Shown: positions 1-64,000 of the stretch, in pieces | How the letters are laid out: each line of letters begins with the position of its first letter | Numbering within the stretch: position 1 is the stretch's first letter | NCBI RefSeq assembly: GCF_017565645.3 | Contig: NZ_CP086136.1 | Span: 4,633,501 to 4,697,500, forward strand | Direction of reading: 5' to 3' | DNA from: Bradyrhizobium barranii subsp. barranii | GTDB taxonomy: Bacteria; Pseudomonadota; Alphaproteobacteria; Rhizobiales; Xanthobacteraceae | DNA: 64,000 nt | Made by a program: the position numbers and the translations under genes | The notes under the pieces: model-generated | Seen by the model: only the letters and a program-made list of their open reading frames with translations | Databases searched by the model: none | Told to the model about the DNA's origin: nothing

Positions 1-2075
1 GTCAAGTGGGACCTGGAAGGCCAGCACGATGGCATCGAGCAGACCATCGCCAAGGGCTCATGGGTCGATGTGTCAGCACTGACGCTGCCGGCGGGCCCGA
101 TCGCCTTTGCCGCCACTGTCTGGCCGACCTTGCTCGCCGCGGGCCAGCAGGCCGTGCTGAACTGGGCGGGTATCGGCGGCTCGCTGACGCTCGGCGTCGG
201 CGCAACCGGCGCTTTCGCCCGGCTCGTGACCGGCGAGGGCACCATCGAGGTCGAGACCGGCGTCGGGCTCACCGAGCGGGCGTGGCACGACATCGCGTGC
301 GTGTTCGACCCGGCAACCGGATTGTTGGCGATCGCACAGGCACCGCGCAAGATCAGGCTCGATCGCGACGAGCGCGCGACGAAATCGCTGAGCGCGCCAA
401 AGGCCGCGTTGGCCGGCACGGGGGCGGCGGCGATTGCAGCGGAGCGCGCAGGCCGGGGCGTAGTCCACCATTTCAACGGCAAGATCGAGCGGCCGCGCAT
501 CACCGATGGCAGCACCGGCCTTGACGGCACCATCGCCGTGCAGGCTTCTGGCACGGCGGCTCCGTCCGTCGCCGAATGGGATTTTTCCATCGGCATTCCG
601 ACCGACTCCGCGACCGATATCGGCGCGGCCAAGGCGCACGGCACCTGCATCAATTTGCCGACGCGCGCGATGACGGGGTCGCGCTGGACCGGCGGTGTGA
701 CGCATCGCTGGACAGAAGAACCCAAGCTCTGGGGTGCGATCCATTTTCACGACGACGATATCGGCGATTCCGGCTGGCAGCCGTCGCTGACCTTCACCGT
801 GCCGGAGGATTGGAAGAGCGGCGTCTACGCACTGCATCTCGAAAAGGATGGCACGCGCGACAACATCGTCTTCTATGTCCGCGCCCGGATACCGGGATCG
901 CAGGCCAAGGTGGCTTTTCTCGCGCCGACCTTCAGTTACACGGTCTACAGCCAGTATCAGAAGAAGGGCAGGCAAGCCCTGATCACGGAGCGCTCGCTGG
1001 CCTGGGGCGCGCTGGCACAGGCGCCGGACGGTCATCCCGAGTACGGCGTCTCGCCCTACAACTTCCACTCTGACGGCAGCGGCGTGGTGATGTCGACGAT
1101 GCGCCGGCCGCTGATCGACAAGCGTGTGAACCAGATCCATCTGGTCGATCCCAGCGACTACGGTTCCGGCCTCTACTGGATCTCCGCCGACAGCGCCATC
1201 ACCGATCTGCTGACCCGCAAGGGTATCGACTTCGAAGTCATCACCGATCACGACGTCCATGCCGAAGGCGTCGATCTGCTGTCGAAATATTCTGTGGTTC
1301 TGACCGGGCAGCATCCGGAATATCACACCCATGAGACGCTCGACGCGCTCGGCGCCTATCTCGGCAATGGCGGCCTCTTCATGTATCTCGGCGGCAACGG
1401 CTTCTACTGGAAAGTGGTGCCCCATGCGACAGGCACCTGGGCTTTCGAGCTGCGCCGCGCCGAGGGCGGCATCCGGCTCTGGGAAACGCTGCCCGGCGAG
1501 AGCTATCACGCGTTCGACGGGTCCTATGGCGGCCTCTGGCGGCGGCTCGGCCGCCCGCCGCAGGCGCTGGTCGGCGTCGGCTTCAGCACGCAAGGGGAGT
1601 ATATGGGTTTCCCCTACACCTTCCTCGACGGCATTCTCGATTCCCGCGTCGCCTTCATGCGCGAGGGGATCGAGGATCTGGCGAAGCCCGGTGCCAAGCT
1701 TGGCGAGCGCGGCTTCATGGGCGGCGGCGCAGCGGGTCACGAGCTGGATCGGGCGGACACGCGCCTTGGACCCCGCATCATGCGATCATCGTCGGCCGCG
1801 CAGTTCTCACTGATCCGACCTATCAGCCCGTCAACGAAGAGCGCTACGACCATACCTGGCCGGCATCGCGCGAGGACATCATCCGCTCCGACCTGACCTT
1901 TTTCGAGACGCCGAATGGCGGTGCGGTGTTCTCCGTCGGCTCGATGAATTTCATCGGCGCGTTGCCGGTCGACGGCTACAACAACGTGGCAGCCCTGCTG
2001 GTGACCAACATCGTCAGGCGCTTCGCCGATTCGACGCCATTCCCGGTGCCGAAGGCCCCCGCACAAGGGGGATGA
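1..2075 (+). pseudogene. N,N-dimethylformamidase large-subunit-like protein (5' partial, frameshifted)
   Basis: The reading frame is open from base 1, so the start lies outside the window. The N-terminal part looks like a LamG/jelly-roll domain, followed by the dimethylformamidase beta-subunit region (for example YSQYQKKGRQAL and LTGQHPEYHT). This family hydrolyses formamides to an amine and formate with a separate small subunit, which is not visible here. The frame breaks near 1766-1771: the first frame reads to about DTRLG, then the protein continues as TPHHAIIVGRAV in the next frame and ends at TGA 2073-2075. Restoring one base gives DTRLGTPHHA, so the lesion is a single-base loss. It could be a true pseudogene or a sequencing error. 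The family call is by recognised sequence; the substrate is unproven. Confidence 0.75.
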
Positions 2076-2170
2076 CCTCACGCGACGATGTTGCTCTTGG
2101 GCCGGTGCGAGAATACTCTTGGGACCTCTGCTCGAAAAAACGACAACAAGACCAAGACCCAAGGTGACTG

Positions 2171-2698
2171 ATGGCCCGTATCAACTACAGCGACCCGTTC
2201 AAGGCGTCCGACCGCACCCGCGAAATTCTCGATAAGAACCGTAACGCCAACATCTTCCGCATGATGGCGCACTCGCCGAGCTATTTTGAGCAGTATTGCC
2301 GGCTCGGCGGAGCCATCCGCCACAAGGGCGAGCTCGATCCCATCGTGCGCGAGCTCGCAATCACCCGCACTGGCATTTTGTGCGAGGCGCCGTATGAGAT
2401 CGTCGCGCACAAGCGCATCGGCAAGAATGTCGGCGTCACCGACGAGCAGAACGAAGCGCTGGAGAATTGGCAGGCCGCGACCTGCTTCAACGAGGTGCAG
2501 CGCGCCGCACTCGCCTTCACCGACGAGATCGTGAAGCTGAAGAAGCCGACGGATGCGACGTTCAAGGCGATCGCGTCGAAGCTGACACCGGCCGCGCTGG
2601 TCGAGCTCCAGCTTTCGGTCGGCTTCTACATCATGACCTCGAAATTTCTGGAGACTTTTGAAATCGATCTCCAGCCCGTCACGGAAGTGGTGGGCTGA
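2171..2698 (+). CDS. Carboxymuconolactone decarboxylase (AhpD-like) family protein
   Basis: A 175-residue, all-helical protein of the CMD/AhpD fold. The core segment ELAITRTGILCEAPYEIVAH carries the conserved Glu, one Cys and the His of the family. The second Cys of a CxxC pair is missing, so it is unlikely to be a classical AhpD peroxidase. Such single-Cys members are commonly annotated CMD-family proteins of unknown reaction. ATG 2171 is preceded by AAGGTG. It lies 95 bases after the dimethylformamidase-like gene on the same strand and 26 bases before the MazG-like gene, so the three may be co-transcribed. Confidence 0.85.
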   Translation: MARINYSDPFKASDRTREILDKNRNANIFRMMAHSPSYFEQYCRLGGAIRHKGELDPIVRELAITRTGILCEAPYEIVAHKRIGKNVGVTDEQNEALENWQAATCFNEVQRAALAFTDEIVKLKKPTDATFKAIASKLTPAALVELQLSVGFYIMTSKFLETFEIDLQPVTEVVG

Positions 2699-2724
2699 TC
2701 CAAAAACTGTGGCGAGGTCTGCCG

Positions 2725-3027
2725 ATGACGATCGATGAATACGCGGTCTGGGCCGCGAGCATTGCGAAAGTCGATGAGCATCCGTCCAACGAGCGGCTGT
2801 CCTATCTCGGGCTCGGCCTCGCCGGCGAATCCGGCGAGGTGGCCGACCACATCAAGAAGCTGCTGCGCGATGACTGGCTCGACAAGGCGGGCCTCGTCGA
2901 TGAGCTCGGCGACGTCATCTACTACTGGGCTTGCCTGTGCGCCGCGACCGGCCAGCAGCCATCCGAATTGCTCAAGGCGAGCGCTGCCAAGATCAAGCGA
3001 CGGCTGAGCGAAGCCGCGAGCCGCTGA
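2725..3027 (+). CDS. MazG-like nucleotide pyrophosphohydrolase domain protein
   Basis: A compact 100-residue protein with the two acidic helices of the MazG/all-alpha NTP pyrophosphohydrolase fold: GESGEVADHIKK followed by LVDELGDVIYYW, together the ExxE...ExxD metal-binding set. Family members hydrolyse nucleoside triphosphates, often non-canonical ones, to the monophosphate and pyrophosphate. Full MazG is about 260 residues; this is the short single-domain form found in many bacteria and phages. ATG 2725 lies a short distance after the CMD gene. The exact substrate cannot be read from the sequence. Confidence 0.85.
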   Translation: MTIDEYAVWAASIAKVDEHPSNERLSYLGLGLAGESGEVADHIKKLLRDDWLDKAGLVDELGDVIYYWACLCAATGQQPSELLKASAAKIKRRLSEAASR

Positions 3028-3041
3028 CCCGATCAGCGCGC

Positions 3042-4889
3042 TCACGTCGACGTCAGAATGTCGACCTTGGCATTGGCGACGATCAGGCGGTCGGCGAGGA
3101 GCTGCGCCAAATTGCGCATGATGCGCTCGGAAGCGCGTGGGTGCTGCTTGCGGAAGCGCTCGAAATCCTTCAGCGGCACCTCGAATGCGGTCGCCGCCAT
3201 GTCCGCGAACACGTCAGCCGAACGCGTCGGCTCCAGCAGCGCCATCTCGCCGAAGGCCATGCCGGCGGTCAGCGTCGCCAGCCGCACGCCGTCGGGCAGG
3301 GTGACATGCACGGCGCCGCTGCGCAGGAAGAACAGGAAATCGGCGGGGTTGCCTGTCGTGATGATCTTTGCCCCGGATGGAAAGGTCCGGATCGTGCAGA
3401 TCGAGGCGAGGTCGGTCAGCTCTTCCTCGCTCATGCCTGATAGCAGCGGCTGTTCGGCAAGCTCGGTGGTCTCGTGGAAATCGATCGAGCCGCCATAGCG
3501 GTAGACGATCTGGTCTTCCGCCCATTCGATCGCGGTGTCGAGCAAATAGAAGTCGCGGACGTTCTTCAGCTCCGCCGTCCATTCCCGCAGGCTGTCCCAT
3601 TCCTTCGACGCACGCCTGACCCCCGACAGTACGACGGTCACGTTCAGCGCTGCCAGCTCCTCGAACGCCTCGGCCACGAGCCGCGCCCCGGCGCGCGTGG
3701 TGGAGGTGACGCGGTGGAGATCGAAGATCACGATTTGCGGCCGGGGCTGTCCGGCCAGCCGGCGCGAGACATAGTCCACCGCCGACAGCGACAGCGTGCC
3801 GACCAGCTCGATAACCCGCACCTCCTGCTCGTGCCCGGCCAGAATCTCGCGCTCCTGCGGCCGGCGCACGCGCCGCGACGGGCTCTTGCCGATGTCGTAG
3901 TCGGCGATGACGGCGTTGCGCGCGTCGTCGCTGCGGTTGAGCATGTGCAGGTCGTAATGCGAAGACAGCGCCTCGCAGACCTTGATGCCGCGCACGCTGT
4001 TGCCATGCTTGTCGAGCCTCGGCGAATAGCTGCCGAGCCCGAGCCGGGCGGGAAGGGCCGCGAGGATGCCGCCGCCGACGCCGCTCTTGGCGGGGATGCC
4101 GATCCGGTAGATCCACTCGCCGGCGTAGTCGTACATCCCCGACGACGTCATCACCGACAGCGTGCGCGAGATCGCGTAGGGCGTCAGCACCTGCTCGCCC
4201 GTCACGGGATTGACGCCGCGGTTGGCGAGCGTTGCCGCCATCACCGCGATGTCGCGCGCCGTGACCAGCACCGCGCATTGCCGGAAATAGACGTCGAGCA
4301 CGCCCGCAACATTGTCCGAGATCACCGCATTGGTCTTGAGGAGGTAGCCGATGGCGCGGTTGCGGTCGCCGGTCTGGCTCTCCGAGCTGTAAACGGCCTC
4401 GTCCACGGCGAGATCGCGCCCCGCAAAGCGGCTGAGCGCAAGCCGGATCTGCTCGAAGGCGTCCGTGCCCTTGCTGTCATAGATCAGCCCGGTGCAGGCG
4501 ATCGCGCCGGCATTGACCATCGGGTTGAACGGATGGTTCTCGGAATTGAGCCGGATCGAGTTGAAGGGATCGCCCGAGGGCTCGACGCCGATCGCGCTCT
4601 CGACGCGGCCGGCGCCCAGGAGGTCCAGCGCCAGCGCGAACACGAACGGCTTTGACATCGACTGGATGGTGAAGGGCACCCGGCTGTCGCCGACCTCGTA
4701 GACATGGCCGTCCAGCGTCGCGAGGCTGATGCCAAAATGGGCAGGGTCGGCCTTGCTCAGCTCGGGGATGTAGTCGGCGACGGCGCCGGAGGTCTCGGCC
4801 GAGAATTCGTTGAGACAATTGCCCAGAAACCGCAGCAAGGGCGGCTTCGAGCGGGTCCAGGCGGAAGCGAGAGGCGAGAGTGATGTCAT
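3042..4889 (-). CDS. glsA: Glutaminase fused to STAS and cyclic-nucleotide-binding domains
   Basis: 615 residues if translated from ATG 4889. Residues about 1-310 are a serine-dependent glutaminase (L-glutamine to L-glutamate plus ammonia), with the Ser-Lys pair in TIQSMSKPF (S77, K80) and the family segments NPMVNAGAI and AKSGVGGGI. Residues about 355-455 look like a STAS domain (IELVGTLSLSAVDYVSRRL). Residues about 475-600 look like a cyclic-nucleotide-binding domain (FFLRSGAVHVTLPDG, GMAFGEMALLEPTRSADV). Plain GlsA/YbaS enzymes are about 310 residues, so this is a long three-domain version. An upstream in-frame TTG at 4910 is possible, but ATG 4889 begins the recognisable protein. The gene starts 21 bases after the TRAP permease stop. 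Confidence 0.9.
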   Translation of the reverse strand: MTSLSPLASAWTRSKPPLLRFLGNCLNEFSAETSGAVADYIPELSKADPAHFGISLATLDGHVYEVGDSRVPFTIQSMSKPFVFALALDLLGAGRVESAIGVEPSGDPFNSIRLNSENHPFNPMVNAGAIACTGLIYDSKGTDAFEQIRLALSRFAGRDLAVDEAVYSSESQTGDRNRAIGYLLKTNAVISDNVAGVLDVYFRQCAVLVTARDIAVMAATLANRGVNPVTGEQVLTPYAISRTLSVMTSSGMYDYAGEWIYRIGIPAKSGVGGGILAALPARLGLGSYSPRLDKHGNSVRGIKVCEALSSHYDLHMLNRSDDARNAVIADYDIGKSPSRRVRRPQEREILAGHEQEVRVIELVGTLSLSAVDYVSRRLAGQPRPQIVIFDLHRVTSTTRAGARLVAEAFEELAALNVTVVLSGVRRASKEWDSLREWTAELKNVRDFYLLDTAIEWAEDQIVYRYGGSIDFHETTELAEQPLLSGMSEEELTDLASICTIRTFPSGAKIITTGNPADFLFFLRSGAVHVTLPDGVRLATLTAGMAFGEMALLEPTRSADVFADMAATAFEVPLKDFERFRKQHPRASERIMRNLAQLLADRLIVANAKVDILTST

Positions 4890-4910
4890 CGCCCCTGTTG
4901 TGCAACGCAA

Positions 4911-5761
4911 TCAGGGCACGCGCAACCCGTCCGGCACCACGGCCTGCCGCCGGACCAGCAGCAGGGCGATCAAGACCGTGGGCACGAGGATCGTGAGGCC
5001 CAGCAGCGTGACCTGCATCTGCGACAGCGGCATGATCCCGCCGCCGGGGGTGGCCACGACGAAGCCGCCGATCACCAGCAGCACCCGCAAAGGCCACTCC
5101 ATCAGGCCGGCGCCGCGAAGGTCGCCGACAAAAGCCTGGTAGCCCTGGATGCCGCCGCAGATGAAGACGATGCCGAAGCAGGCAAGTCCGGTCAGCCCGA
5201 ATGCCTCCAGATACGGGTTGCTGCCCTGAAGCAGCAGCGCCGGATTGAGCACGAAGAAGAACGGGATGAAATAGATGATGCTGCCGACCCACATGCTCTC
5301 CCAGCCCGTCTTCATCGCGGGCGCACCGGCGATGCCGGCTGCGGCGAAGGAGGCGATCGCCACCGGGGGTGTGATCGAGGACAGCATGCCCCAGTAGAAG
5401 ATGAACATGTGCACCGCCATCTTGTTCAGCCCGAGCTTCTCCAGCGCCGGCGCCACCAGAATGGCCAGGAAGATGTAGCAGGAGGTCGTGGTCAGCCCGA
5501 GCCCGAGGATCAGGCTGGTGATGGCGCACATGATCAGCAGCAGGAAGGCATCGCCTCCAGCGATGCTGAGCAGATCGTTGGCGAGGCTCGAGATCATGCC
5601 GGTGAGCGAGAAGGCGCCGATCAGCAGGCCACAACCGGCGAGGATCGCGATCAGCTCGACGAAGGTCTTGCCGTTGAGTTCGAGGAAATGCAGCCAGCGC
5701 GCGCCGCCCCAGTTCTTGCCGGGGAAGAATTCGTTCAGCGCGGCCAGCAGGCACATGCCCC
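4911..5761 (-). pseudogene. TRAP transporter fused permease, C-terminal fragment
   Basis: About 281 residues of hydrophobic sequence that form the second half of a DctM-type TRAP large permease (segments LTTTSCYIFLAILVAPALE and FYWGMLSSITPPVAIASFAA are typical). It lacks a start of its own because an IS110-family element (5764-7130) separates it from the N-terminal fragment at 7131-8481. Joining the two fragments with one copy of the AT core restores a 734-codon frame, with one TGA left at the junction. The gene ends 21 bases before the glutaminase start on the same strand. Confidence 0.85.
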
Positions 5762-5776
5762 ATCTGTGGACGCCCC

Positions 5777-6031
5777 GGTGGATGCAAGAAGAATCTTTCG
5801 ATTAGGTGTTGCGCGTAGTCGGGTGCTGACATCTGTCCGGCCTTGATTGCGACCGTCATATGTCGCGGGCCCGTATGGGAGTTCGCGGATCAGGTCCAAA
5901 TCACAGCGGCGTACTTGGAAGCACTTGGGCATGTACTGGTTTTCCCGACCCCGTCTCATCGACTGTTGCGCCGTACCTTCCGTTTGACCTTCCTACCTCC
6001 TCGACGACCTCTGGTCGGGCGGACTAAGCGA
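5777..6031 (-). ncRNA. Candidate seekRNA/bridge RNA region of IS1111-type element 1
   Basis: About 255 noncoding bases between the transposase stop and the right inverted repeat, where IS1111-type elements are known to encode their guide RNA. On the element's sense strand it holds ACATGCCC (plus-strand 5927-5934), the reverse complement of the right host flank. Downstream of that is CGCTGTGAT (5900-5908), identical to the left host flank. The stretch aligns without gaps over about 60 bases with the equivalent region of the second element (CC-N27-GCC-N21-GCGAAC). RNA ends are not determinable from the sequence. Confidence 0.6.
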
Positions 6032-7057
6032 TTAAGCCGCTGCGACCGGAGCTTTGTAGACCCCACCGTTGACCATCAAAGCCCACACGGTGCGAGCCAT
6101 CTTGTTGGCGAGAGCGACGGCGACAAGCATGGGCGGCTTACGAGCGAGCATGCGCTCCAGCCATGCCCCTTGCGATTGACCGCGTCGGCGAGCCAGCTTC
6201 ACCACCGCACTCGCCCCGATGATGAGGAGACGCCGCAGCGTTCGCTCACCCATTTTCGATATTTGGCCGAGCTTCTGTCTTCCACCAGTGGAACGTTGCA
6301 GCGGCGTCAACCCCAACCACGCGGCGAAATCCCGGCCACGTTTGAAGTTTTCGGGCTCAGGCGCTAGCGCCATCAGAGCTGTCGCAGTGATTGGGCCGAT
6401 GCCAGGAACTGTCATAAGCCGTCGAGCAACTTCCTCTTCTCGGGCTCGTCGCGCGATCTCAATATCGAGTTGCTTGATTTGCTCTTCCAGCACCGCCAGC
6501 ATCTTGACTAGGATATCGAGCGCCGGTTGCGCCGCCGTTGGCACGCTGCTCCCGGAAGCTTGCGCGTGCTCAACCAGCGCGGCGACATTGGACGCCCCCT
6601 TTGCAACGACCAGGCCGTATTCGGCGAGGTGACCTCGCAACGCGTTTATGATCTGAGTACGTTGCCGGACCAAAAGATCGCGAGCGCGAAACACGACCGC
6701 GCTCGCCTGCTGGTCCTCACTCTTCACGGCGGCAAAGCGCATGGTGGGGCGTTGGGCTGCTTCGCAAATCGCTTCTGCATCGGCCATATCGTTTTTCTGG
6801 CGTTTCACAAAGGGCTTTACATAGGACGGTGGAATCAGACGCACTGCGTGACCCAGCTTGCCAATCTCACGAGCCCAGTGATGGGCGCTGGCGCAGGCTT
6901 CCATCGCTACCAGGCACGCAGGCTGCTGAGCAAAGAAAGCCAGCACATTATCACGACGCAGCTGTTTGCGGAAAACAACAACGCCGCCAGCGTCTGCGCC
7001 ATGTGCCTGAAAAACATGTTTCGCCAAGTCTAGTCCAATCGTGCTAACTTCGTTCAC
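6032..7057 (-). CDS. IS110 family transposase
   Basis: A DEDD-type transposase of about 341 residues. The N-terminal RuvC-like domain begins IGLDLAKHVFQAHG with the first Asp. The NDMADAEAI segment carries further acidic residues. The C-terminal Transposase_20 domain contains VPGIGPITATALMA and STGGRQKLGQISK with the conserved Ser. GTG 7057 is chosen as start because AGAGGAAG lies 6 bases upstream; a longer frame from 7087 has no such site. The enzyme is expected to act with a guide RNA from the same element. It looks intact. Confidence 0.9.
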   Translation of the reverse strand: MNEVSTIGLDLAKHVFQAHGADAGGVVVFRKQLRRDNVLAFFAQQPACLVAMEACASAHHWAREIGKLGHAVRLIPPSYVKPFVKRQKNDMADAEAICEAAQRPTMRFAAVKSEDQQASAVVFRARDLLVRQRTQIINALRGHLAEYGLVVAKGASNVAALVEHAQASGSSVPTAAQPALDILVKMLAVLEEQIKQLDIEIARRAREEEVARRLMTVPGIGPITATALMALAPEPENFKRGRDFAAWLGLTPLQRSTGGRQKLGQISKMGERTLRRLLIIGASAVVKLARRRGQSQGAWLERMLARKPPMLVAVALANKMARTVWALMVNGGVYKAPVAAA

Positions 7058-7130
7058 GGACGCTTCCTCTTTCTGACGGTTCAACACCCTTCACTTTGGC
7101 ACATCGATGCCGTCGAGGGGCGTCCACCCC

Positions 7131-8481
7131 ATCACAGCGCGGCGTTGAGCACGCCGAACCAGAACATCGCAGCCGTTGCCGCGATCGAACCGGCGAGCAC
7201 CAGCGTATTCCCGAGCCTCCAGCGCGCCGGCCCGGACCATTGATGCAGGATCACGAGCAGCACGGAGGCATAGAACGGCGCGTGGCTCTCGCGCTTGAAG
7301 TAGAGCAGCATTACCACGAGCACGACGATCACGAAGAGATAGTACCAGCCCTCTTTGAAAGCGTCCCAGAAGCGCGGCAGCTCGGCGCGCGGCAGGCCCT
7401 TCAGCTTGTGGCGGGCGGCATAGGCGTCGACCTGCGCGAACAGGCCGACATAATAGAGGATCGAGGGGATGGTGGCGGCGAGCGCGACGTCGGCATAGCC
7501 GGTGTTCATGAACTGCGCCATGACGAAGGCGGTGGCGCCCAGCACCGGCGGCGCCAGCACGGCGCCGGTCGAGGCGCAGGCCTCGATCGCGCCGGAATAG
7601 GACGGCGTGAAGCCGGTCTTCTTCATCGCGGGGATCGTCATCGTTCCGGCCGTCAGAACATTGGAGACGATGCTGCCGCCGACGGTGCCGAGCAGACCGG
7701 AGGCGAACACGCAGACTTTTGCCGCGCCGCCGCGGAAGGTGCCGCACATCGCGAAGGCGATGTTGATGAAGAATTTGCCCGCGCCCGTCATCATCAGCGC
7801 GGTGCCGAAGACGAGGAAGCCGATCACGGTGTCGGCGAAGGCCTGAATGGGAATGCCGAGCAGGCTCTCGCCGGAGAGCATGTGATAGGACGTGGTCTGC
7901 GCCAGCGTCGATTGCGTGCCGCGGAACGGACCGAGCCAGGAGGAATCCGCAAACAGCGGATAGAGCGTGAAGGGCAGCACGCTGAGCAACAAGCTCCAAC
8001 CGCCGGTGCGGCGCAGCGCCTCCATCAGCACGAACCACATCACGAGTCCGGCGGCGATGATGCTGCCAGGCGCGCCATCGAACTCCCAGCCGAATTGCGC
8101 GGCCTTGCGGATGTTAAGCATCAGCCAGATCGCCGAACCGAAGGTCGCGGCGAACAGCAGCAGGTCATACCAGGGAATGCGGTCGAGCGGCGCCTTCTCC
8201 GACCCCGGAAAGATCAGGAAGGTGAACGGCAGCATCAGCGCGATCAGCAGGTAGAAATATTCGGTGTTGAGCTGGGTGTAGTCGATGAAGAAGCGCAGCG
8301 AGAATTGCTGGTTCACACACAACAGAATGGTGGCCGCGGTGGCCGTCATCAGCACCCAGCGCCACGCGCCCTTCAATGTGCGGACGCGCGTGACCTCGGC
8401 TTCCTGCAGATCGGCGGCGGCGCCGAGATGCGGATCTGCGAACTCAACCTTCGTCGCCGGCGCTGCCGCAGTCTCTGACAT
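7131..8481 (-). pseudogene. TRAP transporter fused permease, N-terminal fragment
   Basis: About 449 residues from ATG 8481 (GAGGAGAG upstream) to a TGA at 7134-7132. It holds the small-permease-like N-terminal helices and the first half of the DctM-type permease, with family segments such as GTVGGSIVSNVLTAGTMTIP and SGAIEACASTGAVLAPPVLGAT. The rest of the protein lies at 4911-5761 beyond the IS110-family element. This permease belongs with the TAXI-type binding protein encoded just upstream (8524-9687). The importer is probably non-functional unless a second permease exists elsewhere. Confidence 0.85.
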
Positions 8482-8523
8482 CGGCGCTCTCCTCAAACAG
8501 TTCTGCGGCAGGCAGCTTGACGG

Positions 8524-9687
8524 TCAGTCAAACCCGTTCGGCATGTCGGCCTTGGCCAGCGCCGTGGCGCGCGCCTTCATCCAGCCCTCGAGGAAGGCCT
8601 TTTCGTCCGATGGCGGATTGGACTTGCCGTAATCCGCCCACGCCGCACCGAGCACGTCCTGTCGCTTGAACAGCTTGTTGTTGTGGGTGTCCTGCGCGTC
8701 AGACCATTGCCGGGCTTCTTTCAAGGCCTTCACCGCGCCGGGATGCACGGGCACCACCCAGTTCTTAGTCTGCCGGTCGGCGGCGAGCCCGCCGGCGCCG
8801 GGTGCGGAATCCTTGTAGGCGTCGTAGCTGACGATCATCGCCTTGGTCATCGCATAGACCTGGTCTGCCGGTTGCGAGGCGTAGGTGACGAAGATCGGGT
8901 AGGGGTAGTTGCCGAGTTCGATTGGCTTCTCCGGCGTGATGCCGGCACCGCAGGTCGCGGTCTGCGGGAAGAAGAACGAGCCGACCTTCTGCATCCGCGC
9001 CCAGCCTTCCTTGTCCTTGGCGGGCAGCGGCGGCCAGACCAGGCCGCGCGGCGAGGTCTCGGCTTCCTTGGCGGGGCCGGTGATGGTGGTGCCGAAGGCG
9101 GCGTCGGTGTCGTTGTTGATCAGGCCTTTCCACATCGCGCCGTAGCTCGCGAACTCGACGACCTTGACGTCCTTTTGCGTCAGGCCTGCGAAGGCGAGCA
9201 CCGCGAGCGAGTTCTGGTTCAACGCGGGCGAGCCGACCACGAAGCCGACGCGCTTGCCTTTCAGGTCTTTCAGATCTTTCACGCCGCTATCGGCTGCGAC
9301 CCCAAGCGAACCGCAATTGCAATCGACGCTCGAGAGCATGATCTGGAGCGGCTGCGGGCCCCATTCCTTCGAGCCGAACTCGAACACGCCTTCCTGCGCG
9401 AAATAGGTGCCCGATCCCATCGCGGACGACGCCGCGCGCTTGGCGCGCAATGGTGCAAGCCGCGCGACGTCGTTGCCTGCGGGCAGCACGCGCACATCGG
9501 TGCCGTATTTGTCCTTCATCATTTTGCCGACGCCGACCGCGATGTTGAAGCCGGCGGTGCCGGTGTCATAGGCGGTGAACGTCAATGTCGCCGGCAGCTT
9601 GATGTCTTCGGCGATTGCATAGCGTGTAGACGCAAAAGAAATGCCCGCAACCAAGGCAGGCGCGAGCATGGTCAGCCCACGAAGCAT
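8524..9687 (-). CDS. TAXI family TRAP transporter solute-binding protein
   Basis: A 387-residue periplasmic protein that captures a carboxylated ligand and delivers it to the TRAP permease. ATG 9687 follows GGAGGG at good spacing and opens a Sec signal peptide (MLRGLTMLAPALVAGISFAS) with cleavage probably near AIAED. The mature protein has TAXI features (TFTAYDTGTAGFNIAVGVGKMM early on, DLKGKRVGFVVGSP in the middle). The permease gene follows 42 bases downstream on the same strand. Two GTTTGAAAC palindromes lie 49-75 bases upstream of the start. The ligand is unknown; the adjacent biotin carrier and carboxylase genes suggest a carboxylated catabolic substrate. Confidence 0.88.
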   Translation of the reverse strand: MLRGLTMLAPALVAGISFASTRYAIAEDIKLPATLTFTAYDTGTAGFNIAVGVGKMMKDKYGTDVRVLPAGNDVARLAPLRAKRAASSAMGSGTYFAQEGVFEFGSKEWGPQPLQIMLSSVDCNCGSLGVAADSGVKDLKDLKGKRVGFVVGSPALNQNSLAVLAFAGLTQKDVKVVEFASYGAMWKGLINNDTDAAFGTTITGPAKEAETSPRGLVWPPLPAKDKEGWARMQKVGSFFFPQTATCGAGITPEKPIELGNYPYPIFVTYASQPADQVYAMTKAMIVSYDAYKDSAPGAGGLAADRQTKNWVVPVHPGAVKALKEARQWSDAQDTHNNKLFKRQDVLGAAWADYGKSNPPSDEKAFLEGWMKARATALAKADMPNGFD

Positions 9688-9732
9688 GTTTCCCTCCAAT
9701 GATCCTCGCGTTTGCCGCGAAGAGTTTCATTC

Positions 9733-9765
9733 TTTGTTTGAAACAGATTTTTGTTTGAAACAGAT
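9733..9765 (-). promoter_or_regulatory. Tandem GTTTGAAAC palindromes, candidate operator of the TRAP genes
   Basis: A 16-base sequence, TTTGTTTGAAACAGAT, occurs twice in tandem (9733-9748 and 9750-9765). Each copy contains the odd palindrome GTTTGAAAC (9736-9744, 9753-9761), and the copies are 17 bases apart. They lie 46-78 bases upstream of the TAXI gene start. A regulator of the IclR family is encoded close by and is the natural candidate, but the binding protein is an inference. Confidence 0.5.
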
Positions 9766-9854
9766 CATGTCATCGCGATCAGGCGATGGCAACGCCGTAC
9801 CGCGAACGCGGCGATGAGGCAGACAGATTGTCGCGGAAGCCACGGATAATGCAG

Positions 9855-10076
9855 TCAGTTCGCGACGATCGCGATCGCCTGTCCTTCGGCGACGACATCG
9901 TCGAGCTTGACGAGCAGCGATGTGATCGTGCCGCTCGCGGGCGAGGGCACAGGTATCTCCATCTTCATGGCCTCGACGACTACAACGTCATCGCCATCAG
10001 CGACGGTTCCTCCAACTTGCACGGGAGTTGCGCAGATGCGACCCGCGACCTCCGTGACGATCTTAATTTCTGGCAT
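9855..10076 (-). CDS. Biotin carboxyl carrier (biotinyl domain) protein
   Basis: A 73-residue single biotinyl domain. The motif VVEAMKMEIPV contains the Lys that would be biotinylated. It is the size of a free-standing carrier protein that shuttles carboxybiotin between a biotin carboxylase and a carboxyltransferase. ATG 10076 is preceded by AAAGGCG; an upstream in-frame TTG at 10103 is less likely. The divergent carboxyltransferase gene (11075-12633) is the likely partner. No biotin carboxylase is seen in the window. It lies upstream of the TRAP genes on the same strand. Confidence 0.88.
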   Translation of the reverse strand: MPEIKIVTEVAGRICATPVQVGGTVADGDDVVVVEAMKMEIPVPSPASGTITSLLVKLDDVVAEGQAIAIVAN

Positions 10077-10131
10077 GCCATCGCCTTTTTGTTGTCGTCG
10101 CAAAATGCCTGAGGTAGCGTCGTCTGCAAGT

Positions 10132-10155
10132 GGAATTTAATTCCGCAGAGCGGAA
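10132..10155. promoter_or_regulatory. Overlapping GGAA/TTCC palindromes, candidate IclR operator
   Basis: GGAATTTAATTCC (10132-10144, a 13-base perfect palindrome) overlaps TTCCGCAGAGCGGAA (10141-10155, 15 bases, perfect arms), giving three half-sites. The first closely resembles the known E. coli IclR operator pattern TGGAAAT-N-ATTTCCA. The site is 15 bases before the IclR gene start and 55 bases before the divergent biotin carrier gene, so it could serve autoregulation and control of both transcripts. Confidence 0.55.
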
Positions 10156-10170
10156 CGAACGGTAGGGAAC

Positions 10171-11145
10171 ATGGGACGACGATCGGAGCGGTTAAGCAGG
10201 CAAGGTGCGCTCGCTGGCGATGCCGGCGAGGGTGATGTCATCCAGGTGGTGTCGCGCGCGTTCGACGTGTTGCGATGCTTCGAGGGCCATGAGGCCCGGC
10301 TCGGCAATCTCGAGATTTCAAATCGCTGCGGCCTGCCGCGCTCGACGGTGTCGCGGCTCACGCACACGCTGACGCGGATGGGGCAACTCGTGTACCTGCC
10401 GCGCGACCAGAAGTATCGCATCGGTCCGAGCGCCGTGGCGATGAGCGCCTCGATGATGAAGGGCGCGCAGCTGCGCAGCATGATCCGGCAGCGGCTGCAG
10501 GAAGTCGCCGAGCAATTGCCAGGCACTGTCGGCTTCGTCGTTCCCGATCGATTCCATCTGGTCTATCTCCAGTTCGCGCGCTCGGCGACTGCGCTCGGCC
10601 TGCATGAGGGCACCGGCAGCCGCATCTCGATGGCCTCGACGGCCGCGGGCGCGGCCTACACCGCGGCGCTGGCGCCTGAAGTCGGCGATGCCTTCATTAC
10701 AGACATGGAACGGGAAGCGCCCGAAGCTGCAAAGATCCTGCGGCCCCGCATCGAGGCCAACAGGCAGTCGTTGCTCGAGCGCGGTTATGTCACGGCCTGC
10801 GGCCTGTGGAGCCCGCACATCAACGGCCTCGCGGTGCCGATCTGGTCGCCGCAATACCAGACCTTCGTCGTCATCACGATCGGGCTGCTGTCGTCGATGT
10901 ATGACGAGCAGCGTCTGCATGCTGAAGTCGCGCCGTTGATGGTCGCGCTCGGCCGCTCGCTCGGAAGCCTGATGGAGGGCGCGGAAGGCGACGTCTTCAA
11001 CAACCGTATCTCGCGTAAACCGGTCGCAATGGCCGTGCACAACAATAACAAGCCGATCAATTCGGAGGGAGTGAATGAACTGGAAGCCGGAACTCGACGA
11101 GCTCGCCCGGCGCGAAGCCTTCGCGCGGGAGATGGGCGGCGTTGA
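10171..11145 (+). CDS. IclR family transcriptional regulator
   Basis: 324 residues. The N-terminal winged helix (about residues 22-85: VVSRAFDVLRCFEGHEARLG, then LPRSTVSRLTHTLTRMG as recognition helix) is followed by the IclR effector domain with GSRISMASTAAGAAYTAALAP. Regulators of this family usually repress or activate small catabolic clusters in response to an aromatic or carboxylic effector. It is divergent from the biotin carrier and TRAP genes. Its 3' end overlaps the carboxyltransferase gene by 71 bases, and the last ~25 residues diverge from the family, so the natural end may have been shorter. Palindromes at 10132-10155 sit just upstream. Confidence 0.85.
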   Translation: MGRRSERLSRQGALAGDAGEGDVIQVVSRAFDVLRCFEGHEARLGNLEISNRCGLPRSTVSRLTHTLTRMGQLVYLPRDQKYRIGPSAVAMSASMMKGAQLRSMIRQRLQEVAEQLPGTVGFVVPDRFHLVYLQFARSATALGLHEGTGSRISMASTAAGAAYTAALAPEVGDAFITDMEREAPEAAKILRPRIEANRQSLLERGYVTACGLWSPHINGLAVPIWSPQYQTFVVITIGLLSSMYDEQRLHAEVAPLMVALGRSLGSLMEGAEGDVFNNRISRKPVAMAVHNNNKPINSEGVNELEAGTRRARPARSLRAGDGRR

Positions 11146-12633
11146 CAAGGTCAAGCGTCAGCATGACCAGGGCCGACTGACTGTTCGGGAGCGTATCGAC
11201 AGACTGATCGACAAGGGCAGCTTTCACGAAATCGGTGCCGTCTCCGGAATCGGTGAGTACGATTCCAGCGGCGAGCTGCAGAAATTGACGCCGGCGAACT
11301 GCGTGTTCGGCCGCGCGCGTGTCGACGGCCGCACCGTGGTGGTCGTCGGCGACGATTTTACCGTGCGCGGCGGCTCGGCCGATGCGTCGATCTCGGCAAA
11401 GCCGTTGATGGCGGAGGAGATGGCGCATGATTTCCGTCTGCCCATCGTCCGCATCATCGAGGGCTCCGGCGGCGGCGGCTCGGTCAAGACCATCGAGACC
11501 AAGGGCGCGGCCAATCTGCCGGGCGGCATCGGCGGCACGCGCTGGTATCGCTTCACGACGGAGAATCTGTCGCGCGTGCCGGTCGTCGCGCTCGGTCTGG
11601 GCTCAGTCGCGGGCTTAGGCGCGGCGCGCCTTGCCGCCAGCCACTATTCCATCATGACCGGAAGTCCGCGATGTTCGTTGCGGGGCCGCCGGTGGTGAAG
11701 GCGCTCGGGCAGGACCTCTCGAAGGAGGAGCTCGGCGGTGCCGACATCCAGACTCGCGCCGGCGCGGTCGATCACGCCGTCGATACGGAAGAAGAGGCGT
11801 TCGCCTGCGCGCGGCGTTTCCTCTCTTATCTGCCGTCATCGGTCTACGAGCTGCCGCCGACCTTGCCCTGCACCGACAATCCGGAGCGCACCGAAGAAGC
11901 GCTGATGAATGCGGTGCCGCGCAACCGCAAGCAGGTCTACAAGATGCGGCCGATCGTCGAGCAGGTCGTCGACAAGGGCTCGTTCTTCGAGGTCGCCAAG
12001 AATTTCGGCAAGCCAATCATCGTCGGTCTTGCCAGGCTCGAGGGCAGGGCGGTGATGGTGCTTGCGAGCGACAGTTTCCACTATGGCGGCTCGTGGACAG
12101 CGGATGCGTGCCAGAAGGTGGTGCGCTGGGTCGACTTCGCCGAAACCTTCCACCTGCCGATCGTCTATCTCATGGACTGCCCGGGCTTCATGATCGGCCT
12201 CGATGCCGAGAAGGCGGCCACCATCCGCCACGGCGTCCGCGCCATGGCCGCGGTCAACCAGACCACCGTGCCCTGGTGCACCGTGATCCTCCGCAACGCC
12301 TTCGGTGTCGCCGGCGTGGTGCATCAGCCCGCCGACCGCTTCTCGATCCGCTACGCCTGGCCGTCAGCCTATTGGGGCTCGCTCCCGCTCGAAGGCGGCA
12401 TCGAAGCCGCCTACCGCGCCGACATCGATGCGGCCGAGGACAAGGCGGACAAGCTCAAGGAGATCCAGGAACGTCTCAACAAGCTGCGCTCGCCGTTCCG
12501 CTCCGCCGAAAAATTCTGGGTCGAGGAGATCATCGATCCCAGGAAGACAAGGTCGCTGCTGTGCGAGTTCGCAAGGCTGGCCGAGCCGTTGCGGAAGGCG
12601 GGGCCGCCGGAGAACATGACGATCAGGCCGTAG
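11075..12633 (+). pseudogene. Acyl-CoA carboxylase carboxyltransferase subunit (frameshifted)
   Basis: A propionyl-/methylmalonyl-CoA carboxyltransferase-type protein of about 519 residues in total. Part one starts at ATG 11075 behind GGAGGGAGTGA and contains RERIDRLIDKGSFHEIGA and the acyl-CoA-binding glycine segment EGSGGGGSVKTIETKG. Part two continues from MFVAGPPVVKALGQ to TAG 12631-12633 and holds YLMDCPGFMIG and RNAFGVAG. The break is at 11656-11661, where ATGACCGGAAG should read as M-T-R-K with one more C. Restoring it gives a continuous full-length subunit. The free biotin carrier gene nearby is a plausible partner. It may be a real mutation or a sequencing error. Confidence 0.82.
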
Positions 12634-12640
12634 GTTGCGG

Positions 12641-12760
12641 TCATTGCGAGCAACCGGGTGCGCGCGAAGCGAGGCCCCGATGACAGGCTCCGCGAAGCAA
12701 TCCAGACTTTACCCGCGGAGGCCGTCTGGATTGCTTCGTCGCTTCGCTCCTCGTGGAGCG
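12641..12760. repeat. Intergenic palindromic repeat (CGAAGCAATCCAGAC type)
   Basis: A 15-base perfect inverted repeat, CGAAGCAATCCAGAC (12693-12707) and GTCTGGATTGCTTCG (12724-12738), with a 16-base loop. It is flanked by GTCATTGCGAGC-like and GCTTCGCTCC-like sequence. The pattern matches the common rhizobial intergenic repeats built on 'cattgcgagc...gaagcaatccag'. It lies just after the carboxyltransferase gene and could fold in RNA. Confidence 0.7.
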
Positions 12761-12817
12761 GCGCGGTGAAAGTCGTGATGGATGGAACCATTTCCGGCGC
12801 GGTGCATTCAAACGCGC

Positions 12818-12958
12818 ATGAGGAACCTGTATTTCGGCATCGGGGCTCTCGCCGCCGCGCTGGTTCTCTTTACGGTTTGGCTGGGCCAGCATGAACGGGA
12901 GGCATCAATCGATCGCCTCGAGCAATGGGTGATTCCACGCCCGCCACCTGAGCGCTAA
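12818..12958 (+). CDS. Small membrane protein, hypothetical (46 residues)
   Basis: ATG 12818 to TAA 12956-12958. The protein starts MRNLYFGIGALAAALVLFTV, a single hydrophobic segment, followed by a charged tail with HEREASIDRLEQW and ends PRPPPER. The layout (short N-terminus, one transmembrane helix, basic/proline-rich tail) is typical of small rhizobial membrane proteins. There is no strong ribosome-binding site and no recognised family, so the call rests on coding-like composition only. Confidence 0.4.
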   Translation: MRNLYFGIGALAAALVLFTVWLGQHEREASIDRLEQWVIPRPPPER

Positions 12959-13077
12959 AGGAATCGCGGGCGTCACTGACGGCCCTATCGAAATACCCGC
13001 AAACACATTCGTTGTAAGCCGCCACGGAAACGGCCACGCCTTCGGCCGGACAGATCGACATTTTAGACCTGCCGGGG

Positions 13078-13112
13078 ATGTCACTGCCGCCGGTCTTCAG
13101 CGGCAGCGACAT
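13078..13112. terminator. Stem-loop between convergent genes
   Basis: Arms 13078-13090 (ATGTCACTGCCGC) and 13100-13112 (GCGGCAGCGACAT) pair at 12 of 13 positions around a 9-base loop. It lies between the small membrane protein gene and the convergent DUF3303 gene, a position suited to a bidirectional terminator. There is no clear T-run. Confidence 0.4.
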
Positions 13113-13124
13113 GAGGATTGACGA

Positions 13125-13400
13125 TTATCGCTTGGGCAGCGAGGCCATCACTTCGCCCGCGTCGCCATCCTCCAGACAGGGTGTGACGGTCAATGGGAGC
13201 AGGTCAGCCCACTGCGCGAGCCAGCGATACATGGCCTTTGGATCGCTCGATTCAGAGATCGCAAATCCCTGTCCGTTCATGCCATGCCACCGGCCCAGCA
13301 TCTTGACGCCTTCGGGTGGCGCTCCGCCGGTTTCCAGAAAGCGGCTGACGGCCGCATTGAAGGTGCCTTGAGGTACACTCCAGGTTGTAATGAATTTCAT
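13125..13400 (-). CDS. DUF3303 family protein
   Basis: 91 residues starting MKFITTWSVPQGTFNAAVSR, with GRWHGMNGQGFAISESSDPK and WLAQWADLLPLTVTPCLED. This matches the DUF3303 pattern (short alpha/beta barrel-like proteins with an N-terminal 'MKFxxTWS' strand and a 'GRWH' turn). No enzymatic role is known. It stands alone between the small membrane protein and the molybdopterin oxidoreductase gene, with about 270 bases upstream in which no gene was seen. Confidence 0.75.
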   Translation of the reverse strand: MKFITTWSVPQGTFNAAVSRFLETGGAPPEGVKMLGRWHGMNGQGFAISESSDPKAMYRWLAQWADLLPLTVTPCLEDGDAGEVMASLPKR

Positions 13401-13669
13401 GCGATTCTCCCATAATCTGAATTATTGGATGAATGCCGCGGCTGCGCCGCCCGCGCACAATAGCGCTGGCGTGTCGAATAACAACGGCGAATGAAGCCGT
13501 GGGTTAGTGCGATGGAGGCGCCGTAGCGGACTCGGTCGTGTGTCACCGGCGTCCGCCGGAGAACATGACGATACGGCCGTAGCGGCGCGAACGGGGAACT
13601 CATTGGAGCTGCCGACCTATCCCGTCTCTGATAGGATCATCTCGGGAATGAGACCGGGAGGGCTCGCTC

Positions 13670-14696
13670 ATGTCGGCTGTCGATGCGAAGATCGTCCGCA
13701 CCATGTGTCCGATGAACTGCCACCCGACGTTTTGCGGAATGCAGGTTGAGGTCGAGAGCGGTCGGCTCAAGACGCTGAGCGGAGACAAGGATAATCCGGA
13801 CAGTGCCGGGTTTCTTTGCGTTCGCGGGCGCGCGACCAGCGAGATCTTCGGCAATCCGAAGCGACTGCTCTACCCCCAGATTCGCGACGATCGCCGCACC
13901 GACATCTGGCGCCGGGTAAGCTGGGACGAGGCGCTGGATTTCATGGCGAAGCGGATGCGGTCGGCTGGACCCGAGGCGGTGGGTCTATGGGCGGGGCATG
14001 GCGGCTTCACCGTGGGCAGTGCCGTGACGGTGCAGTTGATGCAGCGTTTCGCGCATATGTATGGATGCCAGAACTGGCATCCTGCAATGGTCTGTTGGGG
14101 GCTTGGCGGTTTTGGAGTGGGTCTGACGGGCGCGCTCAAGGTCAATACCAAGGAGGATATGGCTGAGAACTCGAACATGATCGTGCTTTGGGGCGCGAAC
14201 ATTTCGAGTCAGCCCAATACCGCCCGTCATATCGTCGCCGCTCGGCGTCGCGGGGCAAAAGTCATCACGATCGATGTAAGGAGAACGGAAGCGGCGGCTC
14301 AATCGGATGAAGTTTTCCTGATCCGCCCTGGATCGGACGCTGCGTTCGCTTTGGCCGTCATGCACGTCATCGTCACTGAAAAGCTCCATGACTCTGAGTT
14401 TATCGAAGCGCATACCGTCGGCTTCGCGGAATTGTCGTCTCACGTTCTGCCCTTCACGCCGGCCTGGGCAGCAGCCGAGACCGGTCTTGAGGAAGGCCAG
14501 ATTGCGTCGTTCGCCAGAGCGTACGCGTCCACGCGACCAGCCATGATCCTTCTCGGCGGCAGCTCCATGCACAAGAGTGCCAACGGCTGGCACGCGGCGC
14601 GTGCGATCAGCTGTCTGCCGGCGTTGACCGGCAATTTTGGGGTTGCAGGCGGCGGTCTCGGCCCACGTCATGGCGCCCACAGTGCGGCCATGTGCT
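13670..14696 (+). pseudogene. Molybdopterin-dependent oxidoreductase, N-terminal part (split by IS110 element)
   Basis: The gene begins at ATG 13670 behind GGGAGG. It encodes the [4Fe-4S] domain of the DMSO-reductase/formate dehydrogenase family (MCPMNCHPTFCGMQV with further Cys at FLCVRG), followed by the molybdopterin domain (NWHPAMVCWGLGGFGVG, with a candidate Mo-ligand Cys in MVCWG, and LWGANISSQPNTARH). It stops being host sequence at 14696. Excising the IS with one CT core gives a 680-codon frame together with 16068-17080. The substrate is not evident from the sequence. Confidence 0.85.
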
Positions 14697-14767
14697 GGTG
14701 TGGACGGCCTCTCATCCCCACGGTTCTATGGCGCTCCGGCGTCATAGCTAGATGAGAGGAAAGTCTG

Positions 14768-15796
14768 ATGAATCTTCCCATTCGTATCGGTATGGATACT
14801 TCCAAGTCGGTCTTCCAGCTTCACGGTGTTGACGAGAACGAGGCGGTAGTTGTCCGGCGGCAGTTTCGGCGAGCCGAGATGATCCGCTACTTCGAGCGCC
14901 TTCCGCCGGTCCTCGTCGCCATCGAGTCCTGCGGCAGTTCGCATCACTGGGCGCGCCTGCTGCAGTCGTTTGGTCATGAAGTGAAGCTGATCCCGCCCCA
15001 ATATGTGAAGGCTTTCGTAAAGCGCGGCAAGAACGACGCGGCCGATGCCGAGGCGCTGTGCGAGGCGGTCACCCGGCCGAGTATGCGGTTTGTACCGGTG
15101 AAGTCAAAAGAACGGCAAGCGGCCTGCATGTTGATGACCGTGCGGGAACGCCTGGTCAGCGTGAAGTCCCAGCTTTCTAATGCCTTCAGGAGTTATGCGG
15201 CTGAGTTTGGCATCGTTGGCCCCGCCGGTCGGCAGAACGTCACGGCTCTTATCAAGCGGGTGCTCGAGGATGACAACTTACCGGAAATGGCGCGGGATCT
15301 CTTCCGCCTTCAAGCGGAGGAGTATGCCGCGGTCGAAGCCCGCCTGGCAAAGATCGAAGCCAAGCTGATGAAGTGGCATCGTGAGGATGATGTCAGCAGG
15401 CGGATCGCGACGATTCCCGGCGTCGGTCCGATTGGGTCGTCCATGCTAAGCATGAAGGCGCCCCCGCCGGAGACGTTCAGATCAGGCCGCGACTTCGCGG
15501 CTTGGCTCGGACTGACACCCAAGGATCACTCAACTGGCGGCCGGCAACGATATGGCGGTATCACAAAGGCCGGAGATTCAATGCTCCGATCGACGTTGAT
15601 TGTCGGCGCGACTGCGCTGCTGAGGCACATTCGAAAGGGCCGTCATAAGCCGACACCCTGGCTCACTTCGCTGCTGGAGCGAAAGCCGCCGAAGTTGGTC
15701 GCGGTGGCCTTAGCCAACAAGTTCGCCCGTATCGCCTGGCGCTTGATGATATCGGGTGGCGTGTACAACCGGCCGGTAGCCGCCATGCCCATCTGA
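14768..15796 (+). CDS. IS110 family transposase
   Basis: 342 residues from ATG 14768, with GAGAGGAAAG upstream. The N-terminal DEDD domain starts IRIGMDTSKSVFQLHGVDE and continues with KNDAADAEALCEAV. The C-terminal domain has IPGVGPIGSSMLS and STGGRQRYGGITKAG with the conserved Ser. It is homologous to the transposase at 6032-7057 along the whole length but differs at many positions. It appears intact, so the element may still be mobile. Confidence 0.92.
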   Translation: MNLPIRIGMDTSKSVFQLHGVDENEAVVVRRQFRRAEMIRYFERLPPVLVAIESCGSSHHWARLLQSFGHEVKLIPPQYVKAFVKRGKNDAADAEALCEAVTRPSMRFVPVKSKERQAACMLMTVRERLVSVKSQLSNAFRSYAAEFGIVGPAGRQNVTALIKRVLEDDNLPEMARDLFRLQAEEYAAVEARLAKIEAKLMKWHREDDVSRRIATIPGVGPIGSSMLSMKAPPPETFRSGRDFAAWLGLTPKDHSTGGRQRYGGITKAGDSMLRSTLIVGATALLRHIRKGRHKPTPWLTSLLERKPPKLVAVALANKFARIAWRLMISGGVYNRPVAAMPI

Positions 15797-16053
15797 TCTG
15801 AACTCGGTGTACCGGTCGAGATTGCTCGCCGGATAACCCACGAACTTGCAGGACGCAGTAGATGGAAGGTGGACCGATCGGTCGATACGCGCGAGCTTCC
15901 GTAGATTACACTGGCATCACGAATGTCGCCTATGTGCTTGGAGCGTGCGTAGCGAACACCATCTTGGCCAGCGGGCTTTGTCCGCGCAAACAGGCCGGAC
16001 ATCTGATAGCAAGCGATCTGGCCAGAAGTCTGCTATAATCCTGACAAGCGGGG
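15797..16053 (+). ncRNA. Candidate seekRNA/bridge RNA region of IS1111-type element 2
   Basis: The noncoding 3' region of the element. ATGTGCT at 15932-15938 is identical to the left host flank (14690-14696), with one more base pairable as a G-U wobble. AGATTAC at 15903-15909 is the reverse complement of the right host flank GCAATCT (16068-16074) with one mismatch. The two segments lie in the same order and nearly the same place as in element 1. They are framed by the shared GCC...TTGGA and GCGAAC..CCAT blocks. RNA ends are unknown. Confidence 0.55.
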
Positions 16054-16067
16054 GGCCGTCCACATCT

Positions 16068-17080
16068 GCAATCTGAATACGGGTGTGGCACGCGCGCCGG
16101 GCAATTATGTTGCCAATCAAATGCCCGACATCGCAAAGGCCTTGTCCGACGGGCAGCTCAAGGTTCTGCTCCTGCTGGGGACCAACATGCTGTCGTCCTT
16201 CGCGGACGCCGGTGAAATCTCCCATGGTCTCGGCAAGACGGGTCTGGTCGTTTGCGTCGATCTGTTCATGAATGAAACGGCGCGGCGTTTCGCCGATGTG
16301 TTGTTGCCTGGAACCGCCTGGCTCGAGGAATTGGGATTTTAGGTGACGAACACGCACCTCTATCTGATGGAGCGTGCACTGGAGCGGGAGGGAGAGACGC
16401 GCCCGATCTATGAAATCCTGAGTTCTTTGGCAGACTCCCTCGGGCTTGCTGACTTCTTTCCGTGGGCGTCGATCGAAGAGGTGATCGATGTCATCTTGAA
16501 TGACACGACAACCGGCCATGCGACTGTTGCGTCGCTGCGCGCTGCCGGTGGCTTTTTGCCTCTTAACGTGCCCGCGGTCGCCTATGCGGATCGGAAATTC
16601 GATTCATCGTCCGGGAAGATCGAATTCTGCTCGCCGCAGGCGGCAAGGCTCGGGCTTCCGCCACTTCCGGTGCACGGCGGCGACCAGGCTTCGCCCTATC
16701 CGTTGTCGCTGAGCTTCGGAAGGACGCTGACACATTTTCATTCGTTCTATGACGAGGGCCAGGCTCTCCCGGCATTGGCAAAGCACAATGTTGCCCCGCA
16801 ACTCTGGATATCGCCGGTGGATGCAGAGGCGCGTCAGCTCAGCAACGGGGATGCGATCAGGATTTACAATCAGCGGGGCGAGTTCGCGGCAAAGGCCTGC
16901 GTCACCGACGACGTCAAGCCCGGGGTGGTCTGGATGCGCGATGGCTGGGTTGGCCTCAATCATCTCACGTCCGGCGACGCGGTCCTGACCGGAGACGCTC
17001 TTAGTCTTTTTCACTTCTCCGTTGGCCAGTCCGACTACGGCGCCCGCGTGGAGGTCGCGCGAAGGCAGGCATCGTTGTAG
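16068..17080 (+). pseudogene. Molybdopterin-dependent oxidoreductase, C-terminal part (contains in-frame TAG)
   Basis: This is the rest of the oxidoreductase after the IS110 element: ARAPGNYVANQMPDIAKAL, the molybdopterin-binding GTNMLSSFADAG, and a molydopterin dinucleotide-binding C-terminal domain (LFHFSVGQ near the end). A TAG at 16340-16342 interrupts the frame between AWLEELGF and TNTHLYLMERAL. Homologues have a Lys or similar residue there, so AAG to TAG is the likely change. With the IS and the stop codon, the gene has two independent lesions and is very probably non-functional. Confidence 0.85.
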
Positions 17081-17100
17081 ACGAGGCTATCCGGCGTCGA

Positions 17101-18576
17101 TCACAGCCGCAGCACCTTGCCTGGATTCATGATGTTCTGTGGGTCGAGCGCGCGCTTGATCGTTCGCATGATGTCGAGCTCGGTCTTCGACCGGTAGTGA
17201 CTGAGCTCGTCGAGCTTGTCGATGCCGATGCCGTGCTCCGCCGAGATCGAGCCGCCCATGGAAGTGATGAGATCGTTCACGGCCCGCGTGATAGCGGACG
17301 AATATTGGGTCAGCGTCTGCTGATCCATGCCTTTGGGGCCCATGAACGAGAAATGCAGATTGCCGTCGCCGATGTGTCCCAAAGGATAGGGGCGAATGGT
17401 CGGAAGAATGTCGAACACGGCCTTGAGCCCCTGGTCGATGAACCCGGGAATCCTGGAGATGGCCACCGACACGTCGTAGCTCAGTCCCGGCCCCTCGGCA
17501 CGGGAGGCCTCGGCGACGCTTTCCCGGATGCGCCACATGTTGCGCGATTGACCGACCGTCTGCGCCAATGCCGCGTCGAGCACGCGGCCGGCCTCGAGCT
17601 GATCGGCGAGAAACTGCTCCAGCTTCTCGGTCATGCCCTCGGTCCCGTCCTGTCGGGCCCGCGAGGACGACCATTCAAGCAGGAGGTACCATGGCGTGTC
17701 CGCCTTGAGAGGGTCCTGGGTGCCGGGGATATGGCGCAGCACCATGTCGATGGCGCTGCGGCTCATCAGCTCGCAGGAGCCGACATTGTCCCCTGATGCG
17801 GCATGGGCTTCGGACAGGATCTCCAGCGCCGCGCGCGGATCGCGGATCGCCAGCCACGCCGTGCAGACGTCCTTCGGCGCCGGCCATAGCTTGAGGACGG
17901 CCTTCGTGATGATGCCCAGCGTTCCCTCGGCGCCCATGAAAAGGTGCTTGAGGTCGTAGCCCGTGTTGTCCTTCTTGAGCGCGCGCAGGCCGTCCCAGAC
18001 GTCCCCGTTGGCCAGCACGACTTCGAGCCCCAAGACGAGATTGCGGGCATTGCCATAGCGGAGCACCTGAACGCCGCCGGCGTTGGTCGAGAGATTGCCG
18101 CCGATCATGCATGAGCCCTGGGCGCCAAGGCTGAGCGGCAGGAACCTGTCGTGACGGCTTGCGGTCTCCTGAAGCGTCTGGAGAACGCAGCCGGCCTCGA
18201 CCGTCATTGCGTAACCGACGGCATCGACGTCCAGCACGCGGTTCATGCGGCCAAGCGACAGCACGATACCGGTGTGCGCCGGCCAGGGCGTGGCCCCGCC
18301 CATCAGACCGGTGTTGCCACCCTGCGGCACGATCGCGACGCCGTGCTCGTGGCAAAGCCGGACAACTTTCGAGACTTCCTCGGTGCTGCCAGGACGGACG
18401 ACGGCGCCCGCGCCGCCGACCAGCAGTCCACGCCAATCCGTCACGAACGGCTGCTTGCCGTGCTCGTCCTCGATCAGGCCCTTCTCGCCGACGATCGCGC
18501 GCAGCGCATCGCGCATCCGGGCGGTCAAAGGAGCGGTCGGGATGGTGGGTAGGGAGGACGGGAAGGCAGCTGGCAT
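17101..18576 (-). CDS. FAD-binding oxidoreductase, D-2-hydroxyacid dehydrogenase type
   Basis: 491 residues of the GlcD/D-2-hydroxyglutarate dehydrogenase family. The N-terminal PCMH-type FAD domain carries VPQGGNTGLMGG and GSCMIGGNLSTNAGG. The C-terminal substrate domain carries GHIGDGNLHFSF and ISAEHGIGIDK, whose His residues sit at the active site. The enzyme oxidises a D-2-hydroxyacid to the 2-oxoacid and passes electrons to an acceptor. It is the last gene of the minus-strand run that starts at 23184, 171 bases after the ABC ATPase gene, so its place in the operon is probable but not certain. The substrate is not determinable. Confidence 0.88.
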   Translation of the reverse strand: MPAAFPSSLPTIPTAPLTARMRDALRAIVGEKGLIEDEHGKQPFVTDWRGLLVGGAGAVVRPGSTEEVSKVVRLCHEHGVAIVPQGGNTGLMGGATPWPAHTGIVLSLGRMNRVLDVDAVGYAMTVEAGCVLQTLQETASRHDRFLPLSLGAQGSCMIGGNLSTNAGGVQVLRYGNARNLVLGLEVVLANGDVWDGLRALKKDNTGYDLKHLFMGAEGTLGIITKAVLKLWPAPKDVCTAWLAIRDPRAALEILSEAHAASGDNVGSCELMSRSAIDMVLRHIPGTQDPLKADTPWYLLLEWSSSRARQDGTEGMTEKLEQFLADQLEAGRVLDAALAQTVGQSRNMWRIRESVAEASRAEGPGLSYDVSVAISRIPGFIDQGLKAVFDILPTIRPYPLGHIGDGNLHFSFMGPKGMDQQTLTQYSSAITRAVNDLITSMGGSISAEHGIGIDKLDELSHYRSKTELDIMRTIKRALDPQNIMNPGKVLRL

Positions 18577-18747
18577 TTTGTTTCCCCTGGCGCATCTTGG
18601 TGTGCACTGCGCACGTAACGTGCAGGGGTATTCTCCACGTTTGCGGCGGGGAGTCTAATGGCAATATGTCTCGAAGCGGGGACCGTGGACGAACGCGTCC
18701 AGCAGGTGCCCGTCACCGACGGCGCTTGGTCTCGGCCGAGCGGAATT

Positions 18748-19515
18748 CTAGTGGATGATCTGGTTCAGGAAACCCTTCGCCCGTTCCGTGCGCGGAGCCC
18801 GGAAGAACGTCTCCGGATCCGCTTCCTCCACGATGCTTCCGCGATCCATGAAGACGACCCGATCGGCGACCTCGCGGGCGAATCCCATCTCGTGCGTCAC
18901 GCAGACCATCGTCATTCCATCTCGCGCCAGCTCGACCATGGTGTCCAGCACTTCCTTGACCATCTCGGGGTCGAGAGCGGACGTCGGTTCGTCGAACAGC
19001 ATGATCTTGGGCTGCATGCACAGCGCCCGCGCGATGGCGACGCGTTGCTGCTGGCCACCCGACAATTGTGCGGGATACTTGTCCGCCTGATCCTGAATGC
19101 GGACCTTCCGCAGCAAGCCGAGTGCGCGATCGCGCGCTTCCGCTTGCGAGATGCCACGAACCTTCATCGGAGCCAGCATGCAGTTCTCGGCGACCGTGAG
19201 GTGCGGAAAGAGGTTGAAGCTCTGAAAGACCATCCCGACCTCGCAGCGCACGCTGTTGATGTCGGCCATGCGGTTGCTCAATTCGACACCGTCGACGACG
19301 ATCCTGCCGCCGTCGTGTTTCTCGATGTGGTTGATGCACCGGATGAGCGTCGACTTGCCGGAGCCCGAAGGACCGCACAGGACGATCTTCTCGCCCTTGC
19401 CGACCCTGAGATTGACGTCGTTCAGCGCATTGAATGCGCCGAATCGCTTCATCACATTCTCGACGAGGACGATTGCATTGGGCTGCGTGGCATTGCTGAC
19501 AGTCGCTTGAGGCAT
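18748..19515 (-). CDS. Amino acid ABC transporter ATP-binding protein
   Basis: 255 residues of the polar amino acid (GlnQ/HisP) class. Walker [15 protein letters not shown], signature [15 protein letters not shown], Walker [13 protein letters not shown] and switch His in [10 protein letters not shown] are all present. ATG 19515 is chosen because MPQATVSN begins the recognisable protein after an upstream run of unrelated codons. It lies 40 bases after the end of the permease gene at 19556-20248. It energises import by the two permeases and the binding protein upstream. All sites look intact. Confidence 0.92.
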
Positions 19516-19555
19516 GTTCGTCTCCCGAATACGAGGCCGTTTGGTATCCCGATGA

Positions 19556-20248
19556 TCATCGTGCCGTGGCAAGGCCATATCGCTTGCGAAGGGTGGCGAC
19601 GCACTGGGAGGCCGCCGAGCTGATGACGAGGTAGGCCACCGCGACGACGAGGTACATCTCGACGAGACGTCCATTGAGCTGTGCGAGCTTGGAAGCCGCG
19701 CCCAGAAGATCCGTCAACGACAGCACGTAAACGAGAGACGTGTCCTGAAACAGGATGATCGTCTGGCTCAGGATGATCGGGCTCGCCACGCGAAGGACTT
19801 GCGGCAGGACGACATGGCGGTAGGTGTCGTAGGTCGACAGCGCGAGCGCCTGGCAGGCCTCGAATTGCCCCTTGTTCACGGCCCGCAGTCCGACGCGGAT
19901 GATCTCTGAGTAGTAGGCGGCTTCAAACAAGCCAAAGGTGATGAACGCCGTGTAGGTCGCCCCGATCGGAATCGGGCGGCCGTTGCCGCTCAGGTGCCCA
20001 AGCACGATCGGCACCAGGAAGAAGAACCAGAAGAGGACGAGGATCAACGGGATCGACCGGATGATCGCGACGTAGCCGCGGACGATCTGCGCGAACACCG
20101 GGACCTCGAAGTGCTGTACCAGCGCAAGACAGGTTCCGAGGACCATGCCGATGGCGAATGCGGCCACCGTGAGCGAAAGCGAGAAGAGCAGGCCCGACCA
20201 GAGATAAGGCCACGACTGCGCGACGATCGAGAAATCGAGGGTATTCAT
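19556..20248 (-). CDS. Amino acid ABC transporter permease (GltK-like)
   Basis: 230 residues, His/Glu/Gln/Arg permease family, with about five hydrophobic helices. The EAA loop is visible as [20 protein letters not shown] (the ATPase-contact segment). Its start overlaps the end of the next upstream permease by 4 bases (20245-20248), so translation is coupled. With 20245-21039 it would form the membrane channel of the importer. The solute is unknown. Confidence 0.9.
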
Positions 20249-21039
20249 TTCACGGTCTCCATGGCGCCCGGCAGAGCGCTGCCCTGCTGCATGTCAGCGG
20301 CGAGATCCTGTTCAGCAGTGAGCTTCACCGGGGCGCTGCCCGGAATCCTGACGGCCTTGTCGATGAGCGTCATGATCTGATACGCAACCAGCGCCAGGCA
20401 AAGATAGATGATCGTCGCCGCGCCGAAGGCCGAGAATGTCTGGAACGTTGCCTCGCTGATCTGGCGCGCCTGTGCGGTGAGCTCCATCAAGCCGATCGTG
20501 AGTGCGACGGAGGTGTTCTTGTATATTCCCATCACCTCGCTGGTGAGGCTCGGCACGATCAGGCGCAGAGCCTGCGGCACGACGACGTAGCGATAGGTGA
20601 GGTAGCCGCTGAGGCCGAGAGCGTTGGCGGCCTCGATCTGCCCCTTCGGAAGCGCTTCGATGCCGGCCCGGACCTGCTCGGCTATTCGAGACGCCGTGTA
20701 GAGTCCCAGGCAAAGGAGTGCCGGGAAGAACGATGCCCAAGGCGGCGGCATCTGCTTGATGGGGTTTCCGAGCGCGGCCGGTACCACCTCCGGGAAAACG
20801 AAGTACCAGAGGAACATCTGCACCAGGACAGGGATGTTCCGGAATATCTCGACGTAGAGCCGGGCCGGAATCGAGACGAAGCGATTCTGGACTGTGCGGC
20901 CCACGCCGACGAACACGCCGATGCCAAAGGCGATCCACCAGCCGAAGAAGGCCAGAGCCAGGGTCCAACCGAGACCCGACAGAAGCCAGTCGATATAGCG
21001 CTGGCCGTCTGCCGCCTGTTCAAAAAGCACTCCGAACAT
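20245..21039 (-). CDS. Amino acid ABC transporter permease (GltJ-like)
   Basis: 264 residues with an N-terminal transmembrane region and the EAA-loop segment EAANALGLSGYLTYRYVVVP. GltJ-type permeases of this family are somewhat longer than the GltK type, as here. The gene starts 62 bases after the end of the binding-protein gene (21102) and overlaps the following permease by 4 bases. Both permeases and the ATPase are intact, so loss of the binding protein would be the limiting defect of the importer. Confidence 0.9.
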   Translation of the reverse strand: MFGVLFEQAADGQRYIDWLLSGLGWTLALAFFGWWIAFGIGVFVGVGRTVQNRFVSIPARLYVEIFRNIPVLVQMFLWYFVFPEVVPAALGNPIKQMPPPWASFFPALLCLGLYTASRIAEQVRAGIEALPKGQIEAANALGLSGYLTYRYVVVPQALRLIVPSLTSEVMGIYKNTSVALTIGLMELTAQARQISEATFQTFSAFGAATIIYLCLALVAYQIMTLIDKAVRIPGSAPVKLTAEQDLAADMQQGSALPGAMETVK

Positions 21040-21101
21040 CGCGAGCCTCCGGGTTGCAGGTGCGGACGAGGATGACTTTCCGGGACGATCAGCTCCGTCA
21101 A

Positions 21102-21994
21102 TCAGTCGACGGCATCGCTGGGATGTGCGATCCGCGCCATCAACTCGTCGGTGAGCGGGAATGCGAGGTTCTCACCCTTGGGCGGGATTGGCCTGGTGAA
21201 CCATTTCGCGTAGGTCTTCTCGAATTGGCCGGATGCCATCTGCTTGGAGAGAACGTCGTCGACGAGCCTCTTGAAGCCGGCGTCGCCCTTGGTGAACATC
21301 AGCCCATAGTAGATCTTCGCGTAACCCTCGGAAAGGAACAGGAGCGCGTCCGGATTCGGCGCCGCAGCCTTGAGCCCGGCGAGGAGGATATCGTCCTCCA
21401 TGAAGGCGACGGCGCGGCCGGTGTTTAGCATCAGGAAGGACTCCGCATGGTCCTTGGCCTGGACGATGTTGAGGCCGAGCTGCTCCTTGGCGTTGACGCT
21501 CTGCGCGAAACCTACTGCGTTGGAGCCTTGCGTGGCGACAACCGTCTTGCCTTTCAGGTCGCCGGCGGTCTTCACGCCACTGGCGGCCTTGACGAGCCAG
21601 CGCGGCTGGCTGACGAACGTTGCGACCGAGAACGAGACCTGTTCCTGCCTCTTCTTGTCGTTCGCGGTGCCGCCGCATTCGATGTCGACAGTCCCGCTCT
21701 GGATCAGGGGTATCCGGTTCGAGGAGTTCACCGGCGTGTAGTTGACCGACCGGGCAACTTCAGCTCATCCTTGATGCGATCGATGATCGCCGCGCAGAGA
21801 TCGAGCGAGAAGCCGATCGGCTTCTGATCCGGCCCGAGGTACGAGAACGGTATCGAAGCCTCACGGTAGCCGATCGTGATCGCGCCGCTGGATTTGACCT
21901 TGTCGAGCGTCGGGCTGTCGGCTGCCGCGGACGGGCTTGCGTTGATAGCCAGGAGCGCCGGGAGAAGTCCCAATACCTGAACGAGCTTCTTCAT
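21102..21994 (-). pseudogene. Amino acid ABC transporter substrate-binding protein (frameshifted)
   Basis: ATG 21994 opens a signal peptide (MKKLVQVLGLLPALLAINAS) and the start of a polar amino acid-binding protein (LDKVKSSGAITIGYREASIP). The frame breaks at about 21754-21761: after KDELK the protein continues as VARSVNYTPVNSSNRIPLIQ in another frame and runs to TGA at 21102-21104. Adding one G after CTGAAG restores DELKVARSVNYTP, so the lesion is a 1-base loss. The remainder contains the periplasmic-binding segments GTVDIECGGT and DLKGKTVVATQGSN. It is a probable operon member with the PLP enzyme 29 bases upstream. Confidence 0.82.
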
Positions 21995-22023
21995 GGTCTT
22001 TGCCTTCCCATCGTTTGTCAAAC

Positions 22024-23184
22024 TCAAGCTGCGACGGACGGGCGTCCGAGCCCTCGCCGGCGGATGACGTCGATCAGGCGATCGATGTCGGTGGCGGTGT
22101 TGAACATGCCGAGCGAGACGCGAATGCCATCTCGTTCGGGCGACACGCGCACATCGTTCTCCTCGAAATGGCCGAGCCAGTCTGCCGCGGGCAGGGCGAT
22201 GACATAGATGTGCGGAGCGCGATGCTTGCGCTCGCGCGGACCAACGAGGCGGACGCCCAGCTCGTCCAGGCGTGCAATCAGGTGATCGCCGAGATCGAAG
22301 CAGTGGTTCTGGATGTTCTGCACCCCGATCTGCTCGATCATGTCGAGCGAAGCACCGAGGGCGTGGACTGCGGGCAGGTTGAAGTTGCCGAGCTCGAAGC
22401 GCCTGGCGGCCGGCGAGGGCGCCATCCCGTCGGCACGCGCGATGAGATCGCTCGGGATCTCGGCGAGGCTCGCAGCCGCCAGATAGGTCGGCTCGAGCTC
22501 TTTGAGCGTCTTGTCCCAATAGAGCAGCCCGAGCCCTTGCGGAACCAATAATCCCTTGTGGCTGCCGGAGCCGATGAAGCTTGCGCCGATCGCCTTGGCG
22601 TCAACAGGCACGACTCCGATGGCCTGCATCACGTCCACCACGAAGTGGAGCTTGTTCCTGACGCACATCGCGCCGACGCTCTCGATGTCAAAGCGGTGAC
22701 CGGCGTGAAAAGTCACATGCGACATCGAGATCGCACGCGTCCTTTCGTCAATGAAGGGAGCAAAGCTGTCGGCGTCGACGACGTCCGTCATCGGGATGAA
22801 GCGGATCTCGACGCCTTTCCGTTGCAGATTGAGGAACGCGTAGGCGTTGTTCGGGTGATCGCCGTGGATCATCAGGACGTTGTCGCCGGCCTGTAGCGGC
22901 AGTGCGTTTGCCGCAATGTTCATGCTTTCCGACGTGTTTTTCGTGAAGGCAATCTCATCCGCCGTCACGCCGAGAAAGCGGGCGACCTTGGCACGGGTCT
23001 GCTCGACCCGATCGAGCCAGATGCTCTTCGGACCGGCTGTCTCGAAGCCCTCGCGAAGGAAAAGCTCGATCGCGGCCTTCACGGGACGCGCGAGCGGCGT
23101 TTGAAACCCGGAATCCAGATAGACCATCCGTTCGACGGCGGGGAATTCCTTCCTCACGGCGTCCACGTCGTAATGACGAGACAT
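22024..23184 (-). CDS. Aminotransferase class V-fold PLP-dependent enzyme
   Basis: About 386 residues of the fold-type I cysteine desulfurase/isopenicillin epimerase-like superfamily. The PLP Lys lies in GSGSHKGLLVPQGLGLLYW. The preceding THVTFHAGHRFD-type region and VVDVMQAIGVVPVD carry the PLP-contact Asp and Gln. ATG 23184 is chosen because GGAG lies 7 bases upstream and the recognisable protein starts MSRHYDVDAVRKEFP. It is the first gene of the probable operon with the ABC importer and FAD dehydrogenase, and is divergent from an IclR gene. Possible reactions include desulfuration, lyase or epimerase chemistry; the sequence does not decide between them. Confidence 0.82.
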   Translation of the reverse strand: MSRHYDVDAVRKEFPAVERMVYLDSGFQTPLARPVKAAIELFLREGFETAGPKSIWLDRVEQTRAKVARFLGVTADEIAFTKNTSESMNIAANALPLQAGDNVLMIHGDHPNNAYAFLNLQRKGVEIRFIPMTDVVDADSFAPFIDERTRAISMSHVTFHAGHRFDIESVGAMCVRNKLHFVVDVMQAIGVVPVDAKAIGASFIGSGSHKGLLVPQGLGLLYWDKTLKELEPTYLAAASLAEIPSDLIARADGMAPSPAARRFELGNFNLPAVHALGASLDMIEQIGVQNIQNHCFDLGDHLIARLDELGVRLVGPRERKHRAPHIYVIALPAADWLGHFEENDVRVSPERDGIRVSLGMFNTATDIDRLIDVIRRRGLGRPSVAA

Positions 23185-23320
23185 GCACATCTCCTGTTGA
23201 GCGCGCCGGCAGAACTTGGCTCCCGGCCAAGCGGCGGAGCGCGATTTTCGGAACGGCGAGACCGCACTGCACAATTTCTGGTCAATCGCCGGTGACGCCA
23301 AGAATATGAGCTTTCAGGAT

Positions 23321-23342
23321 TTCGACAATCGATTATATCGAA
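23321..23342. promoter_or_regulatory. Inverted repeat TTCGA-N12-TCGAA in the divergent promoter
   Basis: TTCGA (23321-23325) and TCGAA (23338-23342) form arms around a spacer that contains AATCGATT (23327-23334), itself a palindrome. The surrounding 23300-23390 is notably AT-rich compared with the genes. It lies between the PLP enzyme (start 23184) and the IclR gene (start 23422), so it is a candidate operator for both. The two symmetry centres differ by one base, so this is weaker than the site at 10132. Confidence 0.35.
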
Positions 23343-23421
23343 TTTCAATAGGTTTTATTCCGAAAAATGATAATACTTGGCGTTGATCTTGATTTCACTT
23401 CCAGTTTTGGCCGTGCGGGAA

Positions 23422-24216
23422 ATGACGAAGCGAATTGGGAAGGATGGACCGTTGGACCGGGCTTTCGCGATCGTTCGGCATGTTGCCGACCAACGCAAAG
23501 CCGTCTCGGCCGCGGAGATCGCAAAGGCTCTTTCGCTGCCGCTTCCAACGGCACACAGGTTGATCGGAAACCTCGAAGACCGCGGATTGCTTCAGAAGGC
23601 GTTGGGTACCAAGCGGTACGTTGTGGGAAACCAGCTCGTCACGCTGTCCGCCACCGTCATCGGCGCTGCATTTCGCACTGCGCGGCGGCACGCGGTGCTT
23701 CGGGCGGTCGCGGGAGAAATCGGCGAACAGTGTGAGATCGGCGTCGTGCGCGACAACGTCGTTGCCTATGTCGACAGCGTTCGCGTTTCGGAGCCGCAAG
23801 GTCTCCAGTTCAATCCGGGAGAAGCGGCGCCGTTACACTGCACGTCGACCGGAAAGATCTATATGAGCAGACTGCCCGAGCGGATCCGGGCGAAGCTGTG
23901 CCGCGCGCTACCCCTAACCAAGTTCACCGAAACGACGATCGTCGATGTCCACGCTCTGATGAAGGTTCTCGAGGAGACGCGACAACGCGGCTGGGCCAAG
24001 ACAAACGAAGAGTACGTCAAGGGGGTGGTGGGGTGCGCCGTCCCCATTCTGTCACCGGATCGGGAGTTGATCGCTTGCCTCGGCGTCTCTGTACCGGTGG
24101 CCCGCGTGAGCTTCGCCGAACTGGACCGGTTCATAGCGCCGCTTCAAAAGGCCGCCGCTCTGCTATCCGACACCATTCTGCAAGTTGAAGACGACGATGG
24201 CGCAGATGCCCGATGA
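23422..24216 (+). CDS. IclR family transcriptional regulator
   Basis: About 264 residues from ATG 23422 (MTKRIGKDGPLDRAFAIVRH). The N-terminal winged helix contains VSAAEIAKALSLPLPTAHRL with a typical recognition helix. The C-terminal effector domain carries AAPLHCTSTGKIYMSRLP and GWAKTNEEYVKGVVGCAVPI, the standard IclR pattern. An earlier in-frame start at 23377 is possible but lacks a ribosome-binding site. It probably controls the divergent PLP enzyme and ABC importer operon. The effector is unknown. Confidence 0.9.
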   Translation: MTKRIGKDGPLDRAFAIVRHVADQRKAVSAAEIAKALSLPLPTAHRLIGNLEDRGLLQKALGTKRYVVGNQLVTLSATVIGAAFRTARRHAVLRAVAGEIGEQCEIGVVRDNVVAYVDSVRVSEPQGLQFNPGEAAPLHCTSTGKIYMSRLPERIRAKLCRALPLTKFTETTIVDVHALMKVLEETRQRGWAKTNEEYVKGVVGCAVPILSPDRELIACLGVSVPVARVSFAELDRFIAPLQKAAALLSDTILQVEDDDGADAR

Positions 24217-24596
24217 CGGCATGATGCCTTGGCCTCCGTGCCATAGCCGTCCTTAACCAGACCGACGTGCCTGCTGCGCGGTGATGCTGCGCAGCCCACC
24301 GGACGCACCCGCCAGCGCCGGCGTTGAGGCCGTATCGACCGCACCTGAGGCCGCTTACCCCTCAATCTCTGCGATCGCGTTTAACCGACGTTAATGATGT
24401 CTTCTCGATATGGAACATCCCACTCCGTTGCACTCCCTGTTTGTGGATTGCCCGTAAGTGTTGATTAAGAAGGCCATATCCATATTCCAGCCTGCGATTG
24501 GCGGGCTGACCGGCAGCGGTAATCCCACCGGTTGCCCCGATCAAAAGACTTTAGGAATTGCTCTCTGCCGCCACGACGGCAATCAGGATGAAGGTC
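24217..24596. other. Intergenic region upstream of the Tad-type genes, with a near-CtrA motif
   Basis: About 380 bases without a supported gene. TTAACCGACGTTAA (24381-24394) resembles the CtrA consensus TTAA-N7-TTAA but has a 6-base spacer. It lies about 200 bases before the first pilus-type gene. A short GC-rich stem (CACCGGTTGCC region around 24530) is visible. No RNA gene was recognised. The CtrA idea is a low-confidence inference. Confidence 0.3.
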
Positions 24597-26021
24597 ATGC
24601 TCCGCCGGGTAGTGCTCCGTTTCGCAAGAGACCGGAAGGCCAACATCGCCGTTATCTTCGCCCTCACGATGGTGCCGATCGTCTTTCTCCTGGGCATGAC
24701 GCTCGACTACACGCAGGCCGTCCGCAAGCGGGAGCAATTGAACGCAGCCGCCGACGCGGCCGCGATCGCAGCCGTGCGGCCGGCGATGCTGACCCAGACC
24801 GACAAGACGGTCGTCCAGGCGACCGCCGCAGCCGTCTTTGCAGCGAAGGCGAATCTTCCCGGTCTGACGGCGACGCCGACGCCGACCATCACCGTCACGG
24901 ATTCCGGCCTCGCACGAAGCATCACGGTTTCGTACACCGCGCAGTCCGTCAATAATTTCCCCAGCGTTCTCGGCAAGCAGACCTGGGACGTCTCTGGCTC
25001 CTCAACGGCGAAGGCGTCGAGTGCGCCCAACATGAATTTCTACCTGCTGCTGGACGACTCGCCGTCGATGGCGCTCGCCGCGACGCAGGCCGACATCACC
25101 AACATGATCGCGGCCACGAAGAACCAGCCCAGCTACGCGAAGAATTGCTCGTTCGCCTGCCATGAGGCGCGTCCCAACAACGCAACTGCCAGCTCGACGA
25201 ACAAGGACAATCTCACGGTCGCACGCGCAAACAACATCACGCTGCGCATCGATCTCGTGACCAACGCCGTTACGCAATTGCTGAAGGGACCCTGGACGTG
25301 CCCGCAGGCGGGTGTGACGGGCGGCGTCATGCAGTGCATGTCGGCGCTCAACAACACGACCTACAAGGCCGCCATCTACACCTTCGACTACGCCCTCAAC
25401 ACGATTCAGGTGCTGACCACGCCGGACACCGCCGCCACGAAGATCAACAACATTCAGCTCCTGACGGTCGACCACCAGAACTGCCCCATTGTCGATAGCA
25501 AGGGCAACTGCACCTACACCACCGACTACGGCACGGATATCTCGGGCGGGCTCACGGGCGTCAACACCGTGATGCCTGCGCCAGGCACCGGCACCAATCA
25601 GGCGGGCGATACGCCGCAGGAAGTGGTCTTCCTCGTCACCGACGGCGTCGAGGACAAGCTCATCCCGAAGACGGGGGGCTCCTGCGACCCCAATGCCACC
25701 TATGCGCTTCCGACAGCCAACTCGACGACCTTGCGGTGCCAGCAACCGCTCGACACGACGGTCTGCACGACGATCAAGAACCGCGGCATTCGCATCGCGG
25801 TCCTCTACACCGAGTATCTGCAGCTGAGCGACAGCTGGTACACGAGCCGCATCTCGCAGTTCAACAATCCATCCTCGTCAACCGGCACGATCGCGACACG
25901 GCTGCAATCGTGCGCATCGCCCGGTCTGTATGCGAGCGTGCAGACAGGTGGCGACATTTCCGCGGCGCTGACCAACCTCTTCATCAAGGTTGCGTCCAGC
26001 ACGGCCAGCCTCGTGCAGTAG
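24597..26021 (+). CDS. TadG-like pilus assembly protein with VWA-type domain
   Basis: About 474 residues. It starts with a short basic stretch, then the prepilin-like hydrophobic segment NIAVIFALTMVPIVFLLGM followed by the Tad family run QLNAAADAAAIAAV. The C-terminal part has a von Willebrand A-type motif, NFYLLLDDSPSMALAAT (DxSxS metal-binding set), and several Cys residues. TadG proteins are minor pilus-associated or secreted components. Possible starts are ATG 24588 and ATG 24597; the second is preceded by AGGATGAAGG. It is followed closely by two TadE-like genes. No tad secretion ATPase or Flp pilin is present in the window. Confidence 0.85.
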   Translation: MLRRVVLRFARDRKANIAVIFALTMVPIVFLLGMTLDYTQAVRKREQLNAAADAAAIAAVRPAMLTQTDKTVVQATAAAVFAAKANLPGLTATPTPTITVTDSGLARSITVSYTAQSVNNFPSVLGKQTWDVSGSSTAKASSAPNMNFYLLLDDSPSMALAATQADITNMIAATKNQPSYAKNCSFACHEARPNNATASSTNKDNLTVARANNITLRIDLVTNAVTQLLKGPWTCPQAGVTGGVMQCMSALNNTTYKAAIYTFDYALNTIQVLTTPDTAATKINNIQLLTVDHQNCPIVDSKGNCTYTTDYGTDISGGLTGVNTVMPAPGTGTNQAGDTPQEVVFLVTDGVEDKLIPKTGGSCDPNATYALPTANSTTLRCQQPLDTTVCTTIKNRGIRIAVLYTEYLQLSDSWYTSRISQFNNPSSSTGTIATRLQSCASPGLYASVQTGGDISAALTNLFIKVASSTASLVQ

Positions 26022-26031
26022 GGAAGGCGCC

Positions 26032-26589
26032 ATGACCCGACAGGTCACGACAACGAAAAGACGCCGCAACCGCTGCGCCGCCTTCGCCGGCGATAGCCGC
26101 GGAGCCACGGCCGTCGAATTCGCGCTCGTTGCCGCGCCGTTTCTCGCCCTCATCATCGCGCTCATCCAGACGTTTCTGGTTTTCTTTGCCCAGCAGATGC
26201 TTGAAACCGTGGTGCGCCAGTCGGCGCGTCTCGTCATGACGGGGCAGGTTCAGTCGGCGCAGATGAACCAGGCGGTTTTCAAGCAGAAGGTCTGCGATCA
26301 GATCGTGATCCTCTTCAATTGCAGCGGTCTGATGGTCGACATGCAGGTCGCAACGTCCTGGTCTTCCGCGAACACGGCGACGCCCACGCTGACCTTCGAC
26401 GGCTCGGGCAATGTGACCAACAGCTGGCAATACAATCCGGGCGATTCCGGCGATATCGTCGTTCTCCGCGTCATGTATGTCTGGCCGGTCGTGCTCGGGC
26501 CGCTCGGCTTCAATCTCTCGAACCTTAGCAATGGCAACCGGCTGCTCATGTCGTCCGCCGCGTTCCAGAACGAGCCAGGAGCTACCTGA
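26032..26589 (+). CDS. TadE-like family protein
   Basis: 185 residues from ATG 26032, 10 bases after the TadG-like stop. The TadE signature is clear: GDSRGATAVEFALVAAPFLA, a prepilin-like hydrophobic segment with the conserved Glu, then LIIALIQTFLVFFAQQML. These pseudopilin-like proteins support assembly of Flp/Tad pili. Its TGA overlaps the next ATG by one base (26589), so translation is probably coupled with the third gene. Confidence 0.85.
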   Translation: MTRQVTTTKRRRNRCAAFAGDSRGATAVEFALVAAPFLALIIALIQTFLVFFAQQMLETVVRQSARLVMTGQVQSAQMNQAVFKQKVCDQIVILFNCSGLMVDMQVATSWSSANTATPTLTFDGSGNVTNSWQYNPGDSGDIVVLRVMYVWPVVLGPLGFNLSNLSNGNRLLMSSAAFQNEPGAT

Positions 26590-27242
26590 TGATCTCCGCC
26601 CTGTCGTCTCGCGCTCGGCAGATGTTGACCGATGTACGCGCTGTTGCAGCGACGGAGTTCGCCGTCGTGACGCCGTTCATGCTGGTGCTCTATGTCGGCG
26701 GCGTCGAGCTCGGGAACGGGCTCGCCATGAACGTCAAGGTCAGCGCGACTGCGCACAGCGTTGCCGACATGATCTCGCAGAACACGGCCGTCACGTCGAC
26801 CCAGATGGACGGCATTCTCGCTGCGGCGAGCTCCATCATGGCTCCCTATCCCATCAAGAACGGCAGCACCTCGCTGATGACGATCACGGTCTCCGAGGTC
26901 TCGACCGACAGCAATGGCAACGCGACGGTGCAATGGAGCAAGTCGACCAGTACGTCGGGGGCGAGGGCCGCCGGTCAGCAGATGACCTTGTCGTCCTTTA
27001 CCGCGCCGGGCGGCACCAGCAATGCCAACATCTCGCTCATTCTGAGCGAGGTGTCCTACGACTACGCGCCCAACCTCGGCTTCACGACCGCTGGCACGGT
27101 GAAGCTGTCCGACAGCTATTACCTGTTCCCCCGCTGCTCGACGAACACCCCCGCCACGTCGAGTTTTCCCTATTACGACGTGAAATATCCGGCGGCGAAG
27201 ACCTGCACCTGCGTGCAGCACTTGCAGCAGAAGACCTGTTAG
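26589..27242 (+). CDS. TadE-like family protein
   Basis: 217 residues from ATG 26589. DVRAVAATEFAVVTPFMLVL is the TadE-type prepilin segment with the conserved Glu, followed by a Ser/Thr-rich extracytoplasmic part and a Cys-rich C-terminus (AAKTCTCVQHLQQKTC). It is the third of three tightly packed genes (24597-27242). The trio resembles the TadE/TadF/TadG set found together at rhizobial pilus loci. A strong hairpin at 27308-27340 follows. Confidence 0.85.
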   Translation: MISALSSRARQMLTDVRAVAATEFAVVTPFMLVLYVGGVELGNGLAMNVKVSATAHSVADMISQNTAVTSTQMDGILAAASSIMAPYPIKNGSTSLMTITVSEVSTDSNGNATVQWSKSTSTSGARAAGQQMTLSSFTAPGGTSNANISLILSEVSYDYAPNLGFTTAGTVKLSDSYYLFPRCSTNTPATSSFPYYDVKYPAAKTCTCVQHLQQKTC

Positions 27243-27307
27243 TTTCACGGAACGCGGTCCGAAAGAAGCCGGATGCCGCTGAGGCACGCTTCCGTCCCGA
27301 TTTCCTC

Positions 27308-27340
27308 CCGGCCCCTGTGCGCAATTGCGCACCGGGCCGG
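27308..27340. terminator. GC-rich hairpin between convergent genes
   Basis: CCGGCCC (27308-27314) pairs with GGGCCGG (27334-27340), and the centre GTGCGCAATTGCGCAC is itself a perfect 16-base palindrome. It lies 66 bases after the TadE-like gene and 20 bases before the end of the convergent DJ-1/PfpI gene. It is likely to stop transcription from both sides, although no T-run is seen. Confidence 0.5.
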
Positions 27341-27359
27341 ATGACATTGGAGTAAACGC

Positions 27360-28160
27360 TTACGCCGCCACAGTGGCGCGGTCGAGCGCTGCGATCAGCT
27401 TTGCCGCGATGGGATGGTCGGACCGCGGATTCTGGCCGGTGATCAGCTCGCGGTCCTCGACGACGTAAGGCTCGAAGTCGACGGCGCTTCGGCTGACCTC
27501 GGCACCCGCAGCTCCCAGCGCGTCCGGCATGGTGAAGTAGATCTTGCCGTGCAGGAACTGCTCCTCGATCGGTATCTCTTCCGAGGCGGTGAACACCGTC
27601 ATCTTGTATCCCGCATATTGCCAGCCCTTGCCCAGCTCCGCGACCTTGGCCTTGTCGCCGGCGATCAGGGCGGCGCGATAGGCCTTGGCGTCGGGCAGGG
27701 CGGCCAGAGTTGCGATCGGTCCGTGGCAGAGCAGCGCCGTGATCTTCTTCCGTTCGTGGAAATATCGCAGAATCTTGCCGAGCTCGGGATCCTGCATGAG
27801 GTCGACGACCGGGCCCTGCCCGCCGGGGACAAAAACGGCGGCGTATTGATCCAGTCCTCCGTCCACGATCGCGCGCAACGTATGGACGTTGGTCATCGCC
27901 GGGTCCTTGTCGAAGAAGTCGCGTCCCCGCCGGTAGGCCTTCTCGTCGCCGTCAAAATGGGCCGCATGATCGGAGGCCGGATCGATGTACGGTTGCTTGC
28001 CGTTCGGCGTCGCCAGCACCACCTCGTAGCCGGCATCGATCACGGCCATCGCCGGCACGACGGTTTCATTGAGGTATTGGCCGGTCGGTCCGGTGCCGCC
28101 GCCCTGGATTTCGATGCGGGTGGCATTGGAGCCGACAACGAGCACTTTTCCTTTGGACAT
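27360..28160 (-). CDS. DJ-1/PfpI family protein (type 1 glutamine amidotransferase-like)
   Basis: 266 residues. The nucleophilic elbow carries the Cys in LLCHGPIATLAALP, and the Glu-containing N-terminal strand (GGGTGPTGQYLNETVVP) and FVPGGQGPVVDLMQDP fit the HchA/PfpI branch. Family members act as glyoxalase III, deglycase or chaperone-like enzymes; which one applies is not decidable here. It stands alone, convergent with the TadE-like gene. The following 467 bases toward the patatin gene contain no supported gene. Confidence 0.85.
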   Translation of the reverse strand: MSKGKVLVVGSNATRIEIQGGGTGPTGQYLNETVVPAMAVIDAGYEVVLATPNGKQPYIDPASDHAAHFDGDEKAYRRGRDFFDKDPAMTNVHTLRAIVDGGLDQYAAVFVPGGQGPVVDLMQDPELGKILRYFHERKKITALLCHGPIATLAALPDAKAYRAALIAGDKAKVAELGKGWQYAGYKMTVFTASEEIPIEEQFLHGKIYFTMPDALGAAGAEVSRSAVDFEPYVVEDRELITGQNPRSDHPIAAKLIAALDRATVAA

Positions 28161-28627
28161 GGTGTCTCCTGCGATTTGCTTGATCGTCTTGCGGTTAGAA
28201 CTTCATAACAATCCGGCCGACGCGAACGGCAACCTGACGCGACGACCGTTCTGGCGTTTCAAGCAACGACTGGAGCAGATCGGGCGGAGCACGCCGCTTC
28301 GCTCCGCAAGCTCGCCCCGAAGGCTCCTGCGGAGGGAATAATCTGTCGCTGCCGAAGAAGTAAGCGGCTTCGCTGATGGCGCGCAAGCCAGCCTCCCAAC
28401 GTCATTCCGCGCGCAATTTAGGGGATGCGGCGTAGTCTGACCATGTGGCGCGATCGGCCTGGAGCGGATACATCGTGCGATTTTGCAATGATGCCATCAT
28501 GCTCCTGTTTTGCCCGACGAGTCAAGTTTACTTCGGTAAAACGTAAGTCATTGATCCGCCACGCGCCGGCTACTGTGCATGGGGTTGTTTTCGCAGTTTT
28601 TGTTTGGAGCAGCCCGCGCGAGGTGCT
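28161..28627. other. Intergenic region without a recognised gene
   Basis: About 467 bases between two minus-strand genes. It includes a stem-loop-like GC-rich stretch around 28280-28330 and a T-rich stretch near 28590. No ribosome-binding site with a coding-like frame, tRNA or known repeat was recognised. It contains the promoter of the DJ-1/PfpI gene, whose position is not evident. Confidence 0.4.
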
Positions 28628-29803
28628 TTACGCGCTCTCCGTCTCCCGGTGCACGTCGTGCACCACGAGGCCCATGCCTTCGTCCGGCATCTTGATCCAG
28701 TCGCGGCGCTTCAGCGTGCGCTTGGTGTCCTCGTAGCCGCTCGTCCAGTGCTCGCGCATCGAGGTCCCCGAGAATTCGTGGTCCTTGGCGTCGCCCTCAT
28801 AGGCCTTCTGCTGGTAGATCAGGTGCAGGATCGCGATCTCCGGCATGTTGCGCAGGCTTGCCTTGAGGCTACGATCCTCGTCGCAGAGTTGCTCGTCCGG
28901 GACTTTCGCCAGCGCCTTGTAGAGCAGAACCTTGAGGTTGTGGGTGCGGCGGTAGACGTCAGTGTTGTGGCGCGTGCGCGAGGAATACATGATGTCCTTG
29001 TGGCGGGCCATTACGTCCTGGATCGAGCGCGGCAGCACGCCCCGCGCGCTGAACAGGTCGACCTGGAACACCAGCGAGTTGAGCGCGTCCTCCTGGTCGA
29101 GCAAATGCTGGAGCGGCGTGTTGGAGACGATGCCGCCGTCCCAGAAATGATCGGTGCCGATCCGCACCATCGGCAGCGCCGGGGGCAGGGCGCCGGAGGC
29201 CATGATGTGCTCCGGCTCGATCTCGTCATGGGAGTTGTCGAAATAGATGAAGTTGCCCGAGAGCACGTTGACCGCGCCGACCGCGAAGCGGACCTTCTTC
29301 TCGTTGATGAGGTCGAAGTCGACGAGCTCCAGCAGGCTCTCCTTCAGCGGCATCGTGTCGTAATAGCTGGTGGCGGTGCGCGCGCCGACCGGGCTGAACC
29401 AGGGATTGACCTGGTGCGGGGTGAAGAAGCCGGGCTGGCCCATCGCCGACGTCATCCACGCACTGGTGAGATTGCGCCACTGGCGGAAGATGTCGCCGTC
29501 GGGCGTGTAATGCCAGATCTTGCGGTTGGTGATGCGCTCCCAGAAGATGCGCAGCGCCTCCAGCCGCTTCTCCGGCTTGTTGCCGGCGATGATGGCGGAA
29601 TTGATTGCACCGATTGAAACACCGCAGACCCAGTCGGGCTCGATGCCGGCTTCGTGCAGCGCCTGGTAGACGCCGGCCTGGTAGGCGCCGAGCGCGCCGC
29701 CACCTTGCAGCACCAGCGCGACGCGGTCGCAGCGTTCGGGGCGCCAGCCCCGTGCGGGAGGCTGATGCGTCTGATGAGCCGGTTGCGACGTGCGGGCGTC
29801 CAT
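28628..29803 (-). CDS. Patatin-like phospholipase family protein
   Basis: 391 residues. The oxyanion Gly-rich loop LVLQGGGALGAYQAGVYQAL, the nucleophile GVSIGAINSAIIAG (GxSxG) and the catalytic Asp in FWDGGIVSNTPL are present. These enzymes hydrolyse acyl esters of phospholipids or storage lipids. The C-terminal extension (RRTHNLKVLLYKAL onward) resembles the DUF3734 region of rhizobial members. It is divergent from the acetoacetate decarboxylase gene (30024), a pairing often seen with polyhydroxybutyrate-related metabolism in related bacteria. The link is inferred from context. Confidence 0.9.
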   Translation of the reverse strand: MDARTSQPAHQTHQPPARGWRPERCDRVALVLQGGGALGAYQAGVYQALHEAGIEPDWVCGVSIGAINSAIIAGNKPEKRLEALRIFWERITNRKIWHYTPDGDIFRQWRNLTSAWMTSAMGQPGFFTPHQVNPWFSPVGARTATSYYDTMPLKESLLELVDFDLINEKKVRFAVGAVNVLSGNFIYFDNSHDEIEPEHIMASGALPPALPMVRIGTDHFWDGGIVSNTPLQHLLDQEDALNSLVFQVDLFSARGVLPRSIQDVMARHKDIMYSSRTRHNTDVYRRTHNLKVLLYKALAKVPDEQLCDEDRSLKASLRNMPEIAILHLIYQQKAYEGDAKDHEFSGTSMREHWTSGYEDTKRTLKRRDWIKMPDEGMGLVVHDVHRETESA

Positions 29804-30023
29804 GGGTGCCTCCTAGCGTGGACCAAACGATTGCGTCCGGCAGTGACGGCGTGATGACAATTTCAGCGCCGATGCATCGTCTGTATGCAGGCCGACCGCA
29901 GCGGGAATGGCGGGAGGTCGTGCGCCTGACGGAAATCCTTCACATCGCGGTCAATGACGGTGGCTAGCAATTTGCGATCCAGGCCTGACGCCGCCGGGCG
30001 GGCATCACACACAGGAGATCAGG

Positions 30024-30806
30024 ATGCGCAGGGAAGACGTGCTGAGACTTCCGTCCATGCCGGCGGCGGGGCCGAGCTATCCGGCCGGGCCCTATCGCTT
30101 CGTCAACCGCGAATTCCTCGTCATCACCAACGAGACCGATCCGGAGCTGATCCGCGCCGGCCTGCCTGAGCCGCTGGAGCCGATCGACCAGCCGATCGTG
30201 CATTACGAATGGATCAAGATGCCGGACTCCTCAGGCTTCGGCAGCTACACCGAATCCGGCCTCGTCATCCCCGCGCGCCTCAACGGCGAGGAGGTCAATT
30301 TCGTCTCGCAGATGTATCTCGACGACGATCCGCCGATCGCGGCGGGCCGCGAGATCTGGGGCTTTCCCAAGAAATACGCCCATCCCAAGCTCGAGATCGT
30401 CAAGGACACGCTGACGGGCACGCTGGAATATGCCGGCCAGCTCGTCGCCATGGGCACGATGGGCTACAAGCACGAGAGCATGGCCGGCAACGGCGATCGC
30501 ACCCGTGCGACGCTGTCGAAGACGCAGATCAATCTGAAGATGATTCCGGGCGTCGACGGCCGTCTCGAAGTCTGTCAGCTCGTCGCGATCAACCTCATCG
30601 ACATCGTGCCGAAGGGCTCCTGGATGGGGCCCGGCCGGCTGCATCTGGTGCCGCATGTCAACGCGCCGGTCGCGGATTTCCCGGTTCGCCGCTGCCTGGG
30701 CGCGCACCACTACATCGCCGATCTCACGCTGCCGTTCGGCCGCGTCGTGCACGACTACGTCAAGGAGGCCGAGGCGATGGCCGCGACGGGGCGGGCCGCG
30801 GAGTAG
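30024..30806 (+). CDS. Acetoacetate decarboxylase family protein
   Basis: 260 residues. The active-site Schiff-base Lys lies in REIWGFPKKYAHPKLE, the family signature, and the C-terminal part contains VPKGSWMGPGRLHLVPHVNA. The enzyme would decarboxylate acetoacetate to acetone and CO2, although rhizobial members may act on related beta-keto acids. ATG 30024 is preceded by GGAGATCAGG. It is divergent from the patatin gene. It probably forms its own transcript; the CorA-type gene follows after 113 bases. Confidence 0.9.
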   Translation: MRREDVLRLPSMPAAGPSYPAGPYRFVNREFLVITNETDPELIRAGLPEPLEPIDQPIVHYEWIKMPDSSGFGSYTESGLVIPARLNGEEVNFVSQMYLDDDPPIAAGREIWGFPKKYAHPKLEIVKDTLTGTLEYAGQLVAMGTMGYKHESMAGNGDRTRATLSKTQINLKMIPGVDGRLEVCQLVAINLIDIVPKGSWMGPGRLHLVPHVNAPVADFPVRRCLGAHHYIADLTLPFGRVVHDYVKEAEAMAATGRAAE

Positions 30807-30919
30807 GGCGGCCATCATCAAACTGTAACAAAGCCGTAATTGAGTACCCGTGAGAGGTCCGGAAGATGCCGTCAGCCATCTTCCGGAAGCGGGGCATTTG
30901 TTGACGGTTGGGGTTGGCC

Positions 30920-31836
30920 ATGGCTGAGCCGGCGAAGCTTGTCAGCGCGATATCGGATTCCGTGCCCGCCATTCCCGGCCTGGTCTGGGCGTTCCGGCTG
31001 CACGGCGACGGCAGTGCCGAGGCGCTGCCGATCGACCAGCCGATCGAGTTCAGCCATGACGGCCGGCTCTGGCTGCATTTCAATCTGACCGATGCGCGCG
31101 CGCGGCCCTGGATCGCGGCGTCACAGCTGCCGCCGCTCGCGCGTGACCTCCTGCTGTCCAACGACACTTTCCAGCAGCTTCACGTCATCGACCACTGCGT
31201 CTACGGCGTCTTCTCCGATCTCGTGCGCGACATCGACAGCGCGACGGAAGAGACCGCGTTCCTGCGTTTCGCCATGACCGAGCATCTTCTCGTCAGCGGC
31301 CGGCATCAGGCGTTGTGCTCGGCCGATGCGACGCGGCGCGTGCTCGAAGGCGGCTACCGCGTCGACAACGTCGCCCATCTCCTGGAAAAGATCGTCGACG
31401 AGGTCGCCGACACACTGGACCGGATCGCGGACAAGCTCGGCCAGGAGATCGACGACATCGAGGAGCGGATTTTGGCCGACGACGCCAAGCCGGAGATGCG
31501 CCGCAATCTCGGCCGGCTGCGCCGGACCTGCGTCAGGTTGCATCGCCAGCTCACCGGCCTGCGCGTGCTGTTCCACCGGCTCGATCAGAAGAACACCGAT
31601 CATCTCGCGCCGGCCTTGCGCATCCACGCCGGCAAGCTGGCGCAGCGGCTGGACGGGCTCGATCACGACATCGTCGAGCTCCGCGAACGCAGCCGCCTGC
31701 TCGAGGAGGAGCTGCGCTTCAAGAACGAGGAGGAAAGCAACCACCACCTCCACACGCTCTCCATCGTGACCTCGCTGCTGCTGCCGCCGACCTTGATCAC
31801 CGGCATCTTCGGCATGAACACCAAGGGCCTGCCGCT
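30920..31836 (+). pseudogene. CorA/ZntB-type divalent cation transporter, N-terminal part (split by IS256)
   Basis: From ATG 30920 the protein contains a cytoplasmic alpha/beta region (residues about 1-200), a long helix with RLLEEELRFKNEEESNHH, the pore helix start SIVTSLLLPPTLITGIFGMN and the GMN signature. It stops being host sequence after GLPL, where an IS256-family element enters at 31837. The remaining 33 codons are at 33245-33344. Excising the element and one TSD copy restores a 338-residue protein. The loss of the second transmembrane helix should inactivate it. Confidence 0.9.
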
Positions 31837-33235
31837 GAGCTATGGCGGAATCTGGGTGATGACGGTGTGAGGAAGGCGGCGTATCGAGGCGGGTGACGAG
31901 CCTGCCAGAACCTCTCGAGGAGAGCGATACGCCATGACCGAGACTACCAATGTTCTTGCTTTCCGTCAGCCGTCCGCGGTTGATGATCCACTGACCGATA
32001 TCGTTCGAGCCGGCGCGCGGGACCTGCTTGCCAGGGCGATCGAGATCGAGGTTGGCGCGTTTCTGGCCAGCAAGGCCAATCTGACGCTGCCCGACGGTCG
32101 AGCGCGCCTGGTCCGACATGGGCACGGTCCGGTGCGCGAGATTGCGACCGGCATCGGTCCGGTGGAGGTCGCTCGTCCCAAGGTCCGCGACCGCGGAGCG
32201 AGCGGGCCAGGCGACCGCCTCCGCTTCAGTTCGGCAATCCTGCCGCTATGGGCGCGGCGGACGAAGAGCCTGGATGCCTTGATCCCGGTCCTCTATTTGC
32301 GCGGCATCTCGACCGGCGACTTCCAGGAGGCGCTCTCGGCGCTGCTCGGCAAGGATGCGCCGAACCTGTCGCCTTCGGTGATCGCCGGCCTGAAGGCCGA
32401 TTGGCAGGTCGAGTACGAACGCTGGCAGAGACGCGATCTGTCGGCGCGTCGCTATGTCTACATCTGGGCCGATGGCGTGTACCTGCAGGCCCGCATGGAA
32501 GATCACAGCGAATGCATGCTGGTGCTGATTGGCACCACGCCGGAAGGCAAGAAGGAGCTGATCGGCTTCCAGGTCGGCGTGCGCGAGAGCGCGCAGAGCT
32601 GGCGCGAACTCCTGATCGACCTGCGGCAACGCGGGTTACGGATTGCCCCGCAACTCGCCATCGGCGACGGCGCCCTCGGCTTCTGGAAGGCACTGGACGA
32701 GGCCTTTCCCGGCACGCGGCACCAACGATGCTGGTGCCATAAAGTGAGCAACGTACTCGACAAGGTCGCCAAATCCGTGCAGGGCCCCATGAAGAACGAC
32801 CTGCGGAACATCTATCTGGCCCCACACCGGGCCGAAGCTGAAACCGCGATCGACGTCTTCGTCGAGAAATACCACGTCAAATACGGACGTGCGGTGGAGT
32901 GCCTGATCAAGGATCGCCATGCGCTGCTCGCCTTCTTCGACTTCCCTGCTGAGCACTGGATCCACCTACGCAGCTCGAACCCGATCGAGAGCGTCTTCGC
33001 CACGGTGCGCCACCGAACGGTGCGGACCAAGGGATCGCTGTCGCAACAAACTGCGAAGCTGATGGTGTTCAAGCTCATCGACGCCGCATCGAAGACCTGG
33101 CGGCGATTGAAGAGCACGAACCAGTTGCCGAAAGTCATCGCCGGTGTAAAGTTCATCGACGGAATCGAAGTCATTCCGAACACTGAAAGCCACGCCGCCT
33201 GATCAGGCCGCGTCACCCAAAATCAGCCATAGCTC
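31837..33235 (+). mobile_element. IS256 family insertion sequence
   Basis: A 1399-bp element. Ends GAGCTATGGC (31837) and GCCATAGCTC (ending 33235) form terminal inverted repeats that match at 20 of about 23 bases. A 9-bp target duplication, CCTGCCGCT, flanks it (31828-31836 and 33236-33244). One transposase gene occupies almost all of it. The clear duplication and intact gene suggest a fairly recent insertion. Confidence 0.92.
31934..33202 (+). CDS. IS256 family (Mutator-type) transposase
   Basis: 422 residues. DDE-type catalytic features are present: YVYIWADGVYLQAR (first Asp), LAIGDGALGFWKAL (second Asp), then RCWCHKVSNVLDKV and SNPIESVFATVRHRT with the Glu. ATG 31934 follows GAGGAGAGCGATACGCC. 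The protein cuts and pastes the element through the terminal repeats. Nothing looks damaged. Confidence 0.93.
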   Translation: MTETTNVLAFRQPSAVDDPLTDIVRAGARDLLARAIEIEVGAFLASKANLTLPDGRARLVRHGHGPVREIATGIGPVEVARPKVRDRGASGPGDRLRFSSAILPLWARRTKSLDALIPVLYLRGISTGDFQEALSALLGKDAPNLSPSVIAGLKADWQVEYERWQRRDLSARRYVYIWADGVYLQARMEDHSECMLVLIGTTPEGKKELIGFQVGVRESAQSWRELLIDLRQRGLRIAPQLAIGDGALGFWKALDEAFPGTRHQRCWCHKVSNVLDKVAKSVQGPMKNDLRNIYLAPHRAEAETAIDVFVEKYHVKYGRAVECLIKDRHALLAFFDFPAEHWIHLRSSNPIESVFATVRHRTVRTKGSLSQQTAKLMVFKLIDAASKTWRRLKSTNQLPKVIAGVKFIDGIEVIPNTESHAA

Positions 33236-33244
33236 CCTGCCGCT

Positions 33245-33344
33245 CACCGACGTCGAGAGCGGATTTCTCTGGGCGGCGCTCCTGATGGCCTCGTCGGTCG
33301 GCGCGGCCTATCTGTTCATGCGACGCACGGGTATCTTCAGGTAG
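33245..33344 (+). pseudogene. CorA/ZntB-type transporter, C-terminal part
   Basis: The frame continues directly after the second CCTGCCGCT copy as TDVESGFLWAALLMASSVGA and ends FMRRTGIFR with TAG 33342-33344. This is the second transmembrane helix and short basic tail of a CorA-family protein. It has no start of its own and belongs to 30920-31836. Confidence 0.88.
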
Positions 33345-33365
33345 CGTACGCAGCCGGTATCAGCC

Positions 33366-34769
33366 GTGATCGGCACGTCCCACAGATTTCCGCTGCGAAA
33401 TGCGGCCGCGATAGTGCTGGCCTCAACGGTGGCGAGCACCGGCGCGCTCGCCGGCGCCAAGGACGAAAGCGCGGCCGAATGGCTGGCGCCGAAATGGTTC
33501 AACGAATGGCATGACGGGCTCGCCAACAAGGGCCTGAATTTCGGCGCCACCTATATCGCCGACAACATCGCCAACGTCTCCAGCGGCGTGAAGCGTGGTG
33601 CCATCCATTTCGGCCGCCTCGATCTCTCGATCGATGCCGATCTCGACAAGCTCGTCGGCTGGACCGGCGGCCGCTTCTACGCCAATGCGTTCGTGATCTA
33701 CGGCCAAGGGCTGAGCCGCAACTATGTGATGAACCTCGCCACCATCAGCGAGATCGAGGCGCTACCGGACCAGCGGCTCTACAACGCCTATTTCGAGCAG
33801 AGCTTCTTCGGCGACCGCCTGAACATCAGGGTCGGCCAGCAGGCCGCCGACGTCGAGTTCTTCGACAGCCAGACCGACGACCTCTTCATCAACGGCACCT
33901 TCGGCTGGCCCGCGATCAAGGCGAGCAATCTTCCGGCCGGCGGCCCGGCACCGCCGATCGCGGTGCCCGGCATCCGCATCAAGGCGGCGCTGACCGAGAG
34001 CATCACGGCGTTCGGTGCGGTGTTCAACGGCGATCCGTCAGGTCCGGGCGATCAGGATCCGCAGCTGCGCGACCATCATGGCCTGGCGTTCCGCGTCAAC
34101 GATCCGCCGTGGGTGATCGGGCAGGTTCGCTTCAACTACGACGTCGATATCGGCGGCCGGCCGCTCGCCGGCAATTTCACGCCGGGCGCCTGGAAGCATT
34201 ACGGCTCGTTCGACAGCCAGCGTTTTACGGCGGAGGGGCTGTCGATCGCCGATCCCAGCGGAAGCGGTGTGCCTGCAAGACTTCGCGGCAATTACGGTGT
34301 CTTCGCCGTCATCGAGCAGGTGCTCTATCGCCCGCCGGAGGTAAAGGACAACACCACGTCAGCCTCGATCCCGGGCATCACCGCGTTCGGCCGCATCGCT
34401 TACAGCCCGCCGGACCGCAATCTGATCGACCTTTATGTGGACGGCGGCATCGGTTTCGTGGGCTTCACGCCAGGCCGTCCGCTCGATCGCTTCGGCGTGG
34501 CCATGGCCTATATGCGGATTTCGAACACCGCGCGCAATCTTGACATTGATACGCAGGCTTTCACCGGCATCCAGAGTCCGGTGCGCAGCAACGAAACGCT
34601 GATCGAGATGATCTACGAGGCGCATATCAAGCCGGGCTGGCTGATCGCGCCTTACTTCCAATACGTGTTCCGCCCCTCCGGCGGCATCCCCAATCCGAAC
34701 GATTCGACCGGCGTGTCGCGGATCGGTGACGCCGCAGTCTTCGGCGTCACCTCCACGATCAGGTACTAG
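33366..34769 (+). CDS. OprB-type carbohydrate porin
   Basis: 467 residues from GTG 33366. A signal peptide (FPLRNAAAIVLASTVASTGA) precedes an outer membrane beta-barrel-like protein rich in alternating hydrophobic strands, and it ends with an aromatic residue (TSTIRY), as many porins do. Segments such as FYANAFVIYGQGLSRNYV and LNIRVGQQAADVEFFDS fit the OprB family. It would provide sugar passage across the outer membrane. The MFS gene converges on it; the two stop codons overlap at CTAG (34766-34769). Confidence 0.85.
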   Translation: MIGTSHRFPLRNAAAIVLASTVASTGALAGAKDESAAEWLAPKWFNEWHDGLANKGLNFGATYIADNIANVSSGVKRGAIHFGRLDLSIDADLDKLVGWTGGRFYANAFVIYGQGLSRNYVMNLATISEIEALPDQRLYNAYFEQSFFGDRLNIRVGQQAADVEFFDSQTDDLFINGTFGWPAIKASNLPAGGPAPPIAVPGIRIKAALTESITAFGAVFNGDPSGPGDQDPQLRDHHGLAFRVNDPPWVIGQVRFNYDVDIGGRPLAGNFTPGAWKHYGSFDSQRFTAEGLSIADPSGSGVPARLRGNYGVFAVIEQVLYRPPEVKDNTTSASIPGITAFGRIAYSPPDRNLIDLYVDGGIGFVGFTPGRPLDRFGVAMAYMRISNTARNLDIDTQAFTGIQSPVRSNETLIEMIYEAHIKPGWLIAPYFQYVFRPSGGIPNPNDSTGVSRIGDAAVFGVTSTIRY

Positions 34770-36061
34770 GCCATGGCCGGCTTCGGCTCGGCCTTGGGTT
34801 GCCGCGACAGCGCCAGCACGATCAGCGAGGCGAACACGCAGAGCGCGCCGGCGATGAAGAACGCGGGCAGGTAGCTCTCATAGACCGTCCGCGAGAAACC
34901 GGCGCCGAACGCCGCGGTGCCTGCGCCGAGCTGATGGCCGGCAAAGATCCAGCCGAACACCAGATTGGCGCGCTCGGGCCCGAACTTCTGCGCGGTGAGC
35001 CGCACCGTCGGCGGCACCGTGGCGATCCAGTCGAGGCCGTAGAACATCGCGAAGATCGACAGCCCGTAGAACGAGAAGTCGCTGAAGGGCAGGAAGATCA
35101 GCGAGAGCCCGCGCAGGCCGTAGTACCAGAACAGGAGGTAGCGGTTGTCGTAGCGGTCCGACAGCCAGCCCGACATGATGGTGCCGAAGAAGTCGAAGAT
35201 GCCCATTGCGGCGAGCAAGCCTGCGGCCTGCACCTGCGGGATGCCGAAATCGAGGCACATCGGGATCAGGTGCACCTGGACGAGGCCGTTGGTCGAGGCG
35301 CCGCAGACGAAGAAGGTCGCAAACAGGATCCAGAACGCGCGCGACTTCGAGGCGTCGCGCAGCGTGCCGAGCGCCACGCCCGTGATCGAGCCATGGCTGA
35401 CCGGCGGGGCCGGCAGGGGCTCGGTGCCTTCGTCGCCGAACGGGCGCAGGCCCACATCGCTCGGCCGGTCGCGCATCGCAAGGAGAACCGCCACGGCGGA
35501 GACGCCGAGCGCGATGCAGACGAAGCCGAGCGCGAGCCGCCAGCCGTAACGTTCGGTCAAGCTTGCGAGCAGCGGCAGGAATACAAGCTGGCCGGTGGCG
35601 ACGCTTGCGGTCATGATGCCGACCACGAGGCCGCGCCGCGCGGCGAACCAGCGCGTCGCGATGGTGGCGCCCAGCACCAGCGCGGTCATGCCGGTGCCGA
35701 TGCCGATCACGACGCCCCACAGCAACACGAGCTGCCAGACTTCAGTCATGCCGAGCGAAAGGACCAGCGCCGAGACCACGATGAGCTGTGCGGTCAGCGT
35801 GACGTTACGCAGGCCGTAGCGGTTGAGCAGGGCGGCCGCGAACGGCGCCATCAGCCCGAACAGGATGAAGCGGATCGACAGCGCGGAGGAAATCTGCGCC
35901 GTGCTCCAGCCGAACTCGTGCTGAAGCGGGACGATGAAGACGCCGGGCGCGCCGACCGTGCCGGCGCTGATCAGCGCGGTGAGGAAGGTCACGCCGACCA
36001 TCACCCAGCCGTAGTGGATATTGCGGCGGCCGAGTGTCGCCGCGAGCCAGTTCGAGATCAT
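34766..36061 (-). CDS. MFS transporter
   Basis: 431 residues with 12 predicted hydrophobic helices. The N-terminus begins NIHYGWVMVGVTFLTALISA, and a signature-like loop RYGLRNVTLTAQL follows helix 2. It resembles the oxalate:formate antiporter/monocarboxylate MFS branch, so a small organic acid is a plausible substrate. It converges with the porin gene (stops overlap by three bases). Upstream are 113 bases before the thiolase gene end, transcribed in the same direction. Confidence 0.88.
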   Translation of the reverse strand: MISNWLAATLGRRNIHYGWVMVGVTFLTALISAGTVGAPGVFIVPLQHEFGWSTAQISSALSIRFILFGLMAPFAAALLNRYGLRNVTLTAQLIVVSALVLSLGMTEVWQLVLLWGVVIGIGTGMTALVLGATIATRWFAARRGLVVGIMTASVATGQLVFLPLLASLTERYGWRLALGFVCIALGVSAVAVLLAMRDRPSDVGLRPFGDEGTEPLPAPPVSHGSITGVALGTLRDASKSRAFWILFATFFVCGASTNGLVQVHLIPMCLDFGIPQVQAAGLLAAMGIFDFFGTIMSGWLSDRYDNRYLLFWYYGLRGLSLIFLPFSDFSFYGLSIFAMFYGLDWIATVPPTVRLTAQKFGPERANLVFGWIFAGHQLGAGTAAFGAGFSRTVYESYLPAFFIAGALCVFASLIVLALSRQPKAEPKPAMA

Positions 36062-36174
36062 TGGGCCTCAATGTTTGATGGGCAGGCTTTGAGACACCTG
36101 CACGAGCTTCTAGAATGGCACGGGACGTGTCTGTCGAAAATGACAGAGTTCCCTCATTTTCGGACGTGTCTAGG

Positions 36175-37371
36175 TCAGTGCGTCAGACGCTCCACGGCGA
36201 TGGCCGTGGCTTCACCGCCGCCAATGCAGAGTGCCGCAACGCCGCGCTTGAGGTTTTGCGCCTCGAGCGCGTGCAGCAGCGTCACGATCAGCCGCGCGCC
36301 GGTGGCACCGATGGGATGGCCAAGCGCGCAGGCGCCGCCGTTGATGTTCAGCTTCTCGCGCGGGATGCCGAGGTCGCGCTGCGCCGCCATCGCCACCACG
36401 GCGAAGGCCTCGTTGATCTCGAACAGGTCGACGTCGCCGGCGCTCCAGCCGACCTTGTCGAGCAGCTTGCGGATCGCCGGGATCGGAGCCGTCGTGAACC
36501 ATTGCGGCTCCTGGCTGTGGGTGGCGTGGCCCTTGATCTCGGCAATTGCCGGCAGGCCGTTGCGATCCGCCAGTGAGCGCTTCGTCAGCACCAGCGCCGC
36601 GGCGCCGTCGGCATTGGCGGACGAGGCCGCCGGCGTGATGGTGCCGTTGGCGCGGAACGCCGGCTTCAATCCGGGGATTTTCGCAGGATCGACCTTCAGC
36701 GGATGCTCGTCATTGGCGACGATGCGCGGGCCGGCTTTCTCGGTGAGCGTGATCGGCGCGATCTCGGCCTTGAACGCGCCGCCCTCGACCGCCCTGCGCG
36801 CGCGGCTCAGCGTCTCCATCGCGTAGGCATCCTGGTCCTTGCGGGTGAACTGATAGGCTTCCGCGGTGGCCTCGCCGAAATCGCCCATGGAGCGGCCGGT
36901 CTCGTAGGCATCCTCCAGCCCGTCCATCATCATGTGGTCGATGATGCGATCATGACCGACGCGGTAGCCGCCGCGCGCCTTGGCGAGGAGATAGGGCGCG
37001 TTGCTCATGCTCTCCATGCCGCCAGAGACGACGATCTCGGCCGAGCCGGCGCGGATGATGTCGTGCGCCAGCATGGTCGCCTTCATGCCGGAGCCGCAGA
37101 CCTTGTTGACCGTGGTCGCGCCCGTGGCGTCGGGCAGGCCGGCCGCGCGCGCCGCCTGGCGAGCTGGCGCCTGGCCTTGTCCGGCCGGCAGCACACAGCC
37201 CATGAAAACTTCATCCACCTTCTCGGGCGCAAGCTTGGCGCGCTCCAGCGCGGCGTTGATCACATGCGATCCGAGCTTGTGTGCCGCCAGCGGCGACAGC
37301 TCGCCCATGAAGCGGCCGAGCGGGGTACGGGCGGCGGAGACGATGACGACGGGATCGGCGGCTTCGGCCAT
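36175..37371 (-). CDS. Acetyl-CoA C-acetyltransferase (thiolase)
   Basis: 398 residues from ATG 37371 (MAEAADPVVIVSAARTPLGR). The acyl-accepting Cys is in TTVNKVCGSGMKATML, the His in FEINEAFAVVAMAAQ, and the second Cys in GGACALGHPIGATGARL, so all thiolase active-site motifs are present. It condenses two acetyl-CoA or cleaves acetoacetyl-CoA. A longer upstream frame exists but the protein clearly starts at the chosen ATG. It probably serves beta-oxidation or polyhydroxybutyrate synthesis; which is not decided by the neighbours. Confidence 0.93.
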   Translation of the reverse strand: MAEAADPVVIVSAARTPLGRFMGELSPLAAHKLGSHVINAALERAKLAPEKVDEVFMGCVLPAGQGQAPARQAARAAGLPDATGATTVNKVCGSGMKATMLAHDIIRAGSAEIVVSGGMESMSNAPYLLAKARGGYRVGHDRIIDHMMMDGLEDAYETGRSMGDFGEATAEAYQFTRKDQDAYAMETLSRARRAVEGGAFKAEIAPITLTEKAGPRIVANDEHPLKVDPAKIPGLKPAFRANGTITPAASSANADGAAALVLTKRSLADRNGLPAIAEIKGHATHSQEPQWFTTAPIPAIRKLLDKVGWSAGDVDLFEINEAFAVVAMAAQRDLGIPREKLNINGGACALGHPIGATGARLIVTLLHALEAQNLKRGVAALCIGGGEATAIAVERLTH

Positions 37372-37548
37372 GATGAAACTCCCAGCGATGACGGAAAAGA
37401 TTATGACCATCATATGATGCGGCGCAAAAAATGCAACCGCGGCCGGCATGAGAAATTGTCGTGGTTCGGATGAGATTAGGTCGTTCGATTGGAGGAGGTG
37501 AGCGGCTTGGGCTGCGGCTAGGGGGGCGGTAGCCGCCACACCAAACAC

Positions 37549-37636
37549 TGTCATCGCCCGCGAAGGCGGGCGATCCAGTACTCCGAGACAGCTGTGATGA
37601 ATCGAGGGGCCGCGGCGTACTGGATGCCCCGCCTTC
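37549..37636. repeat. Palindromic intergenic repeat, left part (split by IS481)
   Basis: The first hairpin is ATCGCCCGC (37553-37561), loop GAAG and GCGGGCGAT (37566-37574). A second hairpin starts with ATGCCCCGC (37624-37632) and its loop CTTC (37633-37636), and its other arm GCGGGGCAT is at 38910-38918 beyond the IS481 element. The two hairpins are mirror images with complementary loops, the standard form of this repeat family. Its function is unknown. Confidence 0.75.
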
Positions 37637-38905
37637 TGTTTAGCCCGGACAGATCACTGACGGGTGTTCGGAGACATAGCTGACACATCAACATTGGCTG
37701 GATTGGTCCGATTCGGGAGGCCGTCCATGCCTTGGAGCGAGGTGTCAGTGATGGATCAGCGTCACGAGTTTGTGCGGCTGGCTTTGCAGGAGGGCGCCAA
37801 CCGGCGCGAACTGTGCCGTCGGTTCAACGTCAGTCCTGACGTCGGCTACAAGTGGCTGGCGCGCTGGCAGGCCGGCGATCGGGAGCTGGCCGACCGCTCC
37901 CGGCGCCCGCATGCGATGCCCAAGCGGAGTGAGGCTGCGGTCGAAGTAGAAGTCCTGGCTGTACGCGACAAGCATCCGGCTTGGGGAGCACGGAAGATTG
38001 CCCATTGCCTGAAGCGGGGCGGGCAGACGGTGCCTGTGCCATCAACGGTGCACCAGATCCTGTGTCGGAACGGCCGGGTCAAACCGAGTGAGAATGCGCC
38101 GCCCAATCCGGGCCACCGGTTCGAGAAGGAAGCTCCCAATCTGCTGTGGCAGATGGACTTCAAGGGCCACCTGCCGCTGGCCGACGGGACACGATGCCAT
38201 CCGCTGACCATCGTCGACGATCACTCGCGCTACGTGCTGTGCCTGAAGGCATGTGCCGACGAGCAGCGTCTCACCGTGCAGAATCACCTGTCGACGACGT
38301 TCCGCTGCTATGGCCTGCCAGAGGCCTTCTACACCGACAATGGCTCACCCTGGGGCGATACGTCCGGCATTCGTTGGACCGGACTGAAGGTGTGGCTGCT
38401 CAAGCTTGGCGTCAGGGTGGTGCACGCCAGGCCATGCCACCCACAGGCCCGCGGCAAGAACGAGCGCTTCCATCGCACCCTGAAGGCCGAGGTGTTTGCA
38501 ATGCGCCGCTTCCGAACTCTCCCGGAAGTCCAGCGCGCCTTCGACGCCTGGCGGCCGGTCTACAATCTGGAGCGGCCTCACCAAGGCCTCGATATGCAGG
38601 TCCCTGCCGATCGCTTCCGGCCAAGTGCTCGCCCCATGCCGGCCCGCGTTCCGAACGTCGAATACGACAGCGGCGAGATCGTGCGCAGGGTCTCATCGAC
38701 AAGACCCTACATCTCCTTCAAGGGACGCTTCTGGAAAGTTCCCCAGGCCTTCGCCCGCGAACGCCTTGCCATCCGGCCACTGGTTCGTGACGGCCACTAC
38801 GGAATCTTCTTCGCCAGCTGGCAGGTCGCATCGATCGACTTGACCAATGGCCAACCTGTCAGTGATGTGTCCGAACAGGTGTCAGCCATGTCTCCGGACT
38901 AAACA
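37637..38905 (+). mobile_element. IS481 family insertion sequence
   Basis: A 1269-bp element with ends TGTTTAGCCCGGACA and, reversed at the other end, TGTTTAGTCCGGAGACA. CTTC flanks it on both sides (37633-37636, 38906-38909), a 4-bp target duplication. Internal short repeats related to the ends (TGACACATC/TGATGTGTC types) are present near both termini. The single transposase gene is intact. It is inserted exactly in the loop of a palindromic repeat. Confidence 0.85.
37727..38902 (+). CDS. IS481 family transposase
   Basis: 391 residues from ATG 37727 (MPWSEVSVMDQRHEFVRLA). The N-terminal helix-turn-helix has RRELCRRFNVSPDVGYKWLA. The DDE integrase core shows WQMDFKGHLPL, FYTDNGSPWGD and CHPQARGKNERFHRTLKAE for the three acidic residues. 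Earlier in-frame starts from 37664 exist, but this ATG begins the family sequence. Its TAA lies inside the right terminal repeat. Confidence 0.92.
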   Translation: MPWSEVSVMDQRHEFVRLALQEGANRRELCRRFNVSPDVGYKWLARWQAGDRELADRSRRPHAMPKRSEAAVEVEVLAVRDKHPAWGARKIAHCLKRGGQTVPVPSTVHQILCRNGRVKPSENAPPNPGHRFEKEAPNLLWQMDFKGHLPLADGTRCHPLTIVDDHSRYVLCLKACADEQRLTVQNHLSTTFRCYGLPEAFYTDNGSPWGDTSGIRWTGLKVWLLKLGVRVVHARPCHPQARGKNERFHRTLKAEVFAMRRFRTLPEVQRAFDAWRPVYNLERPHQGLDMQVPADRFRPSARPMPARVPNVEYDSGEIVRRVSSTRPYISFKGRFWKVPQAFARERLAIRPLVRDGHYGIFFASWQVASIDLTNGQPVSDVSEQVSAMSPD

Positions 38906-38927
38906 CTTCGCGGGGCATGACACTGTT
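38906..38927. repeat. Palindromic intergenic repeat, right part
   Basis: CTTC (target duplication) followed by GCGGGGCAT (38910-38918) and GACA, which completes the hairpin begun at 37624. Without the IS481 element the sequence would read ATGCCCCGC-CTTC-GCGGGGCAT. It overlaps no gene and ends just before the enoyl-CoA hydratase stop region. Confidence 0.7.
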
Positions 38928-38933
38928 TTTGGA

Positions 38934-39731
38934 TTACCGCTTCCTGTTCACGAAAGCCTGCATCAGCCGCGTCGGCTCGTCCGTCAGGAACGACTCGCCG
39001 AACACCTTGACGCTGAGATTTACCGACTCCGTCAGCGGCAGTTCCTCCCACTGCCGCAGCAGGGCCTTCTGCGAGCGCAGTGCCTCGGGGCCGCATTCGA
39101 GCAGCGCGTTGACGAGATGCTCGACTTCAGTATCCAGCCCGCCCTCGGGGGCGACCTTGTCCACCAGGCCCCACGCCAGCGCCGTCGGCGCGTCGATGTT
39201 CTCCGCCGTCATCACCAGCCAGCGGGCGCGGGCCCAGCCGATCAGGCGCGGCAGCATGGCGGCGTGGATCACCGAGGGGATGCCGACGCGGACCTCCGGC
39301 ATGCCGAAATGCGCATCGTGTGCAGCGATCCGGAAGTCGCAGGCGGCTGCGACTTCGAGGCCACCGCCGAGGCACCAGCCCGGCATCCGCGCGATCACGG
39401 GGGCCGGGAATTGGCGGGCGGCCTCGCAGAGATCACGCAGGCGGCTGATGAAGGCTTCGGCCGACTTCTGGTCGAGCTTGGCCATCTCCTTGATGTCGGC
39501 GCCGCCGATCATGCTCTTCTCGCTCTGGCCGCGCAGCACCACGACGCGGATGCTGCGGTCAGTCGCGAGGGTCTGCAGGCCTTCGCGCACGGCATCGGTG
39601 ACGGGCGAGCCCAGAATGTTCAGCGGGCCGGCGTTGCAGATCGCGACATGAACGACGCCGCGCGCATCGCGCGTCACGCCGCAGTGATTGTTGAGCATTT
39701 CCATCGGGGCATCTCGGAGTTTCGTGGACAT
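38934..39731 (-). CDS. Enoyl-CoA hydratase/isomerase family protein
   Basis: About 265 residues of the crotonase fold. The oxyanion loop GQSEKSMIGGADIKEMA and the second signature MPGWCLGGGLEVAAACDFRI with the catalytic-region Glu/Gly set are present. Possible starts are ATG 39731 and ATG 39704. Neither has a strong ribosome-binding site, so the start is uncertain by 9 codons. It is divergent from the PaaI thioesterase gene, with the TetR-type operator at 39828-39845 between. A role in acyl-CoA breakdown is likely; the substrate is unknown. Confidence 0.85.
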   Translation of the reverse strand: MSTKLRDAPMEMLNNHCGVTRDARGVVHVAICNAGPLNILGSPVTDAVREGLQTLATDRSIRVVVLRGQSEKSMIGGADIKEMAKLDQKSAEAFISRLRDLCEAARQFPAPVIARMPGWCLGGGLEVAAACDFRIAAHDAHFGMPEVRVGIPSVIHAAMLPRLIGWARARWLVMTAENIDAPTALAWGLVDKVAPEGGLDTEVEHLVNALLECGPEALRSQKALLRQWEELPLTESVNLSVKVFGESFLTDEPTRLMQAFVNRKR

Positions 39732-39827
39732 GCGCGAGGCGCGCGGGTCGGGATCACTTCGGTGCCGAAACGCCCTGCTTGTCAAGCGGGTGGGAGACGG
39801 AGTTGCCATGGCGAAGTTCGTGACATA

Positions 39828-39845
39828 GTATGACACGTATCATAC
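39828..39845. promoter_or_regulatory. Palindrome GTATGA-CACGTA-TCATAC, candidate TetR operator
   Basis: An 18-base near-perfect palindrome (16 of 18 positions symmetric) in the 127-base gap between the divergent enoyl-CoA hydratase and PaaI thioesterase genes, 12 bases before the thioesterase ATG. The TetR-family gene lies directly downstream at 40458, so this is its natural candidate operator. Binding would probably repress both divergent genes. Confidence 0.55.
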
Positions 39846-39857
39846 AAAGAGGCCGCC

Positions 39858-40388
39858 ATGACCTGTAACGATCAACTCGACCTGTTTTCGCCCGCGCAGC
39901 GGCGTGAGCGCGTGGTGGACTGGCAGGTGCCTGCGCCGGTTGCAAAAGCAGCGATGGGGCTTTCAGGCATGGACGCGATGCTGGGTATCCGCGACGGCCG
40001 GTTGCCGCCGCCGCCCTTCGCAAAATTGATCGGTTTCACTATGGCCGTGGTCGAGCCGGGCCGGATCGTGATGGAACTTGAGCCGCGCGAGGATCTCGAA
40101 AATACCATTGGCCTCCTGCACGGCGCGACCGCCGCGGCGCTGATTGATACCGCCATGGGCTGCGCCATCTCGACGCGGCTGGAGCCCGGGCAATCGTCCG
40201 TGACCCTCGACCTGAAAATGACGTTCCTGCGCCCGCTGTCGGTCCGTTCCGGGCTGATCTCGGCCGAAGGCAAGATCATCAAGCTGGGACGTCAGACCAG
40301 CTACACCGAAGGTTTCGTGCGCGACGGCAAGGGTGCGCTCGCAGTCCATGCAACTGCAACCTTTTCCATGATCGGCGCGACAACTTAA
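39858..40388 (+). CDS. PaaI family thioesterase (hotdog fold)
   Basis: 176 residues. The hotdog core contains NTIGLLHGATAAALIDTAMG, with the HGG/HGA-type turn near the catalytic Asp of the PaaI family, and VTLDLKMTFLRPLSVRSGL. Such enzymes hydrolyse acyl-CoA thioesters, often phenylacetyl-CoA-type or medium-chain intermediates. It sits between the enoyl-CoA hydratase and the TetR regulator, and the three look like one small regulated unit. The substrate is inferred only from context. Confidence 0.85.
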   Translation: MTCNDQLDLFSPAQRRERVVDWQVPAPVAKAAMGLSGMDAMLGIRDGRLPPPPFAKLIGFTMAVVEPGRIVMELEPREDLENTIGLLHGATAAALIDTAMGCAISTRLEPGQSSVTLDLKMTFLRPLSVRSGLISAEGKIIKLGRQTSYTEGFVRDGKGALAVHATATFSMIGATT

Positions 40389-40457
40389 TATGAATTAATG
40401 CGCCGCCTGGTCCATTTCTGTGTTATGAGATGATCTCCGACATTCAATGAGACCCGC

Positions 40458-41078
40458 ATGCGCTATTCCCGGGAACACAAGCAGGAAACCCACGACCGAA
40501 TCGTGAAGAAGGCCTCCGTGCGGCTGCGCGAAAAAGGCGCTCACGGCATCGGCGTCGCCGACCTCATGAAGGAGGCGGGCCTGACCCATGGCGGCTTCTA
40601 CGCGCATTTCGACTCGCGCGAGGCGCTGGTGATCGAGGCCTTTGCCTACGCCATGGACCGCTCGATGGAGCACTGGCGCAAGCAGTCCGATCAGGTCGCG
40701 CCCGAAAAGCAACTGACCCAGATCGTCGAGACCTATCTCTCGGCGCTGCATCGGGACAATCCCGGCCACGGCTGCTCGATTCCAGCGCTCGGCGCCGAGA
40801 TCGCCCGCGAGAGTCCGAAGACGCGCAAGGCCTTTGCCGGAAAGCTCGACGAGATGGTCGAGATGATGACCGATTTCATCCCCAACCTGCCGCGCAAGGC
40901 CGCGCGCAAGCAGGCGATCGCGACATTGGCCACGATGGCCGGCACCATGCTGCTGGCGCGCATCGCAGGATCGAGCGAACTGTCGGACGAGGTGCTGAAG
41001 GCGGGCAAGGACAGCGCGCTGGAGGGCGCGAAGCGCGAGCCGAAGGTGACGGCGGCGAAGAAGGCGAAGCAGAACTGA
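40458..41078 (+). CDS. TetR/AcrR family transcriptional regulator
   Basis: 206 residues. The N-terminal HTH is ETHDRIVKKASVRLREKGAH plus GVADLMKEAGLTHGGFYAHF, the typical TetR recognition helix and 'FYxHF' motif. The C-terminal half is the ligand domain. ATG 40458 lies 69 bases after the thioesterase. It probably binds the palindrome at 39828-39845 and is relieved by an acyl-CoA or aromatic ligand, which is inference. Confidence 0.9.
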   Translation: MRYSREHKQETHDRIVKKASVRLREKGAHGIGVADLMKEAGLTHGGFYAHFDSREALVIEAFAYAMDRSMEHWRKQSDQVAPEKQLTQIVETYLSALHRDNPGHGCSIPALGAEIARESPKTRKAFAGKLDEMVEMMTDFIPNLPRKAARKQAIATLATMAGTMLLARIAGSSELSDEVLKAGKDSALEGAKREPKVTAAKKAKQN

Positions 41079-41084
41079 GATGCG

Positions 41085-41177
41085 GTAGGGTGAGCAAAGG
41101 CGCTCCAGCGCCGTGCCCACCATATCTCCACGCCTGCAAGAGACATGGTGGGCGCGCTTTCGCTTTGCCCACCCTAC
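41085..41177. repeat. Intergenic palindromic repeat (GTAGGGTG...CACCCTAC)
   Basis: A long imperfect inverted repeat that begins GTAGGGTGAGCAAAGG and ends GCTTTGCCCACCCTAC, with inner arms GTGCCCACCAT/ATGGTGGGC. It lies between the TetR gene and the convergent LysR gene and can fold into a long hairpin. The same repeat family with a CCCATCC variant occurs at 54612-54693. It is typical of Bradyrhizobium intergenic DNA. Confidence 0.75.
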
Positions 41178-41187
41178 GAGACCGTCG

Positions 41188-42096
41188 TTATCGCCCCGCG
41201 AACAACGCCCGCTCGCGCTCCACGATCTCGCCGATGTAATCGGCCACCGCGCGGATCCGCGCGAGGTCCTTGCTGTCTGCGTGCATCAGCATCCAGAACG
41301 TCCGCGTGATCGATATCTCCTCCGGCAGCACCGCCACCAGCTGCGGGTAGTCGCTCGCCATGAAGTGTGGCAGCACGGCGATGCCGAAGCCCGCGAGCGT
41401 GGAATTGAGCTGTGCGATCAGATTAGCGCTGCGAAAGCGCGCCGAAATCCGCGGCGATACCTGCGGGAGGTAATCGAGCTCGGGCGTGAACAGCAGCTCC
41501 TCGATATAGCCGACGAAGCGATGCTGCGGCAGGTCCTGCCGCGAGGTGATCTTCGGGAAACGGTCGAGATAGGCCGGCGCCGCATAAAGCCCGAGGCGGT
41601 AGTCCAGGAGCTTGCGGCCGACGATGCGGCCTTCCTTCGGCATGGTCAGGCTGATCGCGATATCGGCCTCGCGCTTGGAGAGACTGAACAGCCGCGCGGT
41701 GGCCACAAGTTGCAGATCGAGGTCGGGATAGCGATCCGCGAACGGCGCCAGCCGCGGCGCCAGGAAGGCGGTGCCGAACCCGTCGGGCGCGCCGATCCGC
41801 ACCGTTCCGGTCAGCCGTGCCACCGAGCCGCCGACCTGTTCCTGGTTGGCGACGATGGTCGATTCCATGGCTTCCGCGCTGTCGGCGACGCGCTGGCCGG
41901 CCTCGGTGAGGAGATAGCCGGTCTTGCGCCGGTCAAACAGCTTTGCCGAGAGGTGTCTCTCCAGCCGGTCGACACGGCGGATCACAGTGGCGTGGTCCAC
42001 TCCGAGCTGTTTAGCCGCAGCCGAAACCGAGCCGCCCCGCACGATGGCCAGCACGAAGCGGAAGTCGTCCCAGTCGATGCTACCTTGATCCAGCAT
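41188..42096 (-). CDS. LysR family transcriptional regulator
   Basis: About 302 residues from ATG 42096 (MLDQGSIDWDDFRFVLAIVRG). The N-terminal HTH contains SVSAAAKQLGVDHATVIRRV and the C-terminal part is a periplasmic-binding-like effector domain. It is divergent from mmsA with 101 bases between. An 8-base inverted repeat, AATCCTAT...ATAGGATT, at 42131-42159 is its candidate operator. It is the likely regulator of the valine degradation genes, although LysR control of these genes is inference. Confidence 0.88.
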   Translation of the reverse strand: MLDQGSIDWDDFRFVLAIVRGGSVSAAAKQLGVDHATVIRRVDRLERHLSAKLFDRRKTGYLLTEAGQRVADSAEAMESTIVANQEQVGGSVARLTGTVRIGAPDGFGTAFLAPRLAPFADRYPDLDLQLVATARLFSLSKREADIAISLTMPKEGRIVGRKLLDYRLGLYAAPAYLDRFPKITSRQDLPQHRFVGYIEELLFTPELDYLPQVSPRISARFRSANLIAQLNSTLAGFGIAVLPHFMASDYPQLVAVLPEEISITRTFWMLMHADSKDLARIRAVADYIGEIVERERALFAGR

Positions 42097-42130
42097 TTTC
42101 GCACATCTATGGTGCATTATCTCAGACTTG

Positions 42131-42159
42131 AATCCTATAAAATGCAGGTCGATAGGATT
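42131..42159. promoter_or_regulatory. Inverted repeat AATCCTAT-N13-ATAGGATT, candidate LysR site
   Basis: Perfect 8-base arms at 42131-42138 and 42152-42159. The site lies 35 bases before the divergent LysR gene start and 39 bases before mmsA. Such dyads with a 13-base spacer between T and A positions fit LysR-type regulators. The GTTCACG/TCAGGAG region before mmsA holds the ribosome-binding site. Confidence 0.5.
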
Positions 42160-42197
42160 TGTCAAAGCGTTCACGCTCGACCTCAGGAGATCATTCC

Positions 42198-43694
42198 ATG
42201 CGTTCAATCGGACATTTCATCGGTGGCAAGGAGGTCAAGGGCACCTCAGGCCGGACGGCGGACGTATTCGAGCCGATGACCGGTGACGTCCAGGCCAAGG
42301 TGGCGCTGGCGTCCAAGGCCGAGGTCCGCGCTGCCGTGGAGAACGCCCGTGCCGCCCAGCCGAAATGGGCCGCGACCAACCCGCAGCGCCGGGCCCGCGT
42401 CATGATGAAGTTCGTGGAACTGGTGCAGCGCGACTACGACAAGCTCGCCGAGCTGCTCGCGCGTGAGCATGGCAAGACCGTGCCGGACGCCAAGGGCGAC
42501 ATTCACCGCGGCCTCGAAGTCGCGGAGTTCGCCTGCGGCATCCCGCATCTGATGAAGGGTGAATACACCGAAGGCGCCGGGCCCGGCATCGACATCTATT
42601 CCATGCGCCAGCCGCTCGGCGTGGTCGCCGGTATCACGCCGTTCAACTTCCCGGCGATGATCCCGATGTGGAAGTTCGCCCCCGCCATCGCCTGCGGCAA
42701 TGCCTTCATCCTGAAGCCGTCCGAGCGCGATCCCGGCGTGCCGATGATGCTCGCCGAACTCATGATCGAGGCGGGCCTGCCGGCCGGCATCCTCAACGTC
42801 GTCAACGGCGACAAGGAAGCGGTCGACGCCATCCTGGACGATCCCGACGTCAAGGCCATCGGCTTCGTTGGTTCCACGCCGATCGCGCAATACATCTACG
42901 AGCGCGCAGCCCAGACCGGCAAGCGCTGCCAGTGTTTTGGCGGCGCCAAGAACCACGCCATCATCATGCCCGACGCGGACATGGACCAGGCAGTCGACGC
43001 GCTGATCGGCGCCGGCTACGGCTCCGCCGGCGAGCGTTGCATGGCCGTCTCCGTCGCCGTTCCCGTCGGCAAGTCCACCGCCGACCGGCTGATGGAAAAG
43101 CTGATCCCGCGCGTCGAGTCGCTCAAGATCGGCACCTCGATCGATCCGTCCGCCGACTACGGTCCGCTGGTCACGCGCGAGGCGGTCGAGAAGGTCAAGA
43201 GCTACATCGACATCGGCATCAAGGAAGGCGCGACCCTCGCCGTCGACGGCCGCGGCTTCAAGATGCAGGGCTACGAGAAGGGCTTCTATCTCGGCGGTTC
43301 GCTGTTCGACAACGTCACCAAGGACATGCGGATCTACAAGGAAGAGATCTTTGGGCCCGTGCTCTCGGTCGTGCGCGCGCACGACTACAAGGAAGCGCTG
43401 GCGCTGCCGTCGGATCATGACTACGGCAACGGCGTCGCCATTTTCACCCGCGACGGCGATGCCGCGCGCGACTTCGCGGCCAAGGTCAATGTCGGCATGG
43501 TCGGCGTCAACGTGCCGATCCCGGTGCCGATCGCCTATTACACTTTCGGCGGCTGGAAGAAGTCGGGCTTCGGCGATCTCAACCAGCACGGCCCGGACTC
43601 GGTGCGCTTCTACACCAAGACCAAGACGGTGACTTCGCGCTGGCCGTCCGGCGTCAAGGAAGGTGCGGAGTTCTCGATCCCGCTGATGAAGTAA
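42198..43694 (+). CDS. mmsA: CoA-acylating methylmalonate-semialdehyde dehydrogenase
   Basis: 498 residues. It oxidises methylmalonate semialdehyde (and malonate semialdehyde) to propionyl-CoA (acetyl-CoA) with NAD and CoA, the last step of valine degradation. The catalytic Cys lies in GYGSAGERCMAVSVAVPVG. The NAD-binding AGITPFNFPAMIPMWKFAPA and CQCFGGAKNHAIIMPDADM segments are typical of MmsA. ATG 42198 is preceded by CAGGAG. It is the first of four valine-pathway genes (42198-46848). Confidence 0.93.
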   Translation: MRSIGHFIGGKEVKGTSGRTADVFEPMTGDVQAKVALASKAEVRAAVENARAAQPKWAATNPQRRARVMMKFVELVQRDYDKLAELLAREHGKTVPDAKGDIHRGLEVAEFACGIPHLMKGEYTEGAGPGIDIYSMRQPLGVVAGITPFNFPAMIPMWKFAPAIACGNAFILKPSERDPGVPMMLAELMIEAGLPAGILNVVNGDKEAVDAILDDPDVKAIGFVGSTPIAQYIYERAAQTGKRCQCFGGAKNHAIIMPDADMDQAVDALIGAGYGSAGERCMAVSVAVPVGKSTADRLMEKLIPRVESLKIGTSIDPSADYGPLVTREAVEKVKSYIDIGIKEGATLAVDGRGFKMQGYEKGFYLGGSLFDNVTKDMRIYKEEIFGPVLSVVRAHDYKEALALPSDHDYGNGVAIFTRDGDAARDFAAKVNVGMVGVNVPIPVPIAYYTFGGWKKSGFGDLNQHGPDSVRFYTKTKTVTSRWPSGVKEGAEFSIPLMK

Positions 43695-43717
43695 CCCTCT
43701 CAAGAGCGAGGCCGGGG

Positions 43718-44863
43718 ATGCAGTTCGCTCTGAACGAGGATCAGGTCGCGGTTCGCGACATGGCGTTGGCGTTTGCGGCCGAGAAGATCGCGCCGCACGC
43801 GTTGCGCTGGGACGAGGAAAAGCATTTCCCCGTCGACGTGATGCGCGAGGCGGCGACCCTCGGCATGGGCGGCATCTACATCCGCGAGGATGTCGGTGGT
43901 TCCGCGATGACGCGGTTCGACGCGGCGCTGATCTTCGAGGCGCTGGCGACGGGCTGTCCGACCACCTCGGCCTTCATCTCCATCCACAACATGGCGTCCT
44001 GGATGATCGATGCCTTCGGCAGCGACACCCAGCGCCACAAATGGCTGCCAAAACTCTGCTCGATGGAGCTGATTGCGAGCTACTGCCTGACCGAGCCGGG
44101 TGCCGGCTCGGACGCCGCGGCGCTGCGCACGCGCGCGGTGCGCGACGGCGATCATTACGTCCTCAACGGCCAGAAGCAGTTCATCTCCGGCGCCGGCGGC
44201 ACGGATCTCCTTGTCGCCATGGTCCGAACTGGCGGTGACGGCCCCGGCGGCATCTCGACCGTCGTGATCGACGGCAACACGCCCGGCGTCTCCTACGGCG
44301 CCAATGAGCGCAAGATGGGCTGGAATGCGCAGCCGACCCGCGCCGTGATGTTCGAGAACGCCCGCGTGCCAGTTGCCAACCGGCTGGGCGAGGAGGGCAT
44401 CGGCTTCAAGATCGCGATGGCCGGCCTCGATGGCGGCCGCCTCAACATCACCGCATGCTCGCTCGGCGGCGCGCAGACCGCGCTCGACAAGGCGCGCACC
44501 TACATGAAGGAGCGCAAGGCCTTTGGAAAACGTCTCGACGAATTCCAGGCATTGCAATTCCGGCTCGCCGACATGGCGATCGAGCTCGAGGCCGCGCGCA
44601 CCTTCCTGTGGCGCGCCGCCGCCGCGCTCGACCGTAAGGACCCCGATGCCACCATGCTCTGCGCCATGGCAAAACGCTTCGGCACCGATGTCGGCTTCGA
44701 GGTGGCCAACCAAGCGCTCCAGCTCCATGGCGGCTACGGCTATCTCAGCGAATACGGCATCGAGAAGATCGTGCGCGATCTGCGCGTGCACCAGATCCTC
44801 GAAGGCACCAATGAAATCATGCGGCTCATCGTGGCGCGCAAACTGATCGAGGGCGCGCGATGA
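43718..44863 (+). CDS. Acyl-CoA dehydrogenase, probably isobutyryl-CoA dehydrogenase
   Basis: 381 residues, acyl-CoA dehydrogenase fold. CLTEPGAGSDAAALRTRA is the FAD-binding signature and LQLHGGYGYLSEYGIEKIVR with ILEGTNEIMRLIVARKLI is the C-terminal signature, including the catalytic Glu. It would oxidise isobutyryl-CoA to methacrylyl-CoA with FAD and electron-transfer flavoprotein. That substrate is inferred from the neighbours. The next gene starts within its last codons (ATGA overlap at 44860), so the two are translationally coupled. Confidence 0.9.
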   Translation: MQFALNEDQVAVRDMALAFAAEKIAPHALRWDEEKHFPVDVMREAATLGMGGIYIREDVGGSAMTRFDAALIFEALATGCPTTSAFISIHNMASWMIDAFGSDTQRHKWLPKLCSMELIASYCLTEPGAGSDAAALRTRAVRDGDHYVLNGQKQFISGAGGTDLLVAMVRTGGDGPGGISTVVIDGNTPGVSYGANERKMGWNAQPTRAVMFENARVPVANRLGEEGIGFKIAMAGLDGGRLNITACSLGGAQTALDKARTYMKERKAFGKRLDEFQALQFRLADMAIELEAARTFLWRAAAALDRKDPDATMLCAMAKRFGTDVGFEVANQALQLHGGYGYLSEYGIEKIVRDLRVHQILEGTNEIMRLIVARKLIEGAR

Positions 44864-45927
44864 GATCAGTGGAGGAGGGTGATCTGGTCGCCCGGGTCGA
44901 GGGCGCGGCCGGCGTGATCCGGCTCAACCGCCCCAAGGCCATCAACGCCGTGACGCTGGAGATGTTTCGCGACATCGAAAAGGCGCTCGACCGCTTTGAG
45001 GCTGATCCGGCTGTTGCCGTGATCCTGCTGGAGGGGGCCGGCGAGCGCGGCCTGTGCGCCGGCGGCGACATCCGCACGCTCTGGGAAAGCTCGAAGGTCA
45101 ACGGTGACCTCGGCAAGATCCTGTGGCGCGAGGAATACATCCTCAACGCCCGGATCAAGAAGTTTCCGAAACCGTATGTCGCGTTCATGGACGGCATCGT
45201 GATGGGCGGCGGCGTCGGGCTCTCCGCCCATGCCAGCCACCGCGTCGTCACCGACCGCACCAGGCTCGCCATGCCCGAGGTCGGGCTCGGCTTCTTCCCC
45301 GATGTCGGCGGCACCTTTCTGTTGTCGCGCTCGCCGGGCGAGATCGGCACGTATTTCGGGCTGACCGGCCAGACCATGAACGGGCCCGATGCGATCCACG
45401 CGAGGTTCGCCGATGCCGTGGTGCCGGCCGCCAAATGGCCGGAGCTGCGCAACGCGCTGACGAAGGTTGGTCAGGGGGCGACTGCGGCCGACGTGAGCAA
45501 GCTCATCAACGGTTTTGCGACCGGTGAGACCGCGGGGCCGGTCGCCGCGAAAGAGCCTGTTATCGACGCGCTGTTCGGCTTCGACCGCATGGAGGACATC
45601 GTCGCTGCGCTCAGGCGCGATGGCTCCGAGTTCGCGCTGGCGACGTTGAAGACACTCAACGAGAAATCGCCGCGCGGCATGGTGGTGACGTTGAAGCTGC
45701 TGCGGCTCGCGCGCACCGCATCGAGCCTGGAAGAGTGCCTGGTGCGCGAATATCGCGCTGCGCTGGAGGTCTTCCGCAGCGACGATTTCCGCGAAGGCGT
45801 GCGCGCGGCCGTGATCGACAAGGACCGCAATCCGACCTGGTCGCCGCCGCGCATCGAGGACGTGACGCCGGCGATGATTGCGCCGTATTTCGCCGAGATC
45901 GGCGCCGACGAACTGAAGTTCAACTAA
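44860..45927 (+). CDS. 3-hydroxyisobutyryl-CoA hydrolase (crotonase family)
   Basis: 355 residues, crotonase superfamily with the HIBCH features: ERGLCAGGDIRTLWESSK, then VMGGGVGLSAHASHRVVTD and MPEVGLGFFPDVGGTFLLS. The enzyme releases CoA from 3-hydroxyisobutyryl-CoA in valine degradation. The position between an acyl-CoA dehydrogenase and a 3-hydroxyisobutyrate dehydrogenase supports the assignment over a simple hydratase. No separate methacrylyl-CoA hydratase is seen in the cluster. Confidence 0.9.
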   Translation: MRSVEEGDLVARVEGAAGVIRLNRPKAINAVTLEMFRDIEKALDRFEADPAVAVILLEGAGERGLCAGGDIRTLWESSKVNGDLGKILWREEYILNARIKKFPKPYVAFMDGIVMGGGVGLSAHASHRVVTDRTRLAMPEVGLGFFPDVGGTFLLSRSPGEIGTYFGLTGQTMNGPDAIHARFADAVVPAAKWPELRNALTKVGQGATAADVSKLINGFATGETAGPVAAKEPVIDALFGFDRMEDIVAALRRDGSEFALATLKTLNEKSPRGMVVTLKLLRLARTASSLEECLVREYRAALEVFRSDDFREGVRAAVIDKDRNPTWSPPRIEDVTPAMIAPYFAEIGADELKFN

Positions 45928-45957
45928 TCAACGAAACGTCTAGCGGAGGATATCGAT

Positions 45958-46848
45958 ATGGCCACGATCGCATTCATCGGTCTCGGCAACATGGGCGGCC
46001 CGATGGCGGCCAATCTGGTCAAGGCCGGCCACAAGGTGACGGCGTTCGATCTCGTCGAAGCCTCCCGCAATCAGGCCAAGGCCGATGGCGCCGGCATCGC
46101 CGATAGCGCTGCGGGTGCGGTGAAGGGAGCCGATGTCGTCGTCACCATGCTGCCGGCGGGCAAGCACGTGCTCGGCGTCTGGAGCGAGGTTGTTCCGGCG
46201 ATGGCCAAGGGCGCGCTGATCATCGACAGCTCCACCATCGACGTCGAGAGCGCGCGTCAGGCGCATGCGCTGGCGGCCAAGCATTGCGTGCTCTCGGTCG
46301 ACGCGCCGGTATCCGGCGGCACGGGTGGTGCCAAGGGCGCGACGCTCACCTTCATGTGCGGCGGCGAGGAGGGCGCGTTTGCTGCGGCAAAGCCTGTGCT
46401 GGAGAAGATGGGCAAGAAGATCGTCCATTGCGGCGGCGCCGGCGCCGGGCAAGCGGCAAAGATCTGCAACAACATGATCCTCGGCATCTCCATGATCGCG
46501 GTGAGCGAGGCCTTTGCGCTCGGTGAGAAGCTCGGGCTCTCGCATCAGGCGCTGTTCGACGTCGCCTCGACCTCGTCGGGCCAGTGCTGGTCGCTGACGA
46601 CCTATTGCCCGGTGCCGGGCCCGGTGCCGACCTCGCCGGCCAACAACGATTACAAGCCGGGCTTTGCCTCGGCGCTGATGGTGAAGGATCTGACGCTGGC
46701 GCAGGACGCCGCCAAGGCCGCGGGAGCGGCCACGCCGCTCGGCAAGCATGCGCAGGAGATCTATCAGTCCTTCGATGCCGCCGGGCAGGGCGGGGTGGAT
46801 TTTTCCGGAATTATCAAGCACGTTAGGGGGCTAGCCGGGAAAGCCTAA
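45958..46848 (+). CDS. mmsB: 3-hydroxyisobutyrate dehydrogenase
   Basis: 296 residues. GLGNMGGPMAANLVKAGH is the NAD-binding turn, DAPVSGGTGGAKGATLTF is the substrate segment and GAGQAAKICNNMILGISMI contains the catalytic Lys. It oxidises 3-hydroxyisobutyrate to methylmalonate semialdehyde, the substrate of MmsA. ATG 45958 follows AGCGGAGGATATCGAT. Its TAATG overlaps the next gene's start, so coupling with the acyl-CoA synthetase is likely. Confidence 0.93.
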   Translation: MATIAFIGLGNMGGPMAANLVKAGHKVTAFDLVEASRNQAKADGAGIADSAAGAVKGADVVVTMLPAGKHVLGVWSEVVPAMAKGALIIDSSTIDVESARQAHALAAKHCVLSVDAPVSGGTGGAKGATLTFMCGGEEGAFAAAKPVLEKMGKKIVHCGGAGAGQAAKICNNMILGISMIAVSEAFALGEKLGLSHQALFDVASTSSGQCWSLTTYCPVPGPVPTSPANNDYKPGFASALMVKDLTLAQDAAKAAGAATPLGKHAQEIYQSFDAAGQGGVDFSGIIKHVRGLAGKA

Positions 46849-48563
46849 TGACGACATTTCAGGACGCGCGCGCGTTTCTGCTAAAACACCGCACGGATTA
46901 CGAGACAGCGGTCAAAGACTTCCGCTGGCCCGATCCAGTTCCCTTCAATTGGGCGCTCGACTGGTTCGACGAGCTCGCGAAGGATGCGGACACCAAGGAC
47001 CGTCCCGCGCTCTGGATCGTCGATGCCGCACAGGACAAGCAAACCAAGCTGTCTTTCGCGGCGCTCTCGCAGCGCTCCAACCAGGTTGCCAACTTCCTGC
47101 GCGCGCAGGGTCTGAAGCGCGGCGACCACCTGCTGCTGCTGCTCGGCAATGTGGTGCCGTTGTGGGAGACGATGCTGGCGGCGATGAAGCTCGGCGTCGT
47201 CGTGATTCCCGCCACCACGCTGCTCACCGCGGATGAGCTGCGCGATCGACTCGATCGCGGCAAGGCGAAGGCGGTGGTGGCAGCGCAAGACCAGGTCGCG
47301 AAATTCGCAAGCCTTGGTGCCGAGAATGTTGTCCGCATCGTCGTCGGTGCGGCCTCCGATGACTGGCTTGCCTATGACGAGGCAGCGGAGGCTTCGGAGA
47401 GCTTTACGGCTGAGGGTCCGACCAATGCCGACGACCCGATGCTGCTCTATTTCACCTCGGGCACCACGGCGAAACCAAAGCTGGTGCTGCACAGCCAGCG
47501 CAGTTATCCCGTCGGCCATCTCTCGACCATGTACTGGATCGGGCTGAAGCCGGGCGACGTCCACCTCAACATCTCGTCGCCCGGCTGGGCCAAGCACGCC
47601 TGGAGCTGCTTCTTCGCGCCGTGGAATGCGGGTGCGACCGTGTTCGTGGTCAACCAGCCGCGCTTCGATGCCAAGGGTCTGCTTGCCACCATCGGCCGCT
47701 GCGGCGTCACCACGCTGTGCGCGCCGCCGACGGTGTGGCGGCTGTTCATCCAGGAGAACCTTGCGGCGTTCAAGGTGAGCTTGCGCGAGGTCTGCGGCGC
47801 CGGCGAGCCGCTCAATCCGGAAGTGATCGACCAGGTGCAGGCCGCCTGGGGTCTCACCATCCGCGACGGCTACGGCCAGACCGAGACCACCGCGCTGGCC
47901 GGCAACTCGCCGGGCCAAAAGATCAAGGTCGGCTCGATGGGCCGGCCGCTGCCGGGCTATCGCGTGCAGGTCAGCGACGCCGACGGCAACCCGGCGAAGG
48001 AAGGCGAGGTGGCCCTGGTGCTCGGCGCTGACCGTCCGGCCGGCCTGATGCAGGGCTATCAGGGCGACGACGGCAAGCTCTCGGGCGCGGAAGGCGCGCT
48101 CTACCGCAGCGGTGACGTCGTGTTCGCGGACGAGGATGGCTATCTCACCTTCGTTGGCCGTTCCGACGACGTGTTCAAATCCTCCGATTACCGCATCAGC
48201 CCGTTCGAGCTCGAGAGCGTGCTGCTCGAGCATGAGCTCGTCGCAGAAGCTGCGGTGGTGCCGAGCCCGGACCCGATCCGGCTCGCGATCCCCAAGGCCT
48301 TTGTGCTGCTGACATCAGGTGCGGAGCGCTCGCCCGAGACCGCGCTCTCGATCTTCAGGCATCTGCACACGCGCCTTGCACCGTTCAAGCGCATCCGCCG
48401 CCTTGAAATCGTCACCGAGCTGCCGAAGACGATCTCGGGCAAGATCCGCCGCGTGCAGCTCAGACGGCTGGAGCGCGACGACGACCGCAACGATCCCCTG
48501 CGCGGTCGCGAATTCCGGGAAGAGGATTTTCCGGAGCTGCCGAAAACACGGAGTGAGACCTAA
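46848..48563 (+). CDS. AMP-binding acyl-CoA synthetase
   Basis: 571 residues of the ANL superfamily. The P-loop-like LLYFTSGTTAKPKLVLHSQR, the GYGQTETTA motif with the adenylate contact Glu, and FKSSDYRISPFELESVLLEH are present. The C-terminal domain has TLPKTISGKIRRVQL with the catalytic Lys. It activates a carboxylic acid to the acyl-CoA. The substrate is not determinable, but its place after mmsB and before a MaoC dehydratase suggests a branched or short-chain acid. It overlaps mmsB by one base. Confidence 0.9.
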   Translation: MTTFQDARAFLLKHRTDYETAVKDFRWPDPVPFNWALDWFDELAKDADTKDRPALWIVDAAQDKQTKLSFAALSQRSNQVANFLRAQGLKRGDHLLLLLGNVVPLWETMLAAMKLGVVVIPATTLLTADELRDRLDRGKAKAVVAAQDQVAKFASLGAENVVRIVVGAASDDWLAYDEAAEASESFTAEGPTNADDPMLLYFTSGTTAKPKLVLHSQRSYPVGHLSTMYWIGLKPGDVHLNISSPGWAKHAWSCFFAPWNAGATVFVVNQPRFDAKGLLATIGRCGVTTLCAPPTVWRLFIQENLAAFKVSLREVCGAGEPLNPEVIDQVQAAWGLTIRDGYGQTETTALAGNSPGQKIKVGSMGRPLPGYRVQVSDADGNPAKEGEVALVLGADRPAGLMQGYQGDDGKLSGAEGALYRSGDVVFADEDGYLTFVGRSDDVFKSSDYRISPFELESVLLEHELVAEAAVVPSPDPIRLAIPKAFVLLTSGAERSPETALSIFRHLHTRLAPFKRIRRLEIVTELPKTISGKIRRVQLRRLERDDDRNDPLRGREFREEDFPELPKTRSET

Positions 48564-49043
48564 GTGAACGAAGTCTGGAAGAAGCCGCCGATTTCCCTCG
48601 AAGCCTATCAGGCCATGGTCGGCAAGGAGATCGGCGTGTCGTCGTGGCACCTGGTCGATCAGCCCCGCATCGACACCTATGCCGACGTGATCGAGGATCA
48701 CCAGTTCATCCATGTCGATCCGGAGCGCGCGAAGAAAGAGACCGCCTTCGGCACCACCATCGCTCACGGCTTCCTGACGATGTCGCTGCTGTCGATCATG
48801 TCCTATGAGGTGACGCCGGTGATCGCCGGCACCACGATGGGCGTCAATTACGGCTTCGACAAGCTGCGCTTCATCTCGCCGGTGCGCTCGGGCAAGCGCG
48901 TCCGCGGCCGTTTCGTGCTGGCGGAAGCCAAGCTGCGCAAGCCCAACGAGTTGCAGTCCCGCACCAACGTCACGGTGGAGATCGAGGGCGAGGACAAGCC
49001 GGCGCTGGTCGCCGACTGGCTCGGGTTGATCTATTTCGCGTAG
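48564..49043 (+). CDS. MaoC family dehydratase
   Basis: 159 residues from GTG 48564 directly after the synthetase stop. The hotdog dehydratase signature YADVIEDHQFIHVDPERAKK and GTTIAHGFLTMSLLS carry the Asp and His of the active site. It would hydrate an enoyl-CoA to an (R)-3-hydroxyacyl-CoA, or the reverse. Operon position links it to the acyl-CoA synthetase. The start has no separate ribosome-binding site, so translational coupling is likely. Confidence 0.88.
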   Translation: MNEVWKKPPISLEAYQAMVGKEIGVSSWHLVDQPRIDTYADVIEDHQFIHVDPERAKKETAFGTTIAHGFLTMSLLSIMSYEVTPVIAGTTMGVNYGFDKLRFISPVRSGKRVRGRFVLAEAKLRKPNELQSRTNVTVEIEGEDKPALVADWLGLIYFA

Positions 49044-49057
49044 GCCCAAGCCGGTAT

Positions 49058-49133
49058 GGCCGGGCTTGACCCGGCCATCCATCGCTGCTCAAAAGCCTGT
49101 CGATTTTGATAGCTGGCCGGGTCACGCCCGGCC
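49058..49133. repeat. Paired palindromic repeats of the GGCCGGG type
   Basis: Two hairpins, GGCCGGGCTTGACCCGGCC (49058-49076) and GGCCGGGTCACGCCCGGCC (49115-49133), are separated by about 38 bases. This is the common bipartite rhizobial intergenic repeat. It lies between the MaoC and SDR genes, which are on the same strand. Confidence 0.75.
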
Positions 49134-49162
49134 ATGACGCCTAACATCCAGGAAGCACACTC

Positions 49163-50080
49163 ATGGCAATCAGGTTCGACGGACGTGTGGCCATCGTCAC
49201 CGGCGCGGGTAATGGCCTCGGACGCGCCCATGCGCTGGGGCTGGCCAGCCGCGGCGCAAAAGTCGTCGTCAACGATTTCGGCGGCGCGCGTGACGGCAGC
49301 GGCGGCTCGCTGTCGCCGGCCGAAGCCGTCGTCGAGGAGATCCGCAAAGCAGGCGGCACCGCGATGGCCGACGGCGCCGACGTCTCCAATTTCGAGCAGG
49401 TCACCGCGATGGTCGAGCGCGCCACCAAGGAGTGGGGCAGCGTTGATCTGATGTGCGCCAATGCAGGCATCCTGCGCGACAAGTCGTTCGGCAAGATGGA
49501 GGCCGCCGATTTCCAGAAGGTGCTCGACGTGCATCTCGTCGGCACCTTCTATTGCTGCAAGGCGGCCTGGGCCGGCATGCGCGACCGCAATTACGGCCGC
49601 ATCGTGCTGACGACCTCGTCCTCCGGCCTCTACGGCAATTTCGGCCAGGCCAATTACGGCGCGGCCAAGTCCGGCATGGTCGGCCTGATGAACGTGCTGG
49701 CCGAGGAAGGCCGCAAGACCGACATCCGCGTCAACATCATCTCGCCGACCGCGGCGACCCGCATGACGGAAGAGCTGCTGCCGCCGCAGGCGCTGCAACT
49801 GATGAAGCCGAACGCGATCACGCCCGCTGTCGAGTACATGCTGAGCGAGGACGCACCGACCCGCACCATCATGGGCGCCGGTGCCGGCTCCTTCGCCGTG
49901 ATCAAGATTGTGGAGAGCGAAGGCATCAACCTGCCGGAATCCGAATGGACGCCGGATGCGGTCGCCGCGCATTTCGCCGAGATCAGCGACATGTCGAAGG
50001 CGAAGGCGCTGCAGGGCGCGTTCGAGCAGACGCAGAAATACGTGGCGCAGGCCGCGGCACGGGCGGGGATCAAGCTCTGA
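49163..50080 (+). CDS. Short-chain dehydrogenase, (3R)-hydroxyacyl-CoA dehydrogenase-like
   Basis: 305 residues. It has the SDR cofactor motif VTGAGNGLGRAHALGLASRG, the Asp-containing NDFGGARDGSGG loop typical of the multifunctional-enzyme (MFE-2) branch, and NYGAAKSGMVGLMNVLAEEG with the catalytic Tyr-Lys. It would oxidise a (3R)-hydroxyacyl-CoA with NAD, a partner reaction for a MaoC dehydratase. ATG 49163 follows GGAAGCACACTC. It overlaps the flavoprotein gene by 4 bases if that gene starts at CTG 50077. Confidence 0.88.
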   Translation: MAIRFDGRVAIVTGAGNGLGRAHALGLASRGAKVVVNDFGGARDGSGGSLSPAEAVVEEIRKAGGTAMADGADVSNFEQVTAMVERATKEWGSVDLMCANAGILRDKSFGKMEAADFQKVLDVHLVGTFYCCKAAWAGMRDRNYGRIVLTTSSSGLYGNFGQANYGAAKSGMVGLMNVLAEEGRKTDIRVNIISPTAATRMTEELLPPQALQLMKPNAITPAVEYMLSEDAPTRTIMGAGAGSFAVIKIVESEGINLPESEWTPDAVAAHFAEISDMSKAKALQGAFEQTQKYVAQAAARAGIKL

Positions 50081-51297
50081 CTGACGTCGCCGTCATCGGT
50101 GCCGGTCCCGCCGGGCTGATGGCGGCGGAGGTGCTGGCGCAGGGCGGCGCCCGCGTCACTGTCTACGATGCGATGCCGTCCGCGGGCCGCAAATTCCTGA
50201 TGGCTGGCCGCGGCGGGCTCAATCTCACCCACAGCGAGCCGCTGCCGCAGTTCATGACGCGCTATCGCGAGGCAGCGCCGATGCTGCAAGCGGCGATCGC
50301 GGCGTTTTCGCCGGATGCGCTCCGCGCCTGGAGCGCGGCGCTGGGCGAGCCGACTTTCGTCGGCAGCAGCGGGCGCGTGTTTCCAAAGGCGTTCAAGGCC
50401 TCGCCCTTGCTGCGCGCCTGGCTGCGACGCCTCGACGCCGCCGGTGTGCGTTTCGCGTTTCGTCATCGCTGGACCGGCTGGGACGACCAAGGACGGCTTC
50501 GGTTTCAAACAGCCGACGGCGTGCAGGCCATCGCGGCCAAGGCCACAGTCCTCGCGCTCGGCGGCGCAAGCTGGCCGCGGCTGGGCTCCGACGGCGGCTG
50601 GGCCGATATCCTTGCGTCCAAAGGCGTTGCGATCTCGAAGCTGCGGCCGGCCAATTCCGGCTTCACCGTCGCATGGTCCGACGTGTTCCGCGACCGCTTC
50701 GAGGGCCAGCCGCTCAAGGGCGTGGCGCTGACGATCGGGGCGCATACAGTCCGCGGCGAAGCCATGATCACGCGCAGCGGCATCGAAGGTGGCGCCATCT
50801 ACGCGTTGTCGGCCGAGCTGCGCGAGGCGGTGCTGGGTCTCGGGCAGGCGACGCTGACGATCGCATTGCGGCCCGACCTCGACGCTGCCTCGCTGACCAC
50901 GCGCCTGTCGGGCACGCGCGGCAAGCAATCGCTGGCGAACTTCCTGCGCAAGGCGGCGCAGCTGTCGCCGGTCGGCATCGGCCTGATGCAGGAGGCCGCC
51001 ATCGCATCCGGCCGGCCGCTGGCGTCGCTCTCGCCGGTGCAGCTTGCGAAGCTGATCAACGCCATTCCGGTTCAGCTCACGGGCGTTTCCCCGATCGAGC
51101 GCGCCATCTCGACGGCGGGCGGGGTGACCTTCGACGAGCTCGATGACCACTTCATGCTGCGAAAGCTGCCCGGCGTGTTCGCCGCCGGCGAGATGCTGGA
51201 CTGGGAGGCGCCGACCGGCGGCTATCTGTTGCAGGCGTCGTTTGCGACGGGGGCGGCGGCCGGAAGGGGCGTGTTGCGATGGCTCGCGTCGTCCTGA
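50077..51297 (+). CDS. NAD(P)/FAD-dependent oxidoreductase, HI0933-like flavoprotein
   Basis: About 406 residues. The dinucleotide-binding turn VAVIGAGPAGLMAAEVLAQG comes at the very start, followed by SAGRKFLMAGRGGLNLTHSE and the C-terminal GVFAAGEMLDWEAPTGGYLL. This matches the HI0933/TIGR03862 flavoproteins whose reaction is not well defined. The only plausible start is a CTG at 50077-50079, overlapping the previous stop codon (CTCTGACTGAC). No ATG, GTG or TTG lies close to the first strand. A sequencing error at the start is possible. Confidence 0.8.
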   Translation: MTDVAVIGAGPAGLMAAEVLAQGGARVTVYDAMPSAGRKFLMAGRGGLNLTHSEPLPQFMTRYREAAPMLQAAIAAFSPDALRAWSAALGEPTFVGSSGRVFPKAFKASPLLRAWLRRLDAAGVRFAFRHRWTGWDDQGRLRFQTADGVQAIAAKATVLALGGASWPRLGSDGGWADILASKGVAISKLRPANSGFTVAWSDVFRDRFEGQPLKGVALTIGAHTVRGEAMITRSGIEGGAIYALSAELREAVLGLGQATLTIALRPDLDAASLTTRLSGTRGKQSLANFLRKAAQLSPVGIGLMQEAAIASGRPLASLSPVQLAKLINAIPVQLTGVSPIERAISTAGGVTFDELDDHFMLRKLPGVFAAGEMLDWEAPTGGYLLQASFATGAAAGRGVLRWLASS

Positions 51298-52515
51298 TCA
51301 CGACGTGCCGGTCCTGGTCAGAAGATCGGTGAGAAGACCTAGCACACCAAAGCTCGCCGCGACCACGCAGACAGCGGTCCAGCCGCCAAAACTCCAGGCC
51401 AGCGAGGCCGCTGCGGAGCCGACGCCGCCGCCGATGAAGAACAGCGCAACGAACAGGCCGTTGATGCGGCCGCGCGCCTCGGGGTGCAGCAGATTGATGG
51501 CGCGGCGGCCGAGCGTCTGGTCGGCGGTGATGCCGACGTCGAGCAGGATCGTGCCGAGGCTCAATACCAGCAGTGCCGCCATGCGGGACTCCATCGCACC
51601 GGCCACGGCGCAGAGCGCGAGCGAGCCGATGATGAGCAGATGCGCCACAAGAAACAGCGGGCGCGCCCAGCCCTTATCGCCCCAGCGGCCAGCGAGCGGT
51701 GTCGCCGCGGCGCCTGCGACGCCGATCAGCGCGAAGGCCGCGATGCCCTTGGAGTCGAGGCCGAATGGCGCCTCCGGCAGGCGCAGCGCGACCGCCGACC
51801 AGAAGGCGGTGAAGGAGGCCATGACCAGCGATGCGGTCCAGGCCCGCACGCGCAGCACAGGTTCTTCCCGCAACAGCTTTGGGAACGAGCGGAGCAATTC
51901 GCCGTAGCCGACGCGGGCTGCCGGTCGCAGCGTCGGCAGATAACGGCCGAGCGCACCCGCGAGGAACGTGATCAGGATGGCTGAGGCGAGATAATAGGCA
52001 CGCCAGCTCCAGAGATCTGCGATCAGGCTCGCTGCTGGCCGCGACAGCAGGATGCCGATCATCAATCCGCTCATGACTTCACCGATGGCCTGGCCGCGAC
52101 GCTCGGGCGCCACCATCGAAGCCACGAGCGGAACCATCATCTGGATCGCGGCGCAGGAGGCGCCGAGAACGAACGTGGCGAGCAATAGCAGTGACGGCGT
52201 CGGCGCTAGCGCCGTTGCCAGCGCCGCGAAGATCGCGCAGCCGAGCGTGCGCAGGATCAGGCGCCGGTTCTCGATGAGATCGACCAGCGGCACCAGCAAC
52301 AACAGGCCGAGTGCATAGCCGAGCAGCGTTAGCGTGCTGACGAGGCCAGCCTACCAGGCGGTCATGGCCAGCGACCGGCCGATCAGTCCAACGAGGATCT
52401 GCGGCGCGAACAAATTGGTGACGACGCCGCCGGTGGTGATGGCGCCGAGCCAGATCAGGGATCGCTCGGCAAGTTGCTTCGGGGATACGAGCTTGGTGGT
52501 TTCGGAGATGGTCAT
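51298..52515 (-). pseudogene. MFS transporter with in-frame TAG
   Basis: From ATG 52515 the frame reads MTISETTKLVSPKQLAERSL into the first helices, then meets TAG at 52353-52351 (codon 55), after SLAMTAW. It continues as AGLVSTLTLLGYALGLLLLV and the rest of a typical 12-helix carrier to the TGA at 51298-51300. Gln in place of the stop (CAG to TAG) is the likely original. The family is the chloramphenicol-resistance-like/inner-membrane MFS branch. It is divergent from a LysR gene that probably regulated it. A start at ATG 52302 would give a truncated protein. Confidence 0.82.
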
Positions 52516-52609
52516 GGGACCTCGCGGGCTGGGTACGGGGGTCCCCTTTAAGCGGGGTGACTAATATGCTACAATTCAATTAAGCCTATAAAGAATATGC
52601 GAGTTAGTT

Positions 52610-53512
52610 ATGAATACCCATGACCTCGTCGCCTTCGTCGCTGTGGTCGAGACCGGATCAATCGTTGCCGCCTCGACGCGCCTCAATCTCACGCAGCCTG
52701 GCGTAACCCGGCGCATCCAGAATCTCGAGGAGATGCTGGGCGCGCAGCTGTTGGACCGCCTGTCGAAACCGTTGAAGCCCACGGCCGCAGGTCGTGAGGC
52801 CTATGAGCAGGGCCGGCGCCTTCTTCGGATGCTGGACGACCTCAAGTCAGGCGTCGCCAATGACGGCGTTGTGCGCGGCGAGTTCAGGCTCGGCCTCACG
52901 CCGTTTCTCTCCGAGGCCGGACTCAGCGCGCCGCTCGACGCGGTGCGTGCCGAATTTCCGGCACTGAGCGTGCGCGTCGTCTCGGGTTGGTCGCCCAACC
53001 AAGTCGAGCGGGTCAGCCGCAACGAGCTGGATGCCGCCGCGATCTGCCTGCCTGACGGGGCAACGCCGCCTGCCGATCTCGTCGCCGACGATCTCGGGTC
53101 GCAGCCGGTGGTGTTCGTCGTCGCGCGCGACATGAAGATTCCGCGCACCGTCGACCTGGAGCGCCTGTCGCAGCTCTCGTGGGTGATCAACCAGGACGGT
53201 TGCGGATTTCGCGACACACTCAAGCGCCGCTTCGATGCAGAGCATTTACCGTTCACCGTCGCTGTGGAGGCGCTGGACAGCGAGCTTCGGCTGTCGCTGG
53301 TGTCACGCGGCCTGGGCGTCGGCCTGGTCACGCCGATCGGGCTGAAGCGCAGCGCATTTCGCGACAAGCTCAAGCCGGTCGCTGCGCGGGAGTTCAATCC
53401 CGCCGTGCGCGCATGGCTGGTGCATCGCCCGCCGGCCGGGCGACTGACTCGCCCGATCAACCTGTTCCGCGACGGACTGGATCGGGAGCTGCAAGCTCTA
53501 ATTCGCGCCTAG
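52610..53512 (+). CDS. LysR family transcriptional regulator
   Basis: 300 residues. HTH segment SIVAASTRLNLTQPGVTRRI and a periplasmic-binding-like C-terminal domain. It is divergent from the MFS pseudogene, with 94 bases between (52516-52609) containing two AATATGC direct repeats and an AT-rich region. It likely controlled that transporter, a common gene pair. Its stop overlaps the convergent D-threonine aldolase-like gene by 4 bases. Confidence 0.9.
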   Translation: MNTHDLVAFVAVVETGSIVAASTRLNLTQPGVTRRIQNLEEMLGAQLLDRLSKPLKPTAAGREAYEQGRRLLRMLDDLKSGVANDGVVRGEFRLGLTPFLSEAGLSAPLDAVRAEFPALSVRVVSGWSPNQVERVSRNELDAAAICLPDGATPPADLVADDLGSQPVVFVVARDMKIPRTVDLERLSQLSWVINQDGCGFRDTLKRRFDAEHLPFTVAVEALDSELRLSLVSRGLGVGLVTPIGLKRSAFRDKLKPVAAREFNPAVRAWLVHRPPAGRLTRPINLFRDGLDRELQALIRA

Positions 53513-54588
53513 CGCAGCTTCCCGCGCGCCGCCACCGGCAGCGTGCCGATGATCTCCTCGCCGCGCACCATCACCACCTCGTCCATCATGTTGACGACGA
53601 CGCAGACGTGGTTCGGCACGATCCGCACGACGTCGCCGACATTGGGACGCGTGTTGCTGCGTGAGAGGTCGAGGAAGCCGTGTTCTTCCGCGAAGCGCGC
53701 AATTTTGGCCTCGGGGTGCTCCAGGATCAGGCCGTGGCCGTCGAGCCCGCCGGTGTCCGTCGTCAGCGTCTTCGAGCCGGCGTCCAGAATGCCGCGCTCG
53801 GGCGCGGCGCGGCTCACGACCGTCGAATAGATGTGCAGGGCGCAGTCGTCCCAGGTCGCGGAGCCCGCGGCGACCTGCATGCGGTCATTGTAGATGTAGG
53901 TGCCGAAGCGATGCTCGGTGCCGCCCTTGAGCTTGCCGAGATTCTTCAGGTTCGGCGTGCCGCCGGTCGAGACGATCTTGGCGTCCAATCCGTGCGCGCG
54001 CACGCCGGCCAGCGCCTCGTCGTAGAATTTCTGCGCGTCGGCCCAGCCGGTCTCGGTCGGGTACAGCATGAAGCCGGCGAATTCGAGCCCCTTGGACCCG
54101 GCGATCTCGCGGGCCAGCGCAATCGCCTCAGCCGGGGTCTCGACGCCCGCGCGCTTGCGCCCCGTGTCGCATTCGACCACGACCGAGAGCGGACGACCCG
54201 AAGCCGCTGCTGCCTTGGGCAGGCCGGCGACGACCGTCGAGTTGTCGGCAGCGACTGTCATGTTCGCCTTCGCCTGCAGCGCGCCGAGGCGCGCCATCTT
54301 CTCTTCGCCGAGCAGATTGTAGCTGATCAGGATGTTGTCGATGCCGGCATTGGCCATGATCTCGGCCTCGCCGAGCTTCTGGCAGGTGATGCCCTTCGCG
54401 CCGGCCGCAACCTGCAGCTTGGCGATCGTCGGGTTCTTGTGCGTCTTGATGTGCGGCCGGCTGGCGACACCCGCATCGTCGCAGGCCTTCTGGATCCGTG
54501 CGATGTTGCGCTCGACCCGGTCCATGTCGATGACGGCGCAGGGCGTGCCATATTCACGGGCGATTTTGGCGGCGAGGGGAGTGGTCAT
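53509..54588 (-). CDS. D-threonine aldolase/D-serine dehydratase-like PLP enzyme
   Basis: 359 residues of the fold-type III alanine-racemase-like family. The PLP Lys is in ASRPHIKTHKNPTIAKLQVA, and the C-terminal DSD1-type domain has SRSNTRPNVGDVVRIVPNHV with the His and the Cys of HVCVV that bind the catalytic metal. It acts on D-threonine or D-3-hydroxy amino acids. ATG 54588 begins MTTPLAAKIAREYGTPCAVI. Neighbours do not point to a pathway. Confidence 0.9.
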   Translation of the reverse strand: MTTPLAAKIAREYGTPCAVIDMDRVERNIARIQKACDDAGVASRPHIKTHKNPTIAKLQVAAGAKGITCQKLGEAEIMANAGIDNILISYNLLGEEKMARLGALQAKANMTVAADNSTVVAGLPKAAAASGRPLSVVVECDTGRKRAGVETPAEAIALAREIAGSKGLEFAGFMLYPTETGWADAQKFYDEALAGVRAHGLDAKIVSTGGTPNLKNLGKLKGGTEHRFGTYIYNDRMQVAAGSATWDDCALHIYSTVVSRAAPERGILDAGSKTLTTDTGGLDGHGLILEHPEAKIARFAEEHGFLDLSRSNTRPNVGDVVRIVPNHVCVVVNMMDEVVMVRGEEIIGTLPVAARGKLR

Positions 54589-54611
54589 GTGATCTCTCTA
54601 TTTCTGGACCC

Positions 54612-54693
54612 GTAGGATGGGTAGAGCGCAGCGAAACCCATCAATACCTAATCCCGTTGTGCGATGAGTTTCGCTGCGCTCGACCCATCCTAC
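54612..54693. repeat. Intergenic palindromic repeat (GTAGGATGGGT...ACCCATCCTAC)
   Basis: Arms 54612-54642 (begins GTAGGATGGGTAGAGCGCAG) and 54663-54693 (ends GCTCGACCCATCCTAC) form a long hairpin around a 20-base loop. The same family with a CCCACC variant is at 41085-41177. It sits between two minus-strand genes, 3 bases before the ABC-F stop codon. Confidence 0.8.
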
Positions 54694-54696
54694 AAA

Positions 54697-56508
54697 TTAC
54701 GCTTGCTCGATTTCTTCGCGGAGCATTTCCAGTTCGAGCCAGCGCTCTTCGGCGGCAGACAATTCGTCATGCGCCTTGGCGATGGCGGCGGAGGTCTCGT
54801 CGAATTTCTTGCGGTCTTTGGTGTAGAGATTGGGATCATCGAGGAAGCGCTGCAGCTTGGCAATGTCGGCGTGCAGGGTCTCGATCTTCTTCGGCAACGT
54901 TTCCAGCGCGTGCTTCTCGTTGAAGCTCAACCGACGTTTTGCCGTGGCGGGCGGAGCAGCCAGCCGCTCCTCTTTCTTCTCCGCGGGGGCTTGCGCCTTC
55001 GTCGTGTCGCGCTTGAGATCGGCACCGCGCTGCGCCAGCATGTCGCTGTAGCCGCCGGCATATTCGGTCCACTTGCCGTTGCCTTCGGGGGCGATCACGG
55101 ACGTGACGACGCGGTCGAGGAAGTCGCGGTCGTGGCTGATCAGGATCACTGTGCCCTCGTAGTCGCCGAGCATGTCCTCGAGCACGTCGAGGGTTTCAAG
55201 GTCGAGATCGTTGGTCGGTTCGTCCAGCACCAGCAGGTTCGAGGGTTTTGCCAGCGCGCGGGCCAGCATCAGCCGGCCGCGCTCACCGCCCGAGAGCACC
55301 TCGACAGGCGTGCCGCGCTGCTCCTGGGCGAACAGGAAGTCCTTCATGTAGCCGACCACATGCTTCGGTTTGCCGCCGACCATGATCTGGTCGCCACGGC
55401 CGCCGGTTAGCGCCTCGGCCAGCGTCGACTTGGGATCGAGGCTTTCGCGGTGCTGGTCGAGCGTGGCCGTCTCAAGATTGGCGCCGAGCCGCACGATGCC
55501 GGCATCGGGCTCCGCGCCGCCGGTGAGCAGGTTGACCAGCGTGGTCTTGCCGGCGCCGTTCGGTCCGACGATGCCGAGCCGGTCGCCGCGCTGGATGCGG
55601 GTCGAGAAATTGTCGACGATCACGCGGTCGCCGAAGGCCTTGGTGACGCCCTTGGCCTCGATCACGAGCTTGCCGGATTGCTCCGCTTCGGATGCGGCGA
55701 GACTGGCGGTGCCGGCCGTGCCGCGATAATTGCGCCGCTGGTCGCGCAGTGCGTGCAGGTTGCCGAGCCGCTTGACGTTGCGCTTGCGGCGGCCGGAGAC
55801 GCCGTGGCGCAGCCAGTGCTCCTCGTCGACGATCTTGCGGTCGAGCTTGTGCTGGTCGCGCTCTTCCTCGGCCAGCACCTCGTCGCGCCAGCTCTCGAAC
55901 GAGGCGAAGCCACGATCGATCTGCTTGATCTTGCCGCGGTCGAGCCATGCGGTCGAGCGCGAGAGATTGGTGAGGAAACGGCGGTCATGGCTGATGATCA
56001 CCAGCGCGCCGCGGCGGCTGTCGAGCTCCTTTTCCAGCCATTCGATGGTGGAGAGGTCCAGATGGTTGGTCGGCTCGTCCAGCAGCAATATGTCGGGCGA
56101 GGGCGCCAGCACGCGAGCCAGCGCGGCACGGCGGGCCTCGCCGCCAGAGACGTTGGCCGGGTTCTCGTTGCCGGTAAGCCCGAGCTGCTCCACGAGGTAG
56201 CGTGCCTGGTACGGGTCGTCGCCGGGCGCGAGGCCCGCCTCGACATAGGCGAGCGTGGTCTTGTGGTCGCCGAAATCCGGCTCCTGCGGCAGATAGCGAA
56301 CGGTCGCGCCCGGCTGCACGAAGCGCGTGCCGCCGTCGGGCTCGACGAGGCCGGCTGCGATCTTCAGCAGCGTCGACTTGCCCGAGCCGTTGCGGCCGAT
56401 CAGGCAGACGCGCTCGCCCGGCGCGACGTTGAGCTCGACGCCGCTCAGCAGCGGCGTGCCGCCAAAGGTGAGCTTGATGTCTTTGAGTTGGATCAGGGGC
56501 GGCGCCAT
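54697..56508 (-). CDS. uup: ABC-F family ATPase (Uup-like)
   Basis: 603 residues with two ABC domains. Walker A is LIGRNGSGKSTLLKI in the first domain and GIVGPNGAGKTTLVNL in the second. Signatures are NVSGGEARRAALARVL and LSGGERGRLMLARAL. The C-terminal KIETLHADIAKLQRF coiled-coil is characteristic of Uup-type proteins. No membrane segment is present, as expected for ABC-F. Family members act on the ribosome or on DNA-related stress; the assignment to Uup rather than EttA is by the C-terminus. ATG 56508 is chosen as the family start and lies 2 bases from the YaiI gene's stop. Confidence 0.9.
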   Translation of the reverse strand: MAPPLIQLKDIKLTFGGTPLLSGVELNVAPGERVCLIGRNGSGKSTLLKIAAGLVEPDGGTRFVQPGATVRYLPQEPDFGDHKTTLAYVEAGLAPGDDPYQARYLVEQLGLTGNENPANVSGGEARRAALARVLAPSPDILLLDEPTNHLDLSTIEWLEKELDSRRGALVIISHDRRFLTNLSRSTAWLDRGKIKQIDRGFASFESWRDEVLAEEERDQHKLDRKIVDEEHWLRHGVSGRRKRNVKRLGNLHALRDQRRNYRGTAGTASLAASEAEQSGKLVIEAKGVTKAFGDRVIVDNFSTRIQRGDRLGIVGPNGAGKTTLVNLLTGGAEPDAGIVRLGANLETATLDQHRESLDPKSTLAEALTGGRGDQIMVGGKPKHVVGYMKDFLFAQEQRGTPVEVLSGGERGRLMLARALAKPSNLLVLDEPTNDLDLETLDVLEDMLGDYEGTVILISHDRDFLDRVVTSVIAPEGNGKWTEYAGGYSDMLAQRGADLKRDTTKAQAPAEKKEERLAAPPATAKRRLSFNEKHALETLPKKIETLHADIAKLQRFLDDPNLYTKDRKKFDETSAAIAKAHDELSAAEERWLELEMLREEIEQA

Positions 56509-56510
56509 GA

Positions 56511-57014
56511 CTAGCCTTGATTCAAATTCTGGCTCGTCGCGGCCTGGTCGGCACGGCGGCGCTGGATCCGGCGCAGCGTCTGGTCGAGCGCGGAGAGGAA
56601 CGCGGAGCGGTCGCGTGGCGCGAACGAACGTGGGCCGCCGGTGACCTCGCCGGCCGAGCGCAGATCCGTCATCAGATTGCGCACCGCCAGCGTCATCCCG
56701 ATCGACTCTTCCGTGAACGGCTTGCCGTTCGGTGCGATCACGTCGGCGCCCGCTTTCACGCAACGGCTCGCCAGCGGAATGTCCGATGTCACGACGACGT
56801 CGCCCGGCTTGGCCCGCTCCGCGATCCAGTCGTCGGCGGCATCCATGCCGGCGCCCGCTGCAATCCGCTCAATGAACGGATCCTGGGGAACGCGAATAAA
56901 ATTGCCGGCAACCACGCTCACGGGCACTCCGTGCCGGAGCGCGACACGGTAGATCTCGTCCTTCACCGGACAGGCGTCGGCGTCGACATAGATGCGGGTG
57001 GGGGTATCAGTCAT
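56511..57014 (-). CDS. YaiI/YqxD family protein (DUF188)
   Basis: 167 residues from ATG 57014 ([20 protein letters not shown]). The [15 protein letters not shown] and [20 protein letters not shown] motifs, with conserved Asp residues, resemble the PIN-like nuclease fold. The function is not established for this family. It precedes the ABC-F gene by 2 bases, so the two are co-transcribed. Confidence 0.9.
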
Positions 57015-57121
57015 TCGCCGCGTGGTACCCCATTCGGGCCGCAAAGGCGAGGGGATTGACCGGTGTTCCCGGGGGCCTACGATCAACCCTGAAACAACAA
57101 GAATTCAGGGAAAGGCCCGCC

Positions 57122-57922
57122 ATGCCGAACCGGCTCGAAACCTACCGCGTCGAGGCCTACAACACCGCCAAACAGTCCGAAAACAAGATGCATGACGACA
57201 CGGTGGCGCGCCGCTTCGGCTTTTCCGGCGGGCTGGTCCCCGGCGTCGATGTCTTCGCCTACATGATGCACGTGCCGGTGGCGCGCTGGGGCCACGATTT
57301 CCTGTCGCGCGGGCTGGTCGAGGCCCGCTTCATCAAGCCGGTCTATGACGGCGAGACCGCGGATGTGGATGCGACCGAGCACAACGGCCTGCTCACGATC
57401 GAGGTCTTCAGCCGCACCGAGCTGTGCGCCACGGGGACAGCGTCGCTCCCGGCGGCCGCGCCCGTGGTGTCATTGAACGACTTTGTCGAGGTCGCGGCCA
57501 TTGCCGAGCGCAAGCCTGTGAGCCCGGCAGCGTTCGAGGTGGGCAAATGGCTGGGCACGACGCCCCGACGCTGGGCCGGGCAGGATGCGACCGACTATCT
57601 TGCCGACATCAGGGAAACCGATCCGATTTTCGCGCTTGAGGGGCTCGGCCATCCTGGCCTGGTCCAGCGCGTGATGAACCGCGTCCTCGTCGACAACACG
57701 ATTTTGGGCCCGTGGATCCATGTCGGCAGCGGCATGCAGCTGCTGTCAGCCGCGCGCGCCGGCGACGAGATCACCGCGCGGGCAAAAGTCACCGCGAACT
57801 ACGAGAAGAAGGGCCACCGCTTCGTCGAGCTCGACGCGCTGGTCGTCGCCAACGGCACGACGCCGCTGGCGCACTGCCAGCATACTGCGATCTACCAGCC
57901 GCGCGAGCAGGCGGCGGACTGA
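57122..57922 (+). CDS. MaoC-like hotdog-fold protein, hypothetical
   Basis: 266 residues from ATG 57122. GFSGGLVPGVDVFAYMMHV and VEARFIKPVYDGETADVDAT are typical of a MaoC/hotdog dehydratase-like domain, and the C-terminal part (ITARAKVTANYEKKGHRFV) repeats the fold. A catalytic Asp-His pair is not clearly seen, so the activity is uncertain. Similar proteins occur as single genes in many Bradyrhizobium genomes. The reading frame extends upstream to 57056 without a convincing start. Confidence 0.72.
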   Translation: MPNRLETYRVEAYNTAKQSENKMHDDTVARRFGFSGGLVPGVDVFAYMMHVPVARWGHDFLSRGLVEARFIKPVYDGETADVDATEHNGLLTIEVFSRTELCATGTASLPAAAPVVSLNDFVEVAAIAERKPVSPAAFEVGKWLGTTPRRWAGQDATDYLADIRETDPIFALEGLGHPGLVQRVMNRVLVDNTILGPWIHVGSGMQLLSAARAGDEITARAKVTANYEKKGHRFVELDALVVANGTTPLAHCQHTAIYQPREQAAD

Positions 57923-57940
57923 AAGCCAGTTGAGGTCTCC

Positions 57941-59365
57941 TTGCGCGCCCTCGTTTGTTTCGGAATAGCATTCCTTTTGTCGCTCCATGCCCTTTGCGTC
58001 GTGCATGCCGCCGCACCGATGCCCGATAGTGTGTCGCTCAGCGAGCAGACGACGACGTGGAGCACCGTCAAGTTCGCGGTCGATGCGGAGAATGGCTTTG
58101 TCAGCGGCTCGCTCGACAAGAGCGTGATCGTCGAACGCAGTTTCAAATCCTACCTGCTTGAGAATCGATATCTGAGGGTAACGATCGTGCCCGAATTCGG
58201 AGGGCGTATTCTTTCCATCGTCTACAAGCCGACCGGCCACGAGCAGCTTTATCGAACGGACGTCGGAGTGCCCTACGGCATGAAGGCCGGAAATTTCTAC
58301 TACGACTGGCTGATGGTGTACGGCGGAATCTTCCCAACGTTCCCGGATGCCGAGCACGGCAAGACGTGGTTGAAGCCGTGGGCTTTTCGGGTGGTGAAGG
58401 AGGGCCCCGACGAAGTCACGGTCGTGATGTCGTTCCAGGATGACTTCGACTATTCCGCGCGGCCGAGCAAGTTCAGGGGCGCGACCGGCATCGAGGCGAA
58501 CTACTACGTCACGCTGAAGGCCGATCGTGCCGCACTCGACGCGCGCGTGGTGCTGAAGAACCCGAACGACGAGGCTGTCCAATACGAATACTGGACGTGC
58601 ACGACGCTCGCTCCGGGATCGGAGCCGAAAAATCCCAGGGCAACGGGCGGCGCCGAAATCATCGCGCCGATCCGAACTTACACGACGCCTGCCTGGTCGG
58701 CCAATCTGGCAGACGGCGACGAGAGCGCGGGTATGGGCAGGCGGCGCTTCGAAAACCTGCGTTACTTTAAGAACTGGCCAACGATGGGCATCACCTATGC
58801 TGCGCCAGATATGCAGGGCGGGAATTTCTGGGGCGTCATCAACCATGACAATGCAGAAGGAATTATTCGCATTGCGGACAATACCCTCACGCGGGGCTTG
58901 AAAATGTGGACGTGGGGGTTTCCGTCGCTCACCGGCGAAACCGATGCCCGGAAGGATCCGAACGAGTGGCGGCCGTATGTCGAATTATGGGCGGGCGTGT
59001 CAGACCAGTTTTTCCACAGCGCAGACTTTCCCGCACGCAGTGAGGTGTCGATTCCAGAAACCTACAGCCCGACCGTCGGCATGAGCAACGTGACGCATGC
59101 GAACGAGAATGTGCTGATCAATTTCTCGGCCGAGGCGTCTCGCGCCGTGCTCGAGTTCTTCAGCATCGAACCGGCCATCCCGTTGCTTGTCACGTTGAAA
59201 CGGGGTGACACCGCTCTGTTCAGCGGGGTCGTGAGCGCCGATCCGAACAACGGAAATCGCATTTCGGCAGCGATTGCCGACGGCCGTAGCGGGGAAAAGA
59301 TACGGCTAACGATCACGACCACGGAGGGAAAGGAGTTGATCGCCGCCGAAACGGCGATCAAGTGA
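57941..59365 (+). CDS. Exported DUF5107-like protein
   Basis: 474 residues from TTG 57941, which has GAGGT 5 bases upstream. A clear Sec signal peptide (ALVCFGIAFLLSLHALCVVH) precedes a mature protein with RVTIVPEFGGRILSIVYKPT and EQLYRTDVGVPYGMKAGNFY, a pattern typical of the galactose-mutarotase-like DUF5107 fold that is often linked to sugar metabolism. The base composition looks less GC-rich than its neighbours, hinting at recent acquisition. No catalytic residues are known for this family. Confidence 0.7.
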   Translation: MRALVCFGIAFLLSLHALCVVHAAAPMPDSVSLSEQTTTWSTVKFAVDAENGFVSGSLDKSVIVERSFKSYLLENRYLRVTIVPEFGGRILSIVYKPTGHEQLYRTDVGVPYGMKAGNFYYDWLMVYGGIFPTFPDAEHGKTWLKPWAFRVVKEGPDEVTVVMSFQDDFDYSARPSKFRGATGIEANYYVTLKADRAALDARVVLKNPNDEAVQYEYWTCTTLAPGSEPKNPRATGGAEIIAPIRTYTTPAWSANLADGDESAGMGRRRFENLRYFKNWPTMGITYAAPDMQGGNFWGVINHDNAEGIIRIADNTLTRGLKMWTWGFPSLTGETDARKDPNEWRPYVELWAGVSDQFFHSADFPARSEVSIPETYSPTVGMSNVTHANENVLINFSAEASRAVLEFFSIEPAIPLLVTLKRGDTALFSGVVSADPNNGNRISAAIADGRSGEKIRLTITTTEGKELIAAETAIK

Positions 59366-59420
59366 TCTCTTTCGGAATGCCGGTCGAACCCCCGGCGTTG
59401 TCACGATCGCGGAACTGGCC

Positions 59421-61793
59421 CTACGCCGCGTTGCCCTTCGCATCCTGGATCGCACGCCACACCCGCTCCGGGGTCAGCGGCATGTCGATGTGCTTGATGC
59501 CGTAGTCGGAGAGGGCGTCGAGTACCGCGTTCACCACCGTCGACAGGCTGCCGGCGCAGCCGGCTTCGCCGCAGCCCTTGCTGCCGAGCGTATTGGTCGT
59601 GGCCGGCACCGGATGATCGCCGACCGTCATGTTCGGAACGTCCTCCGCGCGCGGCAGCGCGTAGTCCATCAGCGAGCCCGTGATCGGCTGGCCGCTCTCG
59701 TCGTAGCGGACATGCTCCATCAGCGCTTGGCCGATGCCCTGGACCACGCCGCCATGAAGCTGGCCCGCGACCAGCAGCGGGTTGATCACCGTGCCGAAAT
59801 CGTTGACCGCGCTGTAGCGCACGATCTGCACCACGCCGGTCTCAGGGTCGATCTCGACCTCGGCGACGTGGCAACCGTTCGGGAACGCCGAGGGCACCGG
59901 TTCGCTGGTATGGTCGACGTCGAGGCTGTCAGGCACGCCGTCCGGCACCTTGCCGTCATGCAGCTTCCTGGCGAGCTCCATGATGTCGATGCTGCGATCG
60001 GTGCCGGCAATGGTGAAGCTGCCGTCGGCGAATTCGATGTCGGCCTCGGAGGCCTCCAGCATGTGCGCGGCGGCGCGCTTGCCCTTCTCGATGACGAGCT
60101 TGGCGGCGCCCACGATGGCCATGCCGCTCGCCGTGATGGAGCGCGAGCCGCCGGTGCCGTTGCCGGTGTGGACGATGTCGCTGTCACCTTGCTCCAGCTT
60201 CACGCTGTCGAACGGCACCCCTAACTGCGCGCACAGCACCTGCGCGAACGCGGACGCGTGGCCCTGGCCGTAATCGAGTGTGCCGGTGATGAGCTGTACC
60301 GAGCCATCCGGATCGAACACGATCTTGCCGAGTTCGGGGCTGGGCGGCGCGGTGACCTCGAGATAGGAGCCGACGGCGATGCCGCGCAGCTTGCCGATCT
60401 TCTTGCTCTCTTTCTTGCGCTTGGTGAAGTTCTCGTGGTCGGAGATTTCGAGCGCCTTGTTGAACACCGCCTGGAAGTCGCCGCTGTCATAGGTCACGCC
60501 GGAGGAGGCCGGGAACGGCATCTGGTTCGGCTTGATGAAGTTGCGCTTGCGCAAGGTCAGCCGGTTGATGCCCATCTCGTCGGCGGCGCGGTCGATCAGC
60601 CGCTCCATGTAGTAGTTCGCCTCGGGCCGGCCGGCGCCGCGATAGGCGCCCATCAGCGTGGTGTTGGTGAGCACCGCCTTGATGTCGACCGCCATCAGCT
60701 GCGTGCGGTAGACGCTCGAAAAGTTCTTGCCGGTGTTGAGCGAGAGCGGTCCCGGCGCGACGCCGGTGATGTAGGCGCCGAGATTGCCGTAGCCTTCAAG
60801 CTTTGCCGCGAGGAAATGCCCTTCGGCGTCGAGCGCCAGCTCGGCATGGATTTTCTGCGCACGGCCGTGGCTGTCGGAGAGGAAGCTCGTGGAGCGTTCG
60901 TCCAGCCATTTCACCGGGCGGCCAAGCTCCTTGGCCGCGTACAGGATGCACATGTATTCGGGGTAATTGACGTTCTTCATGCCGAAGGAGCCGCCGACAT
61001 TGGCGGTGAGGACCCGCACCTTCTCGTTCGGCACCTTCAGGTTCTTGGCGAGGTTGGCGCGGTTGCCCGCAACGCCCTGCGTCGGCATCTGGATGGTGTA
61101 GCGCTCGGTCTTCTTGTCGTAGGAGGCGAGACCCACGCGCGGCTCCATCGAGACGACGGCGACGCGGGTGTTCTCGATGTCGACCTTGGTGACGTGGGCG
61201 GCACTGGCGAAGGCCGCGTTCACCTTGTCCATGTCGCCATAGTGGTAGTCGAGCGCGACATTGTTCGGGATGTGGTCATAAAGCAGCGGCGCACCGGGCC
61301 TGGCGGCTTCCTCGGGATCGGTCACCGCCGGTAGCGGCTCGATATCGAGCTCGACGGCTTCGGCGGCGTCGCGCGCCTGCGCCAGCGTGTCGGCGACCAC
61401 GAAGGCGACGGGATCACCGACGAAACGGACCTTGTCGGTCGCCAGCGGCTGCCGGTTGGTCTGCAGCAGGGGGGAGCCGTCGCGGCTCTTCAGCGGCAGG
61501 CCGCAGGTGAAGGGGCCGTAGCCGGCGGCATCGAGGTCCTTGCCGGTCCACACCCCCAGCACGCCCGGCATCGCCCTGGCGGCGTCGGTGCCGATGCCGC
61601 GGATGAGCCCATGGGCATGGGTGGAGCGGACGACCACGGCATGGGCCTGGCCGGGCAGGTTGAAATCGTCGGTGTAGCGGCCCTTGCCGCGCACCAGCGT
61701 ATCGTCTTCCTTGCGGCGGACCGGCTGCCCGACGCCGTATTTTTGCAGTGCAATAGCGTTTTCGAGCGTGGACGATTTGGTGTGTTCTTGCAT
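59421..61793 (-). CDS. Xanthine dehydrogenase family molybdopterin-binding subunit
   Basis: 790 residues from ATG 61793 (MQEHTKSSTLENAIALQKYG). The large-subunit features are GVGQPVRRKEDDTLVRGKGR, NVGGSFGMKNVNYPEYMCIL, GAYRGAGRPEANYYMERLID and the C-terminal GSKGCGEAGCAGSLSTVVNA with the catalytic Glu. Such proteins bind a Mo-pyranopterin cofactor and oxidise aldehydes, purines or CO. The FAD and iron-sulfur subunits usually encoded nearby are absent in the window. It is probably part of a complex whose other genes are elsewhere. Confidence 0.92.
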   Translation of the reverse strand: MQEHTKSSTLENAIALQKYGVGQPVRRKEDDTLVRGKGRYTDDFNLPGQAHAVVVRSTHAHGLIRGIGTDAARAMPGVLGVWTGKDLDAAGYGPFTCGLPLKSRDGSPLLQTNRQPLATDKVRFVGDPVAFVVADTLAQARDAAEAVELDIEPLPAVTDPEEAARPGAPLLYDHIPNNVALDYHYGDMDKVNAAFASAAHVTKVDIENTRVAVVSMEPRVGLASYDKKTERYTIQMPTQGVAGNRANLAKNLKVPNEKVRVLTANVGGSFGMKNVNYPEYMCILYAAKELGRPVKWLDERSTSFLSDSHGRAQKIHAELALDAEGHFLAAKLEGYGNLGAYITGVAPGPLSLNTGKNFSSVYRTQLMAVDIKAVLTNTTLMGAYRGAGRPEANYYMERLIDRAADEMGINRLTLRKRNFIKPNQMPFPASSGVTYDSGDFQAVFNKALEISDHENFTKRKKESKKIGKLRGIAVGSYLEVTAPPSPELGKIVFDPDGSVQLITGTLDYGQGHASAFAQVLCAQLGVPFDSVKLEQGDSDIVHTGNGTGGSRSITASGMAIVGAAKLVIEKGKRAAAHMLEASEADIEFADGSFTIAGTDRSIDIMELARKLHDGKVPDGVPDSLDVDHTSEPVPSAFPNGCHVAEVEIDPETGVVQIVRYSAVNDFGTVINPLLVAGQLHGGVVQGIGQALMEHVRYDESGQPITGSLMDYALPRAEDVPNMTVGDHPVPATTNTLGSKGCGEAGCAGSLSTVVNAVLDALSDYGIKHIDMPLTPERVWRAIQDAKGNAA

Positions 61794-62005
61794 GGAATTG
61801 ACCTGAAAAGCCGGCAATCGCGCGTTTTGGGGGGCGCCTGGAGGACCGGACCCTCCAAAAATAACCCACGGTCCCGTTCACGACAACGCACGAATGGGCA
61901 TGGTCCCATGTGATGCGTTGTTGCGCAGGCTTGCCGCGCTGCTAATGTTTCAGGCGAAAAAGCAATTCCAGATCGGCCCCATCGGGCCGCGGAAAGACAA
62001 TTTGT

Positions 62006-63079
62006 ATGAATGACCACACGCGGCTCCGCGACGGCCATGCGCCGCACGGTGGGCTGGAGGGGTCGATGGCGGCGGTGGCGTTGGCCCCCGAACCGGCCGT
62101 CGTCGCGCAAGCGCCGGGAACCGGCGTCTATGCGGCGCTGGACCTCGGCACCAACAATTGCAGGCTCCTGATCGCTTGTCCGACCAGCGACGGCTTTCGC
62201 GTGGTCGATTCCTTCTCGCGCATCATCCGGCTCGGTGAGGGCGTCTCGGCGACCGGCTGCATCAGCGAGGCCGCGATCGAGCGCGCCGTCGCCGCGCTCA
62301 GCATCTGCCGCGACAAGATCAATCTGCGCAAAGCCAAGCGGCTGCGGCTGATCGCGACCGAAGCCTGCCGGGCCGCCTCGAATGCGGAAGGTTTCCGCAG
62401 CCGCGTCGCGGCCGAGACCGGTATCGAGCTCGAGGTGATCGACCGCGAGACCGAGGCCTCGCTCGCCGTGCTCGGCTGCGCGCCGCTGGTCGACCCCAGG
62501 GGCCGGGGCGCGATCCTGTTCGACATCGGCGGCGGCTCGACCGAGCTGGTGCGGATCGAGCGCGATCCGCAAAATCCGGAGCCGCGCATCAAAGCCTGGA
62601 TGTCGATCCCGCTGGGCGTCGTGACGCTGGCCGAGCAGTTCGGCGGCCGCGACGTCACGCCGGAAATCTATGCCGCGATGGAGCAGGAGGTCGCCAACCA
62701 TGTCGCGCCGTTCGCCGAAGCGCACGGCGGCGATCTCGCCGACATGCACCTGCTCGGCACCTCAGGCACGGTGACGACGCTCGCCGGCATCCATCTCAAC
62801 CTCGCGCGCTACGACCGCCGCCGCATCGACAGCATCTGGATGAACGATTCCGACATCACCGCGACCATCAGCAAGCTGCTCGGCATGAGCTACGAGGAAC
62901 GCGCCAACAACAGCTGCATCAGCGTCGAGCGCGCCGATCTCGTGCTGGCCGGCTGCGCCATCCTCGATGCTATCCGCCGCGCCTTTCCGCTGCCGCGCCT
63001 GCGCGTCGCCGACCGGGGCCTGCGCGAAGGTATGCTGGTTGAGATGATGCGCGAGGACGGCGCACTCAGGAGCTGGTGA
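62006..63079 (+). CDS. Ppx/GppA family phosphatase
   Basis: 357 residues. The actin-like nucleotide fold shows GVYAALDLGTNNCRLLIACP, then LIATEACRAASNAEGFRSRV and AILFDIGGGSTELVRIE, and the C-terminal LLGTSGTVTTLAGIHLNL. Family members hydrolyse polyphosphate or (p)ppGpp; which applies is not decided here. It is shorter than full-length Ppx (about 500 residues). rlmE follows after one base, so the two are probably co-transcribed. Confidence 0.9.
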   Translation: MNDHTRLRDGHAPHGGLEGSMAAVALAPEPAVVAQAPGTGVYAALDLGTNNCRLLIACPTSDGFRVVDSFSRIIRLGEGVSATGCISEAAIERAVAALSICRDKINLRKAKRLRLIATEACRAASNAEGFRSRVAAETGIELEVIDRETEASLAVLGCAPLVDPRGRGAILFDIGGGSTELVRIERDPQNPEPRIKAWMSIPLGVVTLAEQFGGRDVTPEIYAAMEQEVANHVAPFAEAHGGDLADMHLLGTSGTVTTLAGIHLNLARYDRRRIDSIWMNDSDITATISKLLGMSYEERANNSCISVERADLVLAGCAILDAIRRAFPLPRLRVADRGLREGMLVEMMREDGALRSW

Positions 63080-63080
63080 G

Positions 63081-63773
63081 ATGGCCAAGGACACCACCGG
63101 CCGCTTGCACGTCCAGGTCAAGACCGGCGGCAAGCGCAAATTGTCGTCGAAGCTGTGGCTGGAGCGGCAGCTCAACGATCCCTATGTGGTCAAGGCGAAG
63201 GCGCTCGGCTATCGTTCGCGTGCCGCATTCAAGCTGCTCGAGATCGACGACAAATACCGCCTGCTGAAACACGGCATGGCGGTGGTCGATCTCGGCGCTG
63301 CGCCGGGCGGCTGGAGCCAGATCGCCGCCAAGCGCGTCGGCTCGGTCGACGGCAAGGGCAAGGTGGTCGCGATCGACCTGTTGGACATGCCCGAGATTGC
63401 CGGCGTCGACTTCGCGCAGCTCGACTTCATGGACAACGACGCACCCGCGAAGCTCACTGCGATGCTCGGGGGCGGCGCCGACATCGTGATGTCCGACATG
63501 GCCGCCAACACCACCGGCCACCGCAAGACCGACCAGCTCCGCATCGTCGGCCTGATCGAGACGGCGGCCGCATTCGCGTGCGACGTGCTGAAACCGGGCG
63601 GGGCATTCCTGGCCAAGACGTTCCAGAGCGGCGCCGACGCCGATCTGCTGGCCCAGCTCAAGCGCGATTTTGCGACAGTGCGGCATGTGAAGCCCGCGGC
63701 CAGCAGACAGGATTCCTCCGAGCGCTATGTGCTGGCGACGGGGTTTCGCGGCGGGCAGCCGGACCCGGGCTGA
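63081..63773 (+). CDS. rlmE: 23S rRNA (uridine-2'-O-)-methyltransferase RlmE
   Basis: 230 residues (RrmJ/FtsJ family). It has the SAM-binding motif MAVVDLGAAPGGWSQIAAKR, VVAIDLLDMPEIAGVDFAQL, IVMSDMAANTTGHRKTDQLR with the catalytic Asp, and GGAFLAKTFQSGADADLLAQ with the catalytic Lys. It methylates the 2'-O of a uridine in 23S rRNA (U2552 in E. coli) in late ribosome assembly. ATG 63081 follows GGTGAG, and the gene is adjacent to a Ppx/GppA phosphatase. Confidence 0.95.
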   Translation: MAKDTTGRLHVQVKTGGKRKLSSKLWLERQLNDPYVVKAKALGYRSRAAFKLLEIDDKYRLLKHGMAVVDLGAAPGGWSQIAAKRVGSVDGKGKVVAIDLLDMPEIAGVDFAQLDFMDNDAPAKLTAMLGGGADIVMSDMAANTTGHRKTDQLRIVGLIETAAAFACDVLKPGGAFLAKTFQSGADADLLAQLKRDFATVRHVKPAASRQDSSERYVLATGFRGGQPDPG

Positions 63774-63865
63774 CGTGTCACGCTCACATGAGCATGACAT
63801 TCACATCGATAACATCTTGAGCTGATAGATCCATCGTCTGCAATTTCAGCGGGTGAGATCAATCC

Positions 63866-64000
63866 ATGCCGTGCCTTCATCGACAACGCTTGCGCGTTTG
63901 CAAGCATCGCCTGTCCCTTGCCTCGGTCTCCTTTCTGGCGTTGGCGTCGCTCGGCTTTGCTTCGGCGACGACGTCGCGTGCAGGGACGTCGATCACGGTC
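63866..64000 (+). CDS. Exported protein, 3' partial, start of a signal peptide
   Basis: From ATG 63866 the frame is open to the window end (45 codons). The N-terminus has positively charged residues (RQRLRVCKHRLS) then a hydrophobic segment LASVSFLALASLGFASA, i.e. a Sec signal peptide with cleavage probably after FASA. The rest of the protein is outside the window and no family can be assigned. A weak AGCGGGTGAG sequence precedes the start. Confidence 0.5.
   Translation, partial: MPCLHRQRLRVCKHRLSLASVSFLALASLGFASATTSRAGTSITV

Follow-up and report, generated by a model that had tools for sequence, protein, structure and literature searches.

An IS1111-family element of Bradyrhizobium barranii whose noncoding region carries guide segments matching its insertion sites

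Introduction

The 64,000-nucleotide stretch of the Bradyrhizobium barranii subsp. barranii genome analysed here (hereafter, the window) contains a fused TRAP permease gene that is interrupted by an insertion sequence (IS; hereafter, element 1). A first-pass annotation, made from the letters alone, had noticed that the noncoding region of element 1 resembles both host flanks, which raises the question of whether the element carries its own address. In the IS1111 family, as described in passages of PMC11187229, a transposase of about 330-350 aa is encoded between subterminal repeats of 11-13 bp, the ends have 7-bp left and 3-bp right extensions without target duplication, and a long noncoding region lies downstream of tnp, with a circular intermediate that forms a junction promoter. 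The same passages describe a transposase-bound seekRNA with the guides in an RNA loop, in which the complement of the top strand lies 5' of the match to the bottom strand, the opposite order to that of IS110. Here, comparison of sequences demonstrates the anatomy, boundaries, target sites, guide-flank covariation and conserved fold of element 1, which is very probably an IS1111-family IS that chooses its target by a noncoding RNA of its 3' region.

Results

Anatomy and boundaries of element 1

The limits of element 1, and the lack of a target duplication, follow from the occupied and empty copies of its usual site in an IS3-family element together with uninterrupted TRAP genes in relatives (Table 1). 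The annotation had placed the element at 5764-7139, and the empty-site comparison corrects this to 5763-7134. The subterminal inverted repeats (GTGGACGCCCC) are 11 bp long and perfect. The transposase scored 337.6 bits against NF033542 in the profile search, in which PF01548 and PF02371 also match, and the solved structures matching it represent two distinct sequences, the ISCro4 and IS621 transposases. Its length of 341 aa relies on the start annotated in a 99.9% identical plasmid copy (L178); the longest frame is open to a GTG at 7087 and would give 351 aa. The closest plasmid records with element 1 are Bradyrhizobium barranii plasmids (99.9% identity).

A stretch of 269 bp separates the tnp stop codon from the right end. 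On the minus strand its central part reads CCAGT-ACATGCCCA-A-GTGC-TTCCAA-GTAC-GC-CGCTGTG-ATTTGG, with the complement of the right flank (hereafter, T guide; its part ACATGCCC at 5934-5927) 5' of the segment in the sense of the left flank plus core (hereafter, B guide; CGCTGTG, 5908-5902), and this order is kept in the aligned relatives. No Rfam family reached its gathering threshold in the 64-kb window. By eye, TTGCAT-17-GATGAT would form at the junction of the IS circle as a candidate promoter, and CTTG is kept in 60 of 65 right ends of related elements; the best hexamer score was reached by 795 of 2000 shuffles and is not significant.

Table 1 Features of element 1 and of the TRAP gene that it interrupts (window positions)
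Feature	Position	Strand	Basis or remark
TRAP fused permease gene, 5' part	7135..8496	minus	TIGR02123, 387.3 bits, profile 3-378 of 615
Left host half of target, CGCTG	7135..7139	minus	
Whole IS1111-type element 1, 1372 bp	5763..7134	minus	Empty versus occupied site copies in genome; uninterrupted TRAP site in relatives
Left terminal extension TGATGGG, 7 bp, core TG first	7128..7134	minus	7-bp/3-bp rule in passages of PMC11187229
Left subterminal inverted repeat GTGGACGCCCC	7117..7127	minus	
Transposase gene, 341 aa	6032..7057	minus	NF033542, PF01548, PF02371; start inferred from L178
3' noncoding region, 269 bp, putative seekRNA/bridge RNA source	5763..6031	minus	
Basal stem, 5' strand	5944..5951	minus	Helix 1; pairs with 5887-5894
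T guide ACATGCCCA, complement of right flank	5926..5934	minus	
Apical hairpin separating T and B guides	5911..5924	minus	Helix 3; GTGC 5924-5921 with GTAC 5914-5911
B guide CGCTGTG, same sense as left flank plus core	5902..5908	minus	
Basal stem, 3' strand	5887..5894	minus	
Second conserved stem-loop of noncoding region	5839..5871	minus	Helices 4-6; 100% of cells paired
Right subterminal inverted repeat GGGGCGTCCAC	5766..5776	minus	
Right terminal extension AGA, 3 bp	5763..5765	minus	
Right host half of target, TGGGGCATGT, core TG first	5753..5762	minus	
TRAP fused permease gene, 3' part	4911..5762	minus	TIGR02123, 237.9 bits, profile 367-614 of 615, scored on 4914-5756

Two kinds of insertion site in one genome

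A search of the whole genome (11.4 Mb, 4 contigs) found six full-length copies of element 1, five of which, the window copy among them, are identical over 1365 bp. The TRAP gene holds one of the six, and an IS3-family transposase gene the other five. A seventh copy (L007) is partial, with only the left part, and is preceded by GTGGCTG. One full-length copy (L006) is 2 bases longer within the transposase gene, probably a frameshift.

The usual site is GTTGCTG^TGGGCATGTGG (the caret marks the junction), occupied five times and empty once in the same genome. The occupied copies (L002-L006) read GTTGCTG^TGATGGG-GTGGACGCCCC ... GGGGCGTCCAC-AGA^TGGGCATGTGG, and comparison with the empty site GTTGCTG^TGGGCATG gives the 7-bp and 3-bp extensions and no target duplication. 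The pattern GCTGTGGN{0,1}GCATGTG has one exact unoccupied site in the genome, within an IS3-family element whose OrfB-type frame is complete at 308 aa. There are six places with the IS3 left stretch and at least 400 bp to the right of the target, five occupied by element 1 and one empty. The target (L031, about 1501-1518) is close to the end of the frame 620-1546. This IS3-family element, whose transposase gene is the usual target of element 1, spans about 262-1622 of L031 with TGAAATGGACCC ends, as judged by eye.

The IS3 and TRAP sites have GCTG^TGGG and CATGTG in common and little else; when the window copy is compared with the other copies, the left flanks agree at 12-13 of 50 bases and the right flanks at 18-19 of 50. 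The TRAP insertion is an event separate from the IS3-site copies. Joined without element 1, the TRAP flanks read through in frame (VLNAALWGMCLLAA). Nine of 19 TRAP loci from other genomes span the junction in the alignment (that of the remaining ten does not reach across it), and all nine lack an insertion and have TGGGG there. Eight of them are gap-free and L165 has two gap openings; after TGGGG, L166 continues with AATG in place of CATG.

The five IS3-site copies could well stem from a single insertion that was then carried along by the IS3 element, although we lean somewhat against it. Over about 110 bp the left flanks of L002-L006 are alike, and beyond that they differ, as though IS3 units carrying the IS1111 element had moved together, and only the TRAP copy and the relatives elsewhere would then be independent events. 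Against a single insertion, the flanks of the five copies come in at least three variants, a B. quebecense plasmid carries a 78% identical element at the same IS3 site, and another (L195) sits in a diverged version of the IS3 target. Such hitchhiking limits the guide reading and does not oppose it, as one IS3 insertion plus the TRAP insertion would still be two sites for one guide pair.

Matches between the guides and the flanks of element 1

Both matches reported at first pass are exact. The minus-strand 9-mer CGCTGTGAT (5908-5900) equals minus-strand 7139-7131, and minus-strand 5760-5753 has the 8-mer ACATGCCC (5934-5927) as its reverse complement. The 255-base region 5777-6031 contains a single occurrence of each. 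The 9-mer had been taken to equal the left host flank throughout. By the empty-site comparison this is right for CGCTG (7139-7135), while TG is the core common to the IS end and the target, and AT belongs to the left end of the IS.

For the wider comparison, 166 transposase matches in the fetched loci (130 near full length) yielded 70 distinct elements that had enough flank and whose two ends the repeat rule defined; the others were duplicates, were cut short or had unclear repeats. The 65 at 60% transposase identity or more were aligned and gave 55 unique guide pairs. In 20 of the 55, the AT of CGCTGTGAT agrees with the left end of the IS (TGAT in both). In the CG-core elements the bases at this position mostly differ from the left end (CGTT versus guide CGGT in 10), so we do not claim AT as part of the guide.

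The same guides of element 1 were compared with its two sites. The IS3 site matches T at 9/9 in the usual register and B at 6/7; the TRAP site matches B at 7/7 and T at 8/9 in a register slipped by one base (4/9 in the usual one). The suggestion that programmed insertion can be read from a genome is borne out to the extent that the guides fit the insertion site and identical copies stand at two sites matching the same guides.

The annotation had also held that both matches were improbable by chance. Among 20,000 random flank pairs drawn from the window, a T match of at least 8 occurred in 2.0%, a B match of at least 7 in 9.4% and both in 0.165%; with the observed order and spacing, both were seen in 39 of about 200,000 pairs. 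The joint chance is indeed small, which for one element is suggestive and not overwhelming, and the guide reading is secure because of the comparison across elements and not because of element 1 alone.

A conserved fold places both guides in one internal loop

RNAalifold was applied to 34 sequences, namely 32 of the 65 elements, hand-picked for diversity, and L179 and L180. Besides a basal stem and a short CCA/UGG helix, the resulting structure has an apical hairpin, a second stem-loop and an internal loop, which carries the T guide on its 5' side and the B guide on its 3' side. With 24 of the 27 pairs counted (a 3-pair helix at columns 28-38 was left out), standard pairs are formed in 99.1% of cells across the 34 sequences, and sliding the strands by 1-3 columns leaves 20-43% of cells paired. 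Cells changed on both sides number 63, versus 18.0 in shuffles (reached in 0 of 500), and pairs with a change on both sides number 8, versus 5.3 (8 of 500). In the basal stem (helix 1), 5 of 8 pairs have changes on both sides and 98.5% of cells are paired; in the apical hairpin (helix 3), the value is 99.3%, with 15 double changes in one pair. These percentages lean towards the structure because it was derived from the same alignment.

Folding of single sequences was not better than that of shuffles (z -0.72 and -1.11), and the single-sequence minimum-energy fold pairs the guides otherwise than the comparative one, so the fold rests on the comparison. By comparative folding, both segments fall within one internal loop of a conserved, covarying structure, in line with the expectation that they would lie in a target-binding loop.

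The guides might act as DNA, through homology or protein contacts, or be captured target fragments without function, as short segments of this kind could in principle be copied from targets. We consider this very unlikely: the flanking stems show the compensatory changes expected of a folded RNA, the guides face each other across the loop, and passages of PMC11187229 show that related IS1111 elements need such an RNA.

Guides change together with flanks among related elements

Across the 55 guide pairs, with kinship ignored, the T guide matched its own right flank at a mean of 7.24 of 9 positions, versus 4.81 (sd 0.14) for permuted flanks, and the B guide matched its own left flank plus core at 5.98 of 7, versus 4.10 (sd 0.14). 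The highest permuted means were 5.36 (T) and 4.73 (B), and none of 20,000 permutations reached the observed T or B value. The left five bases alone gave means of 4.11 and 1.63, with the offset chosen on the true pair. The core dinucleotide is the same in left end, right flank and guide in 47 of the 55 (24 CG, 21 TG and 2 AG) and disagrees in 8. Poor matches were found for L087 (T 4, B 5), L078 (B 3) and L129 (B 5, left end replaced). A chance likeness of the noncoding region to its flanks is scarcely credible: taken for a single element, the joint frequency of 1 in several hundred random pairs is not negligible given the many possible elements and positions, but the same columns match their own flanks in 55 guide pairs far beyond permutation, 54 of these use one of two registers, and relatives with other targets also match their own flanks.

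Such relatives include L131 (79% transposase identity), with the target CAATT^TGTCTCATG and the guides TGAGACA and CAATTTG. With their own guides, and as counted by eye, a Rhizobium gallicum element (L179; 75.6% DNA identity) matches T at 7 bases in a row and B at 7/7, and an Ensifer adhaerens element (L180; 75.5%) matches T at 8 in a row and B at 6/7.

A search with the noncoding region gave matches in 88 of 265 genomes. Of 35 loci examined, some re-fetched, 2 had no guide region, 6 had no usable right flank, and 27 were scored with the best offset. T matched at 8-9 of 9 bases in 21 loci, at 7 in L199, L206 and L135, at 6 in L209 and L219, and at 4 in L198, so that 6 of 27 fall below 8/9 even with the best offset. 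L198 has the same guides as element 1 next to the right flank TGTGGGCGC (T 4/9), and it speaks against strict guide-flank matching. Identical guides beside different flanks, the pattern proposed at first pass as evidence against guiding, are thus mostly absent, since L131, L179 and L180 differ in both and the identical copies of element 1 stand at two matching sites, and L198 is the case that does show it. L189 and L190, which are partial copies on plasmids without the guide region, are uninformative. As a whole, the comparison supports the bridge/seekRNA-type arrangement that had been proposed, as the guides hold a fixed place in a conserved fold and change with their own flanks across relatives.

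Several related elements have altered ends. In L129/L197, L135 and L204 the 7-bp left extension is swapped for the same foreign sequence (CTCGCTCCTGCGATTACCCCAT, flush with the left repeat), as though this were the exact insertion point of another element; their left flanks fit the B guide poorly. In L192, L200 and L203 the right junction is without the T of the TG core (AGA^GGGCATGTG), possibly from imprecise crossover. In L119 and L195 the left end is CGATGGG though right flank and guide have the core TG, so that IS end and target have different cores.

A slipped match in the TRAP gene

In 54 of the 55 guide pairs, the guide base opposite position 1 of the right flank precedes the apical hairpin by 1 nt (27 cases) or 2 nt (27 cases). 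The sole exception, at 0 nt, is the window copy. At the TRAP site the B arm is in register (CGCTG^TG), while the T arm would pair at GGGCATGT, one base further from the core. All nine spanning relatives have TGGGG, so the extra G was most likely present before the insertion.

Our tentative reading, held at just short of even confidence, is that the TRAP copy is a natural slipped-guide insertion, in which case the two arms are placed somewhat independently and a one-base bulge is tolerated. This is one case, and it could alternatively be an ordinary tolerated poor match. A literature search, limited in scope, for Bradyrhizobium IS1111 targets and for bridge-RNA bulges or off-targets returned no account of a slipped case.

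Other IS1111 elements of the window and genome

A second distinct IS1111 element (element 2; 14693-16066, plus strand) has four further fetched copies (L185-L188), two of them one base longer. The window copy cuts into ORF 13670-14755, which probably belongs to a molybdopterin oxidoreductase gene. Exact words from its own flank at first gave no convincing T match. The five copies, at unrelated sites, have the common target (A/T)(T/G)G^TG(C/T)AATCT, and the noncoding region contains the guide AGATTACA, the complement of TGTAATCT, followed by TATGTG. Compared over the five copies, AGATTACA fits TGYAATCT, with one mismatch at three of the five sites because these carry TGCAATCT.

A third IS1111 element (63% transposase identity to element 1) is represented by L011-L016 together with L022-L027, two pieces of the same six copies. 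Its three distinct flank sets after deduplication (L024, L026 and L027) match the guides AGGTGGATG and ATAGCCG at 6-9 of 9 (T) and 4-7 of 7 (B).

Discussion

By analogy with the experiments reported in the consulted passages of PMC11187229 and PMC11208160, we infer how element 1 would be transcribed, bound and exchanged. A transcript of its 3' region would be processed to give a seekRNA to which the DEDD-type transposase binds. To the right of the core, the T arm would pair with the top strand, and to the left of it the B arm would pair with the bottom strand; the transposase would exchange strands at the TG core between the circular IS and the target. The usual target, that of five of the six full-length copies, is a stretch of the IS3-family transposase gene close to its 3' end, and the TRAP insertion would have used a T arm slipped by one base.

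This kind of system is already known, its mechanism having been published in 2024, and the slipped insertion is the unusual part. The IS1111 elements with seekRNA described in passages of PMC11187229 (ISEc11, ISKpn4, ISPst6 and ISPa11) share with element 1 the transposase type, the subterminal repeats and the extensions, as well as the downstream noncoding region, the T-then-B order, the lack of target duplication and the reprogramming between relatives. Element 1 differs from them, as far as those passages go, in its guides and target and in the slipped T arm. ISEc21 of the IS110 family also targets part of an IS3-family transposase gene, yet in the account of PMC11187229 consulted its noncoding region lies upstream of tnp, its guide order is reversed, and its target is another part of the gene, around the second D of DDE. 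The IS621 recombinase (structure 8wt6) is related to the element 1 transposase (phmmer E 2.7e-9), and in the passages of PMC11208160 and PMC11208158 consulted the IS621 target is likewise recognised via a loop of a noncoding RNA. IS621 differs from element 1, according to those of PMC11208160, in belonging to the IS110 group and in having the RNA in the other end of the element. The bridge RNA of IS621 has a second, donor-specific loop.

If the slipped reading of the TRAP insertion is true, there would be a class of off-target sites that is missed when mismatches are counted in one register, and real slippage would bear on how the specificity of bridge/seekRNA tools is judged. For the IS1111 family, the 55 pairs set here against their own flanks show that genomes by themselves suffice for reading and checking guide pairs.
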